A stretch of DNA of 55,688 nt, taken from NCBI GenBank assembly GCA_035631875.1, contig DASQHX010000007.1:1-55688 (forward strand), written 5' to 3'. Every line of letters begins with the position of its first letter. Position 1 is the stretch's first letter. Shown here in pieces: positions 1 through 55,688 of the stretch. The translations under genes and the position numbers were made by a program. The notes under the pieces are model-generated. The model was not told the DNA's origin, searched no databases, and saw only the letters and a list, made by a program, of their open reading frames with translations. Origin of the DNA: Nitrosopumilaceae archaeon (GTDB taxonomy: Archaea > Thermoproteota > Nitrososphaeria > Nitrososphaerales > Nitrosopumilaceae).

Positions 1-289
1 CAACTTCGCCAGATGATACTGATGATGTAGTAGATGGTTTTGGTGCCTCTTTTGGTTTTGGTGGAGGAGCCATTCCTGCTGGTAATGTTCCATGAGTAGG
101 ACCTGAAGCTGCCGGTCTTGGTTTTGGTGCCGGAGGTGGTGGTGTATGTTTTGCATGTTGTTCTGCTGGTTTTACCTGAGATGATAATTGGCCAAGCTTT
201 GCTTCAAGTTCAGCTATTTTTGCTTCAAGTTCGGAAGTAGATTTTTTAGTAGAAGATCGTGGTTTTTTTGGTTTGATTTCTTTTGACAT
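1..289 (-). CDS. Proline-rich coiled-coil protein, N-terminal part (runs off the window)
   Basis: Only the first 96 codons are present. They start at the ATG at 289 and the frame stays open to the window edge. The product begins with a Lys/Ser-rich stretch, then a short heptad-like coiled coil (LEAKIAELEAKLGQL, about residues 20-35), then a long Pro/Ala/Lys-rich low-complexity segment. No catalytic domain is visible in this part, and I do not recognise the family. The missing C-terminus could hold the functional domain. Codon use looks like that of its neighbours. Confidence 0.7.
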   Translation of the reverse strand, partial: MSKEIKPKKPRSSTKKSTSELEAKIAELEAKLGQLSSQVKPAEQHAKHTPPPPAPKPRPAASGPTHGTLPAGMAPPPKPKEAPKPSTTSSVSSGEV

Positions 290-359
290 GTGCTATTTGG
301 TCATGCAAATGTAGTTTATTTAGATTTTGATCAGGTGTAAACGTGATTATTTATAGAAG

Positions 360-367
360 TTTTATAA
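360..367 (+). promoter_or_regulatory. TATA box for the 392 gene
   Basis: TTTATAAG is centred about 28 bases before the TTG at 392. This is the spacing expected of a leaderless archaeal transcript and supports the TTG as the start. Confidence 0.45.
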
Positions 368-391
368 GAAGCGCACGGAATTTATTCTCTG

Positions 392-769
392 TTGGACGAT
401 TTTGAAAGAGAGTATCCCGGGTTTGACTGGAAGAACACACCTGCCTATAAACACCCAGGAGGTAGGAATTGTCCTTGCCCTAAACATGAATACATAAGAG
501 AGCAGATCAATGTAGCAAGAACCGTAAGTCAAACAAGTAAAGAAGTCGGTAAGATCACACTCAAGTTTTGCCCTGATCACTACAAAGTATATCTAAAAGA
601 AGTAATTCCTGCAATGCCTTTCAAATACAGAATGCTTACCAAAATAGCTCTTAAAATTGGCGCAATACAAATTGAACAGCTCAAATACATGCAATCAGAC
701 CAATGCTTTTACTGCAAATTTGGATCTGGTGGCCATGACAAGAAAACCGAGTTGCCCCCAATAGGCTAG
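392..769 (+). CDS. Small Cys/His-rich protein of unknown function
   Basis: 125 residues from a TTG start. Three Cys/His pairs look like zinc or iron ligands: CPCPKH (C27, C29, H32), CPDH (C60, H63) and CFYC (C105, C108). The spacing does not match a zinc-finger class I can name. The middle of the protein is basic and helical, with no membrane segment or signal peptide. Its stop codon overlaps the stop of the convergent gene at 766-996, so the two are packed tail to tail. I do not recognise the family; a metal-binding or nucleic-acid-binding role is only inference. Confidence 0.65.
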   Translation: MDDFEREYPGFDWKNTPAYKHPGGRNCPCPKHEYIREQINVARTVSQTSKEVGKITLKFCPDHYKVYLKEVIPAMPFKYRMLTKIALKIGAIQIEQLKYMQSDQCFYCKFGSGGHDKKTELPPIG

Positions 770-996
770 ACAGGCCCAAGCAAAATTTTTGGTTTGTTAG
801 GAGTATCATGATGACATTTTTTTCCACATAGTGGACATGTAACCCTATCCAAAAAGATGCATTGACAAATATGTGACTTCAGATAACTTTCAGCGCTTTT
901 TGTATATTCCCCAGTGCCGTTGCAAAATGAACATGGTGTATCTAAAAGTACAATCTTACCCTGTCCATTACAAACGGCGCATTTTTGATCAGTCAC
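766..996 (-). CDS. Small zinc-binding protein with DnaJ-type CxxCxGxG motifs
   Basis: 76 residues from a GTG start. Two CxxCxGxG-like repeats at the N-terminus (CAVCNGQG and CSFCNGTG) resemble the cysteine-rich zinc domain of DnaJ proteins and TRASH/HypA-like knuckles. A CQC and a CPLCGKKCHH cluster follow. There is no J-domain, so it is not a co-chaperone itself. It is convergent with, and overlaps by four bases, the Cys-rich gene at 392-769. It probably binds one or two zinc ions; the substrate or partner is unknown. Confidence 0.6.
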   Translation of the reverse strand: MTDQKCAVCNGQGKIVLLDTPCSFCNGTGEYTKSAESYLKSHICQCIFLDRVTCPLCGKKCHHDTPNKPKILLGPV

Positions 997-1105
997 GTTG
1001 ACGAGTTTCCTTGATAGACAATTAAATTCCTTTTGTTAAATCTTTTCTCTAATTGCTGTGTAAAAATCCAGTTAAGCTTATACAATATACAAATTCAGTA
1101 GTTCT

Positions 1106-2548
1106 ATGGTAATAGAAGATCTTGGCGAGTTTGTAGAAAAGCTGGAAAAGGTAGATGAGCTAAAGCGGATAAAAACTCAGGTTGATGCCAATTTAGAGAT
1201 TGCTGAGATTTTAAGAAGAAATATGTATTCAAATGGTCCAGCACTTTATTTTGAAAATGTAAAAAATTATAACATGCCAGTTTTGGGAAACGCTTTTGGT
1301 TCATTAAAAAGATTGTCGATTGGATTAGAAACTGACGATTTTACTCAAATTGGTCAGAGAATTGTGGATATGACAAAGATGGAAATTCCAAGTGGAATTT
1401 TTGAAAAAATAAAAAAATTACCGGAACTATCAAAGATGACAGATATTGTGCCAAAACTACAAAAAAGTGGGCCTGTGACAGAAATTTTTGAAGCGTCACC
1501 GTCATTTGATAAAATTCCAATTTTAAAAACATGGCACAAAGATGCTGAAAGATTCATCACTTTTGGCATTGTTGCTACAAAACATCCAGATACAGATGTC
1601 AGAAATCTAGGAGTATATAGAATGCAGATACTTGACAGCACACATGCTCTCATGCATTGGCAAAAGCACAAGAGAGGAGCACATCATTATGACATCAAAA
1701 AAGATGCAGGAAATAAAATTGAAGTTGCAGTAATAATTGGTGCAGACCCAGCAACAGTATTTTCTGCTGTTGCACCCGTTCCTGAAGGGCTAGACAAATA
1801 TCTTTTTGCTGGAATAACAAGAAAGACCGGAATCAAGACAGTAAAATGCAAGACAGTTGATCTTGAAGTTCCTGCAAACGCAGAACTGGTACTAGAAGGA
1901 TATGTTGATCCGTCAAATATCAAAATGGAAGGACCGTTTGGTGATCACACCGGATACTATACCCCGCCAGAGCCATATCCTGTATTTACTTTGACTGGAA
2001 TAATGCGACGACAAAAACCAATCTATCTTACCACAATTGTTGGAAAGCCAATCTTAGAAGATGCTTTTATTGGTAAAGTAATAGAGCGCTCGTTTCTGCC
2101 TTTGATCAAAATGTTCCAACCCGAAGTTGTTGATTTTTCTATGCCGGCTGCAGGATGGTTCCAGGGAATGGCTATCATTTCTATTAAGAAAAGATATCCA
2201 GGTCAGGCAAAAAAAGTAATGATGGGATTATGGGGTCTGGGTCAGCTTGCATTAACAAAAATTTTTGTTGTTGTAGATGAAAACGTCAATGTGCATGACA
2301 TGAATGATGTCATATGGGCAATTACAACTAGAGCTGATGCTGCACGAGATGTTATCATAATAAACAACACACCTACTGACACATTGGATCCTGCATCATC
2401 ATTAGTAAATCTTGGATCAAAGCTTGGAATTGATGCAACGCAAAAAACCAAAGAAGAAGGATATCAAAGAGAGATTCAGGAATTGGTCTCAGTTGACGAG
2501 GATACAAAAAACATAGTTGATGCCAAGTGGTCTAGTTACGGAATTTAG
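1106..2548 (+). CDS. UbiD-family prenylated-FMN-dependent decarboxylase
   Basis: 480 residues, full length for the UbiD family, which removes carboxylate groups from aromatic or unsaturated acids with prenylated FMN. Family signatures are visible: NLGVYR at 168-173, the MHW...KRGAHH block at about 183-194, and EGPFGDHTGYY at 275-285. Metal and cofactor binding and the catalytic Glu/Arg residues lie in these blocks. It faces MqnC tail to tail, with a 4-base overlap of stops. This suggests it is the UbiD-like decarboxylase of the futalosine menaquinone pathway (MqnL role), although a general aromatic decarboxylase is possible. No UbiX-type flavin prenyltransferase is in the window. Confidence 0.9.
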   Translation: MVIEDLGEFVEKLEKVDELKRIKTQVDANLEIAEILRRNMYSNGPALYFENVKNYNMPVLGNAFGSLKRLSIGLETDDFTQIGQRIVDMTKMEIPSGIFEKIKKLPELSKMTDIVPKLQKSGPVTEIFEASPSFDKIPILKTWHKDAERFITFGIVATKHPDTDVRNLGVYRMQILDSTHALMHWQKHKRGAHHYDIKKDAGNKIEVAVIIGADPATVFSAVAPVPEGLDKYLFAGITRKTGIKTVKCKTVDLEVPANAELVLEGYVDPSNIKMEGPFGDHTGYYTPPEPYPVFTLTGIMRRQKPIYLTTIVGKPILEDAFIGKVIERSFLPLIKMFQPEVVDFSMPAAGWFQGMAIISIKKRYPGQAKKVMMGLWGLGQLALTKIFVVVDENVNVHDMNDVIWAITTRADAARDVIIINNTPTDTLDPASSLVNLGSKLGIDATQKTKEEGYQREIQELVSVDEDTKNIVDAKWSSYGI

Positions 2549-3663
2549 TGCATCTGAACTGTATTATAGAAATTGTCTCGTTCTTCTACCTGATATCCAA
2601 TTTGCTTTACCGCATGTATTATTTTATTTGAAGTAAGCTCTGTAGAGCGGGAACCTGTGCATGAGACAACTTCTTCGCCAAGCAATGTTCCCCCAAAGTC
2701 ATCAGCACCATATTGCAGTGCAATTTGTGCCATACCTATACCATTTGTAAGCCATGAGGATTGTATGTGTTGGATTAATCCATCATACATGATTCTTGAT
2801 ATTGCTATCATCTTTAGCAGCTGTGAGCCACCCGCAGAGTATTTCACAGTCTCTTCTTTTTGCATTAGGGTATTATTTGGCTCAAAGCTCCAAGGAATAA
2901 AGGCCATAAACCCTCCTGTTTTTTCTTGAAGCTTTACAATTTTGATGAAATGTTCTGCAATATCTCTTACAGATTCTATATGTCCATACATCATCGTTGC
3001 AGATGCCGGCAGTCCCATGGTGTGAGCTTCCTCCATTATTTTCAGCCACTGCTCAGATGAGATTTTTTTTGGGCTGATTATATCTTTGACAGAGTCTACT
3101 AAAATCTCTGCGCCTGCACCAGGTACTGATTGTAATCCTGCTTCTTTTAATCTTGAAAGAACTTCTTTTGTACTAATTTTTTCTACCCTAGATATCATAT
3201 CAATTTCCGATGCAGATAATCCATGTATGCCAACTTTGGGAAATTTTTTTTTCATCATTTTAAATGCATCTTCATAGTATTCAATTCGAAGTTTTGGATT
3301 ATGCCCTCCTTGAATCAATACCTGAGTAATTCCAAACATCTCAGATGCTGTCTTGATTCGTGATTCAATTTCTTCAAGTGTAACAGTGTAAGACTCTTCA
3401 TGTCCTGGCGGTCTGTAAAATGCACAAAACTTGCAGTCAGTTATACATACGTTAGTATAGTTTAGTATCATGTTGTTTACAAATGATACTTTTTTTCCAA
3501 ATTTTTTTCTGGTAAGATGTCCAGCCACCAGACCAATAAGATGAACGTCGTTTGATTCTAGCAATCGCATGCAATCATCTAGTCCAGGTCTAATTCCATT
3601 TAGCGACTTTTCTAAAATGTCTCCAATTTCAGAACTATAAAGATCTTTTGTAACCTGACTCAA
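2545..3663 (-). CDS. mqnC: Cyclic dehypoxanthinyl futalosine synthase (MqnC), radical SAM
   Basis: 372 residues from a TTG start that lies 27 bases after a TATA-like AATTAAATAAG. The radical-SAM cluster motif CX3CX2C is at C73, C77 and C80, inside the MqnC/CofH-type context NYTNVC...CAFYR. Downstream MqnC-like blocks are PGAGAEIL and GADDFGGTLLGE. The enzyme cyclises dehypoxanthine futalosine, a middle step of futalosine-type menaquinone synthesis, consistent with the menaquinones known from Thaumarchaeota. Related radical-SAM enzymes are CofH and MqnE. The CAFYR context and the GADDFG motif favour MqnC. Confidence 0.88.
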   Translation of the reverse strand: MSQVTKDLYSSEIGDILEKSLNGIRPGLDDCMRLLESNDVHLIGLVAGHLTRKKFGKKVSFVNNMILNYTNVCITDCKFCAFYRPPGHEESYTVTLEEIESRIKTASEMFGITQVLIQGGHNPKLRIEYYEDAFKMMKKKFPKVGIHGLSASEIDMISRVEKISTKEVLSRLKEAGLQSVPGAGAEILVDSVKDIISPKKISSEQWLKIMEEAHTMGLPASATMMYGHIESVRDIAEHFIKIVKLQEKTGGFMAFIPWSFEPNNTLMQKEETVKYSAGGSQLLKMIAISRIMYDGLIQHIQSSWLTNGIGMAQIALQYGADDFGGTLLGEEVVSCTGSRSTELTSNKIIHAVKQIGYQVEERDNFYNTVQMH

Positions 3664-3720
3664 TTTGTTTTTGGGTTTGTTTCATCTTATTTAATTCTTG
3701 ACAGCAAATCATACCCGGTA

Positions 3721-3730
3721 TTTTTAAGTA
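3721..3730 (+). promoter_or_regulatory. TATA box of the early shikimate pair
   Basis: TTTTTAAGTA ends 24 bases before the ATG at 3754, giving a nearly leaderless transcript for the two-gene unit. Confidence 0.5.
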
Positions 3731-3753
3731 GGGCACAACGAGGATAAACTCCA

Positions 3754-4542
3754 ATGGTCACAGGCCACCAACTCCGAATGAATCGGATTTTACGGGCAGG
3801 AAAGATGCTTTGCATTCCAATGGACCACGGAATTTCAAGTGGTCCCCTAAAGGGAATTGAAGATCCTCATTCGTTAGTTTATGATTGTCAGCATTTTGGG
3901 TTAACATCCGTCATAGTAAACAAAGGAATTCTAAAGACATTTCCAAAACCACCCAAAGTGGGATTACTAGTACATTATTCAGGCAGTACATCACTTTCAA
4001 CTTTCCCAAATAGAAAAATGTTAACTGGCTCTGTTGAAGAAGCACTCAGACTTGGTGCCGACGGAGTTTCTCTTCACATCAACATTGGTGGAAAAGAAGA
4101 GCCAGAAATGATTGAACAATTTGGAAGAATTGCAGACGATTGTCACAAATGGAGCATGCCCCTATTGGCAATGATGTATCCTAGAGGAGAGAACATCAAA
4201 AATCCACACGATCCTGTAATTGTAGGCCATGTTGCAAGAATCGGGGCAGAGCTTGGTGCAGACATTGTCAAGACATTGTATACTGGCGATGTAGATTCAT
4301 TTGCAAAAATTGTAAAAAGTACTCCAGTTCCAATAGTAATAGCTGGCGGCCCAAAAGCAAAAACTGACATGGACATATTAGAAATGACCGAAGACGCAAT
4401 GAAAGCAGGAGCCAAGGGAGTAACATATGGCAGGAATATTTTCGAGCACAAAAATCCAGGCAAGATGACTCATGCGCTAGCTGGCATAATATTTAGAAAA
4501 GAGGCTGCGAAGGAAGCTGCAAAACATCTTGACGAAAAATAG
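3754..4542 (+). CDS. 2-amino-3,7-dideoxy-D-threo-hept-6-ulosonate synthase (archaeal shikimate entry, AroA')
   Basis: 262 residues with the class I aldolase fold of the ADH synthase family. The N-terminal MDHG motif (D24) and the Schiff-base lysine in IVKTLYTG (K173) are present, and AGGPK follows at about 197-201. The enzyme joins an aspartate-semialdehyde unit with a 6-deoxy-5-ketofructose derivative. This replaces the DAHP synthase step of bacteria and plants. The next gene, DHQ synthase II, overlaps it by 14 bases, so the pair is co-transcribed. A plain fructose-bisphosphate aldolase is the main alternative, but the partner gene argues against it. Confidence 0.9.
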   Translation: MVTGHQLRMNRILRAGKMLCIPMDHGISSGPLKGIEDPHSLVYDCQHFGLTSVIVNKGILKTFPKPPKVGLLVHYSGSTSLSTFPNRKMLTGSVEEALRLGADGVSLHINIGGKEEPEMIEQFGRIADDCHKWSMPLLAMMYPRGENIKNPHDPVIVGHVARIGAELGADIVKTLYTGDVDSFAKIVKSTPVPIVIAGGPKAKTDMDILEMTEDAMKAGAKGVTYGRNIFEHKNPGKMTHALAGIIFRKEAAKEAAKHLDEK

Positions 4543-5584
4543 GGAGTTAATAATTTCCCCCAAAGTATCCAGGGGGCAGCTTGGCAAATTTCTTGCTGAA
4601 ATTGAGAGCGAAGGAATCAAGATCATAAACGTAGACCCGCAGAGCATAAGAGGAATGAAAACCAAGCTATCAACATTATACACCTCTCAGAGTGCAAGCT
4701 ATGTCATAGTGGACAAGCCTATCAAATACAAGGGTAAAAAAATTGGCATGAGATTCAAGGTCCTATCAAACTTAGACATTGAAAACATACTAAAATTTGC
4801 AAAGATGAGACTTGATTTTGTTATAGTAGATGTCACTGATTGGAAAATAATTCCACTTGAAAATATCATAGCCAAATTGCACAAACTCCACACCAAGGTG
4901 TTTGCAACTGCAAGAAATCCAGACGAAGTAAGAAAGATGTTCTCTATTTTAGAAATCGGTGTAGATGGTGTAATATTTTCAACAGATTCCATTAACGAGG
5001 TAAGAGAAGTGCTCGTATATCTTGGAACAAGAAGTTTTGAGCTAAAACCTGCCAAGATACTTGAAATTAAAGAAGTTGGAAACGGTGAGAGAGTATGTGT
5101 AGATACTGCATCTATGCTTGGACGTGGAGAGGGAATGCTAATTGGAAGCAGATCAAACTTTTTGTTTTTGGTTCACAACGAATCAGTTGGCTCGTCATTT
5201 ACATCCCCAAGACCATTTAGAGTAAATGCAGGTGCTGTTCACTGCTATACACTTTCACCGGACGGAACTACAAAATACTTGTCAGAGCTAGAGACTGGTT
5301 CTGAAGTATTGGTTTTGGATTCACATGGAAGGGCAAGGAGGGCAACTGTTGGCCGCTCCAAAATTGAAAGCAGACCAATGCTTATGATCAAAGCACAGAT
5401 TGGAAATGAGGTTGGGGGAATCATAGCACAAAATGCAGAAACAATCAGATTTGTAAAACCAAATGGACATTTGATTTCAGTGACTCATCTCAAAAAAGGA
5501 GATACTGTTTTGGCTCATGCCAAAATAGCAACTGGCAGGCACTTTGGAATGGAAGTAGACGACGAATATATTGTAGAAAAATAA
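4529..5584 (+). CDS. 3-dehydroquinate synthase II (AroB')
   Basis: 351 residues from a TTG start lying inside the end of the preceding gene. It belongs to the archaeal DHQ synthase II family, which oxidatively deaminates and cyclises the ADH synthase product to 3-dehydroquinate with NAD. This family is unrelated to bacterial AroB. Recognisable blocks are VCVDTASMLGRGEGMLIG, SRSNFLFLVHNES and RPFRVNAGAVHCY in the C-terminal half. With the upstream gene it provides 3-dehydroquinate for the aro run at 8.4-14 kb. Length is normal and no key block is missing. Confidence 0.92.
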   Translation: MTKNRELIISPKVSRGQLGKFLAEIESEGIKIINVDPQSIRGMKTKLSTLYTSQSASYVIVDKPIKYKGKKIGMRFKVLSNLDIENILKFAKMRLDFVIVDVTDWKIIPLENIIAKLHKLHTKVFATARNPDEVRKMFSILEIGVDGVIFSTDSINEVREVLVYLGTRSFELKPAKILEIKEVGNGERVCVDTASMLGRGEGMLIGSRSNFLFLVHNESVGSSFTSPRPFRVNAGAVHCYTLSPDGTTKYLSELETGSEVLVLDSHGRARRATVGRSKIESRPMLMIKAQIGNEVGGIIAQNAETIRFVKPNGHLISVTHLKKGDTVLAHAKIATGRHFGMEVDDEYIVEK

Positions 5585-5605
5585 TTATAGAAAAAGAAAA
5601 AAGAG

Positions 5606-5809
5606 TTATTTTATTTTCTTTTTTAATCGGTTTATCTCAGCCATCTCTTCTCGCAAGTGGCGTTTGAGAAGCTGTTCGTGCTCACGCTTATGCCTCCAGT
5701 ACAGATTCATTAGACCTTGTTTTGATCTTGCTTTTTTGATAGCACTAGCATGCTTTCTGTGGCTAGCTTCGACAGTTCTGAAATAAGACTTGCTGTTTGA
5801 TGTAACCAT
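5606..5809 (-). CDS. Small basic helical protein, unknown function
   Basis: 67 residues from the ATG at 5809; an upstream start at 5824 would add five. The sequence is strongly basic, with many Lys, Arg and His, and looks wholly alpha-helical, with alternating HKREHEQLLKRHLREEM-type repeats that could form a coiled coil. There is no Cys, signal peptide or membrane segment. It ends 21 bases from the convergent DHQ synthase stop. A nucleic-acid-binding or ribosome-associated role would fit the charge, but I do not recognise the family. Confidence 0.55.
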   Translation of the reverse strand: MVTSNSKSYFRTVEASHRKHASAIKKARSKQGLMNLYWRHKREHEQLLKRHLREEMAEINRLKKKIK

Positions 5810-5857
5810 CAACATTATTTTCAAAACTTAGTACATAACCTTTGCGAATTTATTTCG

Positions 5858-6712
5858 TTATATATTCAAAGGTTCTGGATTTTTCCAATACGGAACAAGC
5901 TGCATCTTCCTCAGAGAGGGCTGTCCAGTAGTTCGTTTTTTTGCTATCTTTACATATTTTGCAGATTTATCAACCCCAATGTATTTTCGTTTAAGAAATC
6001 TGGCCATCTTTGTTGTCTGACCACTTCCAGCAAATGGATCAAGTATTAGATCCCCGACATTACTATAAAGCTGAATCAGCCTGTATGGGATTTCTTCTGG
6101 AAATGCTGCTGGATGAAATTTCCTGTAGCTTGGAGGCATTGGAGCTATATGCCATATGGAATTTGCAATTTCTTTTTTCATGATATCATTAATTGTTAAT
6201 TTACTTTTTTTGTCCTTGATGTTATGAAATGGAATCTTTCTTAGAATGATTATTTGCTCATGCATAATATTTGGATAATAATATGTTGGGTATGGATGCT
6301 GTACAGTAACTCTGAATCTTTTTTTTCCGCCTGTCACCTTGTTCCAAATTATTTCTTCAAAAAACTTCCAACCAATCTCTGTTTTTGTTAATTCAGTTAG
6401 CAACAAAGCAGGCAGAGGAAGTTTGATTTTTTCCTCAATTATTTCATTTCCTATTACTATACAACAAAAACCGCCAGGTTTTGTGACTTGGTATACCTGA
6501 GAAAAAACTGTTTTCATCTCATTAAGCCAATTTTCAAGCGTTCCCCCAACTGTTCCTCTATACCACTTTTTAGAAGTTGTATGTTCAGTATAGTTAATCG
6601 CGTTATGATATGGTGGTGAGGTAACAGTAAGTGCAACCTTGTTTTTGCCTATTTTAGAAAGATCTTTGGAATCAGCATTAATGATAGAATTTGATTTCCA
6701 CATGACAATCAT
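5858..6712 (-). CDS. Orphan DNA methyltransferase (N4-cytosine or N6-adenine type)
   Basis: 284 residues. The catalytic motif TSPPY is at 31-35 and the SAM-binding motif DPFAGSG at 225-231. This gives the beta-type order (catalytic motif first, SAM motif last). TSPPY rather than DPPY is typical of N4-cytosine and some N6-adenine enzymes. An IGVDKS block follows the SAM motif. No restriction endonuclease, Vsr gene or specificity subunit is next to it, so it looks like a solitary methylase with a house-keeping or epigenetic role. The recognition sequence cannot be read from the protein. It is divergent from the 6897 unit. Confidence 0.87.
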   Translation of the reverse strand: MIVMWKSNSIINADSKDLSKIGKNKVALTVTSPPYHNAINYTEHTTSKKWYRGTVGGTLENWLNEMKTVFSQVYQVTKPGGFCCIVIGNEIIEEKIKLPLPALLLTELTKTEIGWKFFEEIIWNKVTGGKKRFRVTVQHPYPTYYYPNIMHEQIIILRKIPFHNIKDKKSKLTINDIMKKEIANSIWHIAPMPPSYRKFHPAAFPEEIPYRLIQLYSNVGDLILDPFAGSGQTTKMARFLKRKYIGVDKSAKYVKIAKKRTTGQPSLRKMQLVPYWKNPEPLNI

Positions 6713-6868
6713 GAATTACTTTACTATTTAATATTTGGAAAAGGTTACAAAAATGTACCTTTAATGTTTTGATCGTGTGCTGGAAAGATTTCCAAAGATC
6801 GGCGGTGTAGCATTCAGATTTTGATATGGTTAAACCCAACATTTTTGTTGCAAAACCGTCTTGAATCG

Positions 6869-6877
6869 ATATATAAT
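6869..6877 (+). promoter_or_regulatory. TATA box for the 6897 two-gene unit
   Basis: ATATATAAT is centred about 24 bases before the ATG at 6897, consistent with a leaderless start. Confidence 0.45.
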
Positions 6878-6896
6878 TTTTCTACCAAGTATTGTC

Positions 6897-7058
6897 ATGA
6901 TAACGATACCATCAATCAGAGACATTGTGGAGAACTCGGTCATACTAGCAAGATGTATAGAACACGCACTTCACATCATGAAGTTCGTGGAAGGCAAAGA
7001 GGACATGTTTATTATGGTCAAAGTCTTTCTCTGCGGTTTGTTTCTAGGGGTAGGATAA
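6897..7058 (+). CDS. Small protein with hydrophobic C-terminus
   Basis: 53 residues from the ATG at 6897, chosen because a TATA box lies about 24 bases upstream. The N-terminal half is amphipathic. The C-terminal end (MVKVFLCGLFLGVG) is hydrophobic and could be a short membrane anchor. It is followed after two bases by the coiled-coil gene at 7061, so the two are probably one operon. No family is recognised. A longer reading of the second gene through this region in another frame is possible, but its residues look like non-coding translation. Confidence 0.5.
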   Translation: MITIPSIRDIVENSVILARCIEHALHIMKFVEGKEDMFIMVKVFLCGLFLGVG

Positions 7059-7060
7059 GA

Positions 7061-7492
7061 ATGACAGATGGAGAAAAGACTAGCAAGCTAAAAGAGATAA
7101 AAGAAACAGTTTCAGGGGCAGTAGAATTAATGCACCAGATTAGATCATCTGGTGTGCAAGAATCCATTGGCAACATCATGTATACTGCAAAGATTGTCAA
7201 GGAAATCATCGAAGTTCTCAAAACACCAGAGATGGTCAAGAACATAGAAAATGTTCGCTTGACTTCAGAAAACATGAATGAGATATCCACGAAGATGCAA
7301 AACACACTAAAACATCTAGAAGAGAATGGTGTCATAACCGAAGCCAAAGAGTTGGTCAAATCTGCTAAAACTACAATGGATTCGTTTAGCGGTAGCGGCC
7401 AGGACGTGCATGAGATTAGTACTTCTATTAAAGAAATGTTCAAATCTATCAGGTTCTTGACTGATGAATTAAGAATAACGGTTGCATCCTAA
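7061..7492 (+). CDS. Helical coiled-coil protein, unknown function
   Basis: 143 residues starting at the ATG at 7061, two bases after the stop of the small gene upstream. The product is almost entirely helical with long amphipathic heptads. It resembles the cytoplasmic signalling rods or DUF948-like tethers in composition (IKETV, NIMYTAKIVKEII, SKTMQNTLKHLEE-type repeats). It has no Cys, no catalytic motif and no obvious membrane segment. The upstream small hydrophobic protein may anchor it. The frame stays open further upstream, but that part overlaps the first gene and is Arg/His-rich nonsense-like sequence, so it was excluded. Confidence 0.6.
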   Translation: MTDGEKTSKLKEIKETVSGAVELMHQIRSSGVQESIGNIMYTAKIVKEIIEVLKTPEMVKNIENVRLTSENMNEISTKMQNTLKHLEENGVITEAKELVKSAKTTMDSFSGSGQDVHEISTSIKEMFKSIRFLTDELRITVAS

Positions 7493-7593
7493 AAATTGGC
7501 GTATATTTCTTTTTAATATTTGAACAAAGATCACATATTCTTTTTGTTTAATCTAATTTCATTTAATAAACGGGCATTATTTTACCGAGAGTA

Positions 7594-8355
7594 TTGACAA
7601 AAATCTTCCGTCTCGTATTGTTATTTCTTGTAATTAGTATATCATGTCTTTATACCAGTGCTTTTGCTGATTCAAATTCTACCAAACAAATCCCCATGTT
7701 TTCAAAAACACTGGGATATGATCAATCAAATACATTTCATGATAATACAAATAGCTTTTCATTTACGCCACCACGAAATTGGACTATACTAAATGTTCCT
7801 GCAAGTATACCAAGTAAGGCCATAGTAATATTTTCAAATGCTAATCACACTGGACTTGCAACCCTCGCAATTTTTTATAAACCAATATCACAACAAGTAG
7901 TCTCTGTATTAGGAACATTTTCTGATAGAGATATTTTATCTGAAATTTCAAATGAATTATCTTACAGTGGGACAGACTCCCAAACTAAGGTTTTACAATC
8001 AGGATTGCAAAGATACCAAGATGGAATCATAATCAAAGCAGTATCCTTAACACAATATCCAAACGACACTACTAATATTCAAAATGAGCACCTAATTTTC
8101 TTTTTAAATGATGGACGAGAATACACTCTACTTCTCACAAGTAAGCCTCAAAACTTTAACCAAGATCAAAATTATTTTGAAACATCAGCAGATACGTTTT
8201 ATGTTGTCCCAAATGAAAACTCTACTCAAATTAAGACATCCAAAATAGGTCCGCCAGTACCAGAGTTTGGACCTTTGACAGGGATGATAGTAGCAGTATC
8301 AATAATTGGTACTGTGATTATATCAAAAAGATTTGGATTTTATTTCTCAAAATAA
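7594..8355 (+). CDS. Exported protein with PEFG-type C-terminal sorting signal
   Basis: 253 residues from a TTG start. An N-terminal signal peptide (about residues 1-25, ending near TSAFA) is followed by a Ser/Thr/Asn-rich extracellular domain of about 190 residues. The last 32 residues are VPEFG, then a hydrophobic helix, then a Lys/Arg-bearing tail. This is the PEFG-CTERM arrangement recognised in Thaumarchaeota and thought to be processed by an archaeosortase. The folded part resembles PsbP-like or PEFG-linked domains only loosely. It is probably a cell-surface protein; the ligand or activity is unknown. No sortase gene is in the window. Confidence 0.75.
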   Translation: MTKIFRLVLLFLVISISCLYTSAFADSNSTKQIPMFSKTLGYDQSNTFHDNTNSFSFTPPRNWTILNVPASIPSKAIVIFSNANHTGLATLAIFYKPISQQVVSVLGTFSDRDILSEISNELSYSGTDSQTKVLQSGLQRYQDGIIIKAVSLTQYPNDTTNIQNEHLIFFLNDGREYTLLLTSKPQNFNQDQNYFETSADTFYVVPNENSTQIKTSKIGPPVPEFGPLTGMIVAVSIIGTVIISKRFGFYFSK

Positions 8356-8434
8356 TTCGTCTACACAACCATAGATTCACTCATAATCTTTTATTTGAAC
8401 AAAGGCTTAATTTCACAACATATCAACTAAAAAT

Positions 8435-9106
8435 ATGGCATACAAGACATGTGTCACACTAGCAGAGTCAAGTCCCGCAAAGTTAAACAAGCTATTGCAA
8501 TCTTCACTAAAAAGATCTGACTATATAGAAATAAGATTTGATTTTATGGAACCAAGCAAGGTTCCATTAACCCTGAATTTAATAAAAAAACATCTTGACA
8601 GATGCATCTGTACCTTAAGGCCAAGATCAGAGGGAGGCAAGTTTTCTAGTAGTGAAAAAAACAGAATTTCTATTCTTAAATTAATTGCAGAATACAATCC
8701 ATATCTTTTAGACGTGGAATACAACACAATACGAAAAAACAAGGCATTACGCCAGTATTTGAGAAAAACAAAAACAAATTTGTTAATATCATGGCATGAT
8801 TTTGCAAAAACACCAAACATCAATATCTTAAAAGCAATGAGAAAAAAGATGACAAAATTTTCAAAAAATATTAAAATTGTAACCACTGCCAAATCAATGA
8901 AAGACACATTATGCATTTTGTCGCTTTACAAATTTCAGAGCAACACCAATCTCGTTGCCTTTGCTATGGGAGATTATGGGCGTATGTCAAGAATTCTCTG
9001 CACACAGTTAGGTAGTCCTTACACGTATGTTTCACTTGGCAAGCCAGTAGCTCCAGGCCAGTTTAGTCTGGACGAAACCAAATCAATCTTTGAGTTGAAA
9101 CAATGA
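8435..9106 (+). CDS. aroD: 3-dehydroquinate dehydratase, type I
   Basis: 223 residues, the usual archaeal length for the type I (Schiff-base) enzyme that dehydrates 3-dehydroquinate to 3-dehydroshikimate. The catalytic His is in SWHDF (H121) and the imine-forming Lys in TTAKS (K153). The C-terminal PVAPGQ loop (about residues 209-214), which closes over substrate, is intact. It is first in the aromatic run and overlaps aroE by four bases (ATGA), so the two are translationally coupled. Confidence 0.94.
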   Translation: MAYKTCVTLAESSPAKLNKLLQSSLKRSDYIEIRFDFMEPSKVPLTLNLIKKHLDRCICTLRPRSEGGKFSSSEKNRISILKLIAEYNPYLLDVEYNTIRKNKALRQYLRKTKTNLLISWHDFAKTPNINILKAMRKKMTKFSKNIKIVTTAKSMKDTLCILSLYKFQSNTNLVAFAMGDYGRMSRILCTQLGSPYTYVSLGKPVAPGQFSLDETKSIFELKQ

Positions 9107-9924
9107 CTAAAACTTATGCAGTGATAGGAGATCCAATAGATCACTCGCTTTCACCAGCTATTCATAATGCAGCCTTTGGATTTTTAGGAATAGATTGTAC
9201 GTATATCGCATATAGAATTCCTAAAGGGGAACTCGCATCTGGCATTGAAGCATTAAAAAAAATTCAGATTTCTGGATTTAATGTAACCATACCACATAAA
9301 GTTGACATGATGAAGTTTCTTGATGAAACAGATGAGAACTGTAAAACAATTGGCGCAACAAATACAGTTGTCAACAATGATGGTTCTCTTAAAGGGTATA
9401 ACACGGACATGGATGGATTTTTAGATCCAATAAAAAAAAGAAAAATAGATTGCAAGGATTCTGATGTTTTACTTGTTGGTGCAGGAGGAGCAGCCAGAGC
9501 TATTGTTGTCGGATTTGCAAAAGAAAAAGCCCATAAGGTTACTATTGCAAATAGAACTGCAGAAAGAGCGTATGACCTTATTAAATTTGCAAACAATCTA
9601 GGAATGCAATCAGATTATTCTGATTTATCAAATGCTGGGGAGATAGCAGGAAAATACAAGTTTATTGTAAATGCAACATCAATAGGTCTAAAAGGAAACG
9701 CATGTCCCATTTCAACTAGAACTATAACAAAGGATTCCATAGTTTATGATATTGTATACATGCCAGTAGAAACTGAATTAATTGAACAGTCAAAAAAACA
9801 AGGTGCGACTATCATATATGGATGGGAAATGCTTCTTGGTCAGGCAATGCGTTCTTTTGAGATTTGGACTGGACGAGAAGCACCATATCAGGCAATGAAA
9901 TTAACATTGTTGGGGAGATTTTAA
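9103..9924 (+). CDS. aroE: Shikimate dehydrogenase (NADP)
   Basis: 273 residues. The substrate-binding SLSPAIHN (about 15-22), the catalytic Lys in NVTIPHK (K66), the GYNTDMDG block (99-106) and the NADP-binding GAGGAARA motif are all present. It reduces 3-dehydroshikimate to shikimate. The start ATG overlaps the aroD stop, and its own stop shares one base with the start of the shikimate kinase gene (TAATG). Confidence 0.94.
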   Translation: MTKTYAVIGDPIDHSLSPAIHNAAFGFLGIDCTYIAYRIPKGELASGIEALKKIQISGFNVTIPHKVDMMKFLDETDENCKTIGATNTVVNNDGSLKGYNTDMDGFLDPIKKRKIDCKDSDVLLVGAGGAARAIVVGFAKEKAHKVTIANRTAERAYDLIKFANNLGMQSDYSDLSNAGEIAGKYKFIVNATSIGLKGNACPISTRTITKDSIVYDIVYMPVETELIEQSKKQGATIIYGWEMLLGQAMRSFEIWTGREAPYQAMKLTLLGRF

Positions 9925-10778
9925 TGCCAGCAGCAAAGGCGATCATGCATGGCGCAGTTTCCATAGTAAATGCAATAGCAACTGGCAAAGGAGCGACACT
10001 TGGTATATCACTTAACGTAGAAGCTGATATTCATGCCACACCTGGTGTTGGACTATATTTTGAGAACAAAGAGTCCAGTCTAAGCTCGCGTCTCATAAGA
10101 GCAGTAATGGAAAGAGCCATACCAAAAGCAGATCTTGAAAAAAACAAGATCACGGTATTGGTCAAATCAGATATTCCTTCTGGATATGGGTTGAAGAGTT
10201 CTAGTGCTATTTCGTCTGTAGTTTCATTGGCTTGTACTAAACTATTCAAGCCAAAGATATCAGATTTGGAGATTCTCAAGTATGGAGTAGAGGCATCTAT
10301 ACAAACCAAGGTGAGCATAACAGGAGCATTTGATGATGCATGTGCATGTTATTTTGGAGGTTTTGTTGTCACAGACAATACAAATCAAAAAATCATAAAA
10401 TCAGAAAAAGCACCAGATGATTTGCTAGCCATTATATTCATTCCAAGCTCACGAAAACGCAGTAATGTGAAAAAGCTAAAAATTCTTGAAGGAGTATTTT
10501 CTCAGGCATGGACACTTGCAAGCAATTCTGATTATTGGAATGCGATGATGTTAAACGGCCTTGCAACATCCACTATACTAAATTCTGATCCTAGAATTCT
10601 TACAGATCTTGTAGAAAATGGAGCTCTCGCAGCTTCAGTTTCTGGCAACGGACCATCTATTGCCGCAATTACAAAAAAAGAAAGTATTTCAAATATCAAA
10701 AAAATATTTGCTTCTATGGAAGGCTCTACAATAATTTCTGAAATAAACAACAAAAAGGCCGAAGTCTATGAAATGTAA
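9924..10778 (+). CDS. aroK: Shikimate kinase, archaeal GHMP-kinase type
   Basis: 284 residues from the ATG at 9924; the longer upstream reading overlaps aroE by 60 bases and was rejected. The GHMP phosphate loop SGYGLKSSSA is at about 91-100, and SVSGNGPSIAA near the C-terminus is the third GHMP motif. This family replaces the P-loop shikimate kinase in most archaea. Its place between aroE and aroA makes shikimate the clear substrate rather than homoserine or mevalonate. It overlaps aroA by 11 bases. Confidence 0.92.
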   Translation: MPAAKAIMHGAVSIVNAIATGKGATLGISLNVEADIHATPGVGLYFENKESSLSSRLIRAVMERAIPKADLEKNKITVLVKSDIPSGYGLKSSSAISSVVSLACTKLFKPKISDLEILKYGVEASIQTKVSITGAFDDACACYFGGFVVTDNTNQKIIKSEKAPDDLLAIIFIPSSRKRSNVKKLKILEGVFSQAWTLASNSDYWNAMMLNGLATSTILNSDPRILTDLVENGALAASVSGNGPSIAAITKKESISNIKKIFASMEGSTIISEINNKKAEVYEM

Positions 10779-12033
10779 AATTGAAAAAGCAAGGCTTTCA
10801 GGAAATATAATCTGTCCTCCAAACAAGAGCTACACCCACAGGGCGATATTTTTGGCATCACTTGCAAAAGGAAAAAGTCAGATAAGAAACGTGCTGCTTT
10901 CAAGGGATACCATTGCAACAATTAATGCATGCAAAACATTTGGATCAATAATCAAAGAAGATAGCACTAATCTAACAATAGAAAGTTCAGGGGATTTGAA
11001 ACTGCAAAGTAATGAGATTAATGCATCAAATTCAGGAACAACGATCAGAATTTCTGCTGCAATAGCATCACTTTCAAATACCAAAACAACACTGACCGGA
11101 GATTCAAGTCTTAGAAAAAGACCAATGCAACCATTACTTGATGCATTAGTAGATCTTGGGGCAGAGTGCACATCAACAGATGGCAAGCCCCCGATAACTG
11201 TAAAGGGAAAAATTCTTGGAGGGAAGGTATCAATTTCAGGCTCAGTTTCGAGTCAGTTCATATCTGCACTAATGATTGCATCACCAAAAACAGAAAATGG
11301 TGTCAAGTTGGATATAGAAGGAAATCTTGTATCAAAACCATATCTTGATGCCACCATATCTACGATGAAAAAATTTGGTGTCAATGTTGATACCATATCT
11401 CCTTACAAAAAATACAACATTTCAAAACAGCAATACATACCAACAGATTTTACAGTACCTTCTGATTTTTCAAGCATGGCGTTGTTACTTTCTGCAGCAG
11501 TATTAATTGGGGATAAAATGACAATTTCTGTTCTAGCTGGTGATCTTCCACAAGGAGACAGAGAAATGATAGCACATCTTGAAAAGCTAGGTGTCAAGAT
11601 AAATTTGGATGATAGAATAACTGTAAAGACTCCATCATCACTTGATGGTGGAAGATTTGATCTTTCAAACACACCTGATCTTCTTCCGGCTTTGGCAATA
11701 CTTGCACTAAAGACATCAAAACCGATTGAAATCTACAACGTAAAGCATGCAAGATTTAAGGAAACCGATAGGATTGCTATCTTGGCTTGTGAACTTGCAA
11801 AAATTGGCATCAAGGTACAAGAAAAAGAAGATGGGTTGATTCTTGGAGCACCCGATATTCTAAAAAGTGCTGATTTGAATTCGTCTGATGATCACAGATT
11901 GTTTATGGCATTCTGTATTGCTGGAATGTTTGTAGGGAATTGTACTGTTTCTGATCCACTATCAGTTGATGTTTCATATCCAACATTCATTCAAGACATG
12001 AATGCAATTGGGGCAAAAATTCTTTCAGATTAA
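10768..12033 (+). CDS. aroA: 3-phosphoshikimate 1-carboxyvinyltransferase (EPSP synthase)
   Basis: 421 residues with the two-lobed EPSP synthase fold. The signatures are NKSYTHRA near the N-terminus, NSGTTIR at about 87-93, LRKRPMQPLLDAL, GDLPQGDRE and FKETDR, the last carrying active-site residues. It joins PEP to shikimate 3-phosphate. No insertion or deletion is apparent. The reading frame starts inside the shikimate kinase gene, so expression is probably coupled. After it the run is broken by a reversed acetyltransferase gene before aroC resumes. Confidence 0.95.
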   Translation: MKCKIEKARLSGNIICPPNKSYTHRAIFLASLAKGKSQIRNVLLSRDTIATINACKTFGSIIKEDSTNLTIESSGDLKLQSNEINASNSGTTIRISAAIASLSNTKTTLTGDSSLRKRPMQPLLDALVDLGAECTSTDGKPPITVKGKILGGKVSISGSVSSQFISALMIASPKTENGVKLDIEGNLVSKPYLDATISTMKKFGVNVDTISPYKKYNISKQQYIPTDFTVPSDFSSMALLLSAAVLIGDKMTISVLAGDLPQGDREMIAHLEKLGVKINLDDRITVKTPSSLDGGRFDLSNTPDLLPALAILALKTSKPIEIYNVKHARFKETDRIAILACELAKIGIKVQEKEDGLILGAPDILKSADLNSSDDHRLFMAFCIAGMFVGNCTVSDPLSVDVSYPTFIQDMNAIGAKILSD

Positions 12034-12041
12034 TATAATCA

Positions 12042-12842
12042 TTATAGATTTTTCTTTAGATCTTTTTTCATCAAGTAAAAAAGTGGCCTCTTTGTTAGTG
12101 ATTCCATAGTTAGTATATTTTTTGCCTGAGAAAAAACCTGAATTCTTTCAGAGTGTGATTCATGACCTTTGTTTTGGATAAATCGTAAAATATCCAGCAT
12201 TCCCTCGTCTGTACCGTTGATAAAACCAAGCTGCAAAACATTTGCAAAGTTTTTGGATTCATTCCATATTCCCATTGCCAAAACTCGTCCATTTTGTACA
12301 GACAATAGAATTCTTTTTTGTCGTATTAATTCTTCCAAGTCTGAGCTTTCCAACGGAAGCCACTTCCATGAATCAACATATGTGTATGAAGATACAAATC
12401 TTGTAACCTGATTGACATTAGATGCTAAAACCACAGATGAAGTTTCTTTTTTTGGCGTTAGAGCATAAAGTCGCCACCAATCTTCAATGACATATCCCAT
12501 TGATTTGGCAAGGTCAATTGAGGGAGTGTTATCACTTTCTATTATCATCCTAATTGTTTTAGAATTTGCAATTGATTCGCAGTGTAAAATTATCCTTCTT
12601 CCATATCCTTTTCTTCTGTTATTTGGATGAATTCTGATTCCTTCAAGCCAAGCTTGTCTATTGTCTATAAAAACAAGATGAGAAAGACCAATAGGGATAT
12701 CGTTTTCAACAGCGACAAAGAGATTTCCCTGTAAAATCCAAGAATCCCATACATCAGAGATGTAATCCCCCCAAGAAAATGTGTCTTTACAAAAATCCAA
12801 GACAGCCTGTTTGTCACTTGGTTGTGCATCACGAATTTGCAT
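12042..12842 (-). CDS. GNAT-family N-acetyltransferase
   Basis: 266 residues from the ATG at 12842; an upstream start at 12878 would add 12 hydrophobic residues but lies inside the promoter. The N-terminal GNAT domain shows the acetyl-CoA loop RRKGYGRRI at about 75-83, followed by an IIESDNTPSIDLAKSMGY helix typical of the fold. The C-terminal 130 residues form a second, degenerate domain. The substrate is unknown. It is the only gene reversed inside the aromatic amino acid run and shares a symmetric promoter with aroC. Confidence 0.8.
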   Translation of the reverse strand: MQIRDAQPSDKQAVLDFCKDTFSWGDYISDVWDSWILQGNLFVAVENDIPIGLSHLVFIDNRQAWLEGIRIHPNNRRKGYGRRIILHCESIANSKTIRMIIESDNTPSIDLAKSMGYVIEDWWRLYALTPKKETSSVVLASNVNQVTRFVSSYTYVDSWKWLPLESSDLEELIRQKRILLSVQNGRVLAMGIWNESKNFANVLQLGFINGTDEGMLDILRFIQNKGHESHSERIQVFSQAKNILTMESLTKRPLFYLMKKDLKKNL

Positions 12843-12865
12843 ATTGTTGTATATTATTCCTATAA

Positions 12866-12880
12866 GGATTATAAGCATCT
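12866..12880. promoter_or_regulatory. Shared divergent TATA region between GNAT gene and aroC
   Basis: GGATTATAAGC reads as a TATA box in both directions. Its centre is about 26 bases from the aroC GTG (12898) and about 30 from the acetyltransferase ATG (12842). One element may serve both leaderless genes. Confidence 0.4.
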
Positions 12881-12897
12881 AGAGAGAAAATTTCATT

Positions 12898-13995
12898 GTG
12901 TCATACAGTTCTATTGGTGAGCGATTTGTGCTTACAAGTTTTGGTGAATCTCATGGAAGATGCATAGGAGCTGTAGTAGATGGTTGTCCTGCAGGTCTAG
13001 AATTACAAGAAAAAGACATACAAAAAATGCTTGATCTTAGAAAGCCAGGCCAGTCAATAGTAACTACCCAGCGAAAAGAGGAAGACGTGGTAGAGATTCT
13101 TTCAGGAATTTTTAGAGGATACACCACTGGTGCACCAATTACAATGATAATTTGGAACCAAGATAAAAAATCCAAAGACTATGAAAATCTCATAATAAAA
13201 CCAAGACCTGGGCATTCTGATTATCCTGCTTTTATAAAATACCGGGGATTCAATGACTATCGTGGGGGCGGAAGATTCTCTGGCAGATTGACTGCCACGT
13301 TTGTAATGGCAGGAGCAATAGCAAGAAAGCTTCTTTCAAAGACTTTGGACATTGACACCTATTCCTACACTTCACAAGTAGGTAAAATAAAAATGAAAAA
13401 TCAAGCTACACTAAAGATGAAAAATGCGATTTACTCTAATGACGTAAGATGCCCTGATACCAAAATAGCTAAGAAAATGCGGGCTGCAATACTTGCTGTA
13501 AGAAGAAGTGGAGATTCAGTTGGAGGTGTAATAGAATCCATAACACTAAACGTTCCAATAGGTTTGGGTGAACCAATCTTTGGTTCCTTGGAATCAGATC
13601 TAAGTAGGGCACTGTACTCAATTCCGGCAGTAAAGGGAGTTGAATTTGGTTCCGGGTTTTATGGTTCTACAATCAAGGGCTCAGAAAATAATGATGAATA
13701 CATAATAAAAAATGGAAAAATAGTAACCAAGACAAACAATGCAGGCGGAATACTTGGGGGATTATCAACTGGAATGCCAATTGTTCTTCGAGTAGCTTTC
13801 AAGCCAGCTTCTTCTATAGCAAAAAAGCAAAACACCATAAACATAAAGACAAAAAAACCCGCGTCGTTGATAGTGGAAGGAAGGCACGACCCTTGTGTTG
13901 TTCCGCGTGCACCTCCAGTGGTAGATTCTCTTGTCTCTCTTGTTCTAGCAGATCATGCCATTAGAAATGGCTTCATACCATCGGTTCTGAAATAG
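12898..13995 (+). CDS. aroC: Chorismate synthase
   Basis: 365 residues from a GTG start. The FMN-dependent chorismate synthase signatures are SFGESHG at the N-terminus, RPGHSDY, GGGRFSGRLTA, RRSGDSVGG and the C-terminal GRHDPCVVPRAPPV. It removes phosphate from EPSP to give chorismate. The GTG lies about 26 bases from a TATA element, implying a leaderless mRNA. The chorismate-using fusion gene follows after two bases. Confidence 0.95.
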   Translation: MSYSSIGERFVLTSFGESHGRCIGAVVDGCPAGLELQEKDIQKMLDLRKPGQSIVTTQRKEEDVVEILSGIFRGYTTGAPITMIIWNQDKKSKDYENLIIKPRPGHSDYPAFIKYRGFNDYRGGGRFSGRLTATFVMAGAIARKLLSKTLDIDTYSYTSQVGKIKMKNQATLKMKNAIYSNDVRCPDTKIAKKMRAAILAVRRSGDSVGGVIESITLNVPIGLGEPIFGSLESDLSRALYSIPAVKGVEFGSGFYGSTIKGSENNDEYIIKNGKIVTKTNNAGGILGGLSTGMPIVLRVAFKPASSIAKKQNTINIKTKKPASLIVEGRHDPCVVPRAPPVVDSLVSLVLADHAIRNGFIPSVLK

Positions 13996-13997
13996 AA

Positions 13998-15362
13998 ATG
14001 TCTGATATTGAAAAGCTGCGTGATAAGATAAACAAGATCACATTTGATATGATAAGACTTCTAAAAGAACGAAATGATGTTGCAAAGGAAATTGGCAGCC
14101 TTAAAAATAATTTGGGTCTTGGTGTAACAAATGAGGAGCGAGAGAACCAGCTTAGAACTAAAGTTCTTTTATTATGCAAAGAAATTGGCCTAGATGAAAA
14201 AACAGCTTCGGCATTTTTGAATTTATTGTTAAATGAATCAATCAAGGTACAATCCACCAACAAATCAACACATCTTTCAATATTTTTGAAAGCCAAAGCT
14301 TTGGAAAAGGAAGGGAAAAAAATTATCCACATGGAAGTTGGAGAACCAGACTTTTACCCACCCAAAGTTGTAAAATCAGCTCTCTTAGAGGTTTACGATA
14401 AAGGATACACAAAATACGGTGATTCTAAAGGAATGCCAGAATTTCGAGAAAATTTGGCAAAAAAAGTTTCCTTGTCATATGGCGTAAAAATACAAACTCA
14501 AAACATCATGGTTTCACCAGGTGCAAGATTTTCAGTTTTTCTTGCAATTTCTAATCTATTGCATCCAGGTGATGAAATGATAGTAATCGAACCTGCGTGG
14601 CCAGCATATAGAGAAAACGCGCTAAACTCTGGCATTAAGGTTCGAACAATACAAACTACACTAGATGACAAATGGGAGCCATCCATAGATCAGATTGAAA
14701 ATACGATAAACCTCAATACCAAAATGATTGTACTAAATTATCCTAACAACCCAACAGGTAAGATTCTCCCAGACAAGATTCAAGATGACATAATGAAGAT
14801 TGCAATAAAAAATAACCTCTATGTTTTAAGTGATGAAATCTACTCAAACTATGCATATGGAAAATGGAAAAGCGTTCTTGCCTACGAATACAATAAAAGT
14901 ATCATAACACAGTCGTTTTCAAAATCACATGCCATGACAGGTTTTAGAATAGGTTATGCAATATCAAGCCCAGACATAATAGACAAAATGGCAAAGCTTC
15001 AAGCATTATGCATTACAAACGTTGCAGAACCAATCCAATATGTGGCCTTTAGAGCACTTGATGCAGACACTAGCGATAATGCAAAAATCATGAGAAACAG
15101 ACTAGACCTTCTGATAAAAAAAGCAAAAAACATGCAGTTGGACTTTGTAGAACCTAATGGAGCAATGTATCTTTTTGCCAAAGTAAGAAAGGATAACTTT
15201 GATGTTGCTTCTTTTATCAACAATCTTCTTGATTTAGGAGTTGCAATCGCACCTGGCGAAGCCTTTGGGAACTATCAGAATTTTGTCAGGATATCTGCCT
15301 GTCAACCAGAAGATTTACTTAACGAAGGCATGCAAATAATAGATGAGATATTAAGGAAATAG
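13998..15362 (+). CDS. Chorismate mutase-aromatic aminotransferase fusion
   Basis: 454 residues in two domains. Residues 1-85 are an AroQ-type chorismate mutase helix bundle (IEKLRDKINKI, LLKERNDVAKEIG, LNLLLNESIKVQ). From about 92 on is a class I PLP aminotransferase with MEVGEPDF, NYPNNPTGK, SDEIYS and the PLP lysine in SFSKS. The first domain makes prephenate from chorismate. The second probably transaminates prephenate, phenylpyruvate or hydroxyphenylpyruvate. It sits between aroC and tyrA with 1-2 base gaps, so the fusion channels the chorismate branch. Start choice is clear. Confidence 0.9.
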   Translation: MSDIEKLRDKINKITFDMIRLLKERNDVAKEIGSLKNNLGLGVTNEERENQLRTKVLLLCKEIGLDEKTASAFLNLLLNESIKVQSTNKSTHLSIFLKAKALEKEGKKIIHMEVGEPDFYPPKVVKSALLEVYDKGYTKYGDSKGMPEFRENLAKKVSLSYGVKIQTQNIMVSPGARFSVFLAISNLLHPGDEMIVIEPAWPAYRENALNSGIKVRTIQTTLDDKWEPSIDQIENTINLNTKMIVLNYPNNPTGKILPDKIQDDIMKIAIKNNLYVLSDEIYSNYAYGKWKSVLAYEYNKSIITQSFSKSHAMTGFRIGYAISSPDIIDKMAKLQALCITNVAEPIQYVAFRALDADTSDNAKIMRNRLDLLIKKAKNMQLDFVEPNGAMYLFAKVRKDNFDVASFINNLLDLGVAIAPGEAFGNYQNFVRISACQPEDLLNEGMQIIDEILRK

Positions 15363-15363
15363 T

Positions 15364-16221
15364 ATGATAAAGAAAAAAATTGCAATTATTGGCTCCGAAG
15401 GACAGATGGGCAAATGGTTTTCGAAATATTTTATAGAGAAGGGTTTTGAGGTCATTGCCTATGATTCTGAAAAAGAAATTGTAAACAAACTGGTAACCAA
15501 AGCCAAGTCTCTAGTTGGCGCAATTCTAAATGTCGATTATGTAATACTTGCAATCCCAGTAAAACGCACTCCTGAAACAATCAGATTAATTGCAAAAGAA
15601 ATGAAGCGAGATTCTTATCTTATAGATATTTCATCTCTAAAATTAAAAACATTTTCTGCATTATCAAAAATCCCAGATAAGGTAAATCCTATTTGCATTC
15701 ATCCCATGTTTGGACCAGGTACAAAAAAACTCAAAGGTCAGAACATCATATCTATTCCAATCAGGGATGCAAAAAAAGAACTTCTCATGGCAAAATCTCT
15801 TTTTCCCGATGCAACTTTTGTTTCAATTGATGCCGTAGAGCACGACAAAAAAATGGCAATGATTTTGGGTATGACACATCTTGTTAACCTTTCACTTGCA
15901 AACATTCTATCAAAGGAGGAAAACTTTACACTGGTAGAAAAGATGTCAGGTACAACATTTAAAGCTCAAAAAATACTCACTGCAGGAATAATGACAGAGT
16001 CAGCTGAGCTCCTAGAGACTATCATTTCAAATCCTGAGATTAGAAGATATGCTGAAGAATTATGGAAAGATATTGGTAGGATGCTTATTTTAATTCAGGA
16101 AAACAAGTCTGAAGAAATTATAAAATACATAAATGTCACCAAGGAAAGACTAGCGAAAAATGTAGATCTTGACGAAGCTTATAAGAAACTAATAGCGATG
16201 GTAAACTCTGTAGAAAAATAG
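15364..16221 (+). CDS. tyrA: Prephenate dehydrogenase
   Basis: 285 residues. An N-terminal Rossmann domain (IIGSEGQMGKWFS, about 8-20) binds NAD(P). The HPMFGPG block at about 113-119 carries the catalytic His and substrate contacts. The helical C-terminal dimerisation domain follows. It oxidatively decarboxylates prephenate to 4-hydroxyphenylpyruvate for tyrosine. There is no ACT domain, so feedback control by tyrosine through ACT is absent. The gap to the mutase fusion is one base. Confidence 0.92.
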   Translation: MIKKKIAIIGSEGQMGKWFSKYFIEKGFEVIAYDSEKEIVNKLVTKAKSLVGAILNVDYVILAIPVKRTPETIRLIAKEMKRDSYLIDISSLKLKTFSALSKIPDKVNPICIHPMFGPGTKKLKGQNIISIPIRDAKKELLMAKSLFPDATFVSIDAVEHDKKMAMILGMTHLVNLSLANILSKEENFTLVEKMSGTTFKAQKILTAGIMTESAELLETIISNPEIRRYAEELWKDIGRMLILIQENKSEEIIKYINVTKERLAKNVDLDEAYKKLIAMVNSVEK

Positions 16222-16623
16222 TTGTACTCCACAAAAATTGTCACATCTTTTCTTTTACATGCAGACAAGTTTCTCATTTTAAAACGTAGTCAAAATGTAA
16301 AGACCCTAAAGGGTCAGTGGGCTGGTATAAGCGGCATAATAGAAGGAACAGAGGAACCACTGCAAAGAGCAAAGATAGAGATTTTTGAGGAAGTAGGGGT
16401 GACAGAAAATTCTCTTGTTCTACTCAAGACGGCGTCTCAAATGCAGATAAGATCGCAGTATACAAATCATGAATGGACAGTTTTCCCTTTTTTGTTTTCT
16501 GTAAAAGAACCAAACATTAAACTGAATTGGGAGAATTCAGAATACAAATGGATCTATCCCAGTGAGATTTCAAAATATCAGACAGTTCCAAGCTTGGATA
16601 AAGTTCTAGATAGCTTGATGTAG
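16222..16623 (+). CDS. Nudix hydrolase
   Basis: 133 residues from a TTG start immediately after the tyrA stop. The Nudix box is GIIEGTEEP...IEIFEEVGV: the Gly, the Glu residues and the EExG core are in place, but the usual Arg before the first catalytic Glu is Ile. Family members cut nucleoside diphosphates linked to another group; the substrate here cannot be read. It ends inside the 3' end of the convergent thiC (18-base overlap). Its place at the end of the aromatic operon may be incidental. Confidence 0.82.
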   Translation: MYSTKIVTSFLLHADKFLILKRSQNVKTLKGQWAGISGIIEGTEEPLQRAKIEIFEEVGVTENSLVLLKTASQMQIRSQYTNHEWTVFPFLFSVKEPNIKLNWENSEYKWIYPSEISKYQTVPSLDKVLDSLM

Positions 16624-17937
16624 TTTTTCTATTTCTTCTGGAGTGTTGTACCTTTGTTGTGGTAACATTATGTACACACAAGCTCCTCCACACATTGTAC
16701 ACGGAACTGTATTGCCATTTATCTGACCAACCCTTCCATGAATACGAGATGCCTCTTCTGGGTCGATAGAAAGTGCAATTTGTTTTTCCCAGTTTAATGT
16801 GCGTCTTGCCTCGGTCATCTCCATGTCCCATTTTATTGCCTTGTCCCGTAACTTTACCAAGTCACCTGCATGAGCTGCAATTCTATACGCGATTAGTCCT
16901 GCCTTTACCTCTTCTGGGGTTGGCAATGCCAAATGCTCAGACGGCGTAAGATAACACAATAAATCTACTCCTTCACTTGCAGAAATTGCAGCACCAATGG
17001 CACTTGCAATGTGATCATGACCAGATGCAATATCAGTAACAAGCGGACCTAAAACATAGTATGGAACATCGCCTATCAGAGATTTTGCCAGTCGCACATT
17101 TGCTGCAACTTCATTTAATGGAACATGTCCTGGGCCTTCAACCATAACTTGGACATCTTTTTCATGAGCTCGTTTTGTTAGTCTGGATACATTGATCATT
17201 TCCTGTACCTGCAGTTCATCATGAGAGTCTAAAATAGAGCCTGGTCTTAATGCATCTCCCAAGCTAAATGTCACATCATATTTTCTTGCCAATTCAATAA
17301 GATAGTCAAAATGCTCAAAGTATGGGTTTTCCTTGTCATACTTTAGCATCCAGGCAGCAGTAATGGTACCGCCCTTGCTTACTATTCCAGCATGTCTTTT
17401 TACTGAAAGAATCCTTTTTGCAATATCTTTTGTAATTCCAGAGTGTATCGTGGTATAATCAACGCCGTCTTTGACGTTTCTTTCAAATGCTTTGAGAAAA
17501 TCATCCTCGGTAATATCAAGTGGATTCTTGCTCTTTTGCACACCATAATTATATGCCTCATACACTGGAACCGTGCCAAATGTTATTGGTGCGGCATCTA
17601 GCAGAGTTCTTCTAAAGAGCCCTACATCACCACCGTCGCTGAGGTCCATTATGGTATCAGCGTGATACTTTACTGCAACCTTTGCTTTTTTTATCTCCTC
17701 ATCCAAATTATTTGAAAGTGTAGAATTACCAATGTTTACATTTACTTTGGTTTTCATTCCTTTTCCAATACCTACAACTCTAATTTTCTGCGGTCTTTCA
17801 TTATTGTGTGGAACAATTATGGAACCGTTTGCTATCTTGGGTACTAACCACTCTAAAGTTACATCTTCATCTTTTGCAACTGCTTTCATTTCTTCTGTTG
17901 CAATTCCCCTACGTGCAGAACTCATTTGTGTAGTCAA
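16606..17937 (-). CDS. thiC: Phosphomethylpyrimidine synthase ThiC
   Basis: 443 residues from a TTG at 17937; an ATG at 17925 is the alternative. ThiC rearranges aminoimidazole ribotide to HMP-phosphate by radical-SAM chemistry with a C-terminal cluster. The C-terminal CTMCGGAC motif (CX2CX3C) is present. Core blocks include TIMDLSDGGD, HAGIVSKGG, GDALRPGS and VEGPGHVPLNE. The gene is divergent from thiDN with only 55 bases between, too short for a TPP riboswitch, and none was seen. Confidence 0.94.
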   Translation of the reverse strand: MTTQMSSARRGIATEEMKAVAKDEDVTLEWLVPKIANGSIIVPHNNERPQKIRVVGIGKGMKTKVNVNIGNSTLSNNLDEEIKKAKVAVKYHADTIMDLSDGGDVGLFRRTLLDAAPITFGTVPVYEAYNYGVQKSKNPLDITEDDFLKAFERNVKDGVDYTTIHSGITKDIAKRILSVKRHAGIVSKGGTITAAWMLKYDKENPYFEHFDYLIELARKYDVTFSLGDALRPGSILDSHDELQVQEMINVSRLTKRAHEKDVQVMVEGPGHVPLNEVAANVRLAKSLIGDVPYYVLGPLVTDIASGHDHIASAIGAAISASEGVDLLCYLTPSEHLALPTPEEVKAGLIAYRIAAHAGDLVKLRDKAIKWDMEMTEARRTLNWEKQIALSIDPEEASRIHGRVGQINGNTVPCTMCGGACVYIMLPQQRYNTPEEIEKLHQAI

Positions 17938-17963
17938 ATCATTATTTCTACCAAATGATTGGA

Positions 17964-17969
17964 TTTAAA
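17964..17969. promoter_or_regulatory. Symmetric TATA element between thiC and thiDN
   Basis: TTTAAA, a perfect palindrome, is about 26 bases from the thiDN GTG on one side and about 30 bases from the thiC TTG on the other. It is the only good TATA candidate in the 55-base gap and may serve both genes. Confidence 0.4.
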
Positions 17970-17992
17970 CGTGAGTTTCATGTCTTAAATTT

Positions 17993-19297
17993 GTGATTGT
18001 ATTATCCATAGCAGGATCTGATCCATCAGCAGGGGCAGGAATCCAGGCAGATCTGAAAACATTGACTACACTTGGAGTCCATGGTCTGACAGTCATATCA
18101 GCAATAACTAGTCAGAATACATCAAAGTTTTCCAAAGTCAAAGAAATTTCTTCTGACATGGTATATAGTCAACTTGAATCAGTTTTGTCAGATTTTAATA
18201 TTGATATAATAAAAATCGGAATGGTATATAGTTCATCAATAATAAAAATAATTTATTCAGAATTAAAAAAGACCAAAATACCAATAGTTTTAGATCCAGT
18301 GTTTGAATCAACAACTGGAGGAATCTTATTACAAAATGAGGCTTTTCCTCTTTTTAAGAAATTACTCGTACCTCTGTCTTTTGTTATAACTCCCAACATA
18401 CCAGAAGCTGAGAGGCTTACAGGCATAAAAATAAGGACATCTAAAGATGTCAGAAGAGCAGCAATCAAGATCCATCACATGGGTGCAGAAAATGTAGTCA
18501 TAAAAGGTGGTCATTTGGATAACAAAAATGTAACAGACTATGTTCTGGAGAAAACTAAATTTTACTCCTTTTCTGGAAAGAGGGTAAATCGTACAACTCA
18601 TGGTGGAGGATGTAATTTTTCATCTTCCTTAGCAGCAAGTCTGGCAAAAGGCCATAGCCTCAAAAATTCAATAAAGTTCGCAAAAGAATTCTCGTTTAAA
18701 TCCATAACAAATTCACAAAAAATTGGAAAGGGTATCTTTGTAACAAAAACAGGTAATAGTGATGAAATAGAAAAGGAATTATCAAATGCAATTTCTAAAT
18801 TTACAAATTTAAAAAACATATCAAAACACATACCAGAAGTTCAGACAAACTTTGTTTTTTCAAGAAAAAATCCAAAATCATTAAATGATGTCTTAGGAGT
18901 TTCTGGCAGAATTGTAAAGGTTGGGGACAATGCAATAGTGACTGGCAGTTTGAAGTATGGTGGCTCAAAACATGTCGGGTCTGCTGTTTTGCAAATGGCA
19001 AAAAAGTTTCCTGCCATTAGATCTGGCATCAACATAAAATATGACAAGGAATTTATCAAAAAAGCAATTTCAAAAAAATTTACTGTATCACATTATAAAA
19101 GATCATCAGAACCCGCTAAAACTAAGACTAGAGAAGGAAACACGATATCATGGGGAATTAAAAATGCAATTAGAAATTCATCCAAGCCTGTAGATTTAAT
19201 ATTTCACAAGGGTGACCTTGGGAAAGAGCCAATGATCCTGATTTTTGGAACTAACCCAAATGGAGTTCTTGGCAAGCTTATCAAAATAGTTGCATAA
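17993..19297 (+). CDS. thiDN: Bifunctional HMP-phosphate kinase / thiamine-phosphate synthase (ThiD-ThiN)
   Basis: 434 residues from a GTG start. Residues 1 to about 250 are the ribokinase-like ThiD kinase (AGSDPSAGAGIQADL at 6-20; GGHL; the anion-hole region THGGGCNFSSSLA, with Cys where GTGC is usual). The remaining 180 residues are ThiN, the archaeal non-ThiE thiamine-phosphate synthase (SRKNPKSLNDVLGVSGRI, HVGSAVL). It phosphorylates HMP-P and couples it to the thiazole phosphate. Together with divergent thiC it covers the pyrimidine half of thiamine synthesis. Confidence 0.92.
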   Translation: MIVLSIAGSDPSAGAGIQADLKTLTTLGVHGLTVISAITSQNTSKFSKVKEISSDMVYSQLESVLSDFNIDIIKIGMVYSSSIIKIIYSELKKTKIPIVLDPVFESTTGGILLQNEAFPLFKKLLVPLSFVITPNIPEAERLTGIKIRTSKDVRRAAIKIHHMGAENVVIKGGHLDNKNVTDYVLEKTKFYSFSGKRVNRTTHGGGCNFSSSLAASLAKGHSLKNSIKFAKEFSFKSITNSQKIGKGIFVTKTGNSDEIEKELSNAISKFTNLKNISKHIPEVQTNFVFSRKNPKSLNDVLGVSGRIVKVGDNAIVTGSLKYGGSKHVGSAVLQMAKKFPAIRSGINIKYDKEFIKKAISKKFTVSHYKRSSEPAKTKTREGNTISWGIKNAIRNSSKPVDLIFHKGDLGKEPMILIFGTNPNGVLGKLIKIVA

Positions 19298-19345
19298 TGA
19301 CATTTCATCCTTCAACATAAATACCAGAATTTTAAACATAGTTTC

Positions 19346-20047
19346 GTGAAAGCTGTAATTCTTGCAGGCGGACTGGGTACAAGGCTTCAACCATATACGA
19401 CTTTTCTTCCTAAAGCCATGCTCCCATTAGGTGAAAAACCGCTTCTTGAGCATTTGATTGACTGGATAAAAAAGAGCAACATAGATTCCATTGTTCTGTG
19501 TGTCAGTTATTTGAGAAGAACGATAGAGGACTATTTTGAAGATGGAAGTAGGTTTGGAGTAAAAATAGAATATGCAGTAGCAAATAGGCCTTTTGCAACA
19601 GCCGGACAGCTAAAGACAGCTGAGGAGTTTATTGATGATACTTTTGTTTGTGTCTATGGTGATTCTATTTTTGATTTTAATTTAAAAAACATGGTAGATT
19701 ATCATAAAAGAAAAAAATCATTTACCACAATGGCGTTATTTGAATACAAAACAAAACTTCAGTATGGATTCATAGAGACAGACAAGAACAACAAAGTAAC
19801 AGCGTGGAAAGAAAAACCAGAGATAAAAGGGAACATCAATGTTGGATGTTATGTGATGGAGCCTGGCATACTAAAATTAATTCCTCCAAACAGACCTTAT
19901 GGCATGGATGATGTTATAAAAAGTGCAATTACACGCAAGAACAAAGTGAGTGGATTTTTAATTAAGAAAGGTTTCATAGATATTGGAGACAAAACTTCCT
20001 ACAGAAAAGCATATCAGTACTATCTCGAAAAGCTTGGCCAAATCTAA
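19346..20047 (+). CDS. Sugar-phosphate nucleotidyltransferase
   Basis: 233 residues from a GTG start. The NTP-transferase signature AVILAGGLGTRLQPYT is at 3-18, followed by PKAMLPLGEKPLLEH, and the metal-binding VYGDS motif is near 100. There is no left-handed beta-helix, so it lacks the acetyltransferase domain of GlmU. It activates a sugar 1-phosphate (glucose, mannose or N-acetylglucosamine). The next gene, eight bases away, is a GNA1-like glucosamine-phosphate acetyltransferase, which favours an amino-sugar substrate by context only. Confidence 0.88.
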   Translation: MKAVILAGGLGTRLQPYTTFLPKAMLPLGEKPLLEHLIDWIKKSNIDSIVLCVSYLRRTIEDYFEDGSRFGVKIEYAVANRPFATAGQLKTAEEFIDDTFVCVYGDSIFDFNLKNMVDYHKRKKSFTTMALFEYKTKLQYGFIETDKNNKVTAWKEKPEIKGNINVGCYVMEPGILKLIPPNRPYGMDDVIKSAITRKNKVSGFLIKKGFIDIGDKTSYRKAYQYYLEKLGQI

Positions 20048-20055
20048 TACCAACC

Positions 20056-20499
20056 ATGACTGTAAAAATTCGTGAATTACAAGAAAAGGATCTCTTCAAT
20101 GGTTTTTTAGCATCTTTAGATTCCCTTAGAAAAGCAAGTGATCTGAGCCCAAAAAAAGCCAAAATTATATTTAAGAAAATGAAATCAATACCAGATCATA
20201 TTATCTATGTTGCAGTATCTGATTCGAAAATAATAGGCGCCGCTACCATATTCATCGAACCAAAATTTATTCATAATGGTGGCAGGGTAGGCCACATAGA
20301 AGATGTGGTAGTAAGCAAAGAACATCAGGGAGAAGGAATTGGCCTAAAACTAATCAAAGCACTAATACAATATGCAGAAAAAAAAGGTTGCTACAAAACT
20401 GTACTTGATTGTGCAGATGAGATAGTACCATTTTATAAAAAATTAGGGTTTAAGCATTTTTCAAATTCTATGAGAATTGATCATCGATCAAAAAAATAG
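20056..20499 (+). CDS. GNA1-like glucosamine 6-phosphate N-acetyltransferase
   Basis: 147 residues, close to the length of eukaryotic GNA1. Key blocks match that family rather than general GNAT proteins: GHIEDVVV at 79-86, the acetyl-CoA loop HQGEGIG at 90-96, GCYKTVLDC at 111-119, and PFYKKLGF at 125-132. GNA1 acetylates glucosamine 6-phosphate on the way to UDP-GlcNAc. The neighbouring nucleotidyltransferase would fit a later step. The end overlaps the convergent membrane-protein gene by 19 bases. Activity on the stated sugar is inferred from similarity. Confidence 0.82.
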   Translation: MTVKIRELQEKDLFNGFLASLDSLRKASDLSPKKAKIIFKKMKSIPDHIIYVAVSDSKIIGAATIFIEPKFIHNGGRVGHIEDVVVSKEHQGEGIGLKLIKALIQYAEKKGCYKTVLDCADEIVPFYKKLGFKHFSNSMRIDHRSKK

Positions 20500-20921
20500 T
20501 CTTTTTTTGGCTTTGGTTTAGTCTTAAACAGCAGACCACCAAATATCATGACAGGTATTGATACTGCCATAAATATAGGAGGACAAAGTGTCACTTCAGT
20601 AATAAGGTATTTTGCATCTATAGTAGAAAGCAAAGTATTTGCATAATACATGCCCCCAAGTAATACTGCTCCACCAACAACAACCATCGCACCAATAAAT
20701 CTTGAACCATATCTGCGTGATAACAAGTATGACAGACCAGTTAGAATTAATGCTGGACCGATACCAATTGAAATAAATTCAAGCACTTTGGGTCCAATGT
20801 CAAATCCTTCTATGTCTGTAGGTGAAGCATGTGCAAGAAAATTAAACAGTGATAAAATTTCAGCAACAAACAGTATAAACCAAGCAAGGCTTGCACCACC
20901 AACCCATTTTTCAATTGCCAT
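20481..20921 (-). CDS. Four-helix membrane protein, unknown function
   Basis: 146 residues with four predicted membrane helices (about 8-28, 48-66, 75-95 and 115-135) and a Lys-rich cytoplasmic tail. There is no catalytic motif and no known family. It is probably a small integral membrane protein of the archaeal cytoplasmic membrane. It is convergent with the GNA1-like gene and has its own promoter region downstream of galT in map order. Confidence 0.6.
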   Translation of the reverse strand: MAIEKWVGGASLAWFILFVAEILSLFNFLAHASPTDIEGFDIGPKVLEFISIGIGPALILTGLSYLLSRRYGSRFIGAMVVVGGAVLLGGMYYANTLLSTIDAKYLITEVTLCPPIFMAVSIPVMIFGGLLFKTKPKPKKDYFFDR

Positions 20922-21010
20922 AGAAATTATTTTTTTAATTCAATAAATAAACCAAGTGATTGATACGACAAATGTTATTTTTAACTCTAGATTAGAAAAA
21001 TAGATATCAT

Positions 21011-22042
21011 TTAGACAATGCCGACAAGATTAGCAAGTTCTTTCCTACATGAAGCGCCTAATTCTTCTGCAGCTTTTTCTGGAGTAATCTTATTTAGAAA
21101 TACTCCATATCCTCGCTCAAGTCCTGACCAAGAATCATCTTGTGGATATATTTCTATGTGCCAGTGGATTTGTCTATTGTTTTTCTTTTCTGGTGAAAGA
21201 TGAAAGACCATGTTGTAAGAAGGATTTTTCATTGTAGTTGCCAGTCCACCCAGCGTTGCACGCAATATCAATGATAGATCATTAATCTCTTTTTGCGTAA
21301 TTTTTGAAAAACTTGTTATGTGTTTTTTTGGATAAATCCAGAATTCATATGGATGAGATGGTGCCCATGGGCAAAATGCAAGAAATCCTTCAGTTTGGAG
21401 TATTTGCCTTGGTCCTCCTGTCTCTGTAGCTACAGCTTGACACATTGCACATATTCCCTTTTCATTTAAAATTTTGTGCGCAGCTTCTGCTTCTAGTTCT
21501 ATTGTTGGAGGTATTGTAGAAAAAGTGACGACGTTTATGTGAGGATGAGTAGTAAAACCACCTGCTTCTTTACCATGATTAACGTAGATTGAGACATATG
21601 TAACTCCCCTTTGGGTATAAAGCCAACGAAGTCTGTCTTGAATAACTACTAGAACGTTTGACCACTGTTCTGTAGGCAATGTGGCAAGAGAATCTTTGTG
21701 TTTTTCAGATGCAACTACGATGTAATGATACCCATAAGCAGGTTCACTATACAGAGGCCTATCACTGAAAGAATTTTCAGAGTCTGTAGAGACGACAGGA
21801 TTTTTACTTTCAAAAACTCTAACCGACCAGCCTTCAACAAAATAATCTTCGCTGTCTTGTAGTCTTTGTAGCATTCCATCTTTTGCGACAAGTGAAAGTG
21901 ATGATGGGTTTGTCATGGATTCATTTCCAGGACAGAATGGACATTTTTTTGAATCTATAGCTATGTGGTTGTTGGGAGAAACAATAACAAATTTTTCAAC
22001 TACATAGTCTTTACGCAGATCCCCCATATCAATACAGTCCAT
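21011..22042 (-). CDS. galT: Galactose-1-phosphate uridylyltransferase family protein
   Basis: 343 residues. A zinc-site CPFCPGNE block at about 36-43 and a later CAMC pair, plus two HIT-like segments (THPHINV and the HWHIEIYP block), identify the GalT family. The enzyme transfers a nucleotide from UDP-glucose or a similar donor to a sugar 1-phosphate through a histidine intermediate. The local motif is HPH. It could alternatively be an ADP-glucose or GDP-sugar phosphorylase of the same fold. An internal ATG at 22027 is an alternative start. Confidence 0.85.
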   Translation of the reverse strand: MDCIDMGDLRKDYVVEKFVIVSPNNHIAIDSKKCPFCPGNESMTNPSSLSLVAKDGMLQRLQDSEDYFVEGWSVRVFESKNPVVSTDSENSFSDRPLYSEPAYGYHYIVVASEKHKDSLATLPTEQWSNVLVVIQDRLRWLYTQRGVTYVSIYVNHGKEAGGFTTHPHINVVTFSTIPPTIELEAEAAHKILNEKGICAMCQAVATETGGPRQILQTEGFLAFCPWAPSHPYEFWIYPKKHITSFSKITQKEINDLSLILRATLGGLATTMKNPSYNMVFHLSPEKKNNRQIHWHIEIYPQDDSWSGLERGYGVFLNKITPEKAAEELGASCRKELANLVGIV

Positions 22043-22160
22043 ATCTAGTAAGTTAAAACCTTTTCAGAGATCGGATAAAAAAATATTGTAAAGTTTATGT
22101 GTAACACAACAAACTCGGAAAGTGAGCTGATGAAAAATTTCTGATAATTCCGATGTACAT

Positions 22161-23417
22161 ATGATATATGTTCTGTTAGATGGCATTGGAGATCTTCCAC
22201 ATCCAGATCTAAAAGGTTCTACTCCTCTAAGCTTTGCAAAGACTCCCAATCTGGATAAGATTGCAAGAAATGGTTCCATTGGCCAAGTCATATCAGTAGG
22301 AAAAGGAATTGCTCCTCAATCCGATATTGCAGTTTTTAACATGCTAGGATACAAATTTCAACATGTAGATTATGTTGGCAGAGGTGTGATAGAAGCAATA
22401 GGAATAGGCATAGACTTCAAAGATGGAGACTTGGCCTTGCGTGGTAACTTTGCAACAGTAGATGATGAGAACATCATAATTGATAGAAGAGCTGGAAGAA
22501 ACATAGAGAGAGATGATGCTCTTGCAGTTTCGCTTGAGATAGAACGAAAGATAAAATTTTCAAATCCTAAAGCTTCAGTTGTTGTAGCACCAACTATAGG
22601 ACATAGGCTAGTTGTTAGAATAAGATGTGATGGGGAACGCCTATCTTCTGAAATAAGCAATACAGATCCTGCCTATGCAAGAATAGCTGGTATGGGAGTT
22701 GCAAGAGCCCCTGGAGACTATCTAGAGATTGAAAAGTCCTTGCCTCTTAACGAGTCCCCTAGTGCGAAGCTTTCTGCAGCTCTTGTCAATGAATTTACGG
22801 AACAGTCACTAGACATAATGAAAAAAAGTGAGACAAATAAAATCCGTAAAGAAAAAGGAAGGAAACTTTTGAATAGCATATTATTGCGTGATGCTGGCAA
22901 CAAATTTCCTGATGTCATTCCCATAAATGATCTGCATGCAATGAAGTTTTCATGCATAGTTGATATGCCAGTAGAGATTGGAATTTCAAACGTGTTAAAG
23001 ATGAAGACGTTTAGCGCAGGAGGCTTGACAGACTATGAAGAAAAGGCAAGAGTTGCTGCAAAGGCAATGGAGACTCAAAATGCAATATATGTTCATATCA
23101 AAGGCCCAGATGAATTTGGCCACGATGGTGACGCAATAGGAAAAATGAAAAACATTGAAGAGATAGACAAGAGATTTTTTGGAACGTTGCTTGATAACAT
23201 AGATACTGGAAAGGTTTCAATTGTGATTTCAGGGGATCATTCTACACCATGCATTAATCGAGGACATAGTGATGATCCAGTTCCTGTTTTGGTTTCGGGG
23301 GACTCGGTAAAAAAAGATGGTACTGAAAGATTTACTGAGGATGAGGCAAAGAAAGGAAAAATTGGTTTGCTTGCTGGTGCAGATGTGATAAAAACTGCTT
23401 TGAAATTAATTAAATAG
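22161..23417 (+). CDS. apgM: 2,3-bisphosphoglycerate-independent phosphoglycerate mutase, archaeal type
   Basis: 418 residues, the length of the archaeal aPGM family of the alkaline-phosphatase superfamily. The N-terminal metal site LLDGIGDLPHP is at 5-15, and the C-terminal metal ligands lie in KGPDEFGHDG and SGDHSTPC. It interconverts 3- and 2-phosphoglycerate in glycolysis or gluconeogenesis. It differs from bacterial iPGM in length and domain order. It is monocistronic or followed by the small gene at 23472, which has a TATA-like sequence of its own in the gap. Confidence 0.93.
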   Translation: MIYVLLDGIGDLPHPDLKGSTPLSFAKTPNLDKIARNGSIGQVISVGKGIAPQSDIAVFNMLGYKFQHVDYVGRGVIEAIGIGIDFKDGDLALRGNFATVDDENIIIDRRAGRNIERDDALAVSLEIERKIKFSNPKASVVVAPTIGHRLVVRIRCDGERLSSEISNTDPAYARIAGMGVARAPGDYLEIEKSLPLNESPSAKLSAALVNEFTEQSLDIMKKSETNKIRKEKGRKLLNSILLRDAGNKFPDVIPINDLHAMKFSCIVDMPVEIGISNVLKMKTFSAGGLTDYEEKARVAAKAMETQNAIYVHIKGPDEFGHDGDAIGKMKNIEEIDKRFFGTLLDNIDTGKVSIVISGDHSTPCINRGHSDDPVPVLVSGDSVKKDGTERFTEDEAKKGKIGLLAGADVIKTALKLIK

Positions 23418-23471
23418 TAAAAATCATTAACTACAGGAACACTTTATAGAATCGTCAAACCAACAAATTCA

Positions 23472-23693
23472 TTGAGTACAACTGATAAACCCAAGGGCAA
23501 TTTTGTAATTGTAACATTGAAAATGCCAAATGGAGAAGAACATACAGTTCCACTTCCACCAAAGACGTTCAAAACAGGAAGATTAGGATATTATTCTCAG
23601 ATTCCGTCTTTCATATATGATAACGAAGTGTATGGTGGACAGATACAGATTTGGAAAAAAGGAAAAGAAGAATCTGATAAGGTAGAAAAATAA
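23472..23693 (+). CDS. Small conserved-looking protein of unknown function
   Basis: 73 residues from a TTG start. Hydrophobic beta-strand residues alternate with charged ones (NFVIVTLKMPNGEEHTVPLPPKTF), suggesting a small beta-barrel or ubiquitin-like fold, followed by a Lys/Glu-rich tail. It has no Cys, signal or membrane segment. The TTTATAG sequence about 30 bases upstream suggests its own leaderless transcript. It is unrecognised, although the strong coding periodicity and clean ends favour a real gene. Confidence 0.6.
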   Translation: MSTTDKPKGNFVIVTLKMPNGEEHTVPLPPKTFKTGRLGYYSQIPSFIYDNEVYGGQIQIWKKGKEESDKVEK

Positions 23694-23695
23694 TT

Positions 23696-24292
23696 CTATC
23701 TTCCAGCAAGTGAATCTATTGTAAATGCAGGAACTCCGTTTGTTATTATGATAATGTTTACTGCCTGTCCTTGATCAAGCGAGGCCCCAGATGAATCAAA
23801 TACAACGCCAGATGGTGTATTGCTGGTTTTCCAGTTAGGACCAATCCATGCTTTGATTATATGTACACCCGGTGTTTGTTGTGATAATTCAATATGGTTT
23901 ATTTTAAGAACTGCATCGTTTGATACAGACACAAAAGACGTAAACTGTCCATTTCCCAAATATTCCGTAATACTTTGACTTATGTGGCCATCTGAAGTTT
24001 TTGTTAAAGTGCTTGCGTCGCCATAGGCTGTCTTTTTAATAGAGTTTTCATATGGCGTATATACAATTGAGTTTTTGACATTTTTTAGTTGGTGACTCAT
24101 CAGTTGGTGTATCCATTGATTCCATTCTCCCGGTTTGCAAAGATGATCTCCACAAATCTTTGGGCCTCCCAGAGAGATGTATGTATAATGGTTGTCGTCA
24201 AAATTCTCCCTAGCTGTTAGCGCATTTACTGTAGGCAACAAAATTACCGTAGTTGCAACAACTAGCAACGGTATCATGAGGAAAAGCCTCAT
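23696..24292 (-). CDS. Exported protein, unknown function
   Basis: 198 residues from the ATG at 24292; the extra 15 residues of an upstream start would precede the signal peptide and were dropped. A clear signal peptide (MRLFLMIPLLVVATTVILL, about 1-22, ending near VNALT) is followed by a soluble, Thr/Ser-rich domain. A Cys pair (CGDHLC) lies near residue 45 and could form a disulphide. No membrane anchor or PEFG motif follows, so it may be secreted or bound at the surface. I do not recognise the domain. Confidence 0.7.
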   Translation of the reverse strand: MRLFLMIPLLVVATTVILLPTVNALTARENFDDNHYTYISLGGPKICGDHLCKPGEWNQWIHQLMSHQLKNVKNSIVYTPYENSIKKTAYGDASTLTKTSDGHISQSITEYLGNGQFTSFVSVSNDAVLKINHIELSQQTPGVHIIKAWIGPNWKTSNTPSGVVFDSSGASLDQGQAVNIIIITNGVPAFTIDSLAGR

Positions 24293-24406
24293 CTTAGATG
24301 TATGATATGTTTGAAAACCTAAAACCCTTACTTCCAAAAGCTGAGTAATGATTTTATCATACGATATATCTGAAATGAGATAATCTATAGTTGTGTCTGA
24401 AATTAA

Positions 24407-24967
24407 TTAAATAGTAAAAGTTTCTATTTTCTCAGAAGATATAATTTCTGATACCTTGTTTTGCAAAACATCAACATCAATGTTATAGTATTTTCCAGAA
24501 GAATTGCCAAACTTTTCTATTGCTCGCTTTAGAATTGAAAGACAAATGTCATCTTCGTTTTTTTGATAGTGTACAAAGGCTGCTGCGACAAGAATGATTC
24601 CCTGAACCAAGTCCTTTTCTCCTTCGTATGTCTTCTTCCATACTCCCTCCAGTGTTTCATGGCACTCCCAAAACCTTTCATAATTGAAATATTCCCTTCC
24701 CTTTTCTACCGCTTCCTCTTTTTCCATTTCTGCTTCAACTAGGTATCTAGCGTCATTAAGTGAGCCTATTGTTTCGAGTTTTTTTACCAAAATATCCAGA
24801 TATTCTTTTGATACTGATACATCAAACTCTACATATCTGCTTGAAACCCTCGCATCCCTTACAATGGCATGCATTCCAACAACAAGCTTGTCAGCTTGTG
24901 ATAGGAGCTTTTTTGCATCCTGTTGAACATAACCTGAATTTTTCAGGTGAATCATAAAACGATCCAC
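24407..24967 (-). CDS. DUF309-family protein
   Basis: 186 residues. The second half carries the DUF309 signature: YFNYERFWECHETLEGVWK, then KDLVQGIILVAAAFVHYQK. The conserved Glu/His and Gln residues that define this helical family are present. The function of the family is not established. The N-terminal 80 residues are a separate small domain that may be specific to this lineage. Its 3' end shares a 22-base repeat with the end of the apgM gene. Confidence 0.75.
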   Translation of the reverse strand: MDRFMIHLKNSGYVQQDAKKLLSQADKLVVGMHAIVRDARVSSRYVEFDVSVSKEYLDILVKKLETIGSLNDARYLVEAEMEKEEAVEKGREYFNYERFWECHETLEGVWKKTYEGEKDLVQGIILVAAAFVHYQKNEDDICLSILKRAIEKFGNSSGKYYNIDVDVLQNKVSEIISSEKIETFTI

Positions 24968-25017
24968 AGGTAGACAATGGTTTAATTTCTTAAATTTGTT
25001 AGCAATTTTCCGTTAAG

Positions 25018-25025
25018 ATTATATG
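25018..25025 (+). promoter_or_regulatory. TATA box of the S24e-S27ae operon
   Basis: ATTATATG is centred 28 bases before the ATG at 25050, which supports that ATG over the in-frame TTG at 25041. Confidence 0.45.
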
Positions 25026-25049
25026 AACAATTAAGAGGACTTGGAATAC

Positions 25050-25463
25050 ATGTCTATGATAGATGTAACACGTGATGTAAAGAACATCCTACTTGCAAGA
25101 AGAGAGATCACATGCACGTTTAAGGGACTGGCAGGCAAGCTGAAAAAACTAGAAGCCGTGGATGTCGTATCAAAACACTTCAAACTTGATGGTAAAGTCA
25201 TAGTTCCAATCAAATTACAAAATGAGACCGGAAGACCAATGGTTTCAGGTATTTTCTATATTTATGATGATGAAAAATTAGCAAGACTGCATGTCAAGCC
25301 GGCAATTTTTGAAAGACTAGACAAGGCAAGAGCTGGAGGTGAAAAGGCAGAAGAGGTAAAGGAAGCACCAACAGAAAAAGTAGAAGAGAAGAAGGAAGAA
25401 AAACCAAAGAAAGAAGAAAAGAAAGCTGAAGATAAACCAAAAGAAAAGGAAGAAAATAAGTAA
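25050..25463 (+). CDS. rps24e: Ribosomal protein S24e with charged C-terminal tail
   Basis: 137 residues. Residues 1-90 match the S24e fold: the NILLARREI strand near residue 15 corresponds to the family NPLLxRKEV block. S27ae follows immediately, which is the usual archaeal order. After about residue 92 the protein becomes an almost pure Glu/Lys/Pro tail ([12 protein letters not shown] and similar), giving an extension beyond typical archaeal S24e. The tail may be disordered. The S27ae start overlaps the stop by one base. Confidence 0.85.
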
Positions 25464-25645
25464 TGGTAGAGAAGAAAGGAAAAAAAGGTTCTAGTCCTAG
25501 CGTTTACAAATATTATAAAGTCAAAGGAGAAAAAGCAGAAAGAATGCGAAAGGAATGCAACAGATGTGGCAAGGGAGTCTTCATGTCAGAGCACAAAAAC
25601 AGACGAACATGCGGTAAGTGCGGTTTGACTGAGTTTATACAATAA
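25463..25645 (+). CDS. rps27ae: Ribosomal protein S27ae
   Basis: 60 residues. A C4 zinc ribbon (CNRCGKG then CGKCG) fills the C-terminal half, with a basic N-terminal tail (KKGKKGSSP). It is a small-subunit protein, called eS31 in the unified naming. It follows S24e with a one-base overlap of stop and start (TAATG), so the pair is one operon. Confidence 0.93.
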
Positions 25646-26350
25646 TTAGTATAGTTTTTTCTTGCGTAGTTTTGACATTTTTAGTACTAGTTCATCAAGC
25701 TTTAGTTCCAGCTTTGGATCAAATTTTGTTTTGGCAAGAATTTCTGATGGGATCTTGGCAATGTTTGTATCCATAGTTATCTTTGTGGTTGGCAGGTTTT
25801 TTTCTATCCATAATTTGATTACCTTGTCTTCAAGCTTGTAGTCTCGAAATCCTTCAGGGAATTTCTTTGTAATATGTAAAAGTAATGTCTTGTCATCAAA
25901 TACAGCCCTTGGATCAAAAAGTCTAGTTGCGTCAGAATAGGCACTTTCAAATAAATTTCCTGAAAGCTCATCAGAAAGAATTTCCATTTTTGATATTCTA
26001 CGTACTAGTTCTAAATAGTGCAGAAATTCGTGAGCCAGTATGGCGTGTATTGTTCCTTTTAGACCAAATGCAACTAGTGGTGCAGTGATTTGAATTATGA
26101 TTTCTAGTTTTTCAACAGTAATAACAGGAGTGGTTCTTGCAAATAATATTCCAAGATCAGTTAAGCTATGAGAGTGGGATAGTACGATAGATGGTTCAAC
26201 ATATGCAATTGGAAAGTTGATTCCCGATGCCTTTTCTATTCTGTCTATTCCTTCTAGCACTATAGGAAACCTTTCTGTTATGGTGTGATAGATCTTGTCA
26301 GGCAAAAGACCATTTTTGTGTGCTTCTTGAACTTTTAGTAACGGATTCAA
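25646..26350 (-). CDS. Putative zinc metallopeptidase-like protein
   Basis: 234 residues. HEFLH near residue 109 is an HExxH motif in the context ILAHEFLHYLEL, which suggests a zinc metallopeptidase of the gluzincin or SprT-like kind. A third ligand cannot be assigned with confidence; E or D residues around EILSDELSGN are candidates. There is no signal peptide or membrane helix, so it is cytoplasmic. It starts at the first ATG and ends directly against the S27ae stop (convergent). The substrate is unknown. Confidence 0.6.
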   Translation of the reverse strand: MNPLLKVQEAHKNGLLPDKIYHTITERFPIVLEGIDRIEKASGINFPIAYVEPSIVLSHSHSLTDLGILFARTTPVITVEKLEIIIQITAPLVAFGLKGTIHAILAHEFLHYLELVRRISKMEILSDELSGNLFESAYSDATRLFDPRAVFDDKTLLLHITKKFPEGFRDYKLEDKVIKLWIEKNLPTTKITMDTNIAKIPSEILAKTKFDPKLELKLDELVLKMSKLRKKKLY

Positions 26351-26451
26351 TTGAATAAACTACTCTCAGACTATAAAAAAACGTTGACACCATTTTCAAT
26401 TACAGATCAAAAGCTTCGGATCATCTTGCTGATTGAAACTTTGCAAAATGC

Positions 26452-27612
26452 TTAATTTGTAAGCAAGATTTCATGAAAATCAAACACTTTGCATTTACAT
26501 TGATTTTTTAACACGCTAGTTAAGCTTGGTTCCACTTCAGAGCCATTTACAAATCGCTTGAGGGGAACTCCACCGTCTGCTTCCATGAATACAGAAAAGG
26601 ATTTGTCAGACATTTTTTTGTATTTTATATGATAGATTTTTTTCTGGTTTTTCTTTCCCGAATTCTCATATACTGATATGATCTGCTTTTCTAATTTATG
26701 AAGGGGTTTAAGCTGCAATTGTGTGATTTCCTTCTCAGTTTCTACCTCCATTTCTATTTCTGATTTGAACCGTATTATATCAGGTGGGATTTTTTCAATT
26801 ATTTTAAGATTGTAAACAGTAATGCCATCAAGTGATATCTTCTTCTTAGGTTTGATTTTTCTTTTGTGCGGATTGATAATCTTTGCAAAAAATGGCCTGC
26901 CTTTTCCTAAAACTAGGCTTGTCTCGTCCTCACTTCCAATCCATGTAATTTTTGTCTGTTGAGCTCCAAATTTTTCGTATAGAAATTTGGCTATCTTACC
27001 TTCTACACTTTCAAATTCTGAGATGCCATGAAATTCACATACATAGCATCCTTTTCCTCCACAATTTTCACATGGCCTTTGTTTTTGTGGTATGCCTCTC
27101 ACCGTTTTTGTATATCTGCCAGAAAGAAAAACAGGTTTTGGTTTTATTTCGCACTCTTCAGTTTTAAAATCAAGTGTAAAAACAATATCTGGATTTTGGT
27201 AATTGACAATTGTTTTTGTTCTTCTACCAAATTTTTTTCCCATTTCTCGTGTAATATCATTTTTTATGCTATGAATTCCCTTTAGCTTGAATTTGGAGCG
27301 TATCAGATCATCTCTATCTAGTATTGATGGCTGGAGTATTGCACCAATTAAAAATGATGAAAATTCATATTCTTTTGACATGTCAAGCATTTTGTTTAAC
27401 TGCAAGTCAAGCTTTGACATCAAGTTTTTACAAATGTAGCATGATCTTGGATTTTTTTGTTTTAGAATATTTCGGATTTTGTTTCCCAGTCTTCCGTATG
27501 AAATCAAACCAAGTTTTGGAGCAAATATTCTCCCAAGACAATTATCGCAAAGATGATGTTCTTTTAAAATTGCTCTTGTTTCTTCTATTATATCATCAAT
27601 GTTTTTTGTCAT
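26452..27612 (-). CDS. pus10: tRNA pseudouridine synthase Pus10
   Basis: 386 residues. The N-terminal zinc cluster (CDNC and CYIC, about 23-26 and 57-60) and the THUMP-like middle domain are followed by the catalytic domain. The latter shows SEDETSLVLGKGRPF, which contains the catalytic Asp, and KQRPCENCGGKGC is a second Cys cluster. Archaeal Pus10 makes pseudouridine 54 and 55 in tRNA. Its neighbour DnaJ-Fer is transcribed in the same direction but has its own start region. Confidence 0.9.
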   Translation of the reverse strand: MTKNIDDIIEETRAILKEHHLCDNCLGRIFAPKLGLISYGRLGNKIRNILKQKNPRSCYICKNLMSKLDLQLNKMLDMSKEYEFSSFLIGAILQPSILDRDDLIRSKFKLKGIHSIKNDITREMGKKFGRRTKTIVNYQNPDIVFTLDFKTEECEIKPKPVFLSGRYTKTVRGIPQKQRPCENCGGKGCYVCEFHGISEFESVEGKIAKFLYEKFGAQQTKITWIGSEDETSLVLGKGRPFFAKIINPHKRKIKPKKKISLDGITVYNLKIIEKIPPDIIRFKSEIEMEVETEKEITQLQLKPLHKLEKQIISVYENSGKKNQKKIYHIKYKKMSDKSFSVFMEADGGVPLKRFVNGSEVEPSLTSVLKNQCKCKVFDFHEILLTN

Positions 27613-27694
27613 CTGTCGTACACGTATGATGTAAAAAAGCAGGCTTTATGCGTAATTATATTTCAAAATCCATTTACATGTATAATGAAATGAC

Positions 27695-28384
27695 TTACCA
27701 CGGATATAGTGACCTTTCTGTTTCTTTATCTTTAACACTGATTGCCTTTGTAGGGCATGTCTGGGCAGCATCTAGTATCTTTTCGCATTTGGCCCCTTTC
27801 TCATTTATCACGTGCGATTTTGGATTTACTTTGGCATTTTTATCCACTGCAAATACAGATGGTGCAATAGTTTCACAGCTACAGCAGGCTATACATCGGC
27901 CTGGGTCTACGTTTACTGAAACTAGTATTTCTTTTTCCTGTTCTATTGATTCTGGTTCTACTTTGGAAGACGCTGATCTTACCTTTTCATAATTTTCCCA
28001 AAAGGTTTTTTCATAATATTTCCAAAAATCTTGATATGCGTTTTCTGTTTGTTTAGTATATCTACTCCAGTCTTCCTCAGGTGAACGGTCGTTTGGTCTT
28101 GCACCCCAAGATTGTTTGTGTGAATTAAAATCATATTCTTTGTCGGAATTCTTTCCAGTGTATTTCGAGGTGGTTTTTGAGTCAGATGTTTGATGTGTTC
28201 TTTTATGTTCTTTTTTTAGAAATTGATATGCTTCTGCAACTATCTTGAATTTTTTGCCATCAGTTTCTGACATGTTTTTGTCAGGATGAAATTGTAGTAC
28301 CAATTGTCTATACGCAGATTTTATTTCTTTAAACGAGGCATCGTTTTGTGTACCTAGAATTTTATGACACTGATAACTATTCAC
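27695..28384 (-). CDS. J-domain-ferredoxin fusion protein (DnaJ-Fer)
   Basis: 229 residues. Residues 1-65 are a J-domain with the HPD motif at 33-35. A Ser/Lys/Thr-rich linker follows. Residues 157-229 are a 4Fe-4S ferredoxin with C164, C167, C170 and CP at 210; C168 and C200 are extra cysteines. The J-domain would stimulate Hsp70 ATPase, and the cluster suggests redox sensing or Fe-S work. DnaJ-Fer fusions are known in Thaumarchaeota and plastids, and Petitjean and co-workers (2012) proposed transfer from the plant lineage. No dnaK is in the window. Confidence 0.92.
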   Translation of the reverse strand: MNSYQCHKILGTQNDASFKEIKSAYRQLVLQFHPDKNMSETDGKKFKIVAEAYQFLKKEHKRTHQTSDSKTTSKYTGKNSDKEYDFNSHKQSWGARPNDRSPEEDWSRYTKQTENAYQDFWKYYEKTFWENYEKVRSASSKVEPESIEQEKEILVSVNVDPGRCIACCSCETIAPSVFAVDKNAKVNPKSHVINEKGAKCEKILDAAQTCPTKAISVKDKETERSLYPW

Positions 28385-28454
28385 ATATGATATTTGTTGA
28401 ACTATCTTTTAAAAACTAGCTTTTTGGTTTTTTATATCATTCTAGAATGTAAAA

Positions 28455-29780
28455 TTACCCTAGACCCATTTTCCTTAGCATACCTTGCATCTGTCTACCC
28501 TTTGATGCTTTCATCATTGTCTTAGAATTCTTGTACGCTTTTAACAAGTCCTTTACCTCATGCTCTGACCATCCAGAACCACGGGCAATACGTTTAATCC
28601 TTGATGCATTCAGCAAATCAGGATCTTCTTTTTCAAGTTTGGTCATGGATTGTATGATAAATCTCCATTTTTCCATCTTCTCCTCTTGTGCGTCAAGTTG
28701 GTCTTCTTTTACCATTCCAGACATGCCAGGCATGTTATCTATTATGCTACGAAGACCTCCAGCTTTTGATGCCTGTTCAATTTGAAAGTAAAAGTCCTCC
28801 ATGTTCATTTTTCCATGTGTTATGCGTTTTACCCTATCTTCATCGCCCTCAGTTTCAAGTCTTTTTGCCATATCAAGTAAAGCTTGAATGTCTCCCATGC
28901 CAAGTAATCTTCCAACAAATCTGGTCGGAGAGAATTTTTCCAAATCATCGATTCGCTCACCTGTTCCAATGTACATTATCTGAGCACCTGTAGCTGATGC
29001 AGCAGCTAGTGCACCTCCCCCTTTTGCAGAACTGTCAAGTTTTGTTATAATAATTCCCCCAACAGGTGCTGTCTTGTGAAATGCCTCTGCTTGATTGTAA
29101 CATTGCTGGCCTATTGTGCCATCTATGATTAGTAAGGTAAGATCCTGATTTGCCACTTTGCTTATTTGTTTCATTTCTTCAAGCAAGTCTTTTTCTTCCT
29201 TGTGTCTTCCGGCAGTATCAATCAGTATAACATCAAAATTAGAATTTTCAAAATGTTTCAAACCATTTTTAACAATTTGTGGTGAATCAGAATTTCCTTC
29301 TTCTCCATAGACTTCGACATTTGCCTTTTCACACATTGTTTTAAGCTGTGTTAGTGCACCTGGTCGAAAAGTATCTGCACCAATTACTGCAACTCTATAT
29401 CCAGATTTAGTCAGATATTTGGCAAGTTTTGCTGTTATAGTGGTCTTACCACTTCCCTGAATTCCAAGCATAAGTACCTTGTTCACCTTTCCTGGCTGGA
29501 ACGAGTATTCTTTTTCAGTACCAAGAAGCTTTGCCAATTCATCATACAGTATTTTTACAATATGATCTTTTCTGGACAATCCAGGAGGTGGAGTTTCGTT
29601 GAGCGATCGTTCCTCTAGATTTTTTGTTATCTCAAAGACCAGTTTAACATTAACATCAGATTGTAAGAGTGCTCTTTGAATGTCCTTTGCCAATTCCTTG
29701 ATTAGTGCTTCGTCTATTCCTGAAGAATTTACTATTTTTTTCAGTGCTGCCCTAAGGCCATTTTTTAAATTATCAAGCAT
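28455..29780 (-). CDS. srp54: Signal recognition particle 54 kDa protein (SRP54/Ffh)
   Basis: 441 residues. An N domain is followed by the G domain with GIQGSGKTT (about 105-113), DTAGR and TKLD motifs, and by the Met/Lys-rich M domain that binds SRP RNA and signal sequences. It ends in MQGMLRKMGLG, typical of the family. It targets membrane and secreted proteins to the Sec translocon with SRP19, found at 35.3 kb. The 4-base gap to dph6 upstream suggests co-transcription. Confidence 0.95.
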   Translation of the reverse strand: MLDNLKNGLRAALKKIVNSSGIDEALIKELAKDIQRALLQSDVNVKLVFEITKNLEERSLNETPPPGLSRKDHIVKILYDELAKLLGTEKEYSFQPGKVNKVLMLGIQGSGKTTITAKLAKYLTKSGYRVAVIGADTFRPGALTQLKTMCEKANVEVYGEEGNSDSPQIVKNGLKHFENSNFDVILIDTAGRHKEEKDLLEEMKQISKVANQDLTLLIIDGTIGQQCYNQAEAFHKTAPVGGIIITKLDSSAKGGGALAAASATGAQIMYIGTGERIDDLEKFSPTRFVGRLLGMGDIQALLDMAKRLETEGDEDRVKRITHGKMNMEDFYFQIEQASKAGGLRSIIDNMPGMSGMVKEDQLDAQEEKMEKWRFIIQSMTKLEKEDPDLLNASRIKRIARGSGWSEHEVKDLLKAYKNSKTMMKASKGRQMQGMLRKMGLG

Positions 29781-29784
29781 GATA

Positions 29785-30483
29785 TCATTCCAAGATTGCT
29801 TCGGTTATTTCAAATCTTCCTCTGTATCCATCCCAAGTTTTGTTTGATTTTATGATTTTAAGTGGCATCAAAAAGAGAGGACAATTCAAAACCAAACTTT
29901 CTGCTTCACCTCCTTCAAAGGACAGATTAAATCCATATTTTATGGAAAGTTTTTCAAGATTCTCAATATCTCTATCTGTTATTTCTCTACCAAGCCATGA
30001 GTTATCCAAACCATCTGACGAAACACTTGTAATGATATATCTAAAATTTAATTGTATTAATTTTTTCATGTATTGTTTTTGATCCATACCCCACAGAGGT
30101 GAAATTATTTTTAGGTTTAATTTTTTGCATACACTTTCAAAATGATTTTTTTGAAACTCTGATAATATTCCACCATGAACTATTCCTTCTATTCCAAAAA
30201 CTTGTTTTGCTTGTACCAAAAGAAATTCTAATTCTGATATCTCCATTTTAGTATCATTTGAAATAACATAGCTAGAAAGTTGCGGTAATTTCATGGATTG
30301 TGCTTGTAGTCTTGTCATTGAAACATTTGGATAGTGAAGAAATTGGCTTTCGTCAGACAAAGGAAAAATTGTCACAAGACAAACAACATCATGTCCTTCT
30401 TTTTTTGCCTGGTAAATTGCAAATGTGCTGTCTTTGCCGCCAGAATAAAGCGCCGCTAGTTTCAAGTCTTTGTTTGGTATCAT
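29785..30483 (-). CDS. dph6: Diphthine-ammonia ligase (Dph6), ATP pyrophosphatase
   Basis: 232 residues. The PP-loop ATP-binding motif SGGKDS is at 14-19. The family-specific EGIVHGGILSE, SVSSDGLDNSWLGRE and FEGGEAES blocks follow. It amidates diphthine on elongation factor 2 to complete diphthamide. It lies between SRP54 and a tiny zinc protein, and aIF5A (the hypusinated factor) is just beyond, so both modified translation factors are served from this corner. The start ATG is clear. Confidence 0.88.
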   Translation of the reverse strand: MIPNKDLKLAALYSGGKDSTFAIYQAKKEGHDVVCLVTIFPLSDESQFLHYPNVSMTRLQAQSMKLPQLSSYVISNDTKMEISELEFLLVQAKQVFGIEGIVHGGILSEFQKNHFESVCKKLNLKIISPLWGMDQKQYMKKLIQLNFRYIITSVSSDGLDNSWLGREITDRDIENLEKLSIKYGFNLSFEGGEAESLVLNCPLFLMPLKIIKSNKTWDGYRGRFEITEAILE

Positions 30484-30492
30484 GATGTCAAT

Positions 30493-30606
30493 TTAATTTT
30501 TTTCCATCTGTGATACTTGTTTTAGACATTTTTCACATAATGCAATGCGATCCTTTACTGTTACCTCCACGTTTGATGTCAGGCATACATTGCAAAGACC
30601 TTTCAT
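30493..30606 (-). CDS. 37-residue zinc-ribbon micro-protein
   Basis: A complete small reading frame, ATG at 30606 and TAA at 30493-30495, in the same direction as dph6 and with a gap of nine bases before it. The product has CNVC at residues 5-8 and CEKC at 24-27, a classic CxxC...CxxC zinc ribbon, with a short basic helix between and after. It is too short for most gene callers. It may be the first gene of the dph6-srp54 unit. The role is unknown, with RNA or protein binding the usual job of such ribbons. Confidence 0.65.
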   Translation of the reverse strand: MKGLCNVCLTSNVEVTVKDRIALCEKCLKQVSQMEKN

Positions 30607-30666
30607 GGATTATTTAACCATCTGCTGGGTATAACTTATTCTATACATTTGTGCCTAGAAAAGCCT

Positions 30667-30732
30667 GGATGCCTCAATTCTCATAATCTTCATCATGATA
30701 TCAGAAGGCTTTTCTCCTCATCATCAGCATCC
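30667..30732 (-). ncRNA. Probable C/D box guide sRNA
   Basis: On the minus strand the order is: stem GGATGC, box C TGATGA, about 13 nt of guide, box D' CTGA, a 4-nt spacer, box C' ATGATGA, a second guide, a D-like TTGA, and the closing stem GCATCC. The two 6-base arms are perfectly complementary and the total is 66 nt, normal for archaeal C/D sRNAs that guide 2'-O-methylation. Box D is TTGA rather than CTGA, which lowers certainty. It fills the gap between aIF5A and the micro-protein gene. Confidence 0.55.
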
Positions 30733-30736
30733 GCAA

Positions 30737-31144
30737 TTAGCTTTTGATTCGGACTATAATAGTTCTGTCCATTACTTTCCAGTATTCAACATCTAGTCCT
30801 TGGACAACCTTGTCTTTTATCTCATCTTCAATTTGGGATACGTCAAAGACCTCAAATGATTCAGCGTCCATCACCTGTGTAATGGAATCAGTTTTTGATA
30901 TGACGGATCCTACTCGTTTATCAATTAGCGGCACCTGCACCTGTGCGCTCACTGGAGAAACATGCGGATATTTTTTCTTGTCAAATATGCCAACTGCAAC
31001 GATCCTTGCTTTTGCAGCTCCGTGTTTTCCTGGCTTGCTGGTATCATATTCTACAATTTTGCATGGTTCAGCATTAGGACTGTCAACAGGAAGTAAAATG
31101 TAAGAACCAATTTTTAGCGCACCAAGCTCAGATGGTTTACTCAT
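30737..31144 (-). CDS. eif5A: Translation initiation factor aIF5A
   Basis: 135 residues from the ATG at 31144; a TATA box 27 bases upstream supports it over the TTG at 31150. The N-terminal SH3-like domain has the hypusine loop SKPGKHGAAK, with K40 the expected modified lysine. The C-terminal OB domain ends in IIVRIKS. The factor helps ribosomes pass stalled sequences. Its stop is five bases from the C/D sRNA candidate on the same strand. Confidence 0.95.
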   Translation of the reverse strand: MSKPSELGALKIGSYILLPVDSPNAEPCKIVEYDTSKPGKHGAAKARIVAVGIFDKKKYPHVSPVSAQVQVPLIDKRVGSVISKTDSITQVMDAESFEVFDVSQIEDEIKDKVVQGLDVEYWKVMDRTIIVRIKS

Positions 31145-31165
31145 CACCAAAACAGAATTTGGCAG

Positions 31166-31176
31166 AGTATATAACT
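31166..31176 (-). promoter_or_regulatory. TATA box of aIF5A
   Basis: AGTTATATACT on the minus strand is centred about 27 bases before the ATG at 31144, giving a leaderless transcript. Confidence 0.5.
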
Positions 31177-31179
31177 TTT

Positions 31180-31791
31180 CTATTTAATTTTATCAATTAC
31201 AGAAAGGGAAACAAGGTTTGTTATTTTGATCCCTTTTCTTGCAACTTCACGTCTTGTTTTTTCACAATATTTGTTGTCGCTCTGGTGTGAATCATTGCTC
31301 GCTATCTCTAGTACAATCAAATTATCTCCATATGGAAATGTAAACTTTTGATCTTTGGTTGAAGAAAGATCGAGCTGACCTGTCACTGCCCTTCTTACTT
31401 TGTTACGTTTCCCAATGATTGTGGCAACATCAATCATGTCCTCTTGTGTTTGCCCATGTTCTAAATAATATACAGATATCAAGTTCAGATCACCTTCTGT
31501 TTCTCGCTGAAAAAATTCGCCTTGTTTTGTAAAAACAAAGGAAGTTTTTTCCTGCTTGTATTTTTCAACTTGTGACATCATTGTTTTTTGGTCATTAAAT
31601 TTAGCAAGAAGGTATGTGTTTGCGTATGAGGGAAAATATGCGCGTCCATCCTCAGAAAATGTGGCAGTAACAAAATACATGTCATCAATATATGGTGAAT
31701 TTTGTAAAGTTTCCTTTAGCTGAACCGAACCTTCATTATGTAAGTAAGGTGCGCAAACGTAACCCCCATCTGAGGTAGACTTCCCAGACAC
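31180..31791 (-). CDS. Unrecognised protein, 203 residues
   Basis: The reading frame starts at the ATG at 31791 and shows good coding character, with alternating beta strands and charged helices. Only two Cys are seen and there is no signal peptide or membrane helix. A GYVCAPYL stretch near the N-terminus and a VTATFSEDGRAYFPSY strand suggest an alpha/beta fold. I do not recognise the family. It lies upstream of aIF5A on the same strand but is separated by the aIF5A promoter. Confidence 0.6.
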   Translation of the reverse strand: MSGKSTSDGGYVCAPYLHNEGSVQLKETLQNSPYIDDMYFVTATFSEDGRAYFPSYANTYLLAKFNDQKTMMSQVEKYKQEKTSFVFTKQGEFFQRETEGDLNLISVYYLEHGQTQEDMIDVATIIGKRNKVRRAVTGQLDLSSTKDQKFTFPYGDNLIVLEIASNDSHQSDNKYCEKTRREVARKGIKITNLVSLSVIDKIK

Positions 31792-31910
31792 ATGATCGAC
31801 GTTTTTCTCATCGCATATATGTGATTTGTTTAGTCAAAAATTTTCTCGATCTATTCTAGATGTGAAATTTTTTTCCAATCACAAAAAACTCGATTTAAAA
31901 TTATCGATAG

Positions 31911-31921
31911 TTATTTAATAC
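31911..31921 (+). promoter_or_regulatory. TATA box of tRNA-Tyr
   Basis: TTATTTAATAC is centred about 28 bases before the first base of the tRNA, as expected for an archaeal tRNA promoter. Confidence 0.5.
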
Positions 31922-31943
31922 GAAAATACGACGTGAAATCAAT

Positions 31944-32066
31944 CCCACGCTAGCTCAGCCTGGTAGAGCTTCCGGCTGTAGTAGTTGGCTTTTGGCTAAC
32001 TGATGTCAGCCTATCAGGCATACAGAAACCGGGTTGTCGCAGGTTCAAGTCCTGCGCGTGGGACCA
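31944..32066 (+). tRNA. tRNA-Tyr (anticodon GUA) with a 46-nt intron
   Basis: The acceptor stem pairs CCCACGC (31944-31950) with GCGTGGG (32056-32062); A is the discriminator and CCA is encoded (32064-32066). The anticodon stem TCCGG (31971-31975) pairs with CCGGG (32029-32033), and the anticodon GTA is at 31978-31980. The T-stem GCAGG/CCTGC is intact. The C1-G72 pair is the archaeal tyrosine identity pair. Between base 37 (31981) and base 38 (32028) lies an intron at about 31982-32027, the canonical 37/38 site cut by the tRNA splicing endonuclease. Confidence 0.93.
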
Positions 32067-32106
32067 TTAACATAAAACTCAAAAGCACACCATACTGTAT
32101 GATATT

Positions 32107-32610
32107 ATGTCAGATAAAGGCTGGTCAAATTTAGATGAGATTGATCAAAAAATTATTGCAATCCTAAACAAGAATGCAAGGACACCATCAAAAGAAATTG
32201 CAACAGAACTAAAAAGATTAGGGGTAGATGTTTCTGACAGGACAATTCGAAAGAGAATTGAAAGATTAGAAAAAAATGGAATCATAAAAGGCTACAAGGC
32301 AATCTTAAGCGGAGTTTCAAGTTCTGATGAATTTGAAGTCCTTTTTCTTAAATTCAAAGTAATAAGATCTGTCGATAGCATTATAGAATCAGTCAAAGAT
32401 TTTGTTAAAACTTTTCCAAACTATCTTTTTGTTGCAACGATAGACGGGGAGTGGAACATGATCATAGTCATGAAGATAGATGACATACAAAAAAATCCCA
32501 CATCTAAAATCATTGAAAAATTCTCTGAACAAATTTTAGATTACAGGAACAGCGGAATTCAAATTAAAGACATTAATCTTCTTAATATGTCACTTTTATT
32601 ACTCACGTAA
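32107..32610 (+). CDS. Lrp/AsnC-family transcriptional regulator
   Basis: 167 residues. The N-terminal 60 residues are a winged helix-turn-helix (LDEIDQKIIAILNKNART, then VSDRTIRKRIERLEKNGII). The rest resembles the AsnC ligand-sensing domain, although its RAM motif is divergent. There is no paired target gene; the convergent response regulator overlaps its 3' end by eight bases. The effector cannot be guessed from sequence. Confidence 0.82.
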   Translation: MSDKGWSNLDEIDQKIIAILNKNARTPSKEIATELKRLGVDVSDRTIRKRIERLEKNGIIKGYKAILSGVSSSDEFEVLFLKFKVIRSVDSIIESVKDFVKTFPNYLFVATIDGEWNMIIVMKIDDIQKNPTSKIIEKFSEQILDYRNSGIQIKDINLLNMSLLLLT

Positions 32611-33382
32611 TACTGCCAGATATAGTCACATCAAGTGCGTTTTTTAGTTCGTTTATGGTAAATGGTTTTTGAACAAACGCTGTTGATCCCCATCCTATGG
32701 TCTTTCTTACTCGCGGGTTAGTTTTTTCATCAGCAGTGATCAGTATGATTGAAAGGTCTGGTTTTAGTTTTAATAGTGTTTTTGCAATCTCATCACCTGT
32801 TATGTCAGGAAGATCCATGTCAAGAAGGATTATCGGGTTTTGTGATGATTGAATTAGTTTTTTAATGGATTTTAGCGCAGATTGGCCATCTGTAAAAGTA
32901 TGAACATCTTTGTAGCCAAGTTTCTGCAAATAGTCATTAAGTTTTAGTGTTATGGCAGGACTATCATCAACAACAACTATTGGTTTTTTTTCTTCTATGA
33001 TATGATGAACGTATTTTTTTGCTTTTTCAAAAGCATTCATTGCATTGTCATATTGTCCAATTCGCAGAAAACATTTCGCTGCACAAAGATAAGCATATTT
33101 GGCATTAGATGGTTTTTCTTTTTTTGCTAATTTTTGATAAAATTTCGCTGCCTGTAATAATTCATCGTTTTTGTCTTTTCCCTGTTTTATTTTGCATTCT
33201 GCAGCAAGCAACAAAAGTATGCCTGCTCTAAAGTCATTTTTTTTCATTTCACTTTCTGCCAAAGTCATTAATATGTTATGAGCTGAAATAGGCTGATTAT
33301 TTTTTAAATAAGTGCAAGCAAGATCTAACTTTGAAGATTCTTTTGTCAACGGGAAAAATATGCCTAATCCATTTAATATCAT
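32603..33382 (-). CDS. Response regulator with N-terminal TPR-like helices
   Basis: 259 residues. Residues 15-130 are tandem helical pairs (TPR-like), with YAYLCAAKCFLRIGQYDNAMNAFEKAKK the clearest repeat. Residues 133-259 are a receiver domain: D139/D140, phospho-acceptor D188 in LLDMD, T216 in ITAD and K239 in QKP. There is no DNA-binding output, so it probably signals through protein contacts made by the helical part. No histidine kinase is nearby. Having the helical repeat before the receiver is unusual among bacterial regulators. Confidence 0.85.
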   Translation of the reverse strand: MILNGLGIFFPLTKESSKLDLACTYLKNNQPISAHNILMTLAESEMKKNDFRAGILLLLAAECKIKQGKDKNDELLQAAKFYQKLAKKEKPSNAKYAYLCAAKCFLRIGQYDNAMNAFEKAKKYVHHIIEEKKPIVVVDDSPAITLKLNDYLQKLGYKDVHTFTDGQSALKSIKKLIQSSQNPIILLDMDLPDITGDEIAKTLLKLKPDLSIILITADEKTNPRVRKTIGWGSTAFVQKPFTINELKNALDVTISGSIT

Positions 33383-33493
33383 TTTAAAACAAGATTGTTT
33401 ACAAACAAGCGTAAATAGCGTCCATTATCCACGATTAATTTTAAATCATTCATAATTGACTAGGCCGGACAAAAAAATAGATGGTTTAGATAT

Positions 33494-33499
33494 TATAAA
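33494..33499 (+). promoter_or_regulatory. TATA box of scpA
   Basis: TATAAA lies about 25 bases before the ATG at 33521 and only about 16 before the in-frame TTG at 33512, so it favours the ATG. Confidence 0.4.
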
Positions 33500-33520
33500 C
33501 ACAAAGTCATTTTGGTAATA

Positions 33521-34180
33521 ATGAGCGAAGACGTACCTAACGGTGGCATTTCACAGCCACCAATTAATGTACTTTTCAATCCAATTGATATATCAAAAAA
33601 AGATGTCTGGACAATTGACATTATACAAATACTAGAAACTCTAGTCAAACTTCTAAATCAAACAGGCAAAAAAGACTATCGTGTGGCAGGAATTGCTGCT
33701 CTTTCATCTGCTATGATTCACAGAATGAAAGTGGAAAGCATATTTGCCCTGCAAAAGGCAGCTATGGAAAAAAGACCGCTCAGTCAAAGGGAAGACATGG
33801 ATATTGATTTGATAAATATGCCATATAGGCATGAATCAACTTATCCTGTCACACTAGATGAACTTCTTAATGTGCTTGAAAACCTAATTGGCAGTATTGC
33901 AAATCCTCGTTCTAGCCGACGACAAATGCAGTTTGAGCCGGTAGAAGTACCTGATTTTAATGATTATTTCATTTCTCTTGAAAAAATAATTGGCCAGTAT
34001 GAAGAACTTATTGTAAATAAAATTCGCCCTACCGGTTCAGGCTCATTTAGAACAATAGTTAGCGGATTGGAGTTAATAGATGTGGTACGGTGCTTTTTTG
34101 CCATTTTATTTTTGGCAAGAGATACAAAAGTTGACCTAGAACAGACTGAAAACGACATTATGATATCTTTAGTAAAATAG
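33521..34180 (+). CDS. scpA: Segregation and condensation protein A (kleisin)
   Basis: 219 residues. The N-terminal ISKKDVWTIDIIQILETLVKLL segment and the following YRVAGIAALSSAMIHRMK helix are ScpA features. The C-terminal part is the winged helix that contacts the SMC head. ScpA bridges SMC heads and works with ScpB in chromosome organisation. scpB follows 68 bases downstream with its own TATA box. No smc gene is in the window. The start was set by the TATA distance. Confidence 0.85.
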   Translation: MSEDVPNGGISQPPINVLFNPIDISKKDVWTIDIIQILETLVKLLNQTGKKDYRVAGIAALSSAMIHRMKVESIFALQKAAMEKRPLSQREDMDIDLINMPYRHESTYPVTLDELLNVLENLIGSIANPRSSRRQMQFEPVEVPDFNDYFISLEKIIGQYEELIVNKIRPTGSGSFRTIVSGLELIDVVRCFFAILFLARDTKVDLEQTENDIMISLVK

Positions 34181-34215
34181 AAATTTACAACATGATCAAC
34201 AGCGAATAAAGCATT

Positions 34216-34225
34216 CTTTTAAGTA
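34216..34225 (+). promoter_or_regulatory. TATA box of scpB
   Basis: CTTTTAAGTA is centred about 28 bases before the ATG at 34249. Confidence 0.45.
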
Positions 34226-34248
34226 CATTTTGGCTCAAACTTGGATAG

Positions 34249-34824
34249 ATGGGAAAAGTAGACAGCGATGATGAGGCTACCGCAAGACTAGAGGCTGCAC
34301 TATATTCAGCAGGAAGACCGCTTACCATGGAGGAATTAATCAAGGCTTCTGGAACAGAATCAAGGACAAAAACGCTGGCAATAATGACAAATATCGTAAA
34401 AAAGACCAAATCGGCATTTAAGGCAATTGAGGTTGCTAGTCTTCCTGATGGGTCTTATGTATTTCAGCTAAAACCAGAATATAATGCAGTTATCAGAAAG
34501 TATGCATCTAAACCCATACTGCCAACAGCTACACTGAAAACTCTTTCCTATATTGCATACATGCAACCCATATCATCAAAGAGACTAGTAGAGGTACGGG
34601 GTTCAGGTGTATATCTTCATTTGAGATTTTTACAACAGCTAGATTACATAGAACACCAAAATGTTGGAAGAATGAAGATCTATACAACAACTGACAAGTT
34701 CCAAAAATACTTTGGAATTCAGGGAGACAAGGATTTACTCAAACAGAAGTTATTCTCCAAAGTTCGAAGTACACCCCAGCAGACAGCTCAAGAAAATCCA
34801 CAGCCCACTACAGTTCAACTATAA
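34249..34824 (+). CDS. scpB: Segregation and condensation protein B
   Basis: 191 residues with two winged-helix domains. RLEAALYSAGRPLTMEELIKASG is the N-terminal ScpB signature, and ATLKTLSYIAYMQPISSKRLVEVRGSGVYLHL is the second helix-turn-helix. The C-terminus is Gln/Pro-rich and probably disordered. It partners ScpA and SMC in chromosome folding. It has its own TATA box although it lies next to scpA. Confidence 0.88.
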   Translation: MGKVDSDDEATARLEAALYSAGRPLTMEELIKASGTESRTKTLAIMTNIVKKTKSAFKAIEVASLPDGSYVFQLKPEYNAVIRKYASKPILPTATLKTLSYIAYMQPISSKRLVEVRGSGVYLHLRFLQQLDYIEHQNVGRMKIYTTTDKFQKYFGIQGDKDLLKQKLFSKVRSTPQQTAQENPQPTTVQL

Positions 34825-34877
34825 CTGTACAGAATCTGCATTTTTTAATTAATCAATTACAGAACCTGAATATATGG

Positions 34878-34885
34878 TATAAATT
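34878..34885 (+). promoter_or_regulatory. TATA box of the S8e-SRP19 unit
   Basis: TATAAATT is centred about 27 bases before the ATG at 34908. This supports that start over the in-frame TTG at 34890. Confidence 0.45.
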
Positions 34886-34907
34886 AGAGTTGCTTTATCG
34901 ACAAGAT

Positions 34908-35288
34908 ATGAAGAAGTCTGTCGAGAACCTTGCAACAAGTAAGATAACAGGTGGAAGAAGATATCCAAACAGAACAAGAAGAAAATATGAACTTGACAGA
35001 TATCCTGTTGAAACTTTGTCAGGAGAACAAGTAACTGTTACTCGCAAAGTCCGTGGTCATGGCAGAAAATTTGCACTAAAGACTACAGATTTTGTTAATC
35101 TTGCAGCACCTGGAGCCAAAGTAAAGAAGACAAAGATTTTAAAAGTTCTAAAAAATCCATCAAACAACGATTATGAAAGACGTGGAGTAATATCAAAGGG
35201 CGCTATACTGGAAACGGAAGCTGGTCAGTGTAGAGTAATATCAAGACCAGGTCAAGATGGCGCGGTTAATGCAATTTTGATAAAGTGA
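34908..35288 (+). CDS. rps8e: Ribosomal protein S8e
   Basis: 126 residues from the ATG at 34908. The basic N-terminal KITGGRRYPNRTRRKYELDR region and the GISKGAILET-like block (RRGVISKGAILETEAG) are S8e features. It is a small-subunit protein specific to archaea and eukaryotes. srp19 follows after four bases, so translation and protein targeting are linked in one transcript. Confidence 0.92.
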   Translation: MKKSVENLATSKITGGRRYPNRTRRKYELDRYPVETLSGEQVTVTRKVRGHGRKFALKTTDFVNLAAPGAKVKKTKILKVLKNPSNNDYERRGVISKGAILETEAGQCRVISRPGQDGAVNAILIK

Positions 35289-35292
35289 TTAC

Positions 35293-35592
35293 ATGAAAGA
35301 TTACGAACACATCGTAATCTGGCTTGATTATTTTAACAAGACGTTACCAAAAAAAATGGGCAGAAAAGTTTCCCGTGAAAAAAGTATTTTTGATCCCTCA
35401 CTAAAAGAATTAATTGATGCCGCCAAGGCAGCCGGTCTTCAACCTAGTGAAACAAATGATCAGGTCAGATTTCCAAGAAGGCCTTTTGTCAGGTCAGGGT
35501 ATATCATACTTCCAAAAGGCCAGCCAAAATCCAAAATCATATCAATGATTTCTGAGAAACTTGTTTCAAAACGTGCAAAACAATCAAAATAA
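35293..35592 (+). CDS. srp19: Signal recognition particle 19 kDa protein
   Basis: 99 residues. The WLDYFNKTLPKKMGRKVSRE segment at 10-29 and the PFVRSGYIILPKG block are SRP19 signatures. It binds the tips of SRP RNA helices 6 and 8 and prepares the site for SRP54, which is encoded at 28.5 kb. The Lys-rich C-terminal tail is normal. It forms an operon with S8e. Confidence 0.9.
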   Translation: MKDYEHIVIWLDYFNKTLPKKMGRKVSREKSIFDPSLKELIDAAKAAGLQPSETNDQVRFPRRPFVRSGYIILPKGQPKSKIISMISEKLVSKRAKQSK

Positions 35593-35665
35593 AGATCTCC
35601 CTAGCTTAGAGCTAAAGTAATGTTGACAGAACTCTATTGATAACAGTAATTGATTGTGAAATCAA

Positions 35666-35935
35666 TTGCAGGAGGTAGGCGAAGTTTTGCATTTGGCCAA
35701 TAGCGGTAGAGTCATAATTAGACTGTCTAAACCACTGCGTGACGGCCAATTGCTAGTAGACAATACTGGCACAAAAATTGCAAAAGTATCAGAAATGATA
35801 GGTCCTGTTGATGCACCATATGCATCTGCAACACCACTGACAAACAACATTCAAAAACATATTGGAAAAAAAGTTTTCATGGGTGAAGAAACTCCTGCAA
35901 TAAGACCAAAGCGATTTAGAGGAAGAAAAAGATGA
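35666..35935 (+). CDS. gar1: H/ACA RNP protein Gar1
   Basis: 89 residues from a TTG; an in-frame stop four codons upstream (ttg tga aat caa) excludes longer versions. The Gar1 beta-barrel core (GEVLHLANSGRVIIRL, then IAKVSEMIGPVDAPYASA) is followed by an Arg/Lys-rich tail. It belongs to the H/ACA pseudouridylation particle with Cbf5, Nop10 and L7Ae. TFB starts inside its stop codon (ATGA overlap), so the two are co-translated, a common archaeal pairing. Confidence 0.9.
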   Translation: MQEVGEVLHLANSGRVIIRLSKPLRDGQLLVDNTGTKIAKVSEMIGPVDAPYASATPLTNNIQKHIGKKVFMGEETPAIRPKRFRGRKR

Positions 35936-36891
35936 ACATAACAGAACTACAAACACATTGTCCAGAATGTCAGTCGTCATTAATCGATGACATTCATAAT
36001 GGAGAAAAAATTTGTTCTGGCTGCGGCTTGGTTGCAATGGAACAAATGTCAGATTATGGCCCTGAATCACGGGCAACAAACCTCGAAGACAAGATGAAGC
36101 TTGCAAGAGCAACGGGGCAAACAACTTATTCACAACATGACTTGGGAATCAGAACAGAAATAGCATTAGGCACAAAAGACTTTAGCGGAAAGACAATCAA
36201 TAGTGAAGTAGCAAATCAGATGTACAATCTGAGAAAATGGCAGACTAGGATAAGAGTATCTTCTCCAAGGGAGAGGAGACTTGCAAACATTTTATCAAAG
36301 ATCGGTGAAACATGTCAATCACTATCGTTGTCAAGAAATGTCATAGAAAGTGCATCGATGATCTACAGAAATTTTGAAGGTCAGTTTGAAGCAAAGGGCA
36401 AATCAGTATCATGCATGTCTGCAGCTACAATATACATGGCTTGCAAACAATGCGATGTAGTAAGATCCCTTGATGAAATATGCAAGGCAACTGGAAGCTC
36501 AAAAGATGAAAAAATGAATGTGAAATTGACTGCAAAATACTACAGAATGTTGGTGATGGAACTTGGTTCTAATACAGCACCTGTTGTGACCCTAGACAAG
36601 TACATATCAAAAATAGCAAACCTAGCAAAGCTTGAGGTAAGAGTTGAGAGATTAGCTGCTGAGATTGCCGAAAAAACCCAAGACCATAGTCTTGCGGACG
36701 GAAAGGCTCCAAACGGATTAGCTGCTGCGTATCTTTACATAGCATCTACATTGCTTGGACAAAGCATTTTGCAGCGAGATGTCTCAAGTATTGCCGGAAT
36801 AACCGAGGTAACCATACGAAATAGATGCAAAGAAATTCTGACAGTATACAAGATGAAAATCACATTACGACCTTCGTTAGCCAAAAACTAA
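35932..36891 (+). CDS. tfb: Transcription initiation factor B (TFB)
   Basis: 319 residues. An N-terminal zinc ribbon (CPEC...CSGC, about 10-32), a B-finger region and two cyclin-like repeats of about 90 residues each match archaeal TFB. The last repeat has the DNA-reading helix GITEVTIRNRCKEI. It recruits RNA polymerase to TBP-bound TATA promoters. Thaumarchaeota usually carry several TFB copies, and which one this is cannot be told. Confidence 0.94.
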   Translation: MNITELQTHCPECQSSLIDDIHNGEKICSGCGLVAMEQMSDYGPESRATNLEDKMKLARATGQTTYSQHDLGIRTEIALGTKDFSGKTINSEVANQMYNLRKWQTRIRVSSPRERRLANILSKIGETCQSLSLSRNVIESASMIYRNFEGQFEAKGKSVSCMSAATIYMACKQCDVVRSLDEICKATGSSKDEKMNVKLTAKYYRMLVMELGSNTAPVVTLDKYISKIANLAKLEVRVERLAAEIAEKTQDHSLADGKAPNGLAAAYLYIASTLLGQSILQRDVSSIAGITEVTIRNRCKEILTVYKMKITLRPSLAKN

Positions 36892-36956
36892 CCCTTCTCT
36901 TTTTATTTTATTATACGATGATTAATGGTTAGGTTTGATTATCAAAATATCTGAGT

Positions 36957-37076
36957 TTATTTGATTAACTTTGTAGTGTGCCTATACAAGTCATACAGTG
37001 TTTTGCCATCAATTTTGGTTTCAGTTTTTTCTTTAGTTTCTAATATTTCATCTTTTTTCTTGTTATCTTTAGTCAT
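36957..37076 (-). CDS. 39-residue charged micro-protein
   Basis: A complete frame from the ATG at 37076 to TAA at 36957-36959. The product is Lys/Glu-rich for 22 residues and ends in a helical TLYDLYRHTTKLIK segment. There are no Cys or membrane residues. A TATA-like TTTATATGG sits on the minus strand about 27-35 bases before the ATG. It is too short for most callers. Coding is plausible but unproven. Confidence 0.4.
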   Translation of the reverse strand: MTKDNKKKDEILETKEKTETKIDGKTLYDLYRHTTKLIK

Positions 37077-37192
37077 ATGAAATCATCTTACAAATAAAAC
37101 CATATAAAAATTCACTTTGATTACAATTTTACGATTTCAAAAATTGACAATCATGTTTTACCTTAATATATCAAATATGAATAAAAAAAATA

Positions 37193-37468
37193 TTGGATCT
37201 AAAGAAAAAATCAATTAACAAGTTTGCCATTCTAGTTATACTGATGATTTTGATACCGGAAATAATAGGCCACGCATATTTCGACACACAAAAACACCCC
37301 ACAAATTCTTCTGTAATAGCGGCATTATTTCTGACAAGTAAGTTGCACAGCACACATCCAACTAAAAACATATCATGTCAACTAGTAATACAAAATGACA
37401 CGTCAGGAAGTCATGTAACTAGGGCTAGTGGTTTGACAGGTCAATTTGGCAATTATACATGCAAGTAA
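37193..37468 (+). CDS. Small exported protein, unknown function
   Basis: 91 residues from a TTG start. A Lys-rich start followed by a hydrophobic stretch (FAILVILMILIPEIIGHAYF, about 11-30) is a signal peptide or single membrane anchor. The rest is Ser/Thr/Asn-rich with two Cys (ISC and YTC) that could form an extracellular disulphide. No homologous family is recognised. The start codon is uncertain because an ATG in another frame at 37176 leads nowhere. Confidence 0.5.
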   Translation: MDLKKKSINKFAILVILMILIPEIIGHAYFDTQKHPTNSSVIAALFLTSKLHSTHPTKNISCQLVIQNDTSGSHVTRASGLTGQFGNYTCK

Positions 37469-37476
37469 ATTTTTTC

Positions 37477-37731
37477 TTATCTTAAATCAAATCTTGTTTG
37501 GCGCTCTAAGATATGCATGCATATCTTACAACGCTTATTCTTGAAAAGATCACTTTCATTTACGAATCTAATATTAGGTCTGTCCATCATACTTATTGTG
37601 TGACAGCCACAGACAGTTTTCCAAATTCCTTGTACGAGGTAATGATTTTTGTGTATGCCAGATGCTCGTCCCCTTGTATAGTAAAACCATCCATAGTTAA
37701 GTACGGAATCCTTTGGCATTTCTAGTGTCAT
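37477..37731 (-). CDS. Small protein with CxCH and CxxC metal-like motifs
   Basis: 84 residues from the internal ATG at 37731; a start at 37767 would add 12 hydrophobic residues. CGCH near residue 41 and CKIC near residue 69 could bind one zinc ion. The rest is aromatic and basic (YGWFYYTRGR). No family recognised. It is convergent with the exported-protein gene, with an 8-base gap. Confidence 0.5.
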   Translation of the reverse strand: MTLEMPKDSVLNYGWFYYTRGRASGIHKNHYLVQGIWKTVCGCHTISMMDRPNIRFVNESDLFKNKRCKICMHILERQTRFDLR

Positions 37732-37791
37732 ACTAAAACAAATGTTAAAACCAGAATTGAAATACATTACGCATGATTTCTACTACAAAAT

Positions 37792-37980
37792 TTATAGCTT
37801 GTTCTTCGTACCTTGTTTTTTCTTGATGTATGAATCAAGAAAGCCAGCCATTAATGCCATAAAGAGTATGATGCATGATTCTACTATTCCTGTAATATCT
37901 TTGCCTATTATTGACACCGTAATGCCAATTACTCCTATTGCCGCAAATGCAAACTGAAATAATTGTAATCGTTTGGTCAA
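37792..37980 (-). CDS. Small two-helix membrane protein
   Basis: 62 residues with two hydrophobic helices (about 8-27 and 31-50) and a Lys-rich C-terminal tail, giving both ends a likely cytoplasmic location. No motif is recognised. It lies in a patch of very small genes between 36.9 and 38.8 kb. Confidence 0.5.
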   Translation of the reverse strand: MTKRLQLFQFAFAAIGVIGITVSIIGKDITGIVESCIILFMALMAGFLDSYIKKKQGTKNKL

Positions 37981-38043
37981 CGGTCTACAAAATCAGCCGC
38001 TCTTAAAAAATCAATTGACCAGTTCAGAAATCATACTAAGATT

Positions 38044-38271
38044 CTAACATTTTAGAGCTTTTTGGTAACATGCAAAGGCTTCATCGTATTTTTTTAATTT
38101 TGAGAGAATATGAGCCTTGTAACCCCATGCAACCCTAGAATTTGGATTCATCTTGATAATTTTATCATAGCATTTTATGGCCTCATCAAATCTTTCTGAA
38201 CAGCACAACTCATTTCCTTCGTAATACAGTGGATTGATTTGCTCAATTTGCATGTATTTGGTAATTTTCAT
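38044..38271 (-). CDS. Small TPR-repeat protein
   Basis: 75 residues, almost entirely two TPR units. One is YYEGNELCCSERFDEAIKCYDKIIK, and the other is AWGYKAHILSKLKKYDEAFACYQKALK. TPR pairs bind peptides or other proteins. With only two units it would act as a small adaptor or dimerise. ATG codons at 38271 and 38253 are both possible starts. The CC pair is not in a metal motif. Confidence 0.7.
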   Translation of the reverse strand: MKITKYMQIEQINPLYYEGNELCCSERFDEAIKCYDKIIKMNPNSRVAWGYKAHILSKLKKYDEAFACYQKALKC

Positions 38272-38348
38272 GTATTGTGTTATAGAATGAATTAATCAAA
38301 TAAAGTTGCAATTTTTGTCATTAAATTTTTTAGATTTATGGATGATTT

Positions 38349-38744
38349 TTACGGCATTCCACTTGGGCTGTGAAGCATGTCTTGTTTTAACCTAAGAGCC
38401 TTGTATATAATAGGAGCGTGATCAGCTTCAACATCAGTAGTGATATAGAGAATGTGTTCTGAATCCAAAGGCATTGTAATTCGTTTTAACTTTTCATATT
38501 CTACTAGAGCATACTTTCCTTTTCCTATCTTGCCGGATACTTCGTTTCTAGATTTCCATGCATTGATTGCAAGCTGAAGTGATTTTTGGCTCTCTTCAGG
38601 TGTAAGAAGATTTTCTACGCCGTTACGATGTCCACTATACATGACTTTTCCATTCATATCAAAAATTGTAGCAAAGCGAATCTTAGAATCTAGACCCATA
38701 ATCTTTTCATAGAGCGATTTGTAATCCGTGGTAATAACACTCAT
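38349..38744 (-). CDS. DUF6659-like protein
   Basis: 131 residues. The N-terminal 45 residues (YEKIMGLDSKIRFATIFDMNGKVMYSGHR) recall a roadblock/PAS-like sensor strand pair, and the family resembles the Thaumarchaeota-specific DUF6659, from memory of its typical opening. The region ends in a helical stretch rich in His/Lys (DHAPIIYKALRLKQDML). It is cytoplasmic, with no signal or Cys motif. The function is unknown; a small-molecule or GTPase-regulating role would be guesswork. Confidence 0.65.
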   Translation of the reverse strand: MSVITTDYKSLYEKIMGLDSKIRFATIFDMNGKVMYSGHRNGVENLLTPEESQKSLQLAINAWKSRNEVSGKIGKGKYALVEYEKLKRITMPLDSEHILYITTDVEADHAPIIYKALRLKQDMLHSPSGMP

Positions 38745-38865
38745 CTGTAAATGATAAAGTTTTCTAGGAAGGCTTGGTGATACAATTTGAAAAGGGTTAA
38801 CTCAAAATAACTCAGACAGAATTTCATATTGCTATTCAATTAGATGCAGCTAATTTTTCGTTGAC

Positions 38866-38874
38866 TTATATATA
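38866..38874 (+). promoter_or_regulatory. TATA box of sufC
   Basis: TTATATATA is centred 26 bases before the ATG at 38896, giving a leaderless transcript. Confidence 0.5.
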
Positions 38875-38895
38875 GAAAAATCGTTTAGAGATTCA

Positions 38896-39681
38896 ATGGC
38901 AATATTGGAGATAAATGACTTGCATGTTAAACGAGAAGGAAAAGAGATTCTCAAGGGAGTAAACCTGAAGACTGGTCCTGGCGAGGTTCATGCAATAATG
39001 GGCCCAAACGGTTCTGGTAAGAGTACACTAGCATACACATTACTTGCACATCCAAAATACGAGGTTACAAGTGGTGACATATTACTTGATGGTACAAGCA
39101 TTCTAGATTTATCCGCTGATGAAAGAGCAAAGAAAGGACTCTTCTTAGCATTCCAGTATCCAACTGAAGTTTCTGGTGTTGGGTATTCACATTTTCTTAG
39201 AACTTCATACAATGCATTGAGTAAAGCACTTGACAATCAAAACCGTGAAGTCTTTTTGACAGTTAGAGAATTTCAAAATTATCTAAAAAAGAATCTTGAT
39301 CAAGTAGGTCTAAAGCATGACTTTTTGTCAAGATACTTAAATGAAGGATTCTCTGGCGGAGAAAAAAAGAGATCAGAGGTGTTACAGATGGCAGTGCTAC
39401 AACCAACAATCTCAATTTTAGATGAACCTGACTCTGGACTTGATATTGATTCAGTTCAAGCAGTTGCAAAGGCAATTAACCAAGTTTCAAAAAAAGATGC
39501 TACTGTTATTGTTATTACTCACTATGCAAGAATTCTAAAATTCCTTGACAAGCTTGATTACGTACATGTCATGGGACAAGGAAGGATAGTTAAAGACGGA
39601 CCAAAAGAGCTTGCAGATGAATTAGAACAAAAGGGATATGCTTGGTTAGGAATTGAAGACCAGCCAAATCCTACCCAATAA
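38896..39681 (+). CDS. sufC: Fe-S cluster assembly ATPase SufC
   Basis: 261 residues. The Walker A GPNGSGKST is at 36-44, the ABC signature FSGGEKKRSE and the Walker B ILDEPDSGLD follow. The insert YPTEVSGVGYSHFLRTSYNA is typical of SufC rather than transport ABC proteins. It powers the SufBCD scaffold that builds Fe-S clusters. SufB and SufD are not downstream, where the sequence instead holds a broken peroxiredoxin gene. The pair must be encoded elsewhere, or the operon has been disrupted here. Confidence 0.93.
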   Translation: MAILEINDLHVKREGKEILKGVNLKTGPGEVHAIMGPNGSGKSTLAYTLLAHPKYEVTSGDILLDGTSILDLSADERAKKGLFLAFQYPTEVSGVGYSHFLRTSYNALSKALDNQNREVFLTVREFQNYLKKNLDQVGLKHDFLSRYLNEGFSGGEKKRSEVLQMAVLQPTISILDEPDSGLDIDSVQAVAKAINQVSKKDATVIVITHYARILKFLDKLDYVHVMGQGRIVKDGPKELADELEQKGYAWLGIEDQPNPTQ

Positions 39682-39709
39682 GAATCCAAATCAACTTTTG
39701 TGAAATGCA

Positions 39710-39840
39710 ATGAAAAAGGGTGACCCAGCTCCTGATTTTGAACTTCAATCAAATACTGGTGAAAAGGTGTTGGTCTGGATGGAAAAATAGAGAAAATAAT
39801 TGAAGGTATGGAACAGGTCCCATCTGGAGTTTATTTCTAA
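39710..39840 (+). pseudogene. Collapsed peroxiredoxin (AhpC/TSA) pseudogene with internal deletion
   Basis: The ATG at 39710 opens a peroxiredoxin-like N-terminus (KKGDPAPDFELQSNTGEKV), which then hits a stop at 39788-39790. In another frame the tail GLDGKIEKIIEGMEQVPSG, ending at TAA 39838-39840, matches the C-terminal strand-helix of the same family. The central thioredoxin fold with the active-site Cys (about 110 residues) is missing. The junction is around 39768-39780. This is one gene cut down by an internal deletion and frameshift, just after sufC. Confidence 0.7.
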
Positions 39841-39935
39841 CCTACAAGTATAGAGCTATTTGTGATCTTTACTAATTATTACTCAAGTATTTACTATTAA
39901 CACAGTTTATCTCCTACCAGATATCTTTCACATTC

Positions 39936-40067
39936 ATGAAAGCCAAGTTTAAAACAACCTGTTCTGAATGTGAAGCTCCAATCAAAGCAGGGAGTGAAAT
40001 TTCAAAAGTCCTGTCTGGAAAATGGGTACACAAGCACTGTGCTCCAGAATCAGAAGAGCTTCCATAG
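39936..40067 (+). CDS. 43-residue zinc micro-protein
   Basis: A complete frame from ATG 39936 to TAG 40065-40067. CSEC is at residues 9-12 and HKHC at 33-36, a CxxC...HxxC zinc-ribbon-like pair, with basic residues around. It resembles the PARP-type or LIM-like mini-knuckle often seen in small archaeal proteins. No neighbour in the same direction gives context. It is easily missed because of its size. Confidence 0.6.
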   Translation: MKAKFKTTCSECEAPIKAGSEISKVLSGKWVHKHCAPESEELP

Positions 40068-40139
40068 TTTCAATTATACAACATCAAGGCATAATTACTA
40101 ATTCAGACAAGACATCTATCAAAGGTTTTAGCATTTCAG

Positions 40140-40148
40140 TTATATAAT
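40140..40148 (+). promoter_or_regulatory. TATA box of tRNA-Leu
   Basis: TTATATAAT is centred 25 bases before the first tRNA base. Confidence 0.5.
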
Positions 40149-40168
40149 CAGAGTTTGAATTTCTCGTT

Positions 40169-40269
40169 GCAGAGGTACCGAAGCCCGGCCAACCGAGAAG
40201 GACTCAAGATCATGGCAATAGGAAATCCTTTCCCTTAGGGGTTCGGGGGTTCAAATCCCCCCCTCTGCA
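40169..40269 (+). tRNA. tRNA-Leu (anticodon CAA) with a short intron
   Basis: The acceptor stem pairs GCAGAGG (40169-40175) with CCTCTGC (40262-40268), and A is the discriminator; CCA is not encoded. The anticodon stem AAGGA (40198-40202) pairs with TCCTT (40226-40230), and CAA is at 40205-40207. A long variable arm (TCCC TTA GGGG) shows a class II tRNA, as expected for leucine. About 16 extra bases, near 40209-40224, sit after base 37 and must be spliced. Direct folding without the intron removes the anticodon stem pairing. Confidence 0.88.
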
Positions 40270-40287
40270 TTTTTTAGCTTTTTTTGT
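40270..40287 (+). terminator. Poly-T terminator after tRNA-Leu
   Basis: Two runs of T (six and seven) follow the tRNA end directly, the usual archaeal termination signal. Confidence 0.4.
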
Positions 40288-40424
40288 CTTCTTTGTCTCT
40301 GTTTGCGGTTTGGTTCATCAAACCCTCGATGATTTTCTCCCACAATATGATTTAAGAATCAGCATTAGAAAAAATTTTTCATCTATCTTTATGATATGCA
40401 TTATATTATAGAATTGAAAAATTT

Positions 40425-40547
40425 CTACACTTTTACCATTTGGATCTCACGTACACTATGTTTGGAGAGATCCTCATGAAGCATTGCGTATGATTCATCA
40501 GTAAAAGTCAGATTACACCTATAACATTTCCACGCTTTGCTGCTCAT
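40425..40547 (-). CDS. 40-residue C2H2-like zinc-finger micro-protein
   Basis: A complete frame from ATG 40547 to TAG 40425-40427. CYRC is at residues 8-11, followed by an FTDE turn, and His at 24 and 30, resembling a compact C2H2 zinc finger. The tail is basic. Such single-finger proteins are found in archaea and bind nucleic acids or act as adaptors. There is no same-strand neighbour. Confidence 0.55.
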   Translation of the reverse strand: MSSKAWKCYRCNLTFTDESYAMLHEDLSKHSVREIQMVKV

Positions 40548-40747
40548 AGTTCCATTACGTGAAAATAATTAATAAGCATATTGTACGATTTATCTAGTTT
40601 TTTAGATAATAAGGACCTAAATCAAATAACTTTGGAATTTTTTCCCTTTTTATATGATTATTTGAGATTTTTGACGAGAGAATGAAATCACATAAAACAT
40701 GTACCAGAATCCAGACAATTCAAAGAAATGGTAGAAGAAAGCCGAAA

Positions 40748-40757
40748 TTTATAAAAG
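40748..40757 (+). promoter_or_regulatory. TATA box of the HD-domain gene
   Basis: TTTATAAAAG is centred about 27 bases before the TTG at 40780 and supports that unusual start. Confidence 0.45.
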
Positions 40758-40779
40758 CCAAACCATTCCATAGTCCAAC

Positions 40780-41403
40780 TTGCAGTCACTTGAAAGGTTA
40801 AAAATCAAAATCCAAAAAATAATGGAAAAAAATGATTCAGCACATGACTTTGAACACATAATGAGAGTTTACAAAAATGCAGAAAAAATTGGAAAAAATG
40901 AGAAGGCAAACATGAAATTGGTTCTTGCAGCTGTTCTATTACATGATATCATATCATTTCCAAAATCAGACAAAAAATCAAAAACGTCTTCGATAAAAAG
41001 TTCTATTGTAGCACAGAAAATTCTACAAAATTATGGATATGATAACGACGAGATAAAAATAGTATCTGATGCAATACGTGACCACAGTTTTTCACGTGAC
41101 ATGGTTCCAAGTAGCATTGAGGGAAAGATACTTCAGGATGCAGATAGATTAGATGCAATAGGAGCAATAGGCATAGCTAGAACGTTTTCTGTAGGAGGTT
41201 CTGGAAAAAGACCGTTTTACAACAAATTAGATCCCTTTTGCCAAAGAAGAAATCCTAATGATAACAATTGGACATTGGATCATTTTTACAAAAAACTTTT
41301 ACGTTTAGAAAAAAAGATGAATACAAACGCAGCAAAAAAAGAAGCAAGTCGTAGAACAAAAATAATGAAAAAATTTCTTGATGATTTTAAAAAAGAGATC
41401 TAG
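40780..41403 (+). CDS. HD-domain phosphohydrolase
   Basis: 207 residues from a TTG start supported by a TATA box 27 bases upstream. The HD-superfamily metal ligands are visible: H26 in FEHIMRV, H55-D56 in LLHDII, a later His in IRDHSF, and the Asp in DADRLDAIGAIG near residue 127. The family includes dNTPases and nucleotide phosphodiesterases. Closest resemblance by eye is to the YfbR/uncharacterised HD family. The substrate is unknown. Its end touches the convergent gene at 41400. Confidence 0.87.
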   Translation: MQSLERLKIKIQKIMEKNDSAHDFEHIMRVYKNAEKIGKNEKANMKLVLAAVLLHDIISFPKSDKKSKTSSIKSSIVAQKILQNYGYDNDEIKIVSDAIRDHSFSRDMVPSSIEGKILQDADRLDAIGAIGIARTFSVGGSGKRPFYNKLDPFCQRRNPNDNNWTLDHFYKKLLRLEKKMNTNAAKKEASRRTKIMKKFLDDFKKEI

Positions 41404-41711
41404 CCATAGTCGACATAGCGTTTGAATCTTTTTTCTATTTCTGGGTTTCTGCCAGCAAGAATATTTTCTATTTCTTCAGTTAATCTTCGTTTTACATGTG
41501 AGGTCATTGTTAAAAATTCTCCTGACTTTGGATAAGAATCAACCAAAACATCTAGCATTTTTAAATATTCAACAACCTTGTTTCTAAATTCTTCTTGAGT
41601 TGGTCGCCTTATTTTGTTCAAGCGAAACCAGATTGATGCCCAGCTTGCCCCTACTACATGCGGCAGCAAATCAAAGGCACGGTCTATCTCAAAACCGTCA
41701 TCGTCTCTCAT
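41400..41711 (-). CDS. Small helical protein at the end of the heme operon
   Basis: 103 residues. The sequence is helical, rich in Arg, Glu and Lys, with FDLLPHVVGASWASIWFRLNKIRRP near the N-terminus as the most notable segment. No Cys cluster or membrane helix. It starts three bases after hemB on the same strand, so it is part of the hemA-hemB transcript. A role in heme synthesis is suggested only by position; family unknown. Confidence 0.65.
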   Translation of the reverse strand: MRDDDGFEIDRAFDLLPHVVGASWASIWFRLNKIRRPTQEEFRNKVVEYLKMLDVLVDSYPKSGEFLTMTSHVKRRLTEEIENILAGRNPEIEKRFKRYVDYG

Positions 41712-41714
41712 ATA

Positions 41715-42692
41715 CTATCCATTTATTGTCTTTGCAGCAATCTTGGAAAGATATGTAACTATCATGTCTGCACCAGCCCGCTTGATTGCAGTCAGAATTT
41801 CCATCGTGACCTCGCTTTCATTTATCCATCCTTGCATGGCTGCTGCCTTTATCAGTGAATATTCACCAGAAACGCTATAGGCAGAAATAGGAACGTTGAA
41901 TTTTTGTCTAGTCATTGCAATTAAATCAAGATATGCCAATGCTGGCTTTATCATTACAATATCAACCCCTTCTGCTATATCGGTTTCAACTTCTCTCATG
42001 GCTTCTTTTGGATTCGTATAAGGCAACTGGTAAGTCTTCCTGTCTCCAAACTGTGGCGCCGAGTGTGCCATGTCTTTGAATGGTGAATAAAGTGAAGAAC
42101 GGTGTTTTGCAGAATGTGACATTATTGCAACATCAGTAAATCCTGCATCATCCAATCCCTGTCGTATGGCTTTAACCTGCCCATCCATCATTGCAGAAGG
42201 TGATACTACATCGACACCAGCTTGCGCTTGACTAACAGCTACTTTTGCTAAAACATCCAAGCTAGAATCATTATCTATTTTGTCTCCTTTTACTAATCCA
42301 CAATGTCCTGAGCTGGTATATTGACAAAGACAGACATCAGACATTATTGCTATTTTGTTTCCAAGGTTTTTTCTAATATCAGAGACTGCCTTTTGTACAA
42401 TTCCATTTTGTGAAAATGCTGATGTGCCTTTATCATCTTTTGTTGTTGGAATTCCAAATACCATAATTGCTGGGATCTTTAAATCAACAATAGAATTTAC
42501 TTCATCTACAACATCCTTGAGCGGAAGCCTGTCAAATCCCGGCATTGATTCTCCTTGAATTTTTGATTTCAAATCTTCCTGAATAAATATTGGACAGATA
42601 AGATCTTTTGGAGAAAGTCTTACCTCTTCTAAGAGCTCACGAATCTTGCCACTTTGTCGCAGACGTCGTAGTCTTAGATTAGGAAAAGACAT
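41715..42692 (-). CDS. hemB: Delta-aminolevulinic acid dehydratase (porphobilinogen synthase)
   Basis: 325 residues from the ATG at 42692; a start at 42713 would add seven residues. The zinc-binding block DVCLCQYTSSGHCG has the three Cys of zinc-dependent enzymes. The two active-site lysines lie in SHSAKHRSSLYSPFKD and MIKPALAYLD. It condenses two aminolevulinate molecules to porphobilinogen. The gene is downstream of hemA on one transcript. Confidence 0.95.
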   Translation of the reverse strand: MSFPNLRLRRLRQSGKIRELLEEVRLSPKDLICPIFIQEDLKSKIQGESMPGFDRLPLKDVVDEVNSIVDLKIPAIMVFGIPTTKDDKGTSAFSQNGIVQKAVSDIRKNLGNKIAIMSDVCLCQYTSSGHCGLVKGDKIDNDSSLDVLAKVAVSQAQAGVDVVSPSAMMDGQVKAIRQGLDDAGFTDVAIMSHSAKHRSSLYSPFKDMAHSAPQFGDRKTYQLPYTNPKEAMREVETDIAEGVDIVMIKPALAYLDLIAMTRQKFNVPISAYSVSGEYSLIKAAAMQGWINESEVTMEILTAIKRAGADMIVTYLSKIAAKTING

Positions 42693-42726
42693 TATAAAAA
42701 ACAGTATCTGCAAGCAATATAATCTG

Positions 42727-43929
42727 TTACTCTTTTATTTTATAATCAAAAAGTTTGCTAACTGTTTTTAACAATTCAGAGTCGCCTTGCTCTGTTGCTT
42801 TTCTTAGATTGTTCATTGGAGTAGATATTATACCTTCTACTATCGCTAGAGTGAGTTGATCAATTATTCGTATTTTTTGCTCATCAGTTTCTCCAAGCAT
42901 CTGTAATGCCTTTTTGAGTTCCTTCAGTCTCACTTGATCAATGTCTTTGAAGACATTCTTTACTACTGGTTCTACTTCCAATCTCTTCATTACCGCCTCT
43001 ACAATTGGGATCTCTTCGTTAATTATTTTTTCGGCTGATGAGACTATACCTATCCTGGTTCGCATGTTTTTGTCTACCATTTCTGCAATCTGGTCAAGAT
43101 TCATCATCTTTATTCTCTTTATTGAAGAAACTCTTTCATCTACTGTTCTTGGATTTGATAAATCCATGATCATCATACCTGTCTTTTTCGAATCCATTGC
43201 TTCCTTTATTCTATCATATGTTACAAGAAAATATGGTGCGACCGTTGCCACAAATAATACATCAACTTTGTTAAAGTTTGAAATTGCGTTTTCAAACTTG
43301 ATTGGATTTCCTCCAGCTGTTTCTGCAAACGATTGTGCTCTATCATATGTCCTGCTTGTTACAAAAAATTCAATATTTCTTTTTTTAAGAGATTTTGCAA
43401 CAAGGCTAGCTGCTTCTCCAGTTCCAATAAGTAAGATATGTTTTGATTTTAGATCATCAATATTTTCTTCGGCTAGTTTGACTGCCATGGAACCTATCGA
43501 TATACTTCCACGACCAATTCCTGTAGAATGTCTTACGCGGGAACCAACACGGATTGCCTTCTCAAAAAGTGTGTTAAGATTATTTCCTGAAGCCTTTAGT
43601 TCTCGTGCAGTTGTAATGGACTCTTTTATTTGTCCCAGTATCTGCTCTTCTCCAACAACAAGCGAATCAAGTCCAGATGTTAATTTTAAAAGATGCTCAA
43701 AGACATCTATTCCTTCACTTATCTCCAAGTTTTCCTTGAATGTGTTTTCTTCAAGGCCTGCTACAGATGCCCATGTCTTTTTTATTCTTTCAATATCTTT
43801 TTCATTTCCTACCCCAAATAGTTCTACACGGTTACATGTTTGTAGTATTACACATTCTTGCAAACCAGAATATTCCAGAAATGAGGAATATGCATAATCC
43901 ACATCTCTAAAGGTAAATCTCTCAAGCAT
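42727..43929 (-). CDS. hemA: Glutamyl-tRNA reductase (start codon probably further upstream)
   Basis: 400 residues from the ATG at 43929. The catalytic TCNRVEL motif, GEEQILGQIKES and GTGEAASLVAKSLKK, the NADP site, are in place. The enzyme reduces glutamyl-tRNA to glutamate-semialdehyde, the first step of tetrapyrrole synthesis. Family proteins usually begin about a dozen residues earlier with a strand like INARVTF...PIH. That sequence is present in frame at 43930-43968 but has no ATG, GTG or TTG; see findings. The C-terminal dimerisation helix is intact. Confidence 0.92.
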   Translation of the reverse strand: MLERFTFRDVDYAYSSFLEYSGLQECVILQTCNRVELFGVGNEKDIERIKKTWASVAGLEENTFKENLEISEGIDVFEHLLKLTSGLDSLVVGEEQILGQIKESITTARELKASGNNLNTLFEKAIRVGSRVRHSTGIGRGSISIGSMAVKLAEENIDDLKSKHILLIGTGEAASLVAKSLKKRNIEFFVTSRTYDRAQSFAETAGGNPIKFENAISNFNKVDVLFVATVAPYFLVTYDRIKEAMDSKKTGMMIMDLSNPRTVDERVSSIKRIKMMNLDQIAEMVDKNMRTRIGIVSSAEKIINEEIPIVEAVMKRLEVEPVVKNVFKDIDQVRLKELKKALQMLGETDEQKIRIIDQLTLAIVEGIISTPMNNLRKATEQGDSELLKTVSKLFDYKIKE

Positions 43930-43976
43930 GTGAATTGGAGATTTATGGAACGTGACTCTAGCGTTAATGATATTAC

Positions 43977-44630
43977 TTATTTCAGATCACCTAGCATTTT
44001 CATTACCCTCATCTTTGCATTTTTAAAATTTCCTTCTTTTATTAACTGTTTAACACGATTGTCACTCATAACACTATAGAGAAACTTTTTTCTCTCCGGA
44101 AAGGTCCCCAGTTTGGTTTTTACTGCATTTCGTGCGAAGTCTTGTAGTTTTATCTGATAAATGTCATCTTTTTTAATTATTTTTTTAAACACTCTTTCTG
44201 CTTGCATTCGTATCTTTCTTGCCATAGCTGGACTTCTTCCTCCAGTTGAGACTGCTATCTGCACAGTATCTTCTATGTTTATGACAGAACCAAAGGCAAA
44301 ATCACTTACTGTGGGATCATCAGCTGCATAAGCATAACATCTCATCTTTTTTGCTTGTTCAACAATTTTTCTGTTTAATTCCCTATCATCAGTTGTTGCC
44401 ATCACCATAAATGGTTTGTATTTTTTTAAAAAATTAGCATTTTGTAATTTTATTTTTTTAAAAGTGATCTTCTTTTGTTTAACATATCTTTCTATTTCCT
44501 TATTGGTTTTATCACTAATAACCAAAATTTTGCAATCTTGGGTCAGTAATGCATTAACCTTTTTGAGCCCCTCGTTACCTCCCCCTATAACTAGCACCAA
44601 ATTTCCTTTTAGGTTTAGATCAACTATCAA
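43977..44630 (-). CDS. Precorrin-2 dehydrogenase / sirohydrochlorin ferrochelatase (Met8/CysG-N type)
   Basis: 217 residues. The Rossmann NAD motif VIGGGNEGLKK is at 14-24, and the middle shows MATTDDRELNRKIVEQAK and DDPTVSDFAFGS, typical of the siroheme-synthase N-terminal domain. SRGGRSPAMARKIR-like residues follow (STGGRSPAMARK). It oxidises precorrin-2 and inserts iron to give siroheme. It is first in the hemA-hemB direction and divergent from the siroheme decarboxylase gene, so both lead into the alternative heme route. Confidence 0.9.
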   Translation of the reverse strand: MIVDLNLKGNLVLVIGGGNEGLKKVNALLTQDCKILVISDKTNKEIERYVKQKKITFKKIKLQNANFLKKYKPFMVMATTDDRELNRKIVEQAKKMRCYAYAADDPTVSDFAFGSVINIEDTVQIAVSTGGRSPAMARKIRMQAERVFKKIIKKDDIYQIKLQDFARNAVKTKLGTFPERKKFLYSVMSDNRVKQLIKEGNFKNAKMRVMKMLGDLK

Positions 44631-44693
44631 TGATTTTGGATCGACGTCGCATGTTATTTATAGATTACATGAGAATCTTGGTAACGTTTTTAA

Positions 44694-45734
44694 TTGAATA
44701 AATCACCGATCCTGATATCCATGGATAAACTCGATAAAGAGATCTTAAATGAAATCCAATGGACATTTCCATTAATTCCTAAACCGTATCCACAAATCGC
44801 TAAAAAATTCGAATTAACAGATGAGCAGCTAATTCATCGACTACAGGATATGAAAAAAAGTGGAGTGATTAGACAGATGAGCGCTATCTTTGATACACGA
44901 AAGCTAGGTTACAAGAGTGCACTAGTTGCAATGGCAATAGAACCAGAAAAACTAGATCATGTTGCAAACCAAGTCAACAAGCATCCAGGTGTTAGTCACA
45001 ATTATGAAAGAAATCATGAGTACAATCTTTGGTTTACACTTGCAGTTCCTCCAGGTTCTGATCTGAAAACGGAGATTGACAAGTTTTCAAAACTACCCGG
45101 CATAAAAAAGACTAGACTTCTTCCAACGATAAAGCTTTTCAAGATTGGAGTAAAGCTAGACATGGTAGACGAGAAAAAGGCTGATGTCAAGCCAACTGAA
45201 GAAAAGAAAAAAATTCTTGAGGTAAAATTTGTTGCCACAGAAGAAGACAAAAAATACATACGTGAGCTGCAAAAAGATTTAGAACTTGTAGAAAGACCAT
45301 TTTTGAAATCTGCCCAAAATTTGGGCATAACAGAAGAACAGCTACTTGAAAAAGCAAAATACTATGAAGAAATTGGAGTCATGCGTAGATTTGCCGCCAT
45401 TCTCAGACATAGGGAAGCAGGATTTGTGGCAAACGGTATGATAGTATGGAAAGTACCACCAGAAAGAATTGAGGAGGTAGGTGCAAAACTAGGCGCATTT
45501 CCACAGATAAGTCATTGTTATGAGAGACCAGTATACCAAGACTGGCCGTACAACGTATTTTCCATGGTGCATTGCAAGTCGTTTGATGATGCAGAAATAG
45601 TTGCAAAAGAAATTCAAAAGCACGTAGGTGTTGCCGAATACAAGATCCTTTTTAGCTCACGAGAATTCAAAAAGACAAGAGTGGAATATTTCGTAGAACA
45701 CGAATTCAAGATAGAAGATCCCATCACAGCATAG
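44694..45734 (+). CDS. Siroheme decarboxylase, AhbA-AhbB fused
   Basis: 346 residues from a TTG at 44694; the ATG at 44721 is an alternative. The protein is two copies of one unit, each a winged helix-turn-helix plus an AsnC-like domain (residues 10-155 and 175-340). The repeats share I-R-R/M-x-A-I-x-D/L-R and a conserved His-containing HNYERNHEYNLWFT / HCYERPVYQDWPYNVF block. In other organisms AhbA and AhbB are separate subunits that decarboxylate siroheme to didecarboxysiroheme in the alternative heme pathway. The order with hemA, hemB and precorrin-2 dehydrogenase supports this over a DNA regulator. Confidence 0.88.
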   Translation: MNKSPILISMDKLDKEILNEIQWTFPLIPKPYPQIAKKFELTDEQLIHRLQDMKKSGVIRQMSAIFDTRKLGYKSALVAMAIEPEKLDHVANQVNKHPGVSHNYERNHEYNLWFTLAVPPGSDLKTEIDKFSKLPGIKKTRLLPTIKLFKIGVKLDMVDEKKADVKPTEEKKKILEVKFVATEEDKKYIRELQKDLELVERPFLKSAQNLGITEEQLLEKAKYYEEIGVMRRFAAILRHREAGFVANGMIVWKVPPERIEEVGAKLGAFPQISHCYERPVYQDWPYNVFSMVHCKSFDDAEIVAKEIQKHVGVAEYKILFSSREFKKTRVEYFVEHEFKIEDPITA

Positions 45735-45752
45735 ATCAGATCAAAAGGATTC

Positions 45753-46079
45753 CTAACTCATTATTTCTATTTGTTGCAGAGACATTGTATTTAGCGTTAT
45801 TTTTATCGAGTTTACCTTACTTTTATACATAAAGTATTTTTTACCAGATTCATTTGTTGCACCTGAAACTCGCAAAAACCCATATTTGTTCAATTTTCGT
45901 ACCCATCGGTATACTTGAGTTAGTGGAATTTTAGTAGATGAACTAATTTCAAGTACAGATTTTGATGCGCCTGCTGTTGTTTCAAGTATGTCCATGGCTT
46001 GTCCATTTGCCATAGTCTTCAAAATTGTGTCTTTTACTGTTTTTTCTAAAATGTATCTGCCAAGTAACAGTACTTGCAC
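45753..46079 (-). CDS. Winged-helix transcriptional regulator
   Basis: 108 residues from a GTG at 46079, which lies about 24 bases downstream of the TATA box (46099-46106). The ATG at 46088 is only about 15 bases from it. The winged helix is SVLEISSSTKIPLTQVYRWVRKLNKYGFLRV, ArsR/MarR-like, followed by a short wing. There is no ligand domain. A pair of TGCAAACA direct repeats just upstream of its promoter could be its own operator. Confidence 0.65.
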   Translation of the reverse strand: MQVLLLGRYILEKTVKDTILKTMANGQAMDILETTAGASKSVLEISSSTKIPLTQVYRWVRKLNKYGFLRVSGATNESGKKYFMYKSKVNSIKITLNTMSLQQIEIMS

Positions 46080-46122
46080 AGGTATCATATTTTTTGGTTA
46101 AATATAACAAAATTGATTACAG

Positions 46123-46140
46123 TGCAAACAAATGCAAACA
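46123..46140 (-). promoter_or_regulatory. Direct repeats of TGCAAACA upstream of the winged-helix gene
   Basis: TGCAAACA occurs at 46123-46130 and 46133-46140, a 10-base period (one helical turn). On the minus strand it lies just upstream of the TATA box (46099-46106), where activators or repressors act in archaea. Confidence 0.35.
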
Positions 46141-46153
46141 TCTCTGGTTTGAT

Positions 46154-46684
46154 TTATTCAATAAATTTGAATGAAATCATTCTAGCATTATATTCAAAAT
46201 TTATATTCTTATCTAAAACTTCTCTAAAAATTAATTCTAATACTGTCTTGTGGTATAATGACCAGTTCTCACCAAGATCATGTTTTAGAATTATAGTATG
46301 AGTGTCATTTTTGACATTGTGATTTATTTCAATAGATGAAGCTTTCATTCTTACTTCAAACCATGAAAGAAATGATTCTAAATCTATATCACCTTTCATA
46401 AATAATGCAATATCTCGTACGACGTTTTTTCCTATACGGATAGCCATATCTGTTACTTCATCTTTTTTCATTTTTCCAAAAAGCTCTATGACTATAGGTT
46501 TGGCAATTGGAATCATTCCAACCTTGGATTCAAACATGTCCCATTCTACGTATCGCTTGAAAATTTGGTTCACAAAAGTATTAAGACTGGTTTCTTTATG
46601 CTCTGACTCTGTACGTAGCTTATTGAGAACATCTTCATCAATCCTAAATGTCATTGTAGCAGTTTTTTTGGAAGTGACAACCAT
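46154..46684 (-). CDS. Ribbon-helix-helix DNA-binding protein with unknown C-terminal domain
   Basis: 176 residues from an ATG with a TATA box (46709-46718) centred 28 bases upstream. Residues 8-50 look like a CopG/Arc-type ribbon-helix-helix (TATMTFRIDEDVLNKLR, then TSLNTFVNQIFKRYVEW). The remaining 125 residues are an alpha/beta domain I do not recognise, perhaps a sensor. No toxin gene is next to it, so it does not look like an antitoxin. Confidence 0.72.
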   Translation of the reverse strand: MVVTSKKTATMTFRIDEDVLNKLRTESEHKETSLNTFVNQIFKRYVEWDMFESKVGMIPIAKPIVIELFGKMKKDEVTDMAIRIGKNVVRDIALFMKGDIDLESFLSWFEVRMKASSIEINHNVKNDTHTIILKHDLGENWSLYHKTVLELIFREVLDKNINFEYNARMISFKFIE

Positions 46685-46718
46685 AGTAATTACAATTATT
46701 TTTACAGATAATATAACA

Positions 46719-47717
46719 TTATGCAGTTTGTGCTGATGCCTTTAATTCGTATGCAGGCCATCGACTAAACAATGTGGTTATCTCATTTACATCAGATGAG
46801 CCAAGATACTTTCCATCGGCCATTTGAGCGAACATCAATATCTCTTCTTCATCTACTATTGTTGGGAGTACAGATGAAACGGCATTTTGTGACAAGATAA
46901 ACTTTATTGCAAGTTCGGTTATGTTAAGGCCATTTCTTTTTGCAACTGGCATTAGCTGGTCTACTTTTTTTAATGATTCTTTTATCCAGTCTCCACTTCT
47001 AACTGACCTGTGGTCTTTTTCACTTACCTTTGTGTCAGCGTTTACCTTGCCAGTCAGGATTCCTGATGCGTCAGGAACTCTGACAAGTATTCCAACATCA
47101 TATTGTTGTGCATGCTCAATTAGCTTGTTTCCAGGATTTTGTTCCAGAATGTTGTATACTGTTTGTACTGCTGTGGTGTTTCTTTTTTCCATAGCTTCAA
47201 TTCCCTCTTGAGCCCACCCTATTGCAGGACCTAAAGCTACTTGATAGCTCTTGATCTTACCTTCTTTGATTTTTTTGTCTAGTGATTCAAAGATCACGTC
47301 ATCTCGTATTGTATTGATTTTTGGATTGTGTAAACCATAAACATCTACATAATCAGTTTGTAATCTTTCTAGACTTTTTTGTAATGCAAAATCAGTAAAT
47401 TCAGGAGTAAACTTTTGAGGAAGTTCTTTGTGTCCAATTTGTTCGTTGCTGTATATGTCATATCCATATTTTGTGGAAATCACTATATCATTTCTCATTC
47501 CAGAAAAGACTTCACCTATGAGTTTCTCGCTTTTTCCTCTACCGTAAATATCTCCACTTTCAAAATAATTAATTCCAACATCATATGCTTTCTTTAACAA
47601 TCTTTTTGCTTCATCGTCTTCAATTTTCTTTCCCCACCAATCAAGACCCAACGTCCACGCTCCAAATCCTATCTCGGAAACCTTAATCCCACTTTTACCA
47701 AGGGTTCTGTATTTCAA
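46719..47717 (-). CDS. Aldo-keto reductase
   Basis: 332 residues. The AKR TIM-barrel signatures are present: GFGAWTLG, the catalytic Asp/Tyr block NYFESGDIYGRGKSEKLIGE, STKYGYD with the active Lys, and YVDVYGLHNP. It reduces carbonyls with NADPH; the substrate is unspecified. Its ATG overlaps the stop of the DUF1802 gene by four bases, making it the third gene of the Cld-like operon. Length and motifs are normal. Confidence 0.9.
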   Translation of the reverse strand: MKYRTLGKSGIKVSEIGFGAWTLGLDWWGKKIEDDEAKRLLKKAYDVGINYFESGDIYGRGKSEKLIGEVFSGMRNDIVISTKYGYDIYSNEQIGHKELPQKFTPEFTDFALQKSLERLQTDYVDVYGLHNPKINTIRDDVIFESLDKKIKEGKIKSYQVALGPAIGWAQEGIEAMEKRNTTAVQTVYNILEQNPGNKLIEHAQQYDVGILVRVPDASGILTGKVNADTKVSEKDHRSVRSGDWIKESLKKVDQLMPVAKRNGLNITELAIKFILSQNAVSSVLPTIVDEEEILMFAQMADGKYLGSSDVNEITTLFSRWPAYELKASAQTA

Positions 47718-48262
47718 TTTACAATCCTCCTAAACTCTGAGAGTTTTTGTTGAATCTCTGTTTCACTTAAAACCGATTTTCCAGATTCTGAATTTACATT
47801 TAATTCTATCCAAGATTTACAACCGTGATAATCTGGAAGAGTAGGTACCTCAATTGGATTTATCTTGAATACTTTGAGAAACATAACTTTCATGGGTTTT
47901 TCAGGCATCCAATTCATCCTTTCCACAACATAGGAATCACTTAGGATATGAAATGAAGACAGTTCCTCAATTTTTTCCATTGAATCCAAGTCTTTCTCTT
48001 CTACAACCTCGGCAAAAGATGTAATTTGGTTGGTTCCCTCTTTTGGTTTGTTTTCTCTTACATCTGATAGATATCCATAATATTGTGATTTGAGTGAGGC
48101 ATTGTCTTGATGTTCATATGTAGGAAAGAGAAGAAATTTTTTTGATTCCATATTAAAACCAGAAGCTGTCTCAAGTATACCACCCTTCCTTAGAAGAATC
48201 ATCTGGTTGCCATTTTCTAGGGCTTTGACAACAGTTGCCCATTCTTTTAATGCCTTCATCAT
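47714..48262 (-). CDS. DUF1802 family protein
   Basis: 182 residues from the ATG at 48262, which overlaps the Cld-like gene stop (ATGA); a longer reading up to 48304 is less likely. The opening MKALKEWATVVKALENGNQMILLRKGGI and the following FLLFPTYEHQ are DUF1802 features. The family function is unknown; the sequence is an alpha/beta protein without Cys or membrane segments. Tight coupling on both sides suggests a shared job with the heme protein and the reductase. Confidence 0.8.
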   Translation of the reverse strand: MMKALKEWATVVKALENGNQMILLRKGGILETASGFNMESKKFLLFPTYEHQDNASLKSQYYGYLSDVRENKPKEGTNQITSFAEVVEEKDLDSMEKIEELSSFHILSDSYVVERMNWMPEKPMKVMFLKVFKINPIEVPTLPDYHGCKSWIELNVNSESGKSVLSETEIQQKLSEFRRIVN

Positions 48263-48930
48263 CCAAGACTCTTTATCAGTGAAATTACATCTTTTTTTAC
48301 GCAAACAATCATAGGCGTATCAACTTTGATGTATGCGCTGACTCGTGTTTCTCTTAGGTCCATGATCAGATCCTGAAATGCATGTAGATCATCTGTTTCA
48401 AAAGCTAGCATAAAGTCTTCATCATGAATTCCAAAAGAATAGGTAGTGTTTAGAGTGACTTGTGGATACTTTTGCCCAACCTGGATGTGTTCTGCCATCA
48501 GATCTTTTCTTTTTTCAAGTGGTAAGAGATACCATTCTCGTGTTTTAACAAAAGGGTATACTATTACGTATTTTTTTTGCTCTTCACCACCAAGCCAGCC
48601 TCGAGCTCCAGATGTTTTTGCATAAAGAGATGGCCTAGTACTGGAAAGATACACATGTGTCGGATTGATATATTTCCCAAATACAGTCAGATATAATTTT
48701 GAGACGACATCTTGAATTTGTTCTACAGATTCAGCAGCAAACCAGAACAAAAATTCTGCATCATCTCTTAGACCCAAAGTCGAATACGATCTGAATTGGA
48801 TGCCAGAATGATTGATTATGTTTTCTACCTCCTTTGCAGATTCTTCCTTTGCCATATCTGCCATCCATCTCCATTTTGGATCCACTTTAAAAAATGAGAA
48901 ATTGAAAAAACGTCGCTTTTCTTCTTCCAT
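48259..48930 (-). CDS. Chlorite dismutase-like / HemQ-type heme protein
   Basis: 223 residues from the ATG at 48930, chosen by a TATA-like ATTAAATAAGG 26 bases upstream. The core blocks are TREWYLLPLEKRKDLMAEH, in which the last His is the likely heme ligand, and NTTYSFGIHDEDFMLAFETDD, typical of the Cld/HemQ superfamily. Members decompose chlorite or decarboxylate coproheme; the length and WYLLP context are closer to HemQ. The role in a heme-b or nitrogen-oxide pathway is inference. First gene of a three-gene operon. Confidence 0.85.
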   Translation of the reverse strand: MEEEKRRFFNFSFFKVDPKWRWMADMAKEESAKEVENIINHSGIQFRSYSTLGLRDDAEFLFWFAAESVEQIQDVVSKLYLTVFGKYINPTHVYLSSTRPSLYAKTSGARGWLGGEEQKKYVIVYPFVKTREWYLLPLEKRKDLMAEHIQVGQKYPQVTLNTTYSFGIHDEDFMLAFETDDLHAFQDLIMDLRETRVSAYIKVDTPMIVCVKKDVISLIKSLG

Positions 48931-49016
48931 AATGGTCAATCCATTACAACCTTATTTAATAATATACAATAAGGAATGGAACAGTCTAGAAAAGAAAATA
49001 AAGATTTTAAGCCAAA

Positions 49017-49283
49017 CTATTTCTCAGAATACCCTTTGAGTTTACTCTTTGCCATCCCTTTAAGATGATTTATCTCTGCTTCTGCTTTCTCTTTGGCTTT
49101 CATTACCTTTTCTTCTATAGATGGGTCTTTGGCAACTTTGACATTGATTTTATAAAAATTGTCCCCATTTGTCATTGATTTCTCGTGAGATGTATTAATT
49201 GCAAAGGCAGGATTTGTTAACGAATGACTTGCCATGCTAAATAGCAATACAAAAATTACAAGTCCTGCTAGTCTGAGATTCAT
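49017..49283 (-). CDS. Small exported helical protein
   Basis: 88 residues. A signal peptide (about 1-28, LVIFVLLFSMASHSLTNPAFA) is followed by a Lys/Glu-rich, mainly helical mature domain of about 60 residues. It has no Cys. It is probably secreted or loosely surface-bound. No family recognised. Confidence 0.6.
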   Translation of the reverse strand: MNLRLAGLVIFVLLFSMASHSLTNPAFAINTSHEKSMTNGDNFYKINVKVAKDPSIEEKVMKAKEKAEAEINHLKGMAKSKLKGYSEK

Positions 49284-49395
49284 TTTTCTGTAATCTTTTG
49301 TTTTAATCTATCAATTAATGCTAGTATGTCTTTTTCAGATATTACAAAACCACGTAGATTGAAAGTTTAATTAAACTGAGATTTATTACGAAAAT

Positions 49396-49704
49396 ATGCT
49401 ATTTGGAGTCTTTGCAGTTCACAGCCCTGAGTCATGTCCCTTAAACAATCAAAAAAGCAGAAGAATTTTTCTAGAAATTCAAAGCAAGCTAAAAGCAAAT
49501 GTAAAGAAATTCAACATAATCAAAATCATTGGCTTTTACATGTCCGTACTTGAACATGAATGGATTATAATTTTGGATGCTAAAAGTGCACATGACATAG
49601 AACAGCTTTGTATAGCTGTTGGTATTTCATCCATCAGTACAGTGAAAATTGTACCCATGAATGACTTTAGCGTTACATTAAAGAGATTACAATCTCAGAA
49701 ATAA
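49396..49704 (+). CDS. Unrecognised small cytoplasmic protein
   Basis: 102 residues. It opens with MLFGVFAVHSPESCPL and then alternates strands and helices (FNIIKIIGFYMSVLEHEWIIILDAKSAHDIEQL), suggesting a small ferredoxin-like alpha/beta fold such as GYD/DUF3303. A role is not evident. A gene for a 62-residue membrane protein follows 14 bases on. Confidence 0.55.
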   Translation: MLFGVFAVHSPESCPLNNQKSRRIFLEIQSKLKANVKKFNIIKIIGFYMSVLEHEWIIILDAKSAHDIEQLCIAVGISSISTVKIVPMNDFSVTLKRLQSQK

Positions 49705-49718
49705 GTTGCGAGTATGAC

Positions 49719-49907
49719 ATGGATGATAATGTAAGATCCATCATCATAGGTATTTCAGTATTAATTGTAGGTGTAATTTGTCTTGCATTGAGCATCATAA
49801 ACATATCAGAAGAACGATTTCAGTATTTAGGAATATTTGGTGCAGTTGGTACTGTTCTTGGTCTACTCATAACAATTCCTTCTGTTAAGAGTATTAAACA
49901 TGAATGA
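49719..49907 (+). CDS. Small two-helix membrane protein
   Basis: 62 residues with hydrophobic helices at about 7-26 and 34-52, joined by a short charged loop (ISEERFQ). The frame begins 14 bases after the preceding gene, so it may be co-transcribed. Function unknown. Confidence 0.55.
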   Translation: MDDNVRSIIIGISVLIVGVICLALSIINISEERFQYLGIFGAVGTVLGLLITIPSVKSIKHE

Positions 49908-49916
49908 TTTTTTTGC

Positions 49917-49976
49917 TCTAATTTGAGTTAGGACAGGAATAAATCAAAAATCACATCAAATTGGCTTCAAAAAATA
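49917..49976 (+). mobile_element. Transposase-tail relic A
   Basis: The DNA encodes, with a stop after GQE, FELGQE then IKNHIKLASKNN. This parallels the tail of relic C at 51191-51243 (LELGQNKIESLIKLASKN). It is a short, decayed copy with no start and no intact frame, and lies 74 bases before the first NitrOD5 gene. Confidence 0.55.
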
Positions 49977-50049
49977 ATAGTTGTTGTAATATCATATTAC
50001 ATGCCACTATTATTTTCACTTCAAAATATTTGACGATGAGATGGATTAG

Positions 50050-50337
50050 ATGGAACACGATTATGATATAGTAAGAAAGGCATTGGTGAGTTTGGTTGTT
50101 GAAAATGTCCTTTTTGAGATTGGAAAACCAGTCTATGAAAAGGTAATAGAGTCACTATACAAAGAATATCATTGTTATTTGCCTGATTGTTATGAACATC
50201 CTGAATATCTTAACGAAACACTCAAGCAATTATGCTACAATTCACATGATGTTATTGTAAAATCAATAAAAAAACAACTAGACGAGTTTTCTAATCACAA
50301 ACATATTGAAAGGTTTCTTTCAGTCATAGGCCAATAA
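50050..50337 (+). CDS. Stand-alone NitrOD5-domain protein (1)
   Basis: 95 residues, essentially one NitrOD5 domain (Nitrosopumilus output domain 5). The hallmark is YHCYLPDCYEHPEYLNETLKQL, whose two Cys are shared with the paralogue at 50656. NitrOD domains normally follow sensor domains in ammonia-oxidising archaea. Here the domain stands alone, so an adaptor or regulatory partner is likely. It lies between two relics of a transposase tail. Confidence 0.75.
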   Translation: MEHDYDIVRKALVSLVVENVLFEIGKPVYEKVIESLYKEYHCYLPDCYEHPEYLNETLKQLCYNSHDVIVKSIKKQLDEFSNHKHIERFLSVIGQ

Positions 50338-50385
50338 GCTCAAGCAAAGATTACAAGTTTTGGATAAAATGCATAAATCTCCATA

Positions 50386-50502
50386 ATGTATAGTCACAAT
50401 GTGAATTTGAGATCAATCATAGCGGTTGTTGTATTTGGAATTTTCTGTATATTTCTATATGGATTCCTTTCATCAGGACATAGCTTAGTGAAGCCACATT
50501 AA
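50386..50502 (+). CDS. 38-residue single-helix membrane micro-protein
   Basis: A frame from ATG 50386 (or GTG 50401) to TAA 50500-50502. A strong membrane helix (SIIAVVVFGIFCIFLYGFL) is flanked by short charged or polar ends, giving one spanning segment. The stop directly precedes transposase relic B. It is probably a real small membrane protein, although the frame might belong to relic sequence; support is modest. Confidence 0.45.
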   Translation: MYSHNVNLRSIIAVVVFGIFCIFLYGFLSSGHSLVKPH

Positions 50503-50504
50503 AT

Positions 50505-50573
50505 CCCATGGGATTAAATTAGATTCAGGACAGAATAAAATATAGAATTTGATTAATTTGGTAACTACATGCA
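50505..50573 (+). mobile_element. Transposase-tail relic B
   Basis: The translation GIKLDSGQNKI, stop, NLINLVTT is a second decayed copy of the transposase tail (compare GINLELGQNKIESLIKLAS at relic C). About 23 of 31 aligned bases match relic C in the best block, by eye. It is 83 bases before the second NitrOD5 gene. Confidence 0.55.
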
Positions 50574-50655
50574 AAATTAATTGTATTTATTGTGTATGAC
50601 ACATCGCATCTAATTAGGTTACATATCTTTTACAAACTAATGATAGATACGTCTA

Positions 50656-51036
50656 ATGGAGGATATCATCAAAATGCTTGATCACTACGACACCATGAAA
50701 CCATTGACAACTATTGTCATTGAGAAAACACTGCTTGATATAGGAATACCTGTATATGACAAATTAGTCGATAGGTTGTACGAAAAATACCACTGTTACA
50801 TACATGATTGTTATGAAAAACCAGAATATCTAATGGATGTGTTAAAGGAACTATATGGAACATCACATAAAGTGATTATTTATTCCATTGAAAATGAACT
50901 AAAAGAATTTACTCATGACAAAAAAACTACTCATTTTCTACAGATCTTGGTTCCTGAAAAACTGAAAATTAACAATACTAACTCCCGTATCTTAATACCC
51001 AATTTTTCAAGTCAAATTGATATTAAGAACGACTAA
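50656..51036 (+). CDS. Stand-alone NitrOD5-domain protein (2)
   Basis: 126 residues. The NitrOD5 domain fills residues 10-95, with the conserved YHCYIHDCYEKPEYLMDVLKELYG. A 30-residue polar tail follows. It is a paralogue of the protein at 50050; both lack any sensor, receiver or HTH domain. Local duplication is likely, since the two genes and their preceding relics alternate. Confidence 0.75.
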   Translation: MEDIIKMLDHYDTMKPLTTIVIEKTLLDIGIPVYDKLVDRLYEKYHCYIHDCYEKPEYLMDVLKELYGTSHKVIIYSIENELKEFTHDKKTTHFLQILVPEKLKINNTNSRILIPNFSSQIDIKND

Positions 51037-51073
51037 ACAGAGTTTTCAGAGATAGAGAAAAGGTAATGCGGGC

Positions 51074-51243
51074 ATGGATCATAAAGAATCAGCACAGAAG
51101 CTAATAGATGCTATGAGAATACATTACAACTTCATTAGAGATCACAGTGCAATAAAGAAAACCCCTGCCGAAAAGCTGGGATCAATCTAGAATTAGGACA
51201 GAATAAGATTGAAAGTCTGATCAAATTGGCTTCAAAGAACTAA
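51074..51243 (+). pseudogene. C-terminal remnant of a DDE-type transposase (relic C)
   Basis: A frame from ATG 51074 to TAG 51188-51190 encodes KLIDAMRIHYNFIRDHSAIKK followed by TPAEKLGS. This is the typical end of many DDE transposases (HYNFIRPH...KTPAEKAG). After a frame change the match continues as INLELGQNKIESLIKLASKN to TAA at 51241-51243. The catalytic part is gone. It is longer than relics A and B. Confidence 0.7.
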
Positions 51244-51269
51244 GTTCCTTTAAGTTCATATACATAAAA

Positions 51270-51542
51270 TTGTGGAGATTAAACGATTTGGCATGGACTA
51301 TTATAACATTTGAAAATTTGGATTTTGATAAATCTGAATGGTATGAAACAATTAGAAACCCAAATCAGAAAGACCAAATACCGCATAAGTTCTATATCTC
51401 AAAGAAAAACGAAAACATAGTCAGGTTAGTTGAGACAAACAAAAAACAGTGGAAACTTGCATTTAAAATAGATGCACAATTTGACCTATTGGATCATGTG
51501 TTCAGTTATGATACGAATACTGCAGAAGAATTACATGATTGA
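51270..51542 (+). CDS. Unrecognised small protein after the relic
   Basis: 90 residues from a TTG; the frame has no internal ATG. It is rich in Trp, Asn and Lys (WYETIRNPNQK, KKQWKLAFKID), with no known motif. A TATA-like TTCATATAC lies about 15-25 bases upstream. It could be a real small gene or drifting sequence beside the transposase relic. Confidence 0.45.
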   Translation: MWRLNDLAWTIITFENLDFDKSEWYETIRNPNQKDQIPHKFYISKKNENIVRLVETNKKQWKLAFKIDAQFDLLDHVFSYDTNTAEELHD

Positions 51543-51622
51543 CACCCAAAATTGTAAACCCCGTTCTCTTTCCAGAAGTTGATATCAAAACACTTATTAT
51601 TTGAACATGAAAAATTTGTTTG

Positions 51623-51922
51623 ATGACTAGTATAAACCAGCTAAGAAGTGGGATGACAAAACTTGATACAGTAGAAGGCACAATTGAAAGCATTAGTGAG
51701 CCAAGAACTGTAAATCTGAAAGCAGGCGGGCAAGCCCAAGTTGCAGATGCCATCATAAAAGATGAAACCGGTCAGATCAAACTAACTTTGTGGGATGCAC
51801 AAATCAAAATGGTAAAGGCAGGCTCCAAAGTTACAGTTGAAAATGGTTACATCAATAGCTTCAAAGGTGAAAATTCTCTGAATGTAGGAAAATACGGCAA
51901 ACTAAACGTAGTAGAATTTTAG
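51623..51922 (+). CDS. OB-fold single-strand nucleic-acid-binding protein
   Basis: 99 residues from the ATG at 51623. The strands LDTVEGTIESISEPRTVNL, then VADAIIKDETGQIKLTLWDAQ and KAGSKVTVENGYINSFKGE form an OB fold as in small RPA/SSB proteins. The pair WDAQ and GYINSFKGE is typical. It probably binds single-stranded DNA or RNA during replication or repair. It lacks a Zn finger. Ends against a convergent membrane-protein gene. Confidence 0.85.
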   Translation: MTSINQLRSGMTKLDTVEGTIESISEPRTVNLKAGGQAQVADAIIKDETGQIKLTLWDAQIKMVKAGSKVTVENGYINSFKGENSLNVGKYGKLNVVEF

Positions 51923-52518
51923 ATATATCGTGATTGATTCTTTCTTTTTTTCCAGTCCACTATACTGAGAATTATTCCAGCAATCAATACGATAATTCCC
52001 ACAATCACAAGGAGACCTGCAATAGCTAACGGCACTATGCTTTTGTGAAATGTTGAATTAGGATCAGTTAGTGCTTTTGACTTTTCTGGATTTTCAGTAA
52101 ACATCATGGCTACAGTTATAGGATTTTTGCCTTTATTTTCCACATCAAAACTGTAGGTATCGACCTTTGGTATCATAAATGACTTTATGAAAATTGGGTC
52201 GCCCTCATCAAATGAGCCAAATTTGTCACCAAAAATATTTGATACAGTAACAGAAACTTGGTCATCTTGCTGATAGTCCAGAATGTGCAGTCCCCACATC
52301 ATAGGTACTTGAGATGTTCCTGTAGTATGGGAAAACGTAAAAGATGCGCCTGGTTCAATTTGTTGGTTTTCTGTTACAGAGTCAAACATGTTTTCTGGTG
52401 CAGGGAAAAATTTTTCTCCCACACCTGCAGTTTGAGGAATAATAGAATACACGATTGCAAATGCTACAATTATCATTACTACTCCAGCTATCATGACAAT
52501 TGGTCCTCGCCTTATCAT
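51919..52518 (-). CDS. Two-helix membrane protein with an extracellular beta domain
   Basis: 199 residues. A helix at about 6-28 and another at 164-190 flank a Ser/Thr/Asp-rich domain of about 135 residues with a GOLD-like beta character (FTFSHTTG, SFDVENKGKNPITVAMMF). The C-terminal end is basic (DWKKRKNQ), so it faces the cytoplasm. Unknown function; perhaps a surface or cargo-binding protein. It starts 1 base after the PAC2 gene stop on the same strand. Confidence 0.7.
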   Translation of the reverse strand: MIRRGPIVMIAGVVMIIVAFAIVYSIIPQTAGVGEKFFPAPENMFDSVTENQQIEPGASFTFSHTTGTSQVPMMWGLHILDYQQDDQVSVTVSNIFGDKFGSFDEGDPIFIKSFMIPKVDTYSFDVENKGKNPITVAMMFTENPEKSKALTDPNSTFHKSIVPLAIAGLLVIVGIIVLIAGIILSIVDWKKRKNQSRYI

Positions 52519-52519
52519 C

Positions 52520-53296
52520 TCAACTAATGTATCCTAATTTTTTATCTTGTTGCGATAGTGGTAGTGGTTCACCAGATGGTCTTTGTCCCATCTGATCCTC
52601 TATTGTTTTTATCAATTTTGTCGTATCCTCTGCCTTTTTGTTAAGACTTGTCATGTCAAGTTTTATTCCTAACATCTTGGAAAGAATTTCCAAAACTGCC
52701 TTTGATGCAATTGCATCGACAACATATCCAGAAGTTTCTCCCAACAAACAAATTCCTGTGATTCCTTTTGTTTTTCCAACTCCAATAAGCAATCCGTTCA
52801 TACCAGTTATGCTTCCGTTATTCATAGTAAAGATGCCTTGTTTTGAAAATTCATTGACAACTTTTAGCGATGTACTTGTTCCGTAAACCTTTGGTGTTTT
52901 TGAAAAAGTTCCTGTAATGTAAGCAGCTAATGTATAGATTGTTTCAATTCCAAGTTTTTCACAAATTTTTGTAATTTCTTCTGCCATAGCATATTCGCTT
53001 TCAGGAGATACGGGTTGAGCATCACCTGCCAATAACACTATATCATTTGTTTTAGATTTGCAATAGTACAAGGTATTTTTCATGAGGTCTGTTGTACCGT
53101 CTGGTTGAATTAGAACTTGTGGTGGAAATGATGATGAGAATATGTTTGCAAACTGGACTCCCTCAAGTTCATCAATGAGATAGTCTACTGCTAGTTTTCC
53201 CACAAAACCACTTCCAGGTAAACCGCAAACAAGCTTTGGATTTTTTAATTTTGGCATTTCAGAAACCTCTACAGTTATCTTTTGAGGAAGTGACAC
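52520..53296 (-). CDS. PAC2-family proteasome assembly chaperone
   Basis: 258 residues. The opening VCGLPGSGFVGKLAVDYL and later LLAGDAQP, TGMNGLLIGVGKTKGI and GICLLGETSGYVVD are the PAC2 signature blocks. Family members (PbaA/PbaB in archaea) help build 20S proteasomes, and this one may do the same, with a short tail (KLGYIS) that could include a proteasome-binding end. Proteasome subunits are not in the window. It overlaps in direction, not in sequence, with the following membrane gene. Confidence 0.88.
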   Translation of the reverse strand: MSLPQKITVEVSEMPKLKNPKLVCGLPGSGFVGKLAVDYLIDELEGVQFANIFSSSFPPQVLIQPDGTTDLMKNTLYYCKSKTNDIVLLAGDAQPVSPESEYAMAEEITKICEKLGIETIYTLAAYITGTFSKTPKVYGTSTSLKVVNEFSKQGIFTMNNGSITGMNGLLIGVGKTKGITGICLLGETSGYVVDAIASKAVLEILSKMLGIKLDMTSLNKKAEDTTKLIKTIEDQMGQRPSGEPLPLSQQDKKLGYIS

Positions 53297-53341
53297 GATC
53301 TAAAATGTGTAGCAATACAATATTAATGAAGCGTAGATTTG

Positions 53342-54220
53342 CTATCTTCTTGTTCTTTTAGATTTTTTATTTGGTTTGCGTTTTGCTTTTCTTTGAGCCT
53401 TTCTTTTTGGTGCCTTTCGTTTTGTTGTTTTCCTTTTTGGTGTTTTTCGTTTTGCTGCTTTTTTTGCTCTAGTTTTTGATCTTTTTGGTGCCTTTCTTCT
53501 TTTTGCAGCTGCTTTTCTTTGAGCTTTTCTTTTTGCCGCCATTCTTCTTTTTGCTTCAACCCTTCTTTTTGCGTCTGCTTTTCGTTTTGCTGCTTTTGCA
53601 AGCTCTAGTCTTTGTATAATTTTAGCTAGATCATTTTTTGCCTTATCTTCGCGTTTTATCAGTGATTGAACATATGGACGAAGGCGTTGCTCTTCCTTGC
53701 TACTTGATTTTAACTGTTCCAAAAGGGATGGTTTTGAATGAGATTGATTTCTTAGTTCCGCATCATTTTTGGTTTTTTGTTTTTCTAAATCAGCAATAAT
53801 CTTGACGAGTCGTTCTTCTCCATGATTTCTTTGTTTAATTTCAGATTCTAATTCTGCAATTTTATCGTCTGCAATTTTTAGTCTTTCAAGAGCGCGTGCC
53901 TTTTCTTCTGGTTCAGCATACTCACTTTGTTGTTGTGATTGGTCTCTTGCTTCTTGCTCTTGCCTTAGTCTTTCTTCTGCAGATATTTTCAGCCTTTGAA
54001 TACTGTCTCTTTGAGCCAAATACTGGTTAAGTAGCTGTCCAATATCCCCCTTTTTACTAGTAGTGTTCTCTTTTCTTCTTTCCAAGGAAGCAAGTCCGGA
54101 TGATGATCTTCTTTTGATTGAAATAACGGATTTTAGTTTATTTTCTGCCTGTCTTCTGCGGTTTGTAGCCTCAATTTTCTTGTTTTTGTATGATTTAACT
54201 AGGTCCGAAAGGGATGTCAT
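53342..54220 (-). CDS. Coiled-coil protein with histone H1-like Lys/Arg tail
   Basis: 292 residues. Residues 1 to about 205 form a long coiled coil rich in Gln, Glu and Arg. From about 212 the tail is more than half Lys, Arg and Ala in repeats like KRKAPKRK and KRRVEAKRRM, similar to histone H1 or eukaryotic linker tails. It would bind DNA or RNA through the tail. The repetitive codons create a long shadow frame on the same strand at 53323-53601. No archaeal histone gene is next to it. Confidence 0.8.
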   Translation of the reverse strand: MTSLSDLVKSYKNKKIEATNRRRQAENKLKSVISIKRRSSSGLASLERRKENTTSKKGDIGQLLNQYLAQRDSIQRLKISAEERLRQEQEARDQSQQQSEYAEPEEKARALERLKIADDKIAELESEIKQRNHGEERLVKIIADLEKQKTKNDAELRNQSHSKPSLLEQLKSSSKEEQRLRPYVQSLIKREDKAKNDLAKIIQRLELAKAAKRKADAKRRVEAKRRMAAKRKAQRKAAAKRRKAPKRSKTRAKKAAKRKTPKRKTTKRKAPKRKAQRKAKRKPNKKSKRTRR

Positions 54221-54379
54221 AGGAGTTTAAAGATTCTGAAGCAGATTAAGTTTATGTTATGATCACTAGTTGACATAAAAGTTAATATTTTTAACATGTT
54301 TTGTGGCTTTTTAGTAAATTTTTAAAATATGAATTGTTGCAACCAAGTAGATTTTATTTGGCAAATATAAAAAAGACGT

Positions 54380-54691
54380 ATGGAATTTCATCCATCCCAA
54401 ATTCCAGTATCTAAAACATTTCACATCACTGATGAAAACCAATCAGTAGAGATTGCATCGGAGATGGTAAAAACTGGATTTACCACCCAAAAGGGGGCTT
54501 TTTTATTACTGATGACAAACGATAAGAAGATAGCAAAAAAAATAGGTTTCACTATAATGAATGAGTTAAACTTTGGATTACGTAAAACAAAACAGGAACG
54601 CGATGTAAGATACTGGATTTATACTTATGACAAGGAACATTTTGCAATGGTTTTGATAAGCTCAAAGGTTTTTCAAGAATTAGGTTTTTGA
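54380..54691 (+). CDS. Unrecognised small cytoplasmic protein
   Basis: 103 residues with mixed strand/helix pattern, no Cys cluster, signal or membrane segment. NEIASEMVKTGFTTQKGAF-like sequence and FGLRKTKQERDVRYWIYTYD give a compact alpha/beta look. It overlaps the convergent PAP2 gene by 19 bases. Family unknown. Confidence 0.55.
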   Translation: MEFHPSQIPVSKTFHITDENQSVEIASEMVKTGFTTQKGAFLLLMTNDKKIAKKIGFTIMNELNFGLRKTKQERDVRYWIYTYDKEHFAMVLISSKVFQELGF

Positions 54692-55338
54692 TTTTCAAAT
54701 ATCAATTCTAATTTAAGAATTTTTGACACAATATTTGCAACAAGCAATCCAAGAAGAGCGCCGCCAACTAGATCCAGTGGAAATTGCTGCATCAAGTATA
54801 CTCTGCTTATTGATACTAGGATAGGATAGATCCACAAAAGATAACATCCTCTTGGAAATCTCTTTGATAATGCAAATCCCAAAACGAATGCAAAGATGGT
54901 AGTTCTCACGGTATGGCCTGCTGGAAAAGAGCCATCTATAGTACATGGGACTCCAATATCAGAGGCTGTTGCTATACCTAAATGTGCTCCCTCAAATTTC
55001 AGAGTAGGTGCCTCATATCCTACATAGCATCTCAGATATGCAGAAAGCATGCTTCCTACTATTATAGAGAGCAGTAGGACAAGCCCTAACCTTCTAGTCT
55101 GTTTTCTAATTAATAAGATAAAGCTGGTAACGATAAGATACAAAATCCATCCGGCTTCTGTGAAGACCTGCATTGCCAGATCTACAGCAGTATTATTTCC
55201 TAGCGAGTGAACATAATTTTCCATACCATTATCTAGTGGGGCAATAATTTTTGCATAGGCAAGAGAGATTAGGATTAAAAAAGATACAAGAAGTAAGATG
55301 AATTTTCTTGATCTTAGATCAAATAGCCACTGTTGCAT
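54673..55338 (-). CDS. PAP2-superfamily phosphatase, membrane-bound
   Basis: 221 residues with six predicted membrane helices. The phosphatase motifs SFPAGHT (about 136-142) and SRVYLMQQFPLDLVGG (about 175-190) are present. The first motif (KX6RP) is weak, with RCYVGYEAPT in its place. Enzymes of this family dephosphorylate lipid phosphates such as isoprenoid pyrophosphates. It probably recycles a lipid carrier or modifies membrane lipids. The catalytic His in both C-terminal motifs: AGHT has it, while the SRVY motif has QQFPLD where SRxxxGxHxPxD is expected, so that His appears to be Phe. Confidence 0.82.
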   Translation of the reverse strand: MQQWLFDLRSRKFILLLVSFLILISLAYAKIIAPLDNGMENYVHSLGNNTAVDLAMQVFTEAGWILYLIVTSFILLIRKQTRRLGLVLLLSIIVGSMLSAYLRCYVGYEAPTLKFEGAHLGIATASDIGVPCTIDGSFPAGHTVRTTIFAFVLGFALSKRFPRGCYLLWIYPILVSISRVYLMQQFPLDLVGGALLGLLVANIVSKILKLELIFENQKPNS

Positions 55339-55582
55339 CTAAACCACTCCTAATAGTATTTCTGACATGCTTACCTAAACCCAATTATTCCATATTAAAA
55401 TGAGATGGAAAGTTTTACCTTCAGATTGTGCTCAAATAATCCGTTATAGTCAAAAATGAAATTAAAAATTAGATCACTCATATGACTAGATTCTATCGCT
55501 ATGAAAAATACATGTTAACATATTGGTAAAATATTTTATGTAGATCCAAAGCCTATAGATTTTCTATTTTATGAATCCTGTT
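55339..55582. other. Intergenic stretch with no gene seen
   Basis: About 240 bases before the PAP2 gene and after the partial gene at 55583. AT-rich, with no reading frame over 20 codons that begins at a start codon, no tRNA and no strong hairpin. It would hold the PAP2 promoter on the minus strand. Confidence 0.5.
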
Positions 55583-55688
55583 CTAAAAACTCTTGAAGTT
55601 TGGCATCATCTTTTGTCTGATGCCCATATACACTGCTGCTACCGCACCAAAGATGATTACCAAGCTATAGGAGAATGGAAAGTCTGGA
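55583..55688 (-). CDS. C-terminal end of a membrane-anchored protein (runs off the window)
   Basis: The last 34 codons end in TAG at 55583-55585. They encode PDFPF, a hydrophobic helix (YSLVIIFGAVAAVYMG), and a basic tail (RQKMMPNFKSF). PDFPF followed by a helix and positive tail resembles the PEF-type C-terminal sorting signals of Thaumarchaeota, here with D for E. The rest of the protein is outside the window. Confidence 0.55.
   Translation of the reverse strand, partial: PDFPFSYSLVIIFGAVAAVYMGIRQKMMPNFKSF

Follow-up and report, generated by a model that had tools for sequence, protein, structure and literature searches.

The three transposase-like relics (A, B, and C) that lie at one intergenic site of a 55,688-nucleotide stretch of archaeal DNA are probably leftovers of the transposase genes of several multigene DNA transposons stacked at that site. 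The whole stretch is called the window here. Its variable part looks like a series of stacked right halves of cargo transposons, and the small genes between the relics are presumed former passengers. Intact elements with empty sites in relatives were found, right ends were located behind most of the tails, and insertions made of a tail, a gene, and a right end were observed; to these we add, by inference, the mobilization by the transposase and the deletion of the left halves. The layout of the site is given in Table 1.

Table 1. Parts of the variable site and its flanks (window positions). NIT, NitrOD5-like small gene; R1, profile of the element's terminal repeat.
Feature	Position	Strand	Remark
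Conserved left flanking gene (102 aa)	49396..49704	+	Kept in G002 and G004; in G003 up to ~49705
62-aa membrane-like ORF, possible passenger	49719..49907	+	In this genome and G004; absent in G002 as a clean gap of ~190 bp
Relic A, last ~20 transposase codons	49917..49976	+	Shares 82% identity with C across 50 bp (E 6e-6)
NIT gene 1 (NIT1; 95 aa, NitrOD5-like), presumed passenger	50050..50337	+	dN/dS 0.20-0.24 vs G002/G004
Relic B, decayed transposase tail	50505..50573	+	G004 ortholog keeps residues 307-387 open
NIT gene 2 (NIT2; 126 aa), presumed passenger	50656..51036	+	dN/dS 0.10 over 103 codons vs G002
Weak, putative right-end repeat belonging to the B-NIT2 unit, decayed	50958..51009	-	R1 7.7 bits; G002 ortholog 10.1 bits, E 0.0015
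Relic C, covering transposase residues ~316-388; frame broken by frameshifts and one stop	51027..51243	+	Genome search, transposase match, DNA alignment
90-aa ORF without known family, presumably carried by the C unit	51270..51542	+	Other DNA here in G002 and G004
Right terminal repeat of the element, partly decayed, tip ACTTCTG at 51579	51548..51579	-	R1 7.7 bits
TGATATCA, conserved flank immediately beyond the right tip; candidate 8-bp target duplication	51580..51587	.	Junction common to G002 and G004
Conserved right flanking gene, Ssb-like OB fold	51620..51922	+	PF21473 E 1e-12; orthologs in most relatives

Relics A, B, and C are related transposase tails

The first-pass annotation had described three decayed copies of one transposase tail alternating with NitrOD5 genes. 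Its positions for A and B were right, as were the distances of 74 and 83 bases that it gave from A to NIT1 and from B to NIT2. The start of C, which it had set at 51074, lies further 5', at about 51027 (frame ...ERLNRVFRDREKVMRA). Local DNA alignments of A with C (42/51 identical) and of B with C (40/53 identical) each scored above all 2000 dinucleotide shuffles, while the A-B pair alone was weak, its score being reached by 9 of the 2000. When relic C was used as the query against the whole genome carrying the window, relics A (E 6e-6) and B (E 9e-4) were recovered, together with six further tails. By the shuffle test and the genome search, the three relics are thus mutually related beyond chance. 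Moreover, each of them aligns with the final ~200 bp of an intact copy of the transposase gene, which bears out the transposase origin proposed earlier. Relic B is the remnant of a longer tail, as its ortholog in G004 reads through without a stop (Table 1). When this genome was compared with G002, tail C was 77.7% identical, NIT2 95.8%, and relic A 96%; the gene 3' of tail C differs in G002, together with tail C itself.

The tails could in principle have been conserved for a function of their own, as a promoter, a 3' UTR, or a small RNA, independently of any transposon. They frequently lie 10-80 bp upstream of a same-strand gene, and this position is kept in several species. However, most of them carry frameshifts, stops, and deletions, some have no same-strand gene downstream, and the orthologous tail C is far less conserved than its neighbors, so that such a function is hardly credible. 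A role at the 3' UTR or gene end was also considered, because tails often follow a same-strand gene, yet several follow a divergent one. On visual inspection one tail showed a possible stem, of the kind that a conserved RNA might have, but it is broken in other tails.

Intact parent elements and their transposase

Two intact elements were found in relatives. In G004:C31, a 6.18-kb insert lies between 8-bp target duplications TCAGGATC, and the site is empty in the genome under study, G001, and G002. In G002:C17, a 4.85-kb insert lies between 8-bp target duplications CTTTAACA, and the site is empty in the genome under study and G001. Both elements have terminal inverted repeats of ~55-65 bp and contain a single transposase gene plus some seven or eight further ORFs, the passenger genes flanking the transposase on both sides. 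They have the makeup of unit transposons, that is, inverted repeats around a transposase and unrelated genes, with a target duplication. Each terminal repeat holds two sub-repeats of ~20 bp (TGTTAA..TTTCGGGGTT) and has the tip ACTTCYG; the consensus of the aligned ends, ACTTCTGTTAAGTTnTCGGGnGTT...GTGTTAAnTTTCGGGGnTT, is this double sub-repeat. A third repeat pair, ~1 kb, is present in G003, where it occupies the target site of the G004 element. Inside this repeat-bounded insert (G003:C36, L233 2613-2692), a stretch of ~80 bp holds two end-like repeats that point towards each other and form a palindromic miniature element.

The transposase has ~391 aa and combines a SWIM finger and a zinc ribbon with an IS240/IS6-type DDE domain. 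Its match to PF13610 (E 1e-12) is above the cut-off and identifies an IS6-type DDE catalytic domain, and D213, D278, and E317 are invariant in six relatives. The best NCBIfam match was the IS6 model (E 5e-29), with a score of 101 bits, which is below the equivalog cut-off of 125. Judging from their co-occurrence in two elements, the transposase and the repeats probably belong together. Some copies also carry a divergent ribbon-helix-helix-like gene of 45-49 aa; such an ORF lies beside the transposase in two subfamilies (L092 3879-4028, L078 6498-6635) and may encode a regulator.

A divergent transposase subfamily has one intact copy in the genome carrying the window, at C11:289k, around which no R1-type repeat was recognized. 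The region C11:286-290k (L078 4454-8066), between mscL-like and radA-like genes, contains a NIT gene, an overlapping tail of this second subfamily directly 3' of it, and then the intact second-subfamily transposase.

A right-end repeat lies behind most tails

A first repeat profile, run over selected loci, matched 3' of most tails and gave no match at 12 control loci having NIT genes without tails. When the calibrated model R1 was run over the whole genome, just 5 matches at E < 1e-3 were obtained (C10:120164, C10:320873, C9:372876, C10:34944, and C2:48893), each within ~560 bp of a tail. Four of them are in the right-end orientation, and the one at C10:320873 faces away from its tail. Since the training of R1 took in four of these five loci, and C2 was not included, the independent weight comes from C2, from the lack of other matches, and from a weak match (19.9 bits) next to the Ssb-like gene in G011. 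The tail at C10:223k had no such repeat.

In the window, the right end at 51548-51579 is the second-best R1 match, a stretch at 25977 scoring slightly higher. Its tip is intact, it adjoins a flank, TGATATCAAAACAC, common to G002 and G004, and the orthologous place scores 43 bits in G002 and 50 bits in G004. On the strength of position and orthologs, it was assigned as the putative right end. The left copy of the candidate target duplication and a left repeat were not found at the window site. Likewise, the tail-only sites showed no recognizable left repeat, and none had both copies of a target duplication; no tail-only site is by itself a proven transposition product.

The last ~24 codons of NIT2 lie outside its domain and overlap the putative right-end repeat just 5' of relic C, and a NIT2 paralog at C6:99890 is without this C-terminal extension. 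Such an overlap of a C-terminal extension with the right repeat in DNA was seen in two NIT genes, in the window (50958-51036) and at C2 (L079 9894-9943).

Two other definitions of the right end were discarded. The tail end was a candidate, as the homology stops sharply there, but the comparison with empty sites places the right end further on. The exact junction string GATAAGTTAGTGGAAG was tried as an end signature; it had two exact matches only and is part of the repeat.

Only 3' parts of the transposase gene are left

The tails correspond to the C-terminal ~20-105 residues of the transposase, and about 11 of them were counted in the genome carrying the window, where no 5' pieces of this subfamily were found. 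When 1.9 kb of DNA spanning the intact G002 gene served as the query, its matches in this subfamily were confined to the last ~200 bp. Among 13 genomes, the ~22 partial transposase copies were all C-terminal, the sole N-terminal piece lying at a contig end. The 3' edge of the homology is sharp, while its 5' end is variable.

All of these observations would be expected if transposition were one-ended, that is, if the right repeat were used together with a random point inside the transposase gene, so that units are born 5'-truncated. The right end that persists at C10:120k, although no gene remains there, agrees with such events. However, no 8-bp target duplication was found at the truncated left ends. 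Furthermore, the C-terminal quarter is better conserved between two intact copies than the remainder (75% vs 57%), which favors its detection, so that some of the 3'-only asymmetry is a matter of detection. Selection for right-hand passengers would give the same pattern, and we consider one-ended transposition a live but less likely alternative.

Orthologous sites differ by insertion and exchange

Several sites were compared between relatives. At C9:373k, the genome under study has ~620 bp, made up of a 120-bp tail, a NIT gene, and a right end, compared with 82-84 bp in G001 and G002; in two contigs of G004, the place is taken by 2.2 kb of other DNA. At C10:120k, ~420 bp correspond to 4 bp in G003; a decayed tail is seen in G001, and a tail of the other subfamily lies at the same left edge in one contig of G004. 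For C10:35k and C10:223k, 780 bp and 640 bp correspond to 27 bp and 21 bp in G004, respectively. The window site itself differs in content between shared flanks in this genome, G002, G003, G004, and G010. Its variable region begins directly 3' of the stop of the left flanking gene, as seen in the alignments with G002, G003, and G004, and the Ssb-like gene on the other side is 97% identical in the DNA comparison. In relatives, C10:120k also holds inserts of 5-9 kb with histidine-kinase-like and receiver-like genes (L193 2142-7437, L194 2084-10669, L195 2464-9657), the last of which has a second-subfamily transposase tail at its left edge.

The first-pass annotation had suggested that stand-alone NitrOD5 genes spread with, or beside, an insertion sequence. 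The link to a mobile element holds, as the small gene at C9:373k lies inside a mobile-element insert; the element is not a plain insertion sequence but a transposon with terminal inverted repeats and passengers. It is very unlikely that a plain insertion sequence landed repeatedly beside NitrOD5-like genes, or that one relic-plus-gene unit was duplicated in tandem. Four tails (A, B, C9, and C2) do lie about 60-190 bp before a NIT gene, against a rough chance expectation of ~0.01-0.1. Nevertheless, tail and gene form one insertion at C9, where the site is empty in relatives, unrelated genes also follow tails, and most NIT genes elsewhere are tail-less. Moreover, NIT1 and NIT2 are 46% identical and the C unit varies between species, which makes a tandem duplication unlikely.

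Homologous recombination between tails was also considered. Since the tail would be common to elements that differ in cargo, resident and incoming copies would cross over in it and swap the DNA to their right, the tails being passive exchange points. Tail C varies jointly with its downstream gene, as such exchange would produce. In four species, a tail follows tRNA-Ala(TGC) at a distance of a few tens of bases (C11:216.8k in this genome, L074 4780-4970; L104, L107, L111), a hot spot of insertion or exchange. Both flanks of this site are common to the four species at 91-94%, and the DNA 3' of the tail differs. The tail of the genome under study is a hybrid here: its left part matches the resident tail of G002, and its right part plus ~150 bp beyond matches G002:C12 at 85%, suggesting that recombination contributes. 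However, a second crossover on the right would be required, and the initial arrival at empty sites is left unexplained, so that recombination as the main process is a minority possibility.

NIT genes are presumed passengers, not dedicated cargo

A family of 17 NIT genes was found in the genome carrying the window. The NitrOD5 label is plausible for them. Like the stand-alone NitrOD5 (PF11537) proteins, they have ~95 aa and occur as many stand-alone copies in Nitrosotalea-like genomes, whereas the Pfam model is unmatched here: PF11537 gave no match in Pfam scans up to E = 10, the presence of the model in the library copy being uncertain. The distribution seen here, with numerous stand-alone copies that occur in Ca. 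Nitrosotalea devanaterra as well, agrees with what has been published on NitrOD5 (PMC5847659). NIT1 and NIT2 are under purifying selection (dN/dS 0.10-0.24, based on few changes).

The specific link between tails and NitrOD5 genes that had been proposed was not borne out. Only 4 of the ~11 tails precede a NIT gene, other tails preceding unrelated genes. Elsewhere, a transposase or tail of any kind was located within 4 kb at just 9 of 80 named NIT-gene loci, and it was seldom adjacent. The NIT genes look like passengers under purifying selection but, given this low count, are not dedicated cargo. A conserved protein of ~203 aa with a weak winged-helix match (L084 7600-8223; L284 442-1053; L302 610-1254) has an N-terminal domain distantly related to NIT.

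Proposed origin of the stacked right halves

Under the preferred reading, that the relics are leftovers of stacked cargo transposons, the transposase of these elements would bind the terminal repeats and mobilize the unit in its entirety. Once it is inserted, its left half, together with the 5' part of the transposase gene, would be deleted, and useful right-hand passengers would be retained by selection, leaving a tail, a gene, and a right end. New elements or exchanges at one site would then stack right halves into the order A-NIT1-B-NIT2-C-gene.

Comparison with known systems

No description of these elements was found in the open-access literature. There is an even chance that they represent an undescribed archaeal family of cargo transposons, with a SWIM-finger IS6-like DDE transposase and long bipartite inverted repeats, which repeatedly inserts and swaps small genes, including signaling-domain genes, at fixed intergenic positions in Nitrosotalea-like archaea. 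Such a family would leave remnants of its right half, perhaps through one-ended transposition, and would rank among the main sources of strain-specific genes. With two intact examples and many orthologous relics, it offers a concrete route for the gain and turnover of small lineage-specific genes in soil ammonia oxidizers, and suggests how stand-alone signaling-domain genes appear at some intergenic spots. The repeat profile makes the question testable across every Nitrosopumilales genome.

IS26 translocatable-unit arrays and ISEcp1-type gene capture also give direct arrays of transposase-gene-transposase-gene, with the gene downstream of the transposase. In the elements described here, in contrast, no two full IS copies surround a gene, the repeats are at both outer ends, and the passengers are internal; IS26-like translocatable units were rejected, as full flanking IS copies are absent. 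Integrase-driven islands were likewise set aside: the 5-9 kb inserts at C10:120k hold signaling and other genes, and no integrase was recognized. An integron-type tyrosine integrase was not recognized among the listed ORFs of the two elements and of these inserts.

With the IS6 family (IS26 and archaeal IS6-like elements), the present elements have in common the DDE_Tnp_IS240 catalytic domain and the 8-bp target duplication (TCAGGATC, CTTTAACA). However, their transposase of 391 aa has an N-terminal SWIM finger and a zinc ribbon, they carry several passenger genes, and their repeats are ~55-65 bp long with the tip ACTTCTG, whereas IS6 repeats are short (15-20 bp), typically with a GG tip. A review of the IS6 family gives this repeat length and names ISDsp3 as its one member with a passenger gene (PMC7986276), and a case has been made for placing the archaeal IS6-like elements in a group of their own (PMC6807381).

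A 2019 survey of the thaumarchaeal mobilome reported casposons, proviruses, conjugative elements, and cryptic elements, as well as IS-like transposons of typically 1-2 genes, and stated that composite transposons with passenger genes were undetected in archaea (PMC6563490). Among the listed ORFs of the two elements, part of whose cargo was profile-searched, neither Cas1 nor PolB was recognized. Thaumarchaeal casposons share the multigene content, the terminal inverted repeats, and the target duplications, whereas the transposase here is a DDE enzyme. With the bacterial composite and unit transposons, the present elements share a transposase and diverse passengers between inverted repeats, but here in an archaeal setting.
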